Source of the DNA: Methanolinea sp.
GTDB taxonomy: Archaea > Halobacteriota > Methanomicrobia > Methanomicrobiales > Methanospirillaceae
Length of the DNA stretch: 33,654 nt
Assembly: GCA_018263335.1 (NCBI GenBank)
Contig: JADFCY010000022.1
Span: forward strand, 1 to 33,654
Reading direction: 5' to 3'
Shown here: piece by piece, positions 1 through 33,654 of the stretch
Numbering within the stretch: position 1 is the first letter of the stretch
Layout of the letters: every line of letters starts with the position of its first letter
Translations under genes and position numbers: made by a program
Notes under the pieces: generated by a model
What the model was told of the DNA's origin: nothing
Seen by the model: the letters and a program-made list of their open reading frames with translations, nothing else
The model's database searches: none

Positions 1-546
1 GAAATGCTTGTGAGATGGGATAACTCATTCCTATTGTTGCCGGTGAGATCTTAGCCGATCTTGTGACACAACCAAAATTTTTGGGCGTCCTGCAGTTCTG
101 CCCCGCATGAATCACATGTTCTCATTGACTATCTATCCAGAATTGTTCCCTTTTCATCTCATTAAGTTTGGGATTTTTACGAATTTGGAGAGAAATGAAT
201 TGGTAAATGCGTCATGATCCTCATGCGGGTTATGACAGGTGTTACGGATCATGGATCGGAGCGACTGCGTATGAACGTGCAATTGAAAAATACCGGGACA
301 ACCTGCTGCACTTTGAAGATACAGCAGGAGGGAAGGTTCCCCGCACGCACTCCCGGAAGGGGTGGTGACCAGGAGATGTCTGGCGCCGAATACCCGTTTG
401 ATCGCGGCAAAGGGTCGTTATATTTACGCACTGACTTGCATGATCGCCCCGTTCCTTCTCTTGGCTGTGTTCCGGGGCCAATTTTTCCCCACCGGTATTT
501 CCCAAAGATTCACCCGGTTTTTCCCAAGGGGGCCGGCACCGCCACG
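1..546. other. Intergenic region downstream of the first kinase; no gene recognised
   Basis: No protein that resembles a known family was found here on either strand. The first 240 bases are AT-rich compared with the rest of the window, which suggests intergenic or regulatory DNA of a gene lying outside the left edge. The open frames that cross 214-546 on the plus strand are antisense to the kinase gene and have the composition of shadow frames. No clear terminator follows the kinase stop codon. Confidence 0.5.
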
Positions 547-3500
547 TCACGGGTTCCCGGACGCGTACCTGTATTTTCCGGCGGGCACCCTGATCTCGAA
601 CCTGGCACCCTTCCCCGGCACGCCGTTCTCAGTGATCGTGATCCCGGTGATCGCAAGGATCTCGCGGGACAGGAAAAGGCCCATGCCGGTATTTTTCCCG
701 TATCCCCTGCAGAATATCTTTTCTTTCTCCGCGGGAAGAATGCCGACCCCGTCGTCCTCGCACACGATGAAAAGACTGTCACCTTTTTCTTCCCCGGAGA
801 ACCGGATGGTCGTTACCTTTTCGCCGAACCGGACGGCATTATCCACAAGGTTGAACAATACCCTGCGGATCAGCGAATCGACAAAGATCTCCGTTCCCCT
901 TGGGATGTCATTGATCAGGCGGACTTCACCGAGGGGGGTCTCCCCTGCAACGGAATCGACAAGGCGCCGGAGGTCCTGCCAGAGGGGGATTTCGACCCCG
1001 ACACTCTCGTAATCCTTCGTAAAGCGGATAATTGCCGCGATACGGTCTGCAGCTCTTGCGATAATCCCAACCTTTTCAGAGATTCCGGGGTCTGGCTGCT
1101 CCTCCTCGATAAGGGTTGCAGAGCCTTGGATAACGGTGAGCTGGTTGGCGATATCATGCCGGGTGATGGAGGAGAGGAGGTTGAGATTGCGGTTCGCCAG
1201 GCGCAGCGCCTCCTCCACCCTTTTCGGCCCGGTGATGTCACGGCCGACGGACTGGTACCCTATGGGCCTCCCCTTTTCATCAAAGATCGCCCGGTCGCTC
1301 CACTGGTGCCACCGGACATCCCCGTCCGGCATGATGACCCGGTGCTCAATGGTTCCGACCGGGTGACCAGGGGTGAGCGATGCAAAGAACCGCCGCACCC
1401 TCTCGCGGTCATCAGGGTATATGACGGGCCGGAACACTTTACCGGTCAGCTCCTCCGGTGTCCTGCCAAAGCAGGCTGCGTACGCCCTGTTGACAAAGAC
1501 ATGTGTTCCGTCCGGCAGGAACCGGCAGATGAACTCAGTCTGGTCCTCGATGATGGTATGGTACAGTTCCTTACTTTTCCGCAAGTCATCCTGTGCCTGG
1601 ATCCAGCTGGAGACATCGTTATAGATGGCAACGATCTCACCGCTTGTCAGCCTGTAGACCCAGTTCTCCCGCCATGTCCCGGGATCGCGGTCATCCCTGT
1701 AGATGGCGGGCGGGAAATACGCGACTTCTCCCGTCTTCCAGACCTGCTGCAACACCAAGAGAAGCCCGAAGTCCCGGACCCCCGGGAAGACGTCCGTGAC
1801 ACGCCTGCCGATGACCTCGTTTTTTGAGATGTGTTCAATCTCTTCTGCTTTTGGGTTAAAGTCACGGATGATGAAATCCTCCCCGTTATCGACTGCCTCG
1901 TACACCACAACGGCACTCGGCATTGTGGAAAATATCCGGCGGTACCGTTCTTCGCTTTTTCTCACCTGCTCCCGGGCATGTTTCTCCTCGGTGATGTCCC
2001 GGAACGTCCCTTCCACACCAAGAACGGACCCGTCCGGTGCATAATAGAGATGGCTGTTCGTTGAGACAAGTACGGGTGTCCCGTCCTTTCTCCGGAGGAG
2101 GACTTCGTACCTGGTCACCTTCCCGTTCCGGTAGATTTCCTGCAGGAACGCCTCCCGGTCTGCCGGGTTATAGTAAAAGTCCTCTGCAATTGGTCTTCCT
2201 ATACACTCAGAAATATCATCGTACCCGAGCAGCAAAGCCCACGAATTACTTGCCCTCACGAGCCTTCCTTCTGTATCCGTCCGGTAATAGACATCCTGGA
2301 TCTGGTTGAGGAGAGATGCATATTCCCTGTTTGCTTCAAGAAGCGCCTCCTCGGCCCTCTTCCGGGGTGTGATATCCAGAAGCGACGCAATGCTTTTCTG
2401 GGTACCCGGGATCAGGCTGACTGCAAGGTAAATGTGCCGGATCTCCCCCGTTCCCGTGAAAAACCTGAATTCATAGTTCTTGAGGGCCTTGTCCGGATCC
2501 GACCGCCGGAGACGGTGCTGTTTTTGCATCCGGTCCAGGTCCTCCTGTACCACAAAGTCCATCCATTTTTTCTTGTTCACGATCTCGTCCCGGGAAAGCC
2601 CGGCCAACCTGATGAACTCGGAATTTGCAAGACTGATCGTCCCATCATTCTCGATGAGGACCGTTGCCGTGCCGGTCGTCTCAAAGATGGTCCGGTAGAA
2701 CCTCTCACTCTCCTGGATGGCGTTTTCAATTTCTTTCTGGGCAGTCCTGTCGATAATAATCCCGCGAAGACCAGTAATTTCTCCCCCGGAAAAAATAGGG
2801 GTCATATAAACCGTGATAGGAAAAGTGGTCCCGTCTTTCCGAAGCGCAGTGTAATCACGCGGCGGGGATGAGCGGGGCATAAGCCCTTTTCGCATCATTT
2901 CCAGGGCCTCCTTGGCTCTTTCCCGGTCTTCGGGCGCGATCATCTGGAGAGTGGACAACCCCTTCCCAAAGTCCTCATCTGTGTACCCAAACAGCTCAAA
3001 CGCCACCCTGTTTGCATATGTCAGCACGCCTTCCCTGTTCATCTCGAAAATGACCACAGGCAGCAGGTCTGCCAGCTCGCGGAATCGTCTCTCGCTTTCG
3101 GCCAGGGCTGTGAGAGTCTTTTTCTTTTCGGTGATGTCCCGGATGGATTCTATCGCCCCGGCAACCCTGCCCCGCGTGTCGTACAGGGGCGCTGCCGTGA
3201 ACCAGAGCGATGCACCCCTCCCCTGTTTCAAGTGGGGGAGGGTGATCTCTGCATAGAGCTTATTCCCCACCCTCCTGATGGAGGGATACTTTGCTTCTAT
3301 CTCGGGGTAGTTTCCAAGCACCAGGTCGATGAGGATAGGGCGGCGTTCGTGGTAGAAGGGGAGTGCATACTCGAAATTGCCTTTCCCCAGCATATCGCTG
3401 GCAGGAACACCCGTCATCCGTTCCATGGAACGGTTCCAGGCAATCACCTTTCCGTCTGTATCGATGGCAAACGTCGCGTCAGGCAGGAACTGGACGATCT

Positions 3501-3918
3501 GCCGGAGCCTCTCCTCGCTCTCGAGGCGTTCCTGCCTGGCCTTGTATAATTCAACAGCCCGTGAGATCTTGCGCTCCAGTTCTGCGAACTGGGGCCGGGG
3601 ATCTCCTCCTTTCTGGAGGTAAAAATCAGCACCGTTCTCAAAGGCCTCGATGACGACCTCCTCGCGGCCCTTGCCTGTAAAAATGATAAAGGGGATCGTG
3701 TTTCCCTTTCCCCGGATCTCCTTGAGAAGGGCGATGCCGTCCATCCCGGGCATCATGTAGTCAGAGACGACCACGTCGTATTGCCTGGCGTCCACCTTCT
3801 CGAGTGCCCTGGGGCCGGAATCCGCAACGTCGACCGAGATATTTCCCATTTTTTCAAGGAATATCTTTGTCAGGTCAAGGAGTGCAGGCTCGTCATCGAC
3901 GTAGAGGACAGAGATCAC
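547..3918 (-). CDS. Receiver/multi-PAS sensor histidine kinase
   Basis: Soluble hybrid signalling protein of 1123 residues. Residues 1-125 form a response-regulator receiver domain: acidic residues in YVDDE, phospho-acceptor Asp53 in the VVSDYMMPGMDG context, and conserved Lys103 in LQKGG. About six PAS domains follow (roughly 137-265, 275-395, 400-520, 525-650, 655-775, 785-895), several opened by the usual SE.RYR linker. The phosphorylated His is probably His921 in SSITRHDIANQL. The C-terminal ATPase shows the N box (LFNLVDNAVRFG), G1 (DDGVGI) and G2 (GMGLFL). No membrane segment is visible, so it should sense a cytoplasmic signal such as redox state or a small molecule. Translation starts at a GTG giving MISVLYVDDE, with a GGGAGAG site upstream. 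No output regulator lies next to it. The receiver-first layout is common in Methanomicrobiales (family knowledge); the signal and partners are unknown. A paralogue lies at 25766-28396. Confidence 0.93.
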   Translation of the reverse strand: MISVLYVDDEPALLDLTKIFLEKMGNISVDVADSGPRALEKVDARQYDVVVSDYMMPGMDGIALLKEIRGKGNTIPFIIFTGKGREEVVIEAFENGADFYLQKGGDPRPQFAELERKISRAVELYKARQERLESEERLRQIVQFLPDATFAIDTDGKVIAWNRSMERMTGVPASDMLGKGNFEYALPFYHERRPILIDLVLGNYPEIEAKYPSIRRVGNKLYAEITLPHLKQGRGASLWFTAAPLYDTRGRVAGAIESIRDITEKKKTLTALAESERRFRELADLLPVVIFEMNREGVLTYANRVAFELFGYTDEDFGKGLSTLQMIAPEDRERAKEALEMMRKGLMPRSSPPRDYTALRKDGTTFPITVYMTPIFSGGEITGLRGIIIDRTAQKEIENAIQESERFYRTIFETTGTATVLIENDGTISLANSEFIRLAGLSRDEIVNKKKWMDFVVQEDLDRMQKQHRLRRSDPDKALKNYEFRFFTGTGEIRHIYLAVSLIPGTQKSIASLLDITPRKRAEEALLEANREYASLLNQIQDVYYRTDTEGRLVRASNSWALLLGYDDISECIGRPIAEDFYYNPADREAFLQEIYRNGKVTRYEVLLRRKDGTPVLVSTNSHLYYAPDGSVLGVEGTFRDITEEKHAREQVRKSEERYRRIFSTMPSAVVVYEAVDNGEDFIIRDFNPKAEEIEHISKNEVIGRRVTDVFPGVRDFGLLLVLQQVWKTGEVAYFPPAIYRDDRDPGTWRENWVYRLTSGEIVAIYNDVSSWIQAQDDLRKSKELYHTIIEDQTEFICRFLPDGTHVFVNRAYAACFGRTPEELTGKVFRPVIYPDDRERVRRFFASLTPGHPVGTIEHRVIMPDGDVRWHQWSDRAIFDEKGRPIGYQSVGRDITGPKRVEEALRLANRNLNLLSSITRHDIANQLTVIQGSATLIEEEQPDPGISEKVGIIARAADRIAAIIRFTKDYESVGVEIPLWQDLRRLVDSVAGETPLGEVRLINDIPRGTEIFVDSLIRRVLFNLVDNAVRFGEKVTTIRFSGEEKGDSLFIVCEDDGVGILPAEKEKIFCRGYGKNTGMGLFLSREILAITGITITENGVPGKGARFEIRVPAGKYRYASGNP

Positions 3919-4009
3919 GGATTACCACTCTCCCTTGAAGAGCGGAGGATACGGGAGGGGCAGCGGGCCTCCCCCGCCCCTGGCACAGGTAGTGTTCATT
4001 CAGGATGAT

Positions 4010-4021
4010 ACTAATATTTTT
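4010..4021 (-). promoter_or_regulatory. Possible TATA box of the first kinase gene
   Basis: The minus strand reads AAAAATATTAG here, preceded by an A-rich element that could act as BRE. This would place a transcription start near 3985 and a leader of about 65 nt before the GTG at 3918. Based on motif and position only. Confidence 0.35.
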
Positions 4022-4530
4022 CTTTGGCAGGGAGCGGTGAATGGGAAAATTCCGGATTCTTTTTCGTCATAAAGGAAGGTCTCCTGCTTCACTTTCATCT
4101 GTGATATCCCGAATTAAGGCTTTTGGCTCTCTGGTGTGGGCAGGATTGATGAATTGTCTCCATTTTGTGAAGGCGGTCTCCCCCCACACCCCATATGCGA
4201 TGCACGCCGCCTCCCCCGGACATGCCGCGGGGCTACCGCCCTCGACCCGGGGCGACCTTTCAGTCACCAATGGACCATCCTGTAATCGTTGACCGATGTT
4301 CACACGACGTATGAGAAGAGAACGGCGGCGGTTTAGTGACGTAAGTGGCACACAGATATCACACTCGGTTCAATCTCCCCATACGAAACCGCGAGGAGGT
4401 TGATTTTCAGATAAAAATTGATACGCGTAACCTCTCCATGATGGCGTCCAGCCAAACGGTCTCTGCGGTGACGGGCCGAATCTCATATCCTTAAGTTCCA
4501 AGGCAAGGGAAGCCATTGTGAACGGCTCGT
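4022..4530. other. Stretch without a convincing gene
   Basis: Both strands contain short open frames (for example 4041-4292 plus and 4067-4351 minus), but neither has a clear ribosome-binding site nor a recognisable domain. Together with the truncated transposase at 4899, the region looks like decayed DNA between the kinase and the secreted protein gene. Confidence 0.4.
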
Positions 4531-4866
4531 GTGGATTCACTTTCGTCCAGGTCTCTCCATTGGATGGAGAAACTGAAGGAGTTCCCGGGCGAAGCGGGGG
4601 CAGAGTACCTGAAGGAATTTTCCGCAGAACCCATTTTCAAAGGGGTCTCAAAACCCGGATACACCGGCGCAATGAAAAAGGTTGCCACCAGAAGAAGGGT
4701 CAATATGGCAAAAAAATCGTGTATACATCTCGACTATTCTCGAATTTTGCCATTCAAATACTTTCAGATCGTGCCCTCCCCAAATCCGCGTGAAGTCTCT
4801 GTATCCCAGGAGAGATATCTTGCACAGCGCGGAGAGAATTGCGAGAACCCCCACACAAAACCGTAA
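4531..4866 (+). CDS. Doubtful small open frame, possible gene remnant
   Basis: A GTG-started frame of 111 codons. Its first 50 residues (VDSLSSRSLHWMEKLKEF and following) look protein-like, rich in Lys, Glu and aromatic residues, while the second half looks random and runs into the leader of the transposase remnant. No family was recognised and no good Shine-Dalgarno is visible. It could be the surviving 5' part of a gene interrupted by the insertion element just downstream, or a chance frame. Confidence 0.2.
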   Translation: MDSLSSRSLHWMEKLKEFPGEAGAEYLKEFSAEPIFKGVSKPGYTGAMKKVATRRRVNMAKKSCIHLDYSRILPFKYFQIVPSPNPREVSVSQERYLAQRGENCENPHTKP

Positions 4867-4898
4867 AAGCTTTCTCTCAGCTCGTCGATTCCAGAACA

Positions 4899-5129
4899 AT
4901 GAATTCCCTTACCGATTTCGCCCTGAACGACGAGTACAAACGCAGCCAGAGACTCGGAGACAGGCTCGCAGAGCTCGAATCCCTTATCGACTGGGAATCA
5001 TTCAGACCGATCCTGCGCGATCTCTCCAGTCGCAACGGTGAGATCGGTGGACGACCAAATACCGATGAAATACTTCTGTTGAAGGTGCTGGTACTCCAAT
5101 CGTTCTGCGTATTCGCAGGAAAAGAGTAG
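4899..5129 (+). pseudogene. N-terminal remnant of an IS5-type (DUF772) transposase
   Basis: The ATG at 4899 opens a frame of 76 codons beginning MNSLTDFALNDEYKR. The segment with AELESLIDWESFRPIL and GGRPNTDEILLLKVLVLQS matches the N-terminal DUF772 domain typical of IS5-family transposases. After VLQS the family normally continues into a WYGLSDPELE-like segment and then the DDE catalytic domain. Here the frame changes to FCVFAGKE and stops, so at least three quarters of the enzyme, including all catalytic residues, is missing. The element cannot transpose by itself. No right end of the element was found before the next gene at 5216. The DNA just upstream of the ATG may contain the left terminal repeat, but no partner is left to define it. 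Confidence 0.75.
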
Positions 5130-5215
5130 CGGTGCAGAAAGGAAAAAAAGGCAACCCCTTCGCTCCCCCGTGCAGCCAGGCATGCCCCCTCCAGTCCACC
5201 TTATGGACCACGATC

Positions 5216-6067
5216 TCAGAACAGCCAGCCGAACAATCCTTTGTCAGCCTGCTCTTTCTGCCCGAGGGTGAGGAGCCGGTTCTGCTCCCTTGCAAGCACC
5301 TGCACCTGTTCTTCCAGCATCACCCTTACCTGCGGGTCGCAGTCTGAACAGTTCATGAGCATCTGCGCCATCGCCTGGATGCGCTGCTGGTTCTGGTCAG
5401 CATACTGGATCATCTGTCCGGCGGCTTCGCGGTCTCCCCCAATGAGCATCCGCACAAAAGAACTCCGTGTCCTGACCTGCTGCTCTGCCCGGAGTGCGTA
5501 TTCACGCGAAGTGTTGATCTCTGCTGCCAGGCGGACCAGTTCGTGGCCGGCAGTCCCGGTCAGGTTGCCTGCACTTGAGAGGGCAAAGAGGGCGAGGTCC
5601 ACGTGTGCCTGTTCCCGGTCCTGGTCGTGCGAGAGGCCCTGCTCCCTCTGGTTGACCTGCTGGAGGAACACATCACGGTCTCTCTGCCTCACGATGTCGG
5701 GGCTGGTGGGCTCGACCGTTTCATCGACCCCGGTCCGGCCCTGGTCCTGGTCCCGGTCATGCTGTTGGATCTGGACGCCTGGCTGTTCGACCGTCTCCTG
5801 CTGCTTCTTCTCCTGCTCTTCATGGAGGGGCTGCGCCTGTGGGCCTTCCGGACCACTTGGTCCTGCCCCGCTGCCTGAACTCCCTGACTGGTCTCCGGCG
5901 TTTCCCCCTCCATCACCGCTGCCTCCCGACCCGCCGGACCCAGCCCCGTCCGACCCGGACGAGCCGCCGTTTCCGCTGGTTGCCATTGCCGGGATGCTGG
6001 CTGCAGAGAGCACGAGGAACCCCAGGATGAATAAGACTGATATTGTACGAATCACCGTCATCCCCAT
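5216..6067 (-). CDS. Secreted Gly/Ser- and Gln-rich protein of unknown function
   Basis: Start taken at the ATG giving MGMTVIRTISVLFILGFL (a second ATG two codons later is equally possible); a longer frame upstream lacks a signal sequence. Residues 1-30 form a signal peptide ending near SIPAMA. Next comes a low-complexity Gly/Ser/Asp stretch (GGSGGSGDGGG type), then a charged segment rich in Gln, Arg and Asp (DQDREQAH type), and a C-terminal helical domain of about 130 residues with one Cys pair (NCSDCDP), ending KGLFGWLF. The helical domain is predicted to be coiled or bundled and extracytoplasmic. The family was not identified; similar glutamine-rich exported proteins are seen in methanogens, but no activity is known to me. 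It is transcribed away from the small gene at 6249 only if read from its own promoter; the intervening 180 bases give room for one. Confidence 0.8.
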   Translation of the reverse strand: MGMTVIRTISVLFILGFLVLSAASIPAMATSGNGGSSGSDGAGSGGSGGSGDGGGNAGDQSGSSGSGAGPSGPEGPQAQPLHEEQEKKQQETVEQPGVQIQQHDRDQDQGRTGVDETVEPTSPDIVRQRDRDVFLQQVNQREQGLSHDQDREQAHVDLALFALSSAGNLTGTAGHELVRLAAEINTSREYALRAEQQVRTRSSFVRMLIGGDREAAGQMIQYADQNQQRIQAMAQMLMNCSDCDPQVRVMLEEQVQVLAREQNRLLTLGQKEQADKGLFGWLF

Positions 6068-6248
6068 GGCGTGTATCACGCAACTATCTGTGCAGGGGAA
6101 GAGGAGAAAAATATGACCTTCCCGGTGCTGGCGGCATGGTGCCCCTGGCACATGTCGGCGACCCATGGCTCAAATGCAGATGCCCATGTGTCTTCCTGGT
6201 CGTCATATCTCCTGCGGAGCTATGCCCCGGTGTCAGATGCCATCTCTC

Positions 6249-6719
6249 TCACGTTTTTCCACCCGGAATCGGGCCATCGCTGTCCATTGCGGCATCAACA
6301 CGCGTTCCGAGTGCTGAAATCATCTCGCGCAGCCCATCGATGATCTTTTTCATCTCTTCTCCGTCCGCTGCCGGGCTGCCCGGGCTCCCCCACTCCTTGC
6401 GCTTCAGTTCCTCGAGCGTGATATCGATCATGGCGAGGTTTGCGCGGATTGCCCGCGATGCGGGGATCGCCTTATGGTCTCTCCTGACGCCGAGATCGTC
6501 AAGGACCTGGACGAGGCGGTTCCGGATCGGCGGGATTGCTTCCCTGATCAGGACCCGACGGTCCTCCGGGATATCGGGAAAGGTACGGGGGAAGGCCGAG
6601 CCTTCCGGTGGGCCGTCCAGCACCTTCTCGATATCCTCCAGCAGGCGGTCAAGGTATTCGCACGTGACGGACAGCCAACGCTCCTGGCATTCATCCAGGG
6701 GAAACGGGTCAGGAGTCAA
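6249..6719 (-). CDS. Small acidic helical protein, unknown function
   Basis: 156 residues starting at a TTG (MTPDPFPLDE), which is supported by a strong GGGAGG Shine-Dalgarno eight bases upstream; no ATG lies close to it. The protein is predicted to be mostly helical (CQERWLSVTCEYLDRLLEDIEKVL, IPPIRNRLVQVLDDLG, ANLAMIDITLEELKRKEWG, EEMKKIIDGLREMISALG segments), with no membrane segment or signal peptide. It resembles small four-helix cytoplasmic proteins, but no family could be named. It lies on the same strand as the secreted protein at 5216 and the enolase operon, 425 bases from the enolase stop codon. Confidence 0.65.
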   Translation of the reverse strand: MTPDPFPLDECQERWLSVTCEYLDRLLEDIEKVLDGPPEGSAFPRTFPDIPEDRRVLIREAIPPIRNRLVQVLDDLGVRRDHKAIPASRAIRANLAMIDITLEELKRKEWGSPGSPAADGEEMKKIIDGLREMISALGTRVDAAMDSDGPIPGGKT

Positions 6720-7144
6720 CTCTGATCCCTCCCAACGGGACCTTCTCCCTCATGCAATCACGGACCCGGTGCTGCACGTCACCAACGAGGTCGCTGAATC
6801 CATCACCGGGTCCCCGGGGGGTTGAAAAGTGTTCCATTTATAACGGGAGAAACAAGGGAGCGGCCCTGATAAGGGGGCGGACTTTTCCCATACTCGGGAC
6901 AGGAATACCTCTCTTTTGCATTCTCCCCTGGGAGCACACCCCGGCAGGCACGCGCTCCCCTCTCCCCGGCGGCCCTCCTCACGATGAATTGGGCATGCTC
7001 AAATGCCCGCGTCCATCTCTGGATTGACGCGGCCCGCGAGAACCCTGCACCCCCTGAAAGGTCAGGTTCAGGAGGGTGATTCCCCTCAATGCGGGTACGC
7101 ATCAATTTTGCCTTGACCGGGGATCTCACCGTTTCACCGGATGG
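6720..7144. other. Intergenic region between enolase and the 156-residue protein
   Basis: No recognisable gene. Open frames such as 6803-7129 on the minus strand have skewed composition (GERGARACRG type) and no domain. The region must contain the end of the enolase transcript and the promoter of the 6249-6719 gene, but neither a U-rich terminator nor a clear TATA box could be picked with confidence. Confidence 0.4.
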
Positions 7145-9356
<2,212 letters not shown>

Positions 9357-9360
<4 letters not shown>

Positions 9361-11210
9361 ACCTTCGAAGATATATTCGGGGCGAGCACTCCGATGAGTG
9401 ACTGCAGATCGCCGGACGCCTTCTGGAGAGTGCGGATACGGTCCGCGATCTCATCCGCATGCTCTTTTCGTCGCGTATAGGCTGCTTCGATGGCGCCGTA
9501 CGTGGCTTCGATGGTAGTGGCGAGGTCGTCGTCGAGTTCGCGTGAGAACACCCTGAACGCGGCATCGATGTTCTGCAGAGTGGCCCACCTGAGGTTCTCG
9601 ACATTGTGGACGACGAGCGTCTGGATCTCCTTTCCAATCCGTGCCCTGGCCCGCTTCTCGCGGATCGAGCGGGGGAGCGCCCTGTCGACGAGGTCCGGGG
9701 AGATGGTGCCGAGGACACCCGACCAGGACTTGCGCGATACCCAGTAGGGTTCCCGGGCAAGGACAAGGGGGCTTTGGGCCGCGGGTGCATGGTGCGGGAT
9801 CTCGAAGATGGTCGATGCCGCCACCCGTATCGACTCGACCAGTGCGGCCGCCCGTTGCTGGTGGGCGGAGAGGATCGCGATCAGTTCACTGTCGAACGTC
9901 GCGGTGACAACGCCAAGGGCATGCTCGAAGTAGACCGGGATCTCCTGGGCGATTGCGTCCTCTGCGACCTGCGCATCCAGGTCCTCTGCCGTGGAGATCG
10001 CAGATGAGGCGACGCTCTCCAGGTGTTCTCGTGCGGTCTTTCTCAACCCGGCACACTGTTCCTCGAGGAGCTCGACCACGCGCCTGTGATCCCCGTTCAG
10101 GATATCCTGGGTGTGCTGGCGCTCCCTTTTTGCTTCGTCGATCTTCTTCTGGAAGAGGGCGAGGCGCTGTTCGAGGTCATTGATGGGCATCTGGAGGGAC
10201 CGCATCTCGAGGTTGACCTGGAGCAGTGCGTCGGAGAGGAGGTCAAGTGCCTTTCCCCCGACTGCTTCCCTGAGGACCCTGGTCTTTTCCTGTGCCAGGA
10301 ACTCGATGAGGTGCTCCGTGATGCCGGGGAGACCGCTTGCGTCAAGGAGGGCAGCATCCCCCTTCTCCTTTGCGGCGAGCGCCTGCCTGGCAGAGACAGG
10401 GAAGATCCTGCCGTCAGGCACGATCCCGGTCCGTTCCGCGAGGACCTTTCCCAGGAACGCGAGCGCAGTCTCGCGCTCTCGATCGGAGAGGTAGTCGATC
10501 TTGTTCAGCACAAAGAAGACCCGTGCCACCTTCTCCCTCACCTGGCGGAGGAACTCCACCTCGACTTCCGTGATGGGCGGGTCGGCCGAGACCAGGAAGA
10601 GCGCAGCATCGCACTGGGGGAGGAAGTTGAGGGTCATCTCGGTATTGTGCCGGTGGGTCGACCCGATCCCGGGGGTGTCGATGAGGACGACATCTCTCAG
10701 GATGGGGGAAGGGTGGGTGATCTCGACGTAGGAGACCCCTTTTATATTCTTCGGGTTGACCTCCTCTGACACGTAGCCAAGGAGCGTCCTGCTCATCCAG
10801 CTGGCGTCGGCAGAGGGATGGATCTCTTCTGTCCGCTTGTCCTGGAAATGGACGTGGATTGAGCGCTCCTGCCCGTAACGGATGAAGGTCGGGATGGCAG
10901 TGAGCGGGATGACGGAACTTGGGAGGATGTCTTCTCCCAGGAAGGCATTCAGGAGCGTGCTCTTCCCCCGCTTGAACTGCCCAAGGACGGCCAGCTGGAA
11001 CCTGCCCTCAGCGAGCCGGTCCCGGAGGCCGGTGAGGGCCTGGGCCTGGGGGGCCATTGCCGGGCCAAGGCCGGCAAGGACGCCAATCCCCCTGTTCATG
11101 AGGTGGGGGAGGTCCCGGAGAGGTGAGTCCGGAACAGGGGAAGATTGGTGGTCGTGCGGTCCTGAAGCATCAGGAGGGGCACCGTGGAAGTGTGTGATCG
11201 GTTCGGGCAT
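9357..11210 (-). CDS. Dynamin-like GTPase
   Basis: 617 residues. The GTPase domain has G1 GQFKRGKS (77-84), a Thr in the PLTAIPT switch I segment near 103-108 as in bacterial dynamin-like proteins, G3 DTPG (178-181) and G4 NKID (236-239). Residues 330-400 form a long coiled-coil stalk (NLEMRSLQMPINDLEQRLALF and following), and a second helical region lies at 540-610. This matches the Dynamin_N family, whose members bind and remodel membranes or tether proteins to them. No clear transmembrane segment is seen. The start ATG follows a GGTGGAG ribosome-binding site. It is the first gene of the operon with the prenyl-repeat protein and enolase, with ATGA coupling at its 3' end. Its association with a possible isoprenoid-handling protein suggests a membrane-related role (inference). 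Confidence 0.9.
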
Positions 11211-11336
11211 GAGACTCCACCTGTTATGTCAGTAATCAGCGGTCATTTGACCGGAACGGGTAGGAGTTATCAGCACGGCCTGCGGTTGTATGGTGAACTC
11301 CATCACCGGGTTCTCATTCTTATTTCTTTTACCGGG

Positions 11337-11349
11337 TATCATATAATTT
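11337..11349 (-). promoter_or_regulatory. Possible TATA box of the GTPase-enolase operon
   Basis: The minus strand reads AAATTATATGATA in an AT-rich stretch, about 130 bases upstream of the GTPase start, giving a leader of about 100 nt. A second AT-rich element lies closer (around 11310-11325). Motif only. Confidence 0.3.
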
Positions 11350-11776
11350 CGCTATTGTGGGGACGGGGAGATGATCCGAGGGAGAGGACACCCGTACAAT
11401 GTCTTCCTCTGCGAATATTCCGGTCCTGATCTTTTTCCCGGCCCTCTGGTCATCAGCGTTTTTCGAGCACATTTTTCCTCTTTGCATTTTCATACGTCGG
11501 ACCTGTTCCGGGGGTGCGTCTCCCTGATCTCGCATTGCGCGGGTCTCCCTGACCTCTTGTGCCCGCCAAAAGCCCCCGGGATTTCTCTCTCCTCGCGAAG
11601 AGTAAAAGGAAGAGTGCATTCGCGCACTCCGGGGTGGAACAGGAGGATCTCTTTGTCGGGCACAGGCCGCCTCGCAAAAGAAGATCCTGTCCTGAATGGG
11701 AAGTGATGCACAGGCAACCTTGTAACGGAATCTTGCAAAATTGCGGTGATTTTTTGATTTTATTTCACATAAGGGC
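11350..11776. other. Intergenic region between two divergent operons
   Basis: No gene recognised. The minus-strand frame of 149 codons at 11329-11778 has no domain and a composition unlike the neighbours. The right end (11745-11826) is very AT-rich, with several T and A tracts, and contains the promoter of the sulfur-relay operon. Confidence 0.4.
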
Positions 11777-11777
11777 A

Positions 11778-11787
11778 TAATTTATTC
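11778..11787 (+). promoter_or_regulatory. Possible TATA box of the YeeE/DsrE/TusA operon
   Basis: ATAATTTATT stands about 45 bases before the first ATG, which fits a transcription start near 11808 and a leader of about 20 nt. It lies in the most AT-rich part of the region. Confidence 0.4.
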
Positions 11788-11826
11788 AAAAACGTTATCT
11801 AAAAAAAAATCAAATGATAGTGACTC

Positions 11827-12360
11827 ATGGAACTACGATATCCCCGCGATACAATACGCAATATTTCCTCGGTCCTCATCCGGCACCCGGCGTTCCTCGG
11901 TGCAACAATCGGGATCCTGGCAGCGTTCTCCCAGGCGCTCCTGATCAGTGCCGGCGGGCCCGAGGCGTACGGGTTCTGCGTCGCATGCCATACCCGCGAC
12001 CTGGTGAACGGCATGACCAATATTGTCGCAGGTACCAGCCTCGCCCTGGCCGCCATCTCGAAGAACTCCCTTCTTCCCGTCATGAGCGTGGCGGGGGTCC
12101 TTATCGGGGGATACATCTCGGCCACCCTTCACCGCGAGCACAGGATCAAGAAGGGAACGAGGATTGAGTACCTGTGGTACTTCCTTGCAGGCGTCGCGGT
12201 CTTAAACCTCGCGATGATATTCGGCGGGTGCCCGTACCGGGCAGCCCTCAGGACAGGATACGGCGACCTCACCGCCATTCTCTTCATCGTGGCGATGGCA
12301 GCGGGAGTGATCCTGGGAGCATACCTGATGCTCAAAAAAGCCGAGAGGGAGGACGCCTGA
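11827..12360 (+). CDS. YeeE/YedE-type sulfur transport membrane protein, first half
   Basis: 177 residues with about five membrane segments (near 22-42, 62-80, 84-100, 116-134, 148-168). It carries the two short motifs typical of the YeeE/YedE (sulf_transp) family: GFCVACHTRDL with Cys51 and Cys54, and FGGCPYR with Cys135. In characterised thiosulfate transporters (TsuA) such buried cysteines pass the substrate through the membrane. Full-length family members have about 340-400 residues and two such halves; here each half is a separate gene, the second starting at 12360 in a TGATG overlap. The pair should assemble in the cytoplasmic membrane to import thiosulfate, another reduced sulfur species, or a selenium species. 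The downstream sulfur-relay genes support this; the substrate is inferred. Confidence 0.88.
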   Translation: MELRYPRDTIRNISSVLIRHPAFLGATIGILAAFSQALLISAGGPEAYGFCVACHTRDLVNGMTNIVAGTSLALAAISKNSLLPVMSVAGVLIGGYISATLHREHRIKKGTRIEYLWYFLAGVAVLNLAMIFGGCPYRAALRTGYGDLTAILFIVAMAAGVILGAYLMLKKAEREDA

Positions 12361-12884
12361 TGGCGACCGGAATCCTTCCAAGGGAAGCCGCAATTTTCTT
12401 TGTCCCCCTCGTGACCCTTCTCCTGGGCATTCTGATCGGGTACCTTGCACAGCGATCAGGATACTGCTCGATTGGCGGGTTCCGCGACTATTTCCTGTTC
12501 CGGCACACACGTCTCCTGTCAGGGTACCTCACCCTTATCGTGGCTTCGTGTGCAGGGTACCTCCTCTTCTGGTTCCTCACCCCTGATGCGATGGAGCACT
12601 TCTTCTGGGCACTCAAGAGCGGAGTTGCCACTCCCATTCCCGGGGCACCCGGAAGCCTTGATACCACTGCATATCTCATCTTCTCGATAGTCCCCGGCTT
12701 TTTCGTCGGGTTGATCGCGGTGTTCATCGGCGGCTGCCCTATCCGCCAGACCGTCATGGCATCCGAAGGGAACTACAAGGCGGCCTGGTTCTTTGTCGGA
12801 ATGTGTGTGGGTTCGGTCCTCTTTGCCGCGATCGTCTCAGGCTGGGTCGTTGCGCTGATGAGATCGCTTGGGTTTGGAGTCTGA
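12360..12884 (+). CDS. YeeE/YedE-type sulfur transport membrane protein, second half
   Basis: 174 residues, starting at the ATG that shares one base with the stop codon of the previous gene (TGATG). The frame is open further upstream but overlaps that gene. Four to five membrane segments are visible. Family motifs are RSGYCSIGGFRD with Cys36 and IGGCPIRQ with Cys126, arranged as in the first half. It complements the 11827-12360 product to give one complete transporter of the YeeE/YedE class. The gene for the triple DsrE-domain protein begins seven bases after its stop codon, so both are likely co-transcribed and imported sulfur would be handed to it. Confidence 0.88.
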   Translation: MATGILPREAAIFFVPLVTLLLGILIGYLAQRSGYCSIGGFRDYFLFRHTRLLSGYLTLIVASCAGYLLFWFLTPDAMEHFFWALKSGVATPIPGAPGSLDTTAYLIFSIVPGFFVGLIAVFIGGCPIRQTVMASEGNYKAAWFFVGMCVGSVLFAAIVSGWVVALMRSLGFGV

Positions 12885-12890
12885 ATCGCC

Positions 12891-14048
12891 ATGGCCTCCT
12901 CCACCTTTTTCTTCTCTGACCTGCTGTCAGGCGAACGCCTGGGCTGGGTTGGAGAGACGCTCCGTGCATCCAGAGCGACAGGCCACCTCAACACCACCGT
13001 GTTCCTCACCGGCGACGCCCTCTACAGCCTCGTTGACGCAAGGACCAGGGACTCCTGGCGGGCCCTCGCGGAGCGGGACGGCATCCGGATCGTCGCCGAC
13101 GGGGACGAACTCGAACTCCACGGCCTGCAGGGTCCGGTTGCGTCCGGGTCTCCATGGGTCACGGTCGCGGGAAGCCAGGACGAGGCCCCGTTCTGGCAGT
13201 CCCTCGTCTCGTCCCTTGCCGTTGCGTGGAAGGGCACAAAGGAAGCAGGGTTTCTCCTCTGCGAAGGGCCGTACATGAGCCGGGTGACCGTCTACATGGT
13301 CAGGTTCCTCTCGGCCGTCCAGGCAGGAAGCCTTTCGCCGGAGCTCTACACCTACCTTGACGGCGTCCATGCCCTGCACAACGGCCAGCGCCCGTCCGAG
13401 TTTGAGAATATCGGGCGGGCGATCGCGGCGATCTCTGCCTCCGCGGTCCAGGCCGGCAGGGACCCCTGGTTTGCCGCCTGCTCCCGGTGTGCGACGGCGA
13501 GGGGCTACTACCAGATGAACCCCGGGACAGGGTTCTGCGAGCCCGCCTCCGCCATCGAGGAGATCGCCATCCGGCCGCTCAAAGAGATCCTCTCGCGGTT
13601 TTCCGGGAACCTGCCGGTCGTATCGTCCGCGTCGGGGGACGTGGTGCCGGAAGCGTTGCAGAAAGACCGCGTGCCGCGGCTCGTGATCTTCATCGCACGC
13701 CCCCCGTACTGCGCGGAATGGACCTTTGGGGGGCTCTCGCTTGCCCTCGCCGCTGCGATGGGCGGGATACCGGCAACAGTCGTCTTCATAGAGGACGGGG
13801 TGTACGCACTCCACGGGAGCCACCAGGTCCCCGCGAACGACAAGGTCTTCAATGTCCAGGAGATGATCGCGGTCACTACGGATGTTCCGGACCTTGAGTA
13901 TTTCGTGCACGGGCCTTCGCTTGAAGGCCGGGGGGTCGACCTCTCACCCGGCTTCCCGATGATCCCTCGTATAGGAAACGAAGACCTTGCCCGGGAGCTC
14001 CTGAAAGCGGAGCGCGAGGGTGCCGCATCACGGCTCATATTCTTTTAA
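12891..14048 (+). CDS. Protein with three DsrE-like domains, probable sulfur relay
   Basis: 385 residues, equal to about three DsrE domains of 128. The N-terminal third (1-95) has the Rossmann-like pattern of the fold (STFFFSDLLSGERLGWVGE, TTVFLTGDALYSL) without a catalytic cysteine. The middle third (115-235) is the most DsrE-like: YLDGVHALHNGQ, then AACSRCATARGYY with Cys197 and Cys200, where the C..A.(R)RG pattern places the sulfur-carrying cysteine of DsrE; another Cys is at 216. The last third (262-385) resembles DsrF/DsrE (LVIFIARPPYCAEWTFGG with Cys274, then VVFIEDGVYAL). In sulfur oxidisers DsrE, DsrF and DsrH form a hexamer that exchanges sulfur with TusA and DsrC. A single chain with three such domains could act as a pre-assembled DsrEFH-like unit (inference). 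A GGAG lies upstream of the ATG. No dsrAB or dsrC gene is in the window. Confidence 0.8.
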   Translation: MASSTFFFSDLLSGERLGWVGETLRASRATGHLNTTVFLTGDALYSLVDARTRDSWRALAERDGIRIVADGDELELHGLQGPVASGSPWVTVAGSQDEAPFWQSLVSSLAVAWKGTKEAGFLLCEGPYMSRVTVYMVRFLSAVQAGSLSPELYTYLDGVHALHNGQRPSEFENIGRAIAAISASAVQAGRDPWFAACSRCATARGYYQMNPGTGFCEPASAIEEIAIRPLKEILSRFSGNLPVVSSASGDVVPEALQKDRVPRLVIFIARPPYCAEWTFGGLSLALAAAMGGIPATVVFIEDGVYALHGSHQVPANDKVFNVQEMIAVTTDVPDLEYFVHGPSLEGRGVDLSPGFPMIPRIGNEDLARELLKAEREGAASRLIFF

Positions 14049-14067
14049 AAATAGAGGGGAGACTGAC

Positions 14068-14283
14068 ATGACTGAACCAATGGATTTCACCGAACTGACC
14101 TGCACGAACCTGATGATCAAGTTGAAGATCCTGCTGAACAAGCTCCCACAGGGCGACCGTGTCGCCTTCTTTGCAACGAGGGAGCAGGTGGACAACACGT
14201 GCTCGCCGTTTTCGGGCCAGGGATACCAGGTCTCGTGGGACCAGGAGGCAGAGAACCGGTATCTCGTCAGGCTGGGGAAGTGA
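14068..14283 (+). CDS. TusA-like sulfur carrier with altered CPxP motif
   Basis: 71 residues; start chosen at the ATG giving MTEPMDFTELTC, preceded by GAGGGGAGACTGAC. A longer frame exists but overlaps the previous gene. The layout follows TusA closely: a cysteine at the start of the first helix (Cys12 in LTCTNLMIKLK), the LPQGD turn where TusA has a P-G-E/D turn, a second Cys (45) before the FSGQGY segment, and the end RYLVRLGK. TusA proteins carry their sulfur on the Cys of CPxP; here it reads CTNL, so both prolines are replaced while the Cys stays. It may therefore be a diverged carrier working only with the DsrE-like protein encoded 20 bases upstream. Last gene of the operon. Confidence 0.75.
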   Translation: MTEPMDFTELTCTNLMIKLKILLNKLPQGDRVAFFATREQVDNTCSPFSGQGYQVSWDQEAENRYLVRLGK

Positions 14284-14669
14284 AGGAAGACCGCGTGGGT
14301 CTCCGGAACCCCCTGAATTCCATACCTTTTCTGTGCGGGTTTCACGGGAGATCACGCGCCCGGTTTTTTAAACTCTCCTACTTTCGCACCCCTGACAGGA
14401 ATGTCTTTGAGGGGTCCGAGTGTTATGGGTTGAGCACTCTCGATTGTCGACCAATTGTGTGAGGTTGCATAAATATCGGTGGGAAATGATATTGCAGGAA
14501 ATTTTCGTAATTGGCGGAATATCCAACGATTAAAGGGGTGAGATATGGGAAAAATGAAAGAAGGATCGCGTTTCTTCATGTTGTATCCCCACCCGCAACG
14601 GGGCACGATTTCGCCTCCCGCTTCCCGCTCCGTTACCAATAGAAAAAAAGAGAAGAGGGAATGGCGCAG
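14284..14669. other. Intergenic region between convergent genes; possible end of the sulfur operon transcript
   Basis: A GTTTTTTAAA tract near 14361-14372 follows an imperfect CGGG/CCCG stem and may end the operon transcript. Further right, an AT-rich stretch (GCATAAATA at about 14468) and a GGGGTGAG site before an ATG at 14545 look like a start region, but the frame that follows (97 codons) has no domain and runs antisense into the NHL gene. It may be a gene remnant. Confidence 0.35.
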
Positions 14670-15719
14670 TTATTCCAGTCCTTTCCAAGCCCGCAGGAGC
14701 ATGGCGGCCGCAACCCCCGCAAGCCCGGCACAGGCGAGGGGCGCAGCAGGCGTGGTGGTCGGCGCCGCGGTGGTTGGCACCGGCGGGATCGGCCCTGAGA
14801 ATTTCTGGACCCGGTTGGCTGCCCATTCGGTCACGTAGACGTTGCCGGCGGAATCAACCGCGATCCCGGTCGGCCCGTTGAACTGGCCCGGTTCGGTCCC
14901 CTCGCTCCCCCATGCAAAGAGGAATCTGCCCGAGGCGTCGAACACCTGGACGCGGTTGTTGCCCCAGTCGGTCACGTACACGTTCCCGTCAGCGTCGGCG
15001 GCAATGTCAATCGGGTAATGGAACTCTCCTCCCCTGCTCCCGGTCCGTCCCCACTCGAGGAGAAAGGTCCCGGATGAGTCGAATTTCTGGGTCCGGTTGT
15101 TCCGGGTATCCGCGACGTAGATGCTCCCGTCAGGGCCCGCCGCGATTCCTTCAGGGTTCATGAACTCCCCCGGCCCGCTCCCCTCCGAGCCCCATGCGCT
15201 GATGAATGTCCCGTCTGGTGAAAATTTCTGGACGCGGCAGTTGTTCAGGTCGGTCACGTAGACATTGCCTGCGGCGTCAATCGCGATATCGGCGGGGAGG
15301 TTGAACTCTCCCTCGCCCGTTCCATAGGAGCCCCAGAGGTGCAGGAACGCGCCGTTCCGGTCGAAGGCCTGGACCCGGTGGTTGTAATTGTCCACCACGT
15401 ACACGGTCCCGGTTGGCGCAACCGCAACGCCCGTAGGGTGGTTGAACTCACCGCCCGCATCGTACCCTGGTTCTCCCCACATCGCCAGGAAGGTGCCGTT
15501 TTTGTCGAAAACCTGGACCCTCTGGTTGCTCTCGTCGACAATGTAGATACACTCCACGCCGTCATCGACCGCGATCCCGTATGGGCCGGAAAATTCCCCG
15601 GCGCCGTCTCCATCGCCGCCCCACGTGATGATAACCCCCGGGATCCCGGAGCCTGATGCCGGGCAGAGGATTGCCGCCGCGAGGAGCAGGACTATCAATA
15701 CCATATGAAATGGCCTCAT
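14670..15719 (-). CDS. Exported NHL-repeat beta-propeller protein
   Basis: 349 residues. An N-terminal signal peptide (HMVLIVLLLAAAILCPASG) is followed by six NHL repeats, each with the pattern GEF..P.GIA.D..G.(V/I)YV.D..N.RVQ.F...G.FL..WG, about 47 residues apart between 28 and 305. Six blades give a closed propeller. A Pro/Thr linker and a hydrophobic C-terminal segment (LACAGLAGVAAAMLLRAW) follow, which should anchor the protein in the membrane with the propeller outside. NHL propellers bind proteins or sugars; the ligand here is unknown. Regular near-identical blades suggest recent internal duplication. It is on the strand opposite to the preceding sulfur operon. Confidence 0.92.
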   Translation of the reverse strand: MRPFHMVLIVLLLAAAILCPASGSGIPGVIITWGGDGDGAGEFSGPYGIAVDDGVECIYIVDESNQRVQVFDKNGTFLAMWGEPGYDAGGEFNHPTGVAVAPTGTVYVVDNYNHRVQAFDRNGAFLHLWGSYGTGEGEFNLPADIAIDAAGNVYVTDLNNCRVQKFSPDGTFISAWGSEGSGPGEFMNPEGIAAGPDGSIYVADTRNNRTQKFDSSGTFLLEWGRTGSRGGEFHYPIDIAADADGNVYVTDWGNNRVQVFDASGRFLFAWGSEGTEPGQFNGPTGIAVDSAGNVYVTEWAANRVQKFSGPIPPVPTTAAPTTTPAAPLACAGLAGVAAAMLLRAWKGLE

Positions 15720-15922
15720 TCTCTCAACTCTCCAGGGGTGGTCCCTTTCCCCGCCTGTCCATCCGGGGCATCACAGATGGGGCACTGGCGGGACCAGGTA
15801 CTGTTACTCGTCAGTTCCGGGGCCAGAAAATCATTCTGGTCCTTTGCATCTTTTCATTCGGTTCAAGATATTCATTTGAGGAAAAACAGGGATGTTTCCC
15901 GATCCCCTCCAATGAAAAATAT

Positions 15923-16447
15923 TCAGGGGATATCTATCATTATCGCTTCGTAGGCGATATCGCCGTCCGGGGCAATGACCACAATCTCGACACCAGTATC
16001 AGCGGTGACATAGAACCCGGGATTGGTCGTGAGGGTTGCCCATCTGTTTGGTTTGAGAAGGAGCGTATCTGTGACTGCCCCGACCATCATGTCATACACG
16101 AGTATCATGCCCCTCTCATGTGGGTCACCATCCACTTTCCCGGTCACTTCCCATACCAGCATCGATCCCCACGGCACCGAGATGACCATGGAATCATCAT
16201 AGATGTGTTTCGTTATGGTCGTTCTATCCCACAGGTAATACGAGATCGTGCCAAGGTGTGCATTGGCATCGGCGGTGACCTGCGGTGACACGTCCTCTGT
16301 CGGCAGGGAGACTGCAATGCTCTTTAATGCGGGATACCCCGACGCACCTGCTGCCATGACAGGGGAGCAAATCACGATCATGACCAGAAGCCAGAATAGA
16401 GAATGGTTGTATGTGTTCAATCTCACACCCCCTTTCGTGTTGACCAT
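15923..16447 (-). CDS. Secreted protein of unknown function
   Basis: 174 residues from the first ATG; a TTG at 16420 giving LNTYNHSLFWLLVMIV has a better placed GGGGTG ribosome-binding site and may be the true start. The signal peptide ends near SPVMAAGASG. The mature part of about 140 residues is predicted to be all beta (LKSIAVSLP, LGTISYYLWD, SMLVWEVTGKVDGD, RGMILVYDMMVGAVTDTLLL, DTGVEIVVIAPDG). No family recognised. It is read toward the NHL gene, 203 bases away, and divergently from the Cache lipoprotein gene at 16630. Confidence 0.75.
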   Translation of the reverse strand: MVNTKGGVRLNTYNHSLFWLLVMIVICSPVMAAGASGYPALKSIAVSLPTEDVSPQVTADANAHLGTISYYLWDRTTITKHIYDDSMVISVPWGSMLVWEVTGKVDGDPHERGMILVYDMMVGAVTDTLLLKPNRWATLTTNPGFYVTADTGVEIVVIAPDGDIAYEAIMIDIP

Positions 16448-16629
16448 GCAGACAATGAGATTTCATGGTCCCTCTGCTGCTGGTCAAAGAGGGAGATGAC
16501 AGATGGAGGATATAATGATTGCCCGATATCGTGGACCCCGGCACATGGGCACTCCATTGTGCGGGTGAACGCCCCGTCATCTCCGACGAGCAAAAATAAC
16601 AAAACGACCCGGCGTCAACATAATACCTC

Positions 16630-17478
16630 ATGCACAGGTATGGGAATTTCTTTCTTCTCGCAGTGGTGACCGGCCTTCTCCTCGGTGCAGGCTGCCTCCA
16701 GGAACAGACCGCACCAATCCCCCCCACACCGACCCCGCTGTCAGGCCACGCGGCCATGCAGCAGGTGCTTGGGAATATGACTGCCGGCGTGCAGTCAGCC
16801 CTCGACGGCCTTGACTTTTCCGCCTCTGATGCCGCGGGGAGCCTCAAAACGACCGGCATCTCCGGTCCGGACGCGGACGCGGTGCTCGCAAGAGCTGCGG
16901 CATCCTACCCCGCGGTCATGAACGTGATCACATATGACCCGGATGGCACCGTGCTCGCTGCAGAGCCGTCCGATGCAAAGGTCCTGGTCGGACAGAGCCT
17001 CATCGGCTACGCGATCGTGCAGAAAGCCCTCACTGAAAGACAACCCCTCATGAGCGAGCTTCTCATGCTGGCCGAGGGAGGGGACGGCGTGGTGATCGCT
17101 CACCCCGTCTTCTCCACGGACGGGAAGTTTGCCGGCGTGGTCAGCATAGCATTTTCCCCGGATGCCCTTGTCCGGCCGATCGCGGAGAGTGCCGCCTCCC
17201 AGGCGCCTTATTCCTTCATGGTCGCACAGCCGGGCGGAAGGATCCTCTATGACCCTGACCCAGAAGAGGTAGGGCGCGAGACCTTCAACGAGACGCTTTA
17301 TGCGGATTTCCCGGAGATCCTCGATCTCGCCCGGCAATATGCGGCACACCGCACGGGCTACGACACCTACTCCTTCCACCGCACCGGGTCAGGGGAGGTC
17401 GTCTCGAAGGAGACATTCTGGGACACGGTGGAGCTTCACGGGACAGAGTGGCGGGTGTTTGTGACCGGGGAGATGTGA
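16630..17478 (+). CDS. Cache-domain lipoprotein (extracytoplasmic sensor)
   Basis: 282 residues. The signal sequence ends in the lipobox LGAGC (Cys22), followed by a Pro/Thr linker. The rest fits a double Cache-type ligand-binding domain: a long helix (AMQQVLGNMTAGVQSALDGL), PAVMNVITYDPDGTVLAAEP, a membrane-distal sheet with GDGVVIAHPVF and GKFAGVVSIAFSP, then a second smaller PAS-like sheet (APYSFMVAQPGGRILYDPDPEEVG and ELHGTEWRVFVTGEM). Such domains normally form the outer part of chemoreceptors and kinases; here there is no transmembrane helix after it nor any output domain, so it should work as a tethered binding protein that reports to another protein. Another lipoprotein with a Cache domain is encoded 440 bases downstream. 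Confidence 0.85.
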   Translation: MHRYGNFFLLAVVTGLLLGAGCLQEQTAPIPPTPTPLSGHAAMQQVLGNMTAGVQSALDGLDFSASDAAGSLKTTGISGPDADAVLARAAASYPAVMNVITYDPDGTVLAAEPSDAKVLVGQSLIGYAIVQKALTERQPLMSELLMLAEGGDGVVIAHPVFSTDGKFAGVVSIAFSPDALVRPIAESAASQAPYSFMVAQPGGRILYDPDPEEVGRETFNETLYADFPEILDLARQYAAHRTGYDTYSFHRTGSGEVVSKETFWDTVELHGTEWRVFVTGEM

Positions 17479-17543
17479 AGGGAGAATCCCCCTGGTCTTG
17501 CGGGGCGGCAAAGGGGGGGGGTCGTGCCGGCTCACGGCTCCCC

Positions 17544-17729
17544 TCAGATAAAATACCAGCTCCCGTCCTCCCGAATAAGCGGAGCCTGGTCGTGGGGGAT
17601 CCGCGGGTAGAGCAGGAACACCGCCCGGCACCTGTGGTACTGGCACTCCCAGAGCCCCCTGTCGTTTATTCGCCTGACCAGTGACGATTTGCAGGCAGGG
17701 CAGCACACACGCGGCGGGTCATCGTGCAT
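17544..17729 (-). CDS. Small zinc-ribbon protein
   Basis: 61 residues. Four cysteines, C10-P-A-C13 and C29 followed by C34 (WECQYHRCRAVF), give a plausible zinc ribbon; Cys9 is an extra one. Zinc ribbons of this size bind nucleic acid or proteins. It lies between two lipoprotein genes on the opposite strand. Its short length leaves some doubt, but the cysteine spacing is unlikely by chance. Confidence 0.65.
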   Translation of the reverse strand: MHDDPPRVCCPACKSSLVRRINDRGLWECQYHRCRAVFLLYPRIPHDQAPLIREDGSWYFI

Positions 17730-17916
17730 GCAAAAAGAGTGGCCCCATGGTGACTACAAGGTCGCCCGGGTGGGGAGTGAAAGTGTCACTGGCCCGGTGC
17801 TCTCCCGATGCGAAATGGCCACCCGCTCCCCCGCATGGATTAGGCCCTCTCTCTCCCGGCGACCATTCCGGAATGCATAAGAGATGCACGGCGGAACCAC
17901 TCATCCAGGGATAAAA

Positions 17917-19188
17917 ATGACAAGACCGACTCTCCTTCTGCTGCTGCTTGGACTGATCGCAGGAGCGGTATTCCTTGCGGGATGCACGGCCCCCGGGGTC
18001 ACTGAACCCCACGCGACACCCGTTGCCACTGCACCCCCAGTGACTGCGCCCGAAGACCTGGTGTTCCTTACCGAGGACTACCCCCCGCTCAACTACGTGG
18101 AGAACGGGACGATCAAGGGGATATCCGTTGACCTGCTCCGCGGGGTAATCATGCGGATGGGCAAGACCGTCTCCTCCGATCGCATCACGGTCCTCTCGTG
18201 GTCGCAGGCCTACGAGACGGCGCTCTCCCGCAACAACACCGTGGTGTTTGCCACCGTACGGCTACCCGAGCGCGAGCACCTCTTCAAGTGGGCAGGCCCG
18301 CTCGGCTCCGACCGGAAGGTGCTCTTCTCGATGAAGGACAAATCTCCCGTGATCGCCTCTCCCGCTGACCTGGACCGCTACCGGATCGGGGTGGTCAAAG
18401 ACGATTCCGCACACCTCCAGCTCCTGGGGCTCGGAGTGAACGCGTCCCGGATCACCGCCTACCCCACGGTCCGCTCACTCATCTCCGCGATGCAGGATGG
18501 GACGCTCGACCTCTGGTGCTACGGCGAGACTGTCGGGAGGTACCATGCAGGGAAAGTGACCGGCGATCCCAACGCGTTTGCGGTCGTTTACGCGCTCGAA
18601 TACCAGGACCACTACTATGCCTTCAATAAGAACACCCCTGACGAGTTCGTCGCCGCGTTCCAGGCGGCCCTCGACAGCCTCAGGTACGAGCCGGACGAGG
18701 CCGGGATCACCGAGTACCAGCGGATCATGTACCGGTACCTCGGGGTCTCTTGCATGCCGGAGCCGCCCGTGTCTTCTGATCAGGTGGTATCGCTCGTACA
18801 CTATACGGCAGACGCGCTGATGCAGGACGCTCCCGGGACCATCGCGCGGATCAACGCCGGCGAGCACCCGTTATGGGACCGCGAAAACCGGGCCCTCTAT
18901 GTCTTTCTTTATGACACGAACGTGACCATCGTCGCGGAGGCCGACAACCCCCGCCTGATCGGGGTGAACATGAAGGGAAAGACCGATGTCGCCGGGACCC
19001 CGTTCAGGGAACAGATCGTGGAAAAGGCCCTTGCCGAGAGGACTGGCTGGGTTGACTACATCTGGATGATCCCTGACCGAAACGGCGTATATTACAAGTC
19101 GGCGTACTTCAGGCGCGTGGAGGGGAGCGATTCGGAGACCTACATCGTGGCAAGCGGGATGTATACCCCCTGTGGACCGGTGGCGTGA
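17917..19188 (+). CDS. Lipoprotein joining a solute-binding domain (SBP_bac_3) and a Cache domain
   Basis: 423 residues from the ATG giving MTRPTLLLLLLG, preceded by GGGATAAAA. Lipobox LAGC with Cys23. Residues 48-285 are a family-3 periplasmic binding domain (LTEDYPPLNYVENGTIKGISVDLL, FATVRLPEREHLFKWAGPL, DRYRIGVVKDDSA, MQDGTLDLWCYG), the type that binds amino acids or similar small ligands. Residues 300-420 form a single Cache domain (DALMQDAPGTIARINAGEHPLW, NVTIVAEADNPRLIGVNMKGKTD, YIWMIPDRNGVYYKSAYFRR). No permease or ATPase gene is near, so a sensory role is more likely than transport. The last 76 bases before the final codons (19099-19174) recur exactly at 22001-22076; the gene now ends TPCGPVA whereas the downstream copy ends TPCAE, which suggests the original tail was displaced. 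Confidence 0.9.
   Translation: MTRPTLLLLLLGLIAGAVFLAGCTAPGVTEPHATPVATAPPVTAPEDLVFLTEDYPPLNYVENGTIKGISVDLLRGVIMRMGKTVSSDRITVLSWSQAYETALSRNNTVVFATVRLPEREHLFKWAGPLGSDRKVLFSMKDKSPVIASPADLDRYRIGVVKDDSAHLQLLGLGVNASRITAYPTVRSLISAMQDGTLDLWCYGETVGRYHAGKVTGDPNAFAVVYALEYQDHYYAFNKNTPDEFVAAFQAALDSLRYEPDEAGITEYQRIMYRYLGVSCMPEPPVSSDQVVSLVHYTADALMQDAPGTIARINAGEHPLWDRENRALYVFLYDTNVTIVAEADNPRLIGVNMKGKTDVAGTPFREQIVEKALAERTGWVDYIWMIPDRNGVYYKSAYFRRVEGSDSETYIVASGMYTPCGPVA
19099..19174 (+). repeat. 76-bp direct repeat, copy 1 (inside the binding-protein gene)
   Basis: Identical over 76 bases to 22001-22076. It encodes residues SAYFRRVEG to MYTPC of the lipoprotein. Sequence on either side of the two copies differs, so the boundaries are sharp. 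Confidence 0.97.
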
Positions 19189-19263
19189 ACCTTTAAGGTG
19201 GGAATGTATTGTAGCCCGCTGTACCTGCACCATGTCAGGGTACCTGTTCCAGTAAAGGATTGG

Positions 19264-19809
19264 TCAGAAGGTGACTACTTTCGCCAGGTCCAGATCGACG
19301 ACCTTTTTATTTTTTATGAGTGTGAACGGAGACGGGTTCTCTCTGTTGTGGCCGCAGTATGAAAGCGTAACAAATGCCTGCATGTTGCCTGACTTGATCG
19401 CGGTTATTTCGTTCTTTTTCATGGTGATAGCCAGGTTTTCCAGCGTGACTCTCGAATTAACCCTGAACCAGTAGGTTGTCTTCCATATATCGAATGGGCC
19501 GGATTTTACAACGAAATCTACGTGGGGGAAAAATTCAGGCGCCTGTTGCTCGTACCTGGCTTTAATCTCTCGTTCTCCTTCAAGATCCTGTATCGTCACC
19601 TGGACAAGTCCGTTGCTCAGTTCCCGCGATATGCGTGTCGAGAGCTCATTGATCAACTTTTCCCGGGCACCCTTCTCACCGAGCCCCGTCTTGACCATCC
19701 AGATGCCGATCTCCCGGAAATCGTCCTTGTGGCTGTTGTTCACCAGGCCATTGACGGCTTCATCGATCTCTTTTATGTTCTCAACCGGGTTGTTTAGTAC
19801 GAGGTTCAT
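19264..19809 (-). CDS. Cytoplasmic protein of unknown function
   Basis: 181 residues, no signal peptide or membrane segment. An N-terminal helical part (NIKEIDEAVNGLVNNSH, GARKLINEL-like region near 50, STRISRELSNGL) is followed by a beta-rich part (HVDFVVKSGPFDIWKTTYWFRVNSRVT, NEITAIKSGNMQAFVTLSYCGHN). It ends KKVVDLDLAKVVTF. No family recognised. Its ATG overlaps the stop of the PKD protein gene (ATGA), so the two are translationally coupled. Base composition is visibly lower in GC than the flanking genes, and the pair lies between the two 76-bp direct repeats, both signs of acquired DNA. Confidence 0.75.
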   Translation of the reverse strand: MNLVLNNPVENIKEIDEAVNGLVNNSHKDDFREIGIWMVKTGLGEKGAREKLINELSTRISRELSNGLVQVTIQDLEGEREIKARYEQQAPEFFPHVDFVVKSGPFDIWKTTYWFRVNSRVTLENLAITMKKNEITAIKSGNMQAFVTLSYCGHNRENPSPFTLIKNKKVVDLDLAKVVTF

Positions 19810-21800
19810 CTTTCATTCTCCTTTTTCCAGATACCTGATCTGATATCGACCGAGATACCCGAACATTCATCAGTCTTCTTCCCTGGTACGACCGGGCATT
19901 CCGTCCCGCCCCCTACCTCGACATGCACCTCCGGATCGGGGAAACGCCAATCAGGCGGCATTGGGTCTGGTGGAGCGGTCCGTCTAGGCGGCCATAAGTA
20001 GCGCCTGGCAATCATGGCGCCACCAAGGATGATGATAATGGGATAAAGAAAAAAGTCCACCGAGAATTGTGGATCGACCTTGACGGTTGCCGTCGATCTG
20101 TCTGAAGCCCCCTGGGGGTCCGATACAAGGAGCGTGACCTGGTAGGTCCCCTCTCTCTCGTAGGAATGCACGGTCACAATCCCGCTTCCGGACTCCTGAT
20201 CTCCGAAATCCCAGGTGAAGGTGAGGTCCTTGTCGTCAGGATCATGGGATTGTGATCCATCGAGCGTGACCGCAAGGGGTCTTTTCCCCTGCTGTGGTGA
20301 GACCGAGATCACCGCAACAGGAGGCTTATTCCCGACTGTGATGAGTATCTCGTCCCTTTCGGTCGTTCCCTTATCGTCGGTTACTGTGAGTACTGCGGTG
20401 TACGATTTGAGATCCCGGTATATATGGGTTGTAATGGCCGTGTTCTCCCAGTAGCCGTCTCCGAAGTCCCAGTGATAGGAAACAAGTGTGCCATCGGGGT
20501 CATACGAATGCGAACCGTCGAAATTGACCGTGAGCGGCCTGGAGCCGGAAGTAGGGTCGGCGCGTGCGTCAGCAACAGGAGGCGTGTTCTCGGCGTTGAC
20601 AGTAATGGAGGCAGTCCCTGACTGCTGCTCGTTGTCTGTCACCGTCAATCTCACCCTGTATATGCCGGAGCGGTGGTATGTGTGTTCGGATGTGGGTCCC
20701 ATAGCTGAGGTATCATCGCCAAAGTCCCACCGGTACGAGCTGATCGATCCATCCTCGTCATAGGATTGCGTCCCCCTGAATTGCACTGTGAGCGGGGTTT
20801 TCCCTGACATGGGATTGGCATCGATGACGGCATGGGGCGGACTGTTCGTGATCGTAAACGTTGTCTCGGCAGAGTCCAGAGGACCGACGGCGCGTATGGT
20901 ATAACTCCCCGGGGCTGTACCGGCAGGAACCGGGAAATCCACAGTGAAAGATCCCAGGGTGCCACTCCGAGTCATTGGAACGTTGCTCGCTCGTACGATA
21001 CCGTTGAATAAAATAGTCGCCTGAGGAAACTCGACCCCATAAAGGTTGAATGAACTCCCGGTTACCTTGAGTGGGGTGCCTGCATTACCTGATGACGGCG
21101 ACACCACTAAGGTCGGCATATATGCTGTGACAGATGCGGAGTCGGTGTTTCTCCCTGCGGAATTTGAGACTGTGAGAAGGACGGTATAAGTACCTGTGGA
21201 GGAGTACGTGTGCACGGGATTCCGCTGGGTTGAAGTACTCCCATCGCCGAAGTCCCAAAACCACGAAGTCGGAGATCCTGCAGAGTTATCGGTGAAATAC
21301 ACAGTGAGAGGCACCCGGCCCCTGCTGGGGTTCATCGTGAAGTCGGCTGTTGGAAAAGAGGCCACTGTAAACGTAGTGCTGGCTTGCCGACTATATGCGC
21401 TTGCCTGGACGGTATATGTTCCGGGGGAAGTTCCGGGAGGAACCTGGAAAGGGATTCTAAAGGAATTCCACCCAAACGTGCTGCTATAGGGATCCCAGTA
21501 GTTCCACCCGCTTGCAACGATGACACCATTAAAACGAAGCGTGACGGGAGGAGGGAACTCGATATCTCCTCCGTATGCAAACGAGCTTCCCGTCGCAGTA
21601 ACCCATGTTCCTGCCACTCCGGATGACGGTGACACTGAAAGGGTGGCCGCCGCCATTCCCGGAGTAACCGCAAGGCCGGCAAGGAACATCGCAAGAAGCA
21701 CCTCCCAGATGAGAAATCGTCGCAATCCCCCTGATTCGATATTGTGTATCAGATCTGGGACCAGTTCCAGATCCCTCTTTGACCTCCTGTTTCCCCCCAT
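19806..21800 (-). CDS. Membrane-anchored surface protein with IPT and PKD domains
   Basis: 664 residues. A basic N-terminus and signal segment (RRFLIWEVLLAMFLAGLAV) lead to alternating Ig-like domains: IPT-like (about 52-150, VSPSSGVAGTWVTATGSSF), PKD (150-230, WFWDFGDGSTST), IPT-like (232-320, VSPSSGNAGTPLKVTGSSF), then three PKD domains (325-580) each with WDFGD or YxWDFGD and a Y(x)R..G.Y.V.L.V core. A transmembrane segment (FFLYPIIIILGGAMIA, about 583-605) and a Pro-rich tail of about 60 residues follow. The ectodomain would stand on the cell surface for adhesion or as envelope material. Start at the ATG behind GGGAGAG. The next gene overlaps by ATGA, so a cytoplasmic partner touching the tail is possible. 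Confidence 0.92.
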   Translation of the reverse strand: MGGNRRSKRDLELVPDLIHNIESGGLRRFLIWEVLLAMFLAGLAVTPGMAAATLSVSPSSGVAGTWVTATGSSFAYGGDIEFPPPVTLRFNGVIVASGWNYWDPYSSTFGWNSFRIPFQVPPGTSPGTYTVQASAYSRQASTTFTVASFPTADFTMNPSRGRVPLTVYFTDNSAGSPTSWFWDFGDGSTSTQRNPVHTYSSTGTYTVLLTVSNSAGRNTDSASVTAYMPTLVVSPSSGNAGTPLKVTGSSFNLYGVEFPQATILFNGIVRASNVPMTRSGTLGSFTVDFPVPAGTAPGSYTIRAVGPLDSAETTFTITNSPPHAVIDANPMSGKTPLTVQFRGTQSYDEDGSISSYRWDFGDDTSAMGPTSEHTYHRSGIYRVRLTVTDNEQQSGTASITVNAENTPPVADARADPTSGSRPLTVNFDGSHSYDPDGTLVSYHWDFGDGYWENTAITTHIYRDLKSYTAVLTVTDDKGTTERDEILITVGNKPPVAVISVSPQQGKRPLAVTLDGSQSHDPDDKDLTFTWDFGDQESGSGIVTVHSYEREGTYQVTLLVSDPQGASDRSTATVKVDPQFSVDFFLYPIIIILGGAMIARRYLWPPRRTAPPDPMPPDWRFPDPEVHVEVGGGTECPVVPGKKTDECSGISVDIRSGIWKKENER

Positions 21801-21939
21801 ACATCTCTCCCAGGTGACGACCTCATTGCCGGGATTGCAGGAACCAAAGGGATATCACGACCAGCATTTGGATCTCCCATGCGAGATCTCCCGGTCTTGG
21901 AAGTATCTTCTCCTGACAGATGGGGATCTTTCAGGTGGA

Positions 21940-21953
21940 CTATATATTATTAT
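21940..21953 (-). promoter_or_regulatory. Possible TATA box of the PKD two-gene cassette
   Basis: The minus strand reads ATAATAATATATAG. Distance to the ATG at 21800 implies a leader of roughly 115 nt. It lies inside the segment bounded by the 76-bp repeats, so the cassette would bring its own promoter. Confidence 0.45.
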
Positions 21954-22000
21954 GCCATCCGATCTTGAACACCACAATCAGGCGCGACCTTTCTCGTAAA

Positions 22001-22076
22001 TCGGCGTACTTCAGGCGCGTGGAGGGGAGCGATTCGGAGACCTACATCGTGGCAAGCGGGATGTATACCCCCTGTG
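22001..22076 (+). repeat. 76-bp direct repeat, copy 2 (displaced 3' end of the binding-protein gene)
   Basis: Exact copy of 19099-19174. Read in the same frame it continues CAE and stops at TAA, and a T-rich tract follows. It has no start of its own and is a stranded gene end. Confidence 0.97.
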
Positions 22077-22103
22077 CCGAGTAAAGAAACGAAATCCTCT
22101 TTT
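22077..22103 (+). terminator. T-rich tract after the stranded gene end
   Basis: CTCTTTTTTCC lies about 20 bases after the TAA that closes the second 76-bp copy. Archaeal termination uses such U-rich tracts. It was probably the native terminator of the binding-protein gene before the cassette separated them. Confidence 0.4.
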
Positions 22104-22209
22104 TTCCGGATGGATTCCTGCATCCGGGATATTCGCCGCTGACCCCGGAAGCGTTACCCTGATGCATCCTGGCAACGAACAATGATTCGCATATCCGATG
22201 GAGGAGCGC

Positions 22210-22770
22210 ATGGAAAAGAGAACGCTTGGCCCGATGCCGTATATGAGTGTCATGCCCACGGTGCTCGTGGGTGCAAACGTCCTGGGAAAGCCCAACTACA
22301 TGACTGCTGCCTGGGCGACTGTCGCGTGCATGGCGCCGCCGATGGTCTGTGTCGCGATCAACAAGGGACGCTATACCTGGAAGGGGATCGAGGAGAACCG
22401 GACCTTCTCGCTGAATGTCCCCTCCGTATCCCAGGTTGTCGAGACCGACCACTGCGGGCTCGTCTCCGGTGCCCGGGAGGACAAGTCAGCGGTATTCCGA
22501 TCCGTATACGGGGTGCTCGGGACCGCCCCGATGGCCGCAGAGTGCCCGGTCAACGTCGAGTGCGAACTCTTCGAGTCCGTTGACTGCGGGAGCCACGTGC
22601 TGGTCGTCGGGAAGGTCGTGGAGATCCACGCCGCAGAGTCCTGCATCACTGACGGAAAACCTGACATCCGGAAGATCGACCCGATCATCTACGCGCAGTA
22701 CACGTATTACCGCGTGGGGGACGAAGCAGGAGAGGCATTTTCTGCCGGGAAGAAGTACCAAAAGCGTTGA
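22210..22770 (+). CDS. Flavin reductase-like FMN-binding split-barrel protein
   Basis: 186 residues from the ATG giving MEKRTLGPMPYM, which stands five bases after GGAGG; another ATG four codons upstream overlaps that site and is less likely. Family signs are the N-terminal PTVLVGANVLGKPNYMTAAWATVACMAPPMVCVAIN, the TWKGIEENRTFSLNVPS segment where flavin is bound, and EDKSAVFRSVYGVLGTAPMAAECPVNVECEL. This matches flavoredoxin and related flavin reductases of anaerobes (about 180-190 residues), which bind FMN and carry electrons or reduce flavins in the cytoplasm. Its donor and acceptor cannot be told from the context. It lies just beyond the 76-bp copy 2 and has its own ribosome-binding site. 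Confidence 0.9.
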   Translation: MEKRTLGPMPYMSVMPTVLVGANVLGKPNYMTAAWATVACMAPPMVCVAINKGRYTWKGIEENRTFSLNVPSVSQVVETDHCGLVSGAREDKSAVFRSVYGVLGTAPMAAECPVNVECELFESVDCGSHVLVVGKVVEIHAAESCITDGKPDIRKIDPIIYAQYTYYRVGDEAGEAFSAGKKYQKR

Positions 22771-23116
22771 TTCGCAGTCCTGGAACCGGCAGGATGACCC
22801 GCAACTGCCTTGAACGGACTCCGGGCAGTCTTGCCAGGCGTAGGGAGAGAACGAGCAGCGGCACACCGTCCAATTGAGTGGGGAGTCCCCGACAGATCGC
22901 AAGGCCGCCTTGGGAGGAGGTAAGATCCCGGGGGATCGATCTGGATATGGAGTATCGAGATTCCCTTGGCATTCTTCATTCACACTCATAAAACGTTTCT
23001 TTCCGACCACTCATATGCGGGACCCTCGAGTCCAGCAGAGAGAATTGACTGGACTACCCATACAATGCCAGAGCAGGATGCAGCCTGTCGCAACAATCCT
23101 TCAAGGTATCATTTCC
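22771..23116. other. Non-coding stretch before the 108-bp repeats
   Basis: No gene recognised on either strand. Minus-strand frames that extend from here into the flavin reductase gene have no family features. Confidence 0.4.
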
Positions 23117-23194
23117 TCATGTGGGCCAGCCGTCATTGACGATGAATCTCCCTTCACCCACAATCGAGTCCCTTAGCTCCGGATGAAGTGGCAT
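23117..23194 (-). CDS. Mini-ORF C of the 108-bp array (25 codons), possible small protein
   Basis: Reads MPLHPELRDSIVGEGRFIVN and ends DGWPT. Starts directly after the stop of mini-ORF B (TGAATG). It is shorter because the repeat ends inside it. Coding status is uncertain. Confidence 0.3.
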   Translation of the reverse strand: MPLHPELRDSIVGEGRFIVNDGWPT

Positions 23195-23302
23195 TCATCC
23201 CTGCAGTGTGAGGACTGAGAGGTCTTTCGCGGGCCAGCCGCCGTTGGTAATAAATCTCCCTTCACCGAGGATCGAGTCCCGCAGCCCCGGATGAAGGGGC
23301 AT
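23195..23302 (-). CDS. Mini-ORF B of the 108-bp array (35 codons), possible small protein
   Basis: Begins MPLHPGLRDSILGEGRF and ends KDLSVLTLQG. Its ATG abuts the TGA of mini-ORF A and its TGA abuts the ATG of mini-ORF C. The 36-codon unit keeps the frame in all copies. Differences between units A and B include both silent and amino-acid changing ones, so selection on protein is not proven. Confidence 0.35.
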   Translation of the reverse strand: MPLHPGLRDSILGEGRFITNGGWPAKDLSVLTLQG

Positions 23303-23410
23303 TCATCCCTGCAGTGTGAGGACTAAGAGGGCATTCTCGGGCCAGCCGTCATTGGCAATGAATCTCCCTTCACCGAGGATCGGGCCCCTTAGCCCCGGAT
23401 GAATGGGCAT
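23303..23410 (-). CDS. Mini-ORF A of the 108-bp array (35 codons), possible small protein
   Basis: Begins MPIHPGLRGPILGEGRF and ends ENALLVLTLQG. It starts right after the TAA of the leading frame at 23411-23497, which ends in the same LSVLTLQG motif. Function unknown. Confidence 0.35.
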   Translation of the reverse strand: MPIHPGLRGPILGEGRFIANDGWPENALLVLTLQG

Positions 23411-23497
23411 TTATCCCTGCAGGGTGAGGACAGAGAGGTCGTCCCAGGAGGTCTCTCCTGGACCCGGCACTAAAGAGGACCCCGCACTCCTGATCAT
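23411..23497 (-). CDS. Leading small frame of the mini-ORF array
   Basis: 28 codons from an ATG (MIRSAGSSLVPGPGE) ending WDDLSVLTLQG; the frame stays open upstream to a GTG near 23567. Only its last dozen residues match the repeat. It could be the parent gene end from which the tandem copies arose. Confidence 0.25.
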   Translation of the reverse strand: MIRSAGSSLVPGPGETSWDDLSVLTLQG

Positions 23498-23603
23498 GGT
23501 TCCCGGGATGGAAACTGGCTGAACACGGAGGATACGGGGGATCCGTGGGTGACCCGGCGAGGAGTGCACAATTCATTTATACTCCACTGGAGATTCATTC
23601 CGT

Positions 23604-23972
23604 ATGTCAGAAAGACCGTTGGGAGTGTCCGTTCTCGGAGTCCTCTGGATCTTCATCGCATTCATATGGTTCGTCGCCGCAATCCTGGGAGTGGCCGTCC
23701 TTGCAGGACTGGGATATCCCGGCCTTGGTGCGATCGCCGGGGTGGTCCTCTTCTGCATCGCGATCGTCGACCTGCTGCTTGGAGTCGGGTGTTTCAGGGG
23801 ATGGGGCATCATCTGGACTGTCGGGGTCCTCATGATGGTGGTCAACATCATATTCGGGATTATGATGCTGTTCTCTGCCTGGATTTACGGTGTGCTGAGT
23901 ATCATAGTCTCGGCGATCATCCTCTGGTACTTCTTCCAACCCCAGGTGAAGGAATACTTCGGGAAGGCGTGA
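23604..23972 (+). CDS. Small integral membrane protein, four helices
   Basis: 122 residues with four hydrophobic segments (about 8-30, 38-60, 66-88, 90-110), short loops and a charged end QVKEYFGKA. Start ATG follows GGAG at a distance of 10 bases; an AT-rich TTTATACT element lies about 25 bases upstream, so the leader would be very short. Small membrane proteins of this shape are common in methanogens and halophiles and have no known activity. Confidence 0.85.
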   Translation: MSERPLGVSVLGVLWIFIAFIWFVAAILGVAVLAGLGYPGLGAIAGVVLFCIAIVDLLLGVGCFRGWGIIWTVGVLMMVVNIIFGIMMLFSAWIYGVLSIIVSAIILWYFFQPQVKEYFGKA

Positions 23973-24200
23973 AAACAATTTCTCCTTTATTTTGAGGAGA
24001 GAGGGATTTGGCCTTTATTCAAAGTTTCTTCAGATGGACCCGCACAAAAATTGACTCGGAAAGTCCCGGAAAAGGGGATTGAACGGCTTTGCATGCAGGA
24101 TTCAGGATACCTGAAACGACCCGGCCGGCACCGAATTCCTAATAAGCAGTCCGGACGATGTGATCCTGACGAACCCCGGGGGGAGACTTCCATAGTGCCA

Positions 24201-25439
24201 ATGACTCGTTCCTGCATTGCCTTCACGGTGCTTGCAGTCCTGGTGCTCGTCCAGGGAGTCTCCCCGGCATCGGTCTTTCTCTCCCCTGGCCAGGTCATGC
24301 CGGGAGACCAGGTGACCATTGTGATCACAGACCTCCCGGACGCGAGCGCCTTCTCCATCCGGATTGACGGCGACTTTTCGGTGGCACAGGGGAATTTGTT
24401 CTCGTTTGGGGTCCGGGACTTTCTCCTCCCCTTTTCGCTGTACAACGGATCCATCTCTGCGATGCTCTGGAACACCGAGACCAACATACTGACGATCAGG
24501 AAGGGTGACACCGAGGTGAGGAGAGTCGGGCTCTCCCAGAACGGGGTATTCTCCACCGCTACGACGGGGACCGTACCGGGAGGGACCTACGACCTCATCT
24601 CGCTCGGGGGCACAGCGGCTCCGGGCGCCACCAATGTCGTGGCCTCCCTCTCGCTTGAGGGGACCAGGTCCGGCCCGAAAGACTCGACGATCACGTTCTT
24701 CATTGACGGGGTGACCGAGGGAAACGTCACGATCACAATTGGCGTTGACGGGGAGACCGCACTCACGCGCACCCTCCCGGTCGGAAACCCGGCCACGATC
24801 ACCCCCACTCCCACCACGCCTGCCCCGACCCCGACAACACAAACCCCTGCCCCCACCACTCCTTCGCCAACACCGACCACCACAGCCAGTGCCACCCCTG
24901 TACCCACTTCGACGCCTCCAGGAAATGCCATCCACCTCAAACCGGAATGGAACTTTGTCTCGGTCCCAGGGACACTGGCCGAAGGGCATGACATGGTCGA
25001 GGCGGTCTTTGGAGGAGTCGACACTGGCGGCCGATCCATCTTCACGTACAACGGACAACACCAGGCATGGGTACAGTTGCGGTATGGGGATACCGTGCGG
25101 CTGCTTGACGGGATCTGGATTTACTCGGCGGATGAACGGGATATCCCTCTTTTCTTCGCGGCGGGCGGAGTGCCGGTACCCACGACAAAGCAGCTCTATT
25201 CCGGGTGGAACACCATCGGGTTCTCCTCCACGCAATCGATGGAGGCCCGGTATGCACTCGCGTCAGTCAATGACACCTGGTTCCAGGTCTTCGGATACGA
25301 TCCGGCCCTCCAGAGGTACGAGACGTCGATTGTAAAGGACGGCCCCGGGACCCACAGCGATACCCGGCACCTCTATCCTTTCAGGGGCTACTGGGTGAAG
25401 ATGAACGCGAACGGGACGCTGTATGCCATCGGAAGCTAA
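24201..25439 (+). CDS. Secreted surface protein with Thr/Pro linker
   Basis: 412 residues from the ATG giving MTRSCIAFTVLAVLVLVQGV; a GTG two codons earlier lies closer to the GGGGGGAG site and may be the start. Signal peptide ends near VSPAS. The N-terminal domain (25-200) is beta rich (VFLSPGQVMPGDQVTIVITDLP, FSIRIDGDFSV, NVTITIGVDGETALTRTL). A 40-residue Thr/Pro linker (PTPTTPAPTPTTQTP type) follows, then a C-terminal domain of 170 residues with two similar halves, each opening with a W-N-(F/T) motif (PEWNFVSVPG, SGWNTIGFSS) and closing around GIWIYSA and GYWVKMNANG. No membrane anchor. Similar C-terminal domains occur at the ends of methanogen surface proteins. Probable envelope or extracellular protein; ligand unknown. 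Confidence 0.88.
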   Translation: MTRSCIAFTVLAVLVLVQGVSPASVFLSPGQVMPGDQVTIVITDLPDASAFSIRIDGDFSVAQGNLFSFGVRDFLLPFSLYNGSISAMLWNTETNILTIRKGDTEVRRVGLSQNGVFSTATTGTVPGGTYDLISLGGTAAPGATNVVASLSLEGTRSGPKDSTITFFIDGVTEGNVTITIGVDGETALTRTLPVGNPATITPTPTTPAPTPTTQTPAPTTPSPTPTTTASATPVPTSTPPGNAIHLKPEWNFVSVPGTLAEGHDMVEAVFGGVDTGGRSIFTYNGQHQAWVQLRYGDTVRLLDGIWIYSADERDIPLFFAAGGVPVPTTKQLYSGWNTIGFSSTQSMEARYALASVNDTWFQVFGYDPALQRYETSIVKDGPGTHSDTRHLYPFRGYWVKMNANGTLYAIGS

Positions 25440-25765
25440 AAAAAGCGGCTATTTGGCCGATCTGTCGTGGGAACGATGCACGAGTTCCCGGGGGTCCGGG
25501 GTCCCCGCCTGACCTTTTGGATCGGATGAGTAAATGCGGGTTTTCTTCTCATCTCGTTCCAAAGGTGCCCTGTGGTCGTTTGAAGCCCTGACAATGCATG
25601 GAGAGGGGGGGCTATCTTAAAGGGGGAGAGCATTCCATTGGCGCATTGCGGGAGGACCCCAATTCTCCAAAGAGTGAGCTACCCTTGGTACGGTATCACA
25701 GCAAGACTCCATGGTCTGCCCGCCATCCCTGATGTTCCCGAGATTTTTTATTAAGAAACGTCCGG
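25440..25765. other. Intergenic region between convergent genes
   Basis: The surface protein gene and the second kinase gene end here facing each other. There is a GC-rich self-complementary stretch (GGGGGTCCGGGGTCCCCG, about 25490-25510) that could fold into a hairpin, but no clear U-tract. Open frames on the minus strand in this stretch have no domain. Confidence 0.35.
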
Positions 25766-28396
25766 CTACACATGTGAGGAGGGATACCGGAACCCTCCTG
25801 CCGGAACGCAAATCTCGAACCGAGCCCCTACTCCCGGCGTGCCGGTCTCTCTGATGGTCATCCCGGTGATCGCAAGTATCTCACGGACAAAGAAGAGCCC
25901 GAAGCCGCTATGCCTGCCATATCCCCTCTGGAAGATCCTCTCCTTCTCGCTCTCGGGGATACCGATGCCGTCGTCCTCGAAGACGATGACGAGTGTCTCT
26001 TTGGTCTCATCTGCGGATATCCTGATCCTCGTCGCCTTCTCGCCGAATCGAAGGGTGTTCTCAGTCAGGTTGTAAAAGACCCTCTCCAGCATTGCATCGG
26101 CATAGACTTCGAGATCGCCGGTCTCGTCAGTATACTGAATATGCCCGAGATCGCACTGTCTGACTGCGTAGGCACTCACCTCATGCACCCGCTGCCACTG
26201 GGGTGCGGTGACCCCCAGCTTTTCATATTCCCTGGTAAATTCTATCTGGCCGATGATCGCGTCGATGATTGCAGCCTCCTTTTGAAGCAGTTCATGGACC
26301 TCCCCGCTTTGCTCGCAGCGACTGAGGAGATCGTGGTATCCCTGGAGCACGGTGATTTTGTTGAGAATGTCGTGGCGGGTGATCGAAGAGAGGAGCGCAA
26401 GCTTCTTTGCTGCTTCAGAAAGCGCCGATTCTGCCCTTTTCCTCTCCGTGACGTCACGGACAAATGTCAGCACAGTCGGCGTTCCCTCCAGATCAAAAGT
26501 GGTTGCGCTGATCTCGACCGGGATCTTCTGCCCCCCTTTTGTGATAATTTCAGTTGGATATACCTCCTGCCCGGGAACAGATGTATCCCTCACGAGAGAG
26601 TCCGCGCGTTCCCTCTCTCGACGCGTATCCAGGTCAGAAGGGGTCATCTGCAACAGTTCTTCTCGACTGTAGCCGGTCAGGCGAGATGCCCTTTCATTCA
26701 CTTCGATATATTTTCCAGGCTCTCCCGCGGTCATCTCATACACGAAGATGGCATCATTCGCGTTCTGCAACAGGAGGCGGTACCGGTTCTCGCTCTCGCT
26801 GATGGCCTCTTTTGTTCTCATCTGGTCAGTGATATCTTCCAGTATCCCGTCAAAATATTCGATTGTCCCATCATCCCCGGGAACTGCAACGGCGGAGAGC
26901 CGGCCCCAGAACAGCTCGCCATTCTTCTTTTTGAGATGGAGGGCAACATTGGAGAGACGCCCATCATGCTGGAGACGGGTGGAGATCTCTCTCCTCTCTG
27001 AAGGGTCTGCATACATGTCAGACACGGGGGTATTCATGAATTCTTCAAAGGAATCGTAGCCATGCATCTTTGCAAGGATCGGGTTTGCCATGATCCGCCG
27101 CCCGTGTGGTCCTGGGGTATTCCTGAAGATCCCGACAGGAAGGTTATGCATGAAGTTATTGAGCTGCTCTTCCCTTTTCTTCAAGGCATCCTCCATCTCC
27201 TTTCGATCGGTGACATCAGTCAGGAAATTCAACGTCGCAGGTCTTCCTTCCCATATAATGAGTACAGGCCGGATCTCCACCCACCGGATGGATCCCGGTT
27301 TGCTCCTGATCCTGAACTCGTAGACTGGCGGGAGGTCCTCCCCACTGACTCTTTTCCTGTACCGGGAGATGATCATCTCGCGGTCTGCATCATGGATAAA
27401 GTCGGTAAACGGGCGCGAGAGAAGTTCTGACGACGAGTACCCGGAAATATCTGACATCTTGGGATTGACAAATTTCAGGTAATTGTCCTGCGCAACAAAG
27501 ATGCCCTCGTTTGCATGTTCTACAAGGGTGCGATATTTCTGTTCGCTCTCCCTTGCACATTCAAGGGCTGCCTGCGCCCGCTCACAGGCCACCCGCAGTT
27601 CATCTTCTTTTGTCCGCAATGAGGTGATGTCCTGGAGCGTCTCGACTGCCCCGATAATGCTTCCGTTTGTATCATGGAGAGGCGCAGCAGTAAAAAAGAG
27701 CCAGGTCCCCCCTTTTATTCCGGGAAAAAAATCGGTTGCCTGGTATGCACCGTTCACAATCGGGGATTCCTGGTATTTTCCCGCATACCATCGGACAATT
27801 GCATCAATGTCGTTCTCCACGATCAGGTCAGCGAGGCATGGGCGTTCTCTGTCGTAAAACGCCCGCCAGTGGTCTTTGGTCCCTATAACATCCCCTGCCA
27901 TTATTCCGGAGTATTCTTCGAGCGCACGGTTCCAGAATGCCACCTTATGGCCGCTATCAATGACGAATTGAGGAATGGGTGAACCCTGGACGATCTCGAG
28001 CATCAGGTTCCTGGAGACCCTGTCCTGGATGGACCTTTTAATTTTATGTACCAGTTCTGCGAACTGCGCTTTTGGATCGCCCCCTTTCTGGAGGTAAAAA
28101 TCCGCCCCGCTGTTGAGCGCCTCGATGACCACCTCTTCCCTGCCCTTGCCGGTAAAGATGATAAACGGAGTCTGGTCTCCTCGTGACCGGAGAACCTTCA
28201 AAAACGCGATGCCGTCCATGCCCGGCATCTGGTAATCCGAGATGATGGCATCGTAATGAACAGACGCAAGTCTCTCAAGTGCTTCCTGTGCGGAGCTGGC
28301 TGTCGATACCTGGAACTCGCGTGTCCGTTCAATGGAGACCTTCACGATCTCGAGCAGGGCAGATTCATCATCGACATACAAGACTGAATACATCAT
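25766..28396 (-). CDS. Receiver/multi-PAS sensor histidine kinase, second copy
   Basis: 876 residues; same plan as the 547-3918 protein with fewer PAS domains. Receiver domain 1-125 (YVDDESALLE, phospho-acceptor Asp54 in IISDYQMPGMDG, LQKGG lysine), then four PAS domains (about 130-265, 290-410, 420-535, 540-660), the probable phospho-His at 675 (SSITRHDILNKI) and the ATPase domain with LFYNLTEN-type N box (VFYNLTENTLRFG), G1 DDGIGI and G2 GFGLFF. No membrane helix. The receiver and kinase ends are clearly similar to the first protein, so they are paralogues, while the PAS parts differ, so they should sense different signals. Start ATG-ATG (MMYSVLYVDD). Confidence 0.93.
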   Translation of the reverse strand: MMYSVLYVDDESALLEIVKVSIERTREFQVSTASSAQEALERLASVHYDAIISDYQMPGMDGIAFLKVLRSRGDQTPFIIFTGKGREEVVIEALNSGADFYLQKGGDPKAQFAELVHKIKRSIQDRVSRNLMLEIVQGSPIPQFVIDSGHKVAFWNRALEEYSGIMAGDVIGTKDHWRAFYDRERPCLADLIVENDIDAIVRWYAGKYQESPIVNGAYQATDFFPGIKGGTWLFFTAAPLHDTNGSIIGAVETLQDITSLRTKEDELRVACERAQAALECARESEQKYRTLVEHANEGIFVAQDNYLKFVNPKMSDISGYSSSELLSRPFTDFIHDADREMIISRYRKRVSGEDLPPVYEFRIRSKPGSIRWVEIRPVLIIWEGRPATLNFLTDVTDRKEMEDALKKREEQLNNFMHNLPVGIFRNTPGPHGRRIMANPILAKMHGYDSFEEFMNTPVSDMYADPSERREISTRLQHDGRLSNVALHLKKKNGELFWGRLSAVAVPGDDGTIEYFDGILEDITDQMRTKEAISESENRYRLLLQNANDAIFVYEMTAGEPGKYIEVNERASRLTGYSREELLQMTPSDLDTRRERERADSLVRDTSVPGQEVYPTEIITKGGQKIPVEISATTFDLEGTPTVLTFVRDVTERKRAESALSEAAKKLALLSSITRHDILNKITVLQGYHDLLSRCEQSGEVHELLQKEAAIIDAIIGQIEFTREYEKLGVTAPQWQRVHEVSAYAVRQCDLGHIQYTDETGDLEVYADAMLERVFYNLTENTLRFGEKATRIRISADETKETLVIVFEDDGIGIPESEKERIFQRGYGRHSGFGLFFVREILAITGMTIRETGTPGVGARFEICVPAGGFRYPSSHV

Positions 28397-28444
28397 ACGT
28401 GCCGGTCAGGGCCTGAATACCTGGACATGTCAATGTGAACCGGG

Positions 28445-28454
28445 ATATTAAAAT
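28445..28454 (-). promoter_or_regulatory. Possible TATA box of the second kinase gene
   Basis: Minus strand TTTTAATATC within CCAATAATTTTAATATCC, about 50 bases before the start codon, which implies a leader of about 25 nt. Confidence 0.45.
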
Positions 28455-28675
28455 TATTGGCCTTAACACACTGCAGTTTGTTCATTACAGAGCCGTTTTT
28501 TTTCACCATTTAATTTATTGTACAGCCATAATCCGGTTGAAATGTTCAACGACGGGTGAGGGATCAGCGAAATGCACGTGTCCCGTCTCATTGCTCTCTT
28601 CGTGTTGTGTGAAAAAAGAAAGGAAGATTGAGAGGCAGCCCGGGAAGGGGGTTTCCCTCCATTCCATAGGAACAC

Positions 28676-30037
28676 TCACACTCCAAGCGCCACTCTCAGG
28701 AACTCCTGGACTTTTGGCCAGGAGTCCACTGCGGCGTTTGCGTTCTCCGGCGGAATGCCCCCGAGGTCCTCGATCATTCCGCCCGGCAGGGAAATCCTGT
28801 TCAGCTCTGTCGACTGCCACGGCGTCCGGATCATGTGTCCTGACCCCGGGTAATCGAGACGCATATCCGGGAAGGGGTGGTGGTATTCGGTGAGCCTGGC
28901 CATGATCTCTCTGCTCATCTGCGAGGAGGGCCAGACCGTGTCCTTTCCGGCCGAGAGGAGGAGGACCGGCCCGTTGATCCGCTCCACCGGGATCGTCGCG
29001 TTGCTCACCGCGGCCTCGTCAGCCAGCGCCCGCTCGTACATCGCGAGGGTCCCCCAGGGAGTCCCATTCTGTGCTGCTTCTCCCATCGAGACGAGGATGG
29101 GGTCGTCCTCACCGTACCAGATGAACGGCACGAAGGAGAGATCGCTCCCGTTCTCGGACCATGAGGATCGAGGTCCGGCGCTCCAGTCCATCGAGATCCC
29201 CTGGAAAACGACACTGCTCGGGCTGTTTGCGACCACCGCACGGACCTCAGGGTAGCGGGTGGCGGAGAGGAGGGCGAGCTCCGCTCCCTTGGATGCCCCG
29301 TAGATCGCGATATGGTCCTCCTTCACGCGGGGGTGATGGTTCAGGAACCGGACCGCGTCTCCGACAGTCTCGACTGGGATCCCCACCAGTTCCTGCGGGA
29401 GACCGGGGACCCCGAAGTAGGCGAGGGCGAGAGTCACGTATCCTTTCGACGCAAAGATGGCGGCGATCCCCTCGTTCACCCCTCCCTCCGATCCCCCGAG
29501 GTAGATGAGGGCCGGGCGGGGACTGGTGCCTTCCGGCAGAAAGAGGGTTCCATGCACCCCTGCCTCGTCGACGGGAACCCGGAAGACCCCGTCACCCATC
29601 AGCCGGCGTTCCAGGACCTGCGAGAGGTTCACCCCGGATTCGGTGCGTGCCGAGATCGTGATGAAGGAAGGGGCAGTGGTCCTCGAGAAGACGTCCGGGT
29701 GTTCGACGGGACCCGGGGCCAGTGACCAGAAGAGCCCCTGGGGGTCAACCCCGCCATAGGTCCCTTCCACCAGGGCATGGACGTCAGGGAGGACCCTGCC
29801 CTGCCGGTCGGCAACAAAGACCGCGTAAGAGCGCAGAGTCGAGTTCCTGACCTCCTGCACCGCATCTATCCGGACCCGATCGCCGGGAGCAACGCCGGTC
29901 ACCGCGATCGACACCGGGTCGCCGGAGAGGACAACTGAAGGGGTGACCGAGAGTGCGGGAGCGTGGCGTAGGGTGATGCATCCCGCGGCAACGACAAAGA
30001 CCACGGGTATCAGCACGACCGCCGCGGAGAGGAGCAC
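28676..30037 (-). CDS. Exported lipoprotein of the BAAT / acyl-CoA thioesterase alpha/beta hydrolase family
   Basis: 453 residues from a GTG (an in-frame TAA lies just upstream). Lipobox VVAAGC with Cys20. Residues 30-145 are the beta-sandwich N-terminal domain of acyl-CoA thioester hydrolase / bile acid-CoA amino acid N-acyltransferase (VTPSVVLSGDPVSIAVTGVAPGD, GTYGGVDPQGLFWSLAP). Residues 155-450 are the BAAT C-terminal alpha/beta hydrolase: PALIYLGGSEGG, nucleophile Ser249 in YGASKGAE, Asp366 in SAGKDTVWPS and His401 in PGSGHMI. The triad is complete. The characterised relatives work inside cells on acyl-CoA; this one is predicted to be outside the membrane, where CoA esters are not expected, so it may cleave another ester or transfer an acyl group. 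Confidence 0.9.
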   Translation of the reverse strand: MLLSAAVVLIPVVFVVAAGCITLRHAPALSVTPSVVLSGDPVSIAVTGVAPGDRVRIDAVQEVRNSTLRSYAVFVADRQGRVLPDVHALVEGTYGGVDPQGLFWSLAPGPVEHPDVFSRTTAPSFITISARTESGVNLSQVLERRLMGDGVFRVPVDEAGVHGTLFLPEGTSPRPALIYLGGSEGGVNEGIAAIFASKGYVTLALAYFGVPGLPQELVGIPVETVGDAVRFLNHHPRVKEDHIAIYGASKGAELALLSATRYPEVRAVVANSPSSVVFQGISMDWSAGPRSSWSENGSDLSFVPFIWYGEDDPILVSMGEAAQNGTPWGTLAMYERALADEAAVSNATIPVERINGPVLLLSAGKDTVWPSSQMSREIMARLTEYHHPFPDMRLDYPGSGHMIRTPWQSTELNRISLPGGMIEDLGGIPPENANAAVDSWPKVQEFLRVALGV

Positions 30038-30143
30038 GGGAAAGGGTTACACGATGGCATATTCTCGTATAGTTCCTGTGGAGACCATATACCGAATGGA
30101 TGCGAAATCTAAGGTCTCTTCCGTCAGAGGATGTGGAAATGCA

Positions 30144-30151
30144 TAAATAGT
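30144..30151 (+). promoter_or_regulatory. Possible TATA box of the PQQ-repeat protein gene
   Basis: CATAAATA, 45-52 bases before the GTG start. Transcription would begin near 30174, leaving room for the GGTGG ribosome-binding site at 30187-30191. A second AT-rich element (TTTATAAT, about 30172) is too close to the start unless the mRNA is leaderless. Confidence 0.4.
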
Positions 30152-30195
30152 GTCCGAATGGTTTTTGTATTTATAATAACGAGAAAGGTGGAATC

Positions 30196-33100
30196 GTGAA
30201 AAAATATGTTATTCTTACCCTGTTTTTCTTGCTGATTGTCGTCTTATCAGCACAGGTATCCGCTGAAGGGCAGGCCTGGAAATTCCGCTCCGACCTCTCC
30301 AATGCCGGAGTCTACGACGATGGAGGGACGAGGCCTGAATGTGAGCTGCTCTGGAATTTTCCCACTGGAGATGACGTGGATTCCAGCGCCGCAGTCGTTG
30401 ACGGGGTTGTCTATATAGGCGGACATGCATTCGACGCACGAACAGGGGAACGCCTCTGGTGGTTCAGGGAGGACTTCATCGAAGGATCCAGCCCCGCGGT
30501 TGTCGATGGCGTCGTCTATATCGGCAGCGAGGCTGGCAGGCTCTATGCATTGGACGCAGAGACCGGAACCGCCATGTGGAACTTCACGACGGGAGCAGGT
30601 ATCCACTCGAGCCCCGCGGTTGCAGACGGGATCGTCTACTTCGGCAGCCAGGATCACCACGTGTACGCGCTTGACGCGGGCACAGGGGAATTGCGCTGGA
30701 ACTATACCACGGGAGAGGCGGTATTCTCGAGCCCCGCAGTTGTCGACGGCGTGGTATACATCGGAAGCTGCGACAAGAACGTCTACGCGCTTGATGCCCA
30801 ATCCGGTGAACTTGTCTGGAACTATACCACGGGAGGAATGGTCTATTCCAGTCCCGCGGTCGTTGACGGGCAGGTCTATATCGGGAGTTTCGATGGCCTC
30901 CTCTACGTCCTCCATGCGGACACGGGAGAGTTATCCTGGAGTTATGATGCAGGAGGGGCCATTTACTCGAGCCCCGCGGTAGCGGACGGGGTCGTCTATT
31001 TCGGGTGCAGGAACGGGTTCCTGTACGCACTCAATACCGAAGTCCCGGGTCACCGGTGGAGCCATCACGCGGGAAAGACTGTCGATTCAAGCCCGGCGGT
31101 GGCAAACGGAGTCGTGTACTTCACGGGGAAGGATGACCCCGGAGGGAGCGGTCTTTACGCACTCGATGCCGCAACAGGGGAACGCCTCTGGAAGTTCAAT
31201 ACCACGTTTGGAACGCGGTCGAGCCCCGCGGTTGCTGACGGAACGGTGTATTTTGGCAGTAGCGACAGGGGCAGCGTCTTTGCGATCGGCGCGTCCCCCG
31301 GAGCCCCTGTGCCATACGACGACTTCGATGACAATGCATGCGATGATACCCTCTGGAACGTCATCCAGTCCGGGGGTCCGTATGCCGATGAGACGAACCA
31401 GCGGCTGGAGATCACCCTCCCGGCCGATTCATCCGGCGACAACTTCTATGCAGGGTATTCGAGCACGCACGTCCTCCGGGGGGATTTTGATGTCCAGGTC
31501 GACTACCGGCTCCTCACCTGGCCAGAGAATAACGGCGTGAGGATGGGACTCTGGATCGAGAAGAACCCTTATACTTACACTGTCGAGCGTGCAAGTTACG
31601 GGACCTCGGATGGTTTTACCGCAGGGGACCACTACACGACGAATTTTGCGGACTCGATCCTCCTCTCCGCGACAGGCGATACACAAGGAACACTCCGTCT
31701 GGTGCGGACAGGATCCCTCTTTGAGGGGTATTACCAGAACACAACTTCCGGTGAATGGCAACTCTCGCAGAGCCGCCAGGTCAACACCGTGTCTGCAGGG
31801 GAAGTGAGGTTCATGCTGAAGGCGTGGAGTCATGACTATGCCTTTTCGGACGAACCGGTAGTCGTTGCATTCGACAATTTCGTAATCAACAAGGGGACAG
31901 TCGTCCCCCCAGGGATCACTCCCCCGGCGGCAGTCACCGGCCTTGCGAACGCGACCTTCCAGCCAAACCTCATTCGCTGGGCCTGGAATGACCCGGGTGA
32001 TCCAGACTTCGACCACGTCATGGTCTACCTCGACGGGGTGTTCCAGACGAACGTGACGAAGGGTGTGCAGGCCTGGACCGCAAAGGGCCTCCTCCCCTCG
32101 ACTGCCTATACCATCGGGACACGGACTGTCGGGGAAAGTGGTACGATCAACGGGACCTGGGTGAACCATACGGCCACGACGAGCAGCCTTCTGGTCACGC
32201 ACCTCGACCCGCCTGACACCATCGCGGGGAGTCCAGGGTTTACCCTTGATATCTTCGGTTCGGTGTTTAGCGCAGGCTCCCGTGTTCTCTGGAACGGCGA
32301 TGAACAGCCAACGCAGTGTTACGATGCGGGCCACCTCTCGATCACGGTATCGTCCGACATGATCATCCGGCCGGCTGCCGTGAACATCACGGTCAGTGAC
32401 CACACGACAGGCGAGGTCTCCAACCCGGTGATGTTTCGCGTAAGAGACCCATCCTCCGGCGACCGGGCCTGGAAGTTCCGGTCCGACTCCTCCAATTCTG
32501 GGGTCTACGATGACGGCGGGACGAGGCCCGGGAACGAACTGCTCTGGAAGTACATGACGGAGAGCTATTACGGCTCCAGCCCGGCAGTGGTGGATAGGGT
32601 CGTCTATGTCTGCGGGATATACGATATCAACGCCATAGACGCGCTCACGGGGAGACTCCTTTGGAGTTCTCCTGACGGAGGGGGGAGGTCCAGCCCCGCG
32701 GTCGCAGACAATGTCGTCTACGTGGGGAGCAACGACTACAACATCTCCGCATTTGACGCTTCCACGGGAGCTCTCCTCTGGAAATTCCGGACCGGGTCAG
32801 TCGTGTATTCGAGCCCTGCAGTGGCCGACGGCATCGTGTATGCCGGGAGCTGGGACTCCAATCTTTATGCGCTCGATGCGTCTACCGGAACACTTCTCTG
32901 GAAGTACCTGACAGGGGCGGAAGTGAGGTCGAGCCCCGCGGTTGCGGACGGGGTCGTCTATTTCGGGAGCGACGATTACAGAGTCTACGCACTCGATGCA
33001 CACACGGGGGCCCTGCTCTGGAATTACACCACGGGCGGGGCATTGTCCCATTCCAGTCCCGCGGTTTCACAGGGTGTCGTGTACATCCAGAGCAATGACG

Positions 33101-33654
33101 GCAATCTCTATGCGCTTGACGCGTCCACCGGAAACGTCCTCTGGACCTATCCTGTGAGGGGGTGGGGCGACTCCTGCCCTGCAGTGGCCGACGGCGTGGT
33201 CTACATCGGGAGCGATGACGGCAATCTCTATGCCCTCGATGCAGTAACCGGGGATCTCATCTGGAAGTATGCAACAGGGAACCTGGTTCGGTCAAGCCCC
33301 TCGGTGGCAAACGGTGTTGTGTATATCGGGAACTCCGGGGGAACGGTCTACGCGCTCGATGCAGACACGGGGACGGTCCTCTGGACGTATGATACCAATG
33401 AAGGGGGATTTTCGAGCCCTGCCATTGCACATGGGGTCCTGTATATCCAGGGGTTGAACGGGTACCTCTACGCGCTCACCACGTTGCCGGACGAACCCCC
33501 TGCCAGCGTGACCGGCGCATACCCGACGACGATCAACGGGGCAGAGATCACCTGGGCCTGGACCGATCCAGGAACGCTCGGGTTCTCCCACGTCATGGTC
33601 TATCTGGACGGCGTGTTCCAGGAGAATGTGGCAGCCGGGGAAGAGACCTGGACT
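30196..33654 (+). CDS. Very large secreted PQQ-repeat (BamB-like) beta-propeller protein, 3' end outside the window
   Basis: 1153 codons visible, frame still open at the window edge. GTG start behind GGTGG. Signal peptide VKKYVILTLFFLLIVVLSAQVSA. Residues 27-370 hold eight repeats of the type SSPAV.DG.VYIGS...(L/V)YALDA.TG...W, an eight-bladed PQQ-like propeller without evident cofactor ligands. Residues 374-575 resemble a DUF1349/concanavalin-like domain (DDFDDNACDDTLWNVIQSGG). A fibronectin-III-like domain (576-660, IRWAWNDPGD, HVMVYLDGVFQ) and an IPT-like domain (666-755) follow. At 756 the whole plan restarts (AWKFRSDSSNSGVYDDGG) with eight more propeller repeats and, from about 1103, another fibronectin-III-like domain ending at the edge. 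So the protein is at least a tandem duplication of a ~730-residue module. Probably a cell-surface binding or adhesion protein. Confidence 0.93.
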   Translation, partial: MKKYVILTLFFLLIVVLSAQVSAEGQAWKFRSDLSNAGVYDDGGTRPECELLWNFPTGDDVDSSAAVVDGVVYIGGHAFDARTGERLWWFREDFIEGSSPAVVDGVVYIGSEAGRLYALDAETGTAMWNFTTGAGIHSSPAVADGIVYFGSQDHHVYALDAGTGELRWNYTTGEAVFSSPAVVDGVVYIGSCDKNVYALDAQSGELVWNYTTGGMVYSSPAVVDGQVYIGSFDGLLYVLHADTGELSWSYDAGGAIYSSPAVADGVVYFGCRNGFLYALNTEVPGHRWSHHAGKTVDSSPAVANGVVYFTGKDDPGGSGLYALDAATGERLWKFNTTFGTRSSPAVADGTVYFGSSDRGSVFAIGASPGAPVPYDDFDDNACDDTLWNVIQSGGPYADETNQRLEITLPADSSGDNFYAGYSSTHVLRGDFDVQVDYRLLTWPENNGVRMGLWIEKNPYTYTVERASYGTSDGFTAGDHYTTNFADSILLSATGDTQGTLRLVRTGSLFEGYYQNTTSGEWQLSQSRQVNTVSAGEVRFMLKAWSHDYAFSDEPVVVAFDNFVINKGTVVPPGITPPAAVTGLANATFQPNLIRWAWNDPGDPDFDHVMVYLDGVFQTNVTKGVQAWTAKGLLPSTAYTIGTRTVGESGTINGTWVNHTATTSSLLVTHLDPPDTIAGSPGFTLDIFGSVFSAGSRVLWNGDEQPTQCYDAGHLSITVSSDMIIRPAAVNITVSDHTTGEVSNPVMFRVRDPSSGDRAWKFRSDSSNSGVYDDGGTRPGNELLWKYMTESYYGSSPAVVDRVVYVCGIYDINAIDALTGRLLWSSPDGGGRSSPAVADNVVYVGSNDYNISAFDASTGALLWKFRTGSVVYSSPAVADGIVYAGSWDSNLYALDASTGTLLWKYLTGAEVRSSPAVADGVVYFGSDDYRVYALDAHTGALLWNYTTGGALSHSSPAVSQGVVYIQSNDGNLYALDASTGNVLWTYPVRGWGDSCPAVADGVVYIGSDDGNLYALDAVTGDLIWKYATGNLVRSSPSVANGVVYIGNSGGTVYALDADTGTVLWTYDTNEGGFSSPAIAHGVLYIQGLNGYLYALTTLPDEPPASVTGAYPTTINGAEITWAWTDPGTLGFSHVMVYLDGVFQENVAAGEETWT

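Follow-up and report, generated by a model that had tools for sequence, protein, structure and literature searches.

The four genes A to D of an archaeal stretch of 33,654 nucleotides (hereafter the window) form one tight operon, as judged by their order, spacing and co-occurrence. We read it as a sulfane-sulfur import and relay system, an archaeal relative of the YTD cluster, that would serve the maturation of Mo/W-pterin enzymes; we give this reading a probability of about 45%. A role in sulfur import and relay, whether directed to Mo/W enzymes or to general supply, is likely. In the proposed mechanism, the split YedE pair (A and B) would import a sulfane-sulfur compound across the membrane, either thiosulfate (the likeliest by homology) or a related molecule. 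Protein D would capture the sulfur on Cys12 at the membrane, in the manner of YeeD in the YeeE–YeeD pair, where the cysteine of the partner is the ‘fourth cysteine’ at the permease exit (PMC11073785). Protein C would then accept the sulfur from D on its CxxC cysteines and hand it onward, most likely to end up as a ligand in Mo/W-pterin enzymes, chiefly formylmethanofuran dehydrogenase, either directly or via FdhD. We infer the substrate, the direction of transfer and the acceptor of this relay. The sequence-only reading from which we started had left the acceptor unnamed; gene neighbourhoods in relatives suggest to us that it may be the Mo/W-pterin enzyme maturation path.

The window belongs to a 2.03-Mb genome in 47 contigs (contig G000:C14), and the nearest relatives of this genome carry the labels Methanolinea or Methanoregulaceae. 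The features of the operon are listed in Table 1.

Table 1. Features of the four-gene operon; positions are those of the window
Feature	Position	Strand	Description	Evidence
Gene A	11827..12360	+	177 aa, N-terminal half of split YeeE/YedE permease	PF04143, TIGR04112 positions 4-134
Gene B	12360..12884	+	174 aa, C-terminal half of split YeeE/YedE permease	PF04143, TIGR04112 positions 186-304
Gene C	12891..14048	+	385 aa, three-domain DsrE-superfamily fusion	PF02635, predicted model, PDB fold matches
Gene D	14068..14283	+	71 aa, TusA-fold protein, CTNL replacing CPxP	Predicted fold, alignment
CxxC of gene C (Cys197, Cys200)	13479..13490	+		Conservation among operon copies
Cys12 of gene D	14101..14103	+		Invariant in alignment
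AT-rich stretch 5′ of gene A, presumed promoter region	11720..11826	+		Base composition

The packing described in the sequence-only reading is exact to the base: A and B overlap by 1 base, 6 bases lie between B and C, and 19 between C and D. The AT-rich region that it placed ahead of gene A is also there, with a GC content of 25% over the 60 bases nearest the gene, and GC at third codon positions of the four genes is 69–81%. B, C and D each have a plausible ribosome-binding sequence ahead of them. No promoter of gene A was identified by a sigma-70 scan, which performed at chance level with a model that does not apply to archaea. The A-B-C-D order is retained in all 27 four-gene loci examined (22 of them distinct), with the 1-base A/B overlap in 22 of the 27, a B–C spacing of at most 6 bases in most loci of the window's genus and a C–D spacing of 14–21 bases in most four-gene loci. 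This conservation of order and spacing is far above chance. The operon is present in 8/8 sampled genomes of the window's genus and in some genomes of four further genera of the same family. The idea of one system, which had been made to depend on co-occurrence in related genomes, therefore survives. Elsewhere in the window, a dynamin-family GTPase gene (9357-11210, minus strand) diverges from the operon and shares a few bases with a prenyltransferase-toroid-like gene (8428-9360). Two large proteins with receiver, several PAS and histidine-kinase ATPase domains are encoded at 547-3918 and 25766-28396, both on the minus strand, as is a two-domain acyl-CoA thioester hydrolase/bile-acid transferase-like protein (28676-30037; PF04775 and PF08840), which is unexpected for a methanogen.

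The assignment of both half-length proteins to the YeeE/YedE family holds, as each passes the PF04143 cut-off of 27 bits (29.0 bits for A and 29.8 bits for B). They align to the N- and C-terminal halves, respectively, of TIGR04112, and their alignments contain invariant cysteines at positions 51, 54 and 135 of A and 36 and 126 of B. TIGR04112, a putative selenium transporter, is the best named model for both, and the two halves joined score 128.8 bits against its cut-off of 200. Scores against the TsuA models are far lower relative to the cut-offs (for gene B, 23.1 bits against 645 and 17 against 400). No useful match to A, C or D came from sequence searches of the PDB.

The TIGR04112 match would fit selenium uptake or trafficking, as proposed for bacterial YedE–YedF, a system of selenium-using prokaryotes, and split archaeal YedE pairs together with a link to SelD have already been described (PMC5322559). 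The present system resembles YedE–YedF in associating YedE with TusA- and DsrE-type domains, and the archaeal YedE is likewise split; it differs from it in having no selD, no YedF fusion and a TIGR04112 score below the cut-off. Moreover, among 150 genomes of the order only one contains a selD above the cut-off, and this one is without a YedE pair. Deletion of yedE in Methanococcus maripaludis also gave no clear selenium phenotype (PMC11097638). We thus regard a selenium role as very improbable and have largely rejected it. Of the import and persulfide hand-over of sulfur or selenium proposed at the outset, the sulfur relay is supported and selenium is not. In the sole selD genome, a DsrF-like domain is encoded directly upstream of selD (L073, G043:C1:2045381-2046942). 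SelD-like proteins scoring 83–94 bits (cut-off 125) lie about 3–4 kb from fdhD in four other places (G081:C1:1527101, G137:C1:1569827, G089:C1:396790 and G064:C1:1254962). Distant split YedE pairs followed by Se_S_carrier (PF11823) and Carb_kinase-like genes were seen at L150 and L151 (G440:C75 and G308:C21); no D-type protein was found at these pairs.

The TusA-like carrier of the sequence-only reading stood in part. Gene D has a predicted TusA fold (pLDDT 91.3) with matches to SirA-like 3hz7, YeeE–YeeD 8j4c and IscS–TusA 3lvj, at TM scores of 0.76–0.78 against TusA-type structures, and its N-terminal cysteine is conserved: Cys12 is the single cysteine invariant in the D family (13/13 aligned). 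On the other hand, D scores 14.3 bits against the TusA model PF01206 (cut-off 28.6), and CPxP is replaced by CTxLM in the family and by CTNL in the window. The prediction thus makes D a protein of TusA fold that is not a canonical TusA. PF01206 had no match anywhere in the window's genome and none was found in its genus, so that D would have to act as the carrier there. Across 393 genomes of the phylum, 21 carry a gene D; it adjoins the YedE pair in 20 of these, the remaining copy (G125) being cut by a contig edge. In one genus (g3) a CPxC-type TusA sits between B and C, and in a further family (f6) a CPxC-type TusA and then D come after the YedE pair, and C is missing.

The DsrE-like assignment of gene C also holds, and can be refined. 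The PF02635 DsrE domain is found at residues 265-350 with 41.5 bits (cut-off 22.7), and this last domain is the only one to pass the cut-off. The predicted model shows three Rossmann-like domains in one chain, with limits at about 1-112, 116-260 and 262-385, the N-terminal one having no sequence match; as its mean pLDDT is 65.7, the model is only a guide. At moderate confidence, its fold matches in the PDB are YchN, DsrE/F-like proteins, DsrEFH and TusBCD. Because other archaea of the phylum encode counterparts of the middle and last domains in adjoining but distinct genes, the best reading of C is that of a fusion protein whose domains are encoded apart elsewhere. The CxxC cysteines, which from their conservation are likely to carry sulfur, are retained in 23/23 operon copies compared with 3/15 lone paralogs. 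A tree of C groups the copies from the window's genus and its allies in a single clade and places those of the g3 operons among the lone paralogs, which suggests either repeated gain or loss of C by the operon or an exchange. A plasmid search with C gave no match. One copy of C is broken across two reading frames and contains an in-frame TGA (L068:289-1534, G011:C1:845291-846533), with a second copy of C and an fwd operon nearby.

The modelled domains of C resemble the DsrEFH/TusBCD sulfurtransferase complexes in fold, and a weak sequence resemblance to TusC was found, which could speak for C acting like TusBCD in 2-thiouridine synthesis, given the likeness of its fold to TusC and TusD. C differs from these complexes in being a single chain, of three predicted domains, with its CxxC in the middle one. 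A role in tRNA thiolation seems most improbable: the annotated neighbours of C include no thiolation gene, and the TusE/DsrC partner (PF04358) was found in 0/15 genomes with a positive E. coli control. On this last result we also rejected DsrC as the sulfur acceptor; it bears out, for DsrC, the earlier statement that no Dsr pathway was visible.

The acceptor has to be argued from relatives, since the operon of the window's genus is not near Mo/W genes (0/8 genomes) and no sulfur or Mo genes were found outside the operon among the window ORFs scanned. Across 26 genomes, fwdC is found no more than 10 kb away from 17 of 33 copies of C, compared with 0.7 expected, a count uncorrected for ancestry; closeness of genes does not in itself establish a function. 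Operon copies contribute 6 of 17 (0.33 expected by random placement) and lone copies 11 of 16 (0.36 expected by random placement); the 6 operon cases all belong to one genus, and the 11 lone cases are spread over six genera in three families. All 6 g3 cases have the YedE operon 6.5–8 kb from fwdC. Several lone paralogs of C are located inside formylmethanofuran dehydrogenase operons, in the order ferredoxin, fwdD, fwdB, fwdA, fwdC, a SagB/nitroreductase-like gene and C; others adjoin MoeA pairs, and at L066 a lone C lies behind a ModA-type transporter and ahead of an fwd operon. In f6, the YedE pair adjoins an FdhD homologue and a cysteine desulfurase, and loci L106 and L109 additionally contain an fwd operon. 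The SagB/nitroreductase-like gene after fwdC was seen at L071:7493-8248, L062:7057-7809 and L066:12209-12985.

Formylmethanofuran dehydrogenase is the first enzyme of CO2-based methanogenesis. Its tungsten carries a sulfido ligand (PMC10385643, PMC11493965), so that the enzyme could plausibly be the end user of the relay. Among the closest known systems, FdhT–FdhU of Campylobacter likewise combines YedE with TusA- and DsrE-type domains and is associated with formate dehydrogenase, a bis-pterin enzyme (PMC11237541). Most of the copies of C within fwd operons no longer have both CxxC cysteines, so that another role, perhaps structural, is possible for them. Furthermore, of the two FdhD genes in the window's genome, one lies beside SufS-type cysteine desulfurases (G000:C27), and a parallel cysteine-fed route may therefore exist and may suffice. 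It is with considerable doubt that we suggest the strictest form of the mechanism, in which a dedicated relay would install or renew the sulfur ligand on the W/Mo of formylmethanofuran dehydrogenase, replacing or by-passing the cysteine-dependent FdhD route. FdhD genes are of two types in these methanogens (L153-L166; for example G000:C27:4192-4875 and G000:C22:85997-86650). The E. coli FdhD loop carries a CxxC (PMC12140954); at this site the readable FdhDs have one cysteine (SGCGGA/S) or none (STGAVGV and similar).

We may wonder whether the relay rather feeds bulk needs (Fe–S clusters, cysteine and other cofactors) with no dedicated Mo/W acceptor, the proximity to fwd reflecting the clustering of energy-metabolism genes. 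Bacterial YeeE–YeeD do take up thiosulfate for assimilation (PMC11073785), the operon is isolated from Mo/W genes in the window's own genus, and a siroheme sulfite reductase-like gene, present in 31/31 genomes tested, could take the sulfite left from thiosulfate. Such general supply is a real possibility, to which we lend something like one chance in three; what speaks against it is that C has become linked, repeatedly and independently, to fwd, MoeA, ModA-type and FdhD genes across several genera and families. The sulfite reductase-like protein is small (L106:6092-7060 and homologues; G000:C46:67521-68363 in the window's genome), and its gene lies inside the YedE cluster in g3 and f6 and elsewhere in the window's genome. 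Around the YedE pair of f6 and the YedE operon of g3, it is accompanied by OsmC and C_GCAxxG_C_C genes, and in most g3 loci also by cysteine desulfurase-like genes. These surroundings could point to the handling of sulfur stress, that is to the uptake or neutralization of reactive sulfur (polysulfide, thiosulfate or sulfite) rather than biosynthetic supply. However, the OsmC-like, C_GCAxxG_C_C and sulfite reductase-like genes are absent from the window's locus, a membrane importer would be an odd detoxifier and the Mo/W context would be left without explanation; we therefore hold stress handling to be improbable.

The closest known system to this putative import and relay operon is the YTD cluster (yedE–tusA–dsrE), which occurs in sulfur-disproportionating and cable bacteria and has been described anew as dsrEFH type II (PMC9751629, PMC13293266). 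Both unite a YedE-type permease, a TusA-fold carrier and DsrE-type proteins with conserved cysteines in one cluster, for which import followed by a persulfide relay is proposed. In the methanogens, however, YedE is split over two genes, the DsrE-type domains are fused, the carrier lacks CPxP (a CPxC-type TusA being present in g3), DsrC is missing and relatives are tied to Mo/W genes. As two YTD features, the CPxP-type TusA and DsrC, were not found, and with the fusion and the altered carrier, we consider the operon to be a YTD-like variant and not a member. It also shares with TsuA–TsuB (YeeE–YeeD; PMC11073785) a permease with a TusA-fold partner, the predicted fold of D matching the YeeD part, but its permease halves score far below the TsuA models, D has no CPxP and a DsrE-type protein is added. 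What is new here is the fusion of the DsrE domains in one chain, the altered TusA, the lack of DsrC and the recurrent Mo/W context; a literature search, which was not exhaustive, found no paper on this operon or its link to fwd.

Finally, archaeal split YedE pairs need not signal selenium use, which matters for their annotation. The operon and its relatives offer a concrete and testable candidate route by which imported sulfane sulfur may reach the Mo/W-pterin enzymes of these methanogens.

Follow-up and report, generated by a model that had tools for sequence, protein, structure and literature searches.

A two-gene insertion between 76-bp copies of a gene end in Methanolinea sp., most likely a product of ordinary recombination

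In the genome of Methanolinea sp., a cassette of two genes lies between two identical copies of the 3' end of a binding-protein gene. Comparison with sister species indicated that DNA has really been inserted here and that the original gene end has been displaced, and we consider that the insertion most likely arose by ordinary recombination and is not a new kind of element.

The window, i.e., the whole stretch of DNA that was analyzed (33,654 nucleotides), is the entire contig C14 of a 2.03-Mb draft genome consisting of 47 contigs (G000). The comparison genomes were taken as one per species, and the close relatives among them are mostly registered as Methanolinea sp. or Methanoregulaceae archaeon. 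In contig C41 of G000 (2246 bases), the first and last 400 bases contain only N. The features of the locus are summarized in Table 1.

Table 1. Coordinates of the features at the insertion locus (positions in the window)
Feature	Position	Strand	Basis
Binding-protein gene, 434 aa, SBP_bac_3 and Cache domain, now GPVA-tailed	17884..19188	+	ORF and domain search
Direct repeat of 76 bp, near copy; covers the conserved gene 3' end up to and including TPC	19099..19174	+	Repeat search
Alternative tail, GPVA-stop and 3' flank	19175..19237	+	Similarity to the same gene in G012 (UBA11423)
Cassette gene 2, encoding 181 aa with no known family; 4-nt overlap with the PKD gene	19264..19809	-	ORF, family searches
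Cassette gene 1: 664-aa PKD-domain surface protein with putative signal peptide and C-terminal membrane anchor	19806..21800	-	Domains; signal and anchor read from sequence
Region 5' of the PKD gene, containing a TATA-like stretch (AATATATAG) and bounded on the outside by the right junction	21801..22000	-	Sequence only
Direct repeat of 76 bp, far copy; the original end of the gene, displaced and lacking a start codon	22001..22076	+	Repeat search
Original tail (AE-stop), terminator-like T tract and hairpin	22077..22130	+	Collinear with the empty sites of G001 and G007
Flavin reductase-like gene flanking the empty site on the right	22198..22770	+	Domain search, comparison

The duplicated gene end and its two tails

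A direct-repeat search of the window confirmed that the two copies are identical over 76 nt, in direct orientation and at a spacing of 2902, as claimed in a preliminary description of this DNA. The word "perfect" used there holds for the 76 nt but depends on the stopping point, because the wider repeat block (19096–19174 and 21998–22076) covers 79 nt with a single mismatch. The borders of the 76-bp block differ (on the left, AAG at the near copy vs. AAA at the far copy; on the right, G vs. C), and the flanks diverge immediately, continuing as GACC behind the near copy and as CCGA behind the far copy. The near copy forms the end of the binding-protein ORF and reads TPC-GPVA-stop; the far copy reads TPC-AE-stop and is followed by a T-rich tract and a hairpin (CCGGATG...CATCCGG), so both endings were as first described. 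The chance expectation for an exact pair of 76-mers in 33.6 kb is ~1e-36, and a chance origin is ruled out. A screen of 1.14 Mb of loci for exact non-tandem direct repeats with their copies ≥ 300 bp apart gave no further pair of ≥ 50 bp; the longest others were 49 and 42 bp.

The binding protein is lipoprotein-like, and its gene has orthologues in the relatives with 72–88% DNA identity. Across 13 relatives, the tails that follow the conserved Cys vary in both length and sequence (GPVA, AA, DA, KSA, EAGA, SPEE, and others). The 76-bp block stops on the right at the point where these tails diverge, just past the Cys codon. The tail, 2–4 residues in length, is apparently neutral or dispensable. 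Tails are hypervariable in all the relatives, and GPVA is not unique: the same gene in G012 ends in GPVA too, with 22 identical nt extending through the stop codon and four bases beyond it, of which the first 18 nt of the segment 19175..19237 form part. Past the identical tail, the similarity between G000 and G012 is weak for ~45 nt (6 of 500 shuffles gave an equally good anchored extension). The distances calculated over six segments group G012 with G001, with G000 next and G007 outside, so the distribution of the GPVA tail does not simply match the species tree.

The 76-bp segment differs at 12–14 positions from its counterparts in G001, G007, and G012, vs. no difference between the two copies. 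For a duplication dating back to those splits, the probability of zero differences over 76 bp would be ~6e-6 without conversion. These counts point to a duplication that is recent or recently homogenized by conversion, in agreement with the initial proposal of a recent event or gene conversion. As both copies are the species' own version, either the last donor would have belonged to the same species or both copies would have come from the recipient.

Empty sites and other occupants in related species

The preliminary description suggested a search for the empty site in relatives, and it was found in two sister species, G001 (MVQD01000086) and G007 (JAKPPB010000056). Each has a single gene end, reading CAA-stop in G001 and CDA-stop in G007, followed directly by sequence that matches the window from position 22077 and then by the flavin reductase gene. 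Relative to these species, therefore, positions 19175–22000 plus one copy of the repeat constitute an insertion. The tail and terminator-like sequence behind the far copy (22077–22130) are collinear with the empty sites, and the earlier view that the original 3' end had been pushed away is supported. Downstream of the flavin reductase gene, and before a small membrane-protein gene, a 108-nt unit containing inverted repeats occurs three times in tandem (84% identity) at positions 23123–23446, a region that G001 and G007 lack.

Other cargo was found at the same spot in two further species. In G012, the GPVA-tailed gene is followed by an unrelated gene of 251 aa, the original tail and terminator are missing, and no second copy of the gene end was found at the binding-protein locus. 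The 251-aa protein (L027, 3910–4665, minus strand) matched no Pfam family and has relatives in only three others of the 81 genomes searched. In G003, a different 3.5 kb lies between the same two genes, with a deaminase, DUF3795, DUF1697, and other ORFs. At none of 13 related loci was a second gene end, decayed or not, detected downstream of the binding-protein gene. The spot behind the binding-protein gene therefore takes up cargo repeatedly, but without a common footprint. Because G012 has the GPVA tail at this gene but carries different cargo and lacks the repeat, this tail pre-exists as an alternative end of the gene. The suggestion that an integrative element brought the replacement tail with it is therefore weakly supported.

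Elsewhere in the window, positions 4113–4399 have many scattered matches (~75–80% identity) in G007, G012, and other relatives and represent a dispersed repeat of the genus, and positions 30300–33500 contain many repeats of ~120 nt within apparent beta-propeller (PQQ-type) surface-protein genes.

The two-gene cassette

The cassette contains two ORFs only. A domain search assigned the 664-aa protein to the PKD/IPT type, and no match to the 181-aa protein was found in Pfam, NCBIfam, PHROG, or PADLOC. No recombinase, integrase, or transposase was found among the ORFs or in the family searches, which agrees with the original statement that no integrase lies inside. The G+C content of the cassette is 0.53, vs. 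0.57–0.62 in the neighbors, and its GC3 is 0.59–0.64, vs. 0.73–0.80.

Homologues of the PKD protein were detected in G002 (59%), G048 (57%), and G023 (37%), and in all three the PKD and 181-aa genes are adjacent, at sites unrelated to this one; a repeat search found no direct repeats of at least 30 bp around these operons. A search of 81 genomes from the order found the 181-aa family in 13 of them. The operon is conserved (window 19264–21800; loci L033, L034, and L035), and its PKD/IPT protein has a conserved, SVDIRSGI-like cytosolic tail. In its distribution, the cassette behaves as a chromosomal accessory operon that is patchily inherited in the order. From the domain plan, we would guess that it encodes a cell-surface recognition protein and a cytosolic partner.

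Several other identities were rejected. The island is single copy in the genome apart from a 58-bp PKD match, so an origin as a duplicate of another locus in this genome was rejected. No relatives of the cassette genes were found in viral contigs, phages, or plasmids, which argues against a viral or plasmid origin, and an anti-phage defense cassette was rejected because there was no PADLOC match. A transposon or casposon target duplication was rejected because there are no terminal inverted repeats at 19175/22000 and no transposase or casposase inside. Similarly, no tRNA or RNA element lies at the junction: ARAGORN detected no tRNA in the window, and the sole Rfam match is a distant fluoride riboswitch (11254–11316, minus strand), which scores well over the Rfam gathering threshold.

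Origin of the insertion

The explanation that we favor, with about even confidence, is recombination through the gene end, either by a single Campbell-type crossover or by homology-assisted end joining. It is favored because of the empty sites, the GPVA tail in G012, the point at which the tails diverge, the identity of the copies, the lack of a recombinase, and the repeat-free operons elsewhere. Both partner alleles share homology over the duplicated segment, which stops where their sequences part; a right edge at this natural point of divergence fits recombination through shared homology, and no integration-specific signal is needed.

In this recombination, the recipient chromosome would have carried the short-tailed gene (CAE-stop) with the flavin reductase gene next to it, and would have recombined once with incoming DNA consisting of the terminal segment of the gene, a GPVA-type tail, and the two-gene cassette. 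The incoming DNA would have been either a circle, inserted by one crossover inside the shared segment, or a linear piece, anchored there by homology and joined illegitimately at its other end within the same gene end. The product would have the order gene, 76 bp, GPVA, cassette, 76 bp, CAE, with the repeat as the footprint of the event. The binding-protein gene would be kept intact with a different tail, and its old end and terminator would have moved behind the cassette. A RadA-type loop-out between the copies would regenerate the empty site exactly. The crossover, its direction, and a donor of the same species are reconstructed here from sequence comparison. A point against a single crossover is that, in most of the organisms studied, a homology of 76 bp would be short for recombination to be efficient.

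A comparable arrangement is known from Escherichia coli, in which, when one-ended insertion was selected, 56 of 60 recombinants had duplications of the gene end (Goin and Petit, PMC3240628). In the 14 sequenced recombinants the duplications were 109–950 bp long, and the recombinants were read as single crossovers with circles that lacked part of their homology (PMC3240628). As in that case of Campbell-type or homology-facilitated illegitimate recombination, a foreign segment here lies between direct duplicates of a homologous gene end, the empty site is restorable, and a recombinase is not required; the difference is that those duplications of 109–950 bp arose in laboratory E. coli, whereas this one is 76 bp long, belongs to a wild archaeon, and is interpreted from its sequence. 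The displacement of 3' ends at T6SS effector and Rhs loci (PMC5361080) is also similar, in that a homology-anchored module shifts the former gene end downstream, where it is left as an orphan. However, whole toxin domains behind a constant 5' part are exchanged at those loci, as opposed to a short, apparently neutral tail of 2–4 residues.

The main and serious rival, to which we give a distinctly lower but still appreciable probability, is site-specific integration, in which a tyrosine recombinase supplied in trans would have placed a small element in the gene's 3' end, with the copies as its attL and attR and GPVA as the replacement end. It stays serious because archaeal elements use the 3' ends of protein genes and the genome has three tyrosine recombinase genes (PF00589), all on other contigs. 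Of 68 thaumarchaeal elements, 14 were integrated at protein-gene 3' ends (PMC6563490), so a protein gene is not unusual as an integration site in archaea, and one of these elements replaces 8 nt including the stop codon (PMC6563490). The anatomy of the locus fits att sites: the gene regains an end with a new tail, the old end is displaced, identical direct repeats lie at both ends with one in the end of the host gene, and the empty sites in G001 and G007 have a single copy. The locus thus resembles protein-gene 3'-end elements such as NitEve-E2, in which the stop and last codons are replaced and direct repeats lie at both ends (PMC6563490). However, the elements in that survey are viruses, casposons, and other mobile elements with att sites mostly < 26 bp, and crenarchaeal att sites are 29–69 bp (PMC6563490), whereas here only two non-mobility genes and a longer repeat of 76 bp are present.

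Several further results argue against this rival. Neither the cassette nor the cargo in G012 contains a recombinase, no inverted repeats of at least 7 bp were found around the near junction, and no related element and no viral or plasmid relatives of the cassette genes were found; the same operon occurs at other loci without att-like repeats of at least 30 bp. The cargo behind the GPVA tail differs between G000 and G012, which could mean that G012, whose sister G001 is empty, carries a second element of the same family at this site, but G012 lacks a second copy and has lost its original tail. The preliminary designation of an integrative element is therefore weakly supported, the content being an accessory operon. 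The integrase in trans that it envisaged has candidates in the three PF00589 genes; around the integrase loci of the genome itself, only a tandem repeat was found in a search for direct repeats.

An old insertion followed by gene conversion would fit almost as well as the favored crossover, although we consider the full sequence of events rather improbable. The insertion with GPVA would be older than the split between G000 and G012, G001 would have lost it precisely, G012 would have lost the right copy and swapped its cargo, and the copies in G000 would have been homogenized recently. The GPVA tail and ~60 nt of flank are common to G000 and G012 even though the distances pair G012 with G001, and direct copies 2.9 kb apart are able to convert. 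However, this history requires a precise loss, a partial loss with a cargo swap, and a conversion, the last being needed in view of the very low chance of zero differences given above. There is also a slim chance that an integrase-free family of GPVA-marked "tail cassettes" repeatedly enters the 3' end of this gene in Methanolinea-type methanogens with the help of a chromosomal tyrosine recombinase in trans.

An assembly artefact, or a mixture of strains joined at the repeat, is unlikely and has the smallest probability that we assign. The genome is a draft, and several pairs of contig ends share exactly 77 bases, which implies a k = 77 graph assembly in which the repeat length is k − 1, an awkward coincidence. 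With 77-base nodes, however, a 76-bp repeat is no branch point, and the contig needs real 78-mers of the form A-76-C and G-76-G. Stitching of contig ends predicts an identity of 77 bases with G in front, whereas 76 were observed and the far copy is preceded by A, so contig stitching was rejected; the window is also free of N.

Under the favored recombination through the shared gene end, this locus would be a natural case showing that accessory surface-protein operons can enter an archaeal chromosome without mobility genes. The conserved gene end would provide the landing homology, the host gene would stay intact, and the footprint would make the insertion precisely reversible. A long repeat at a gene end does not, then, necessarily imply an integrase.
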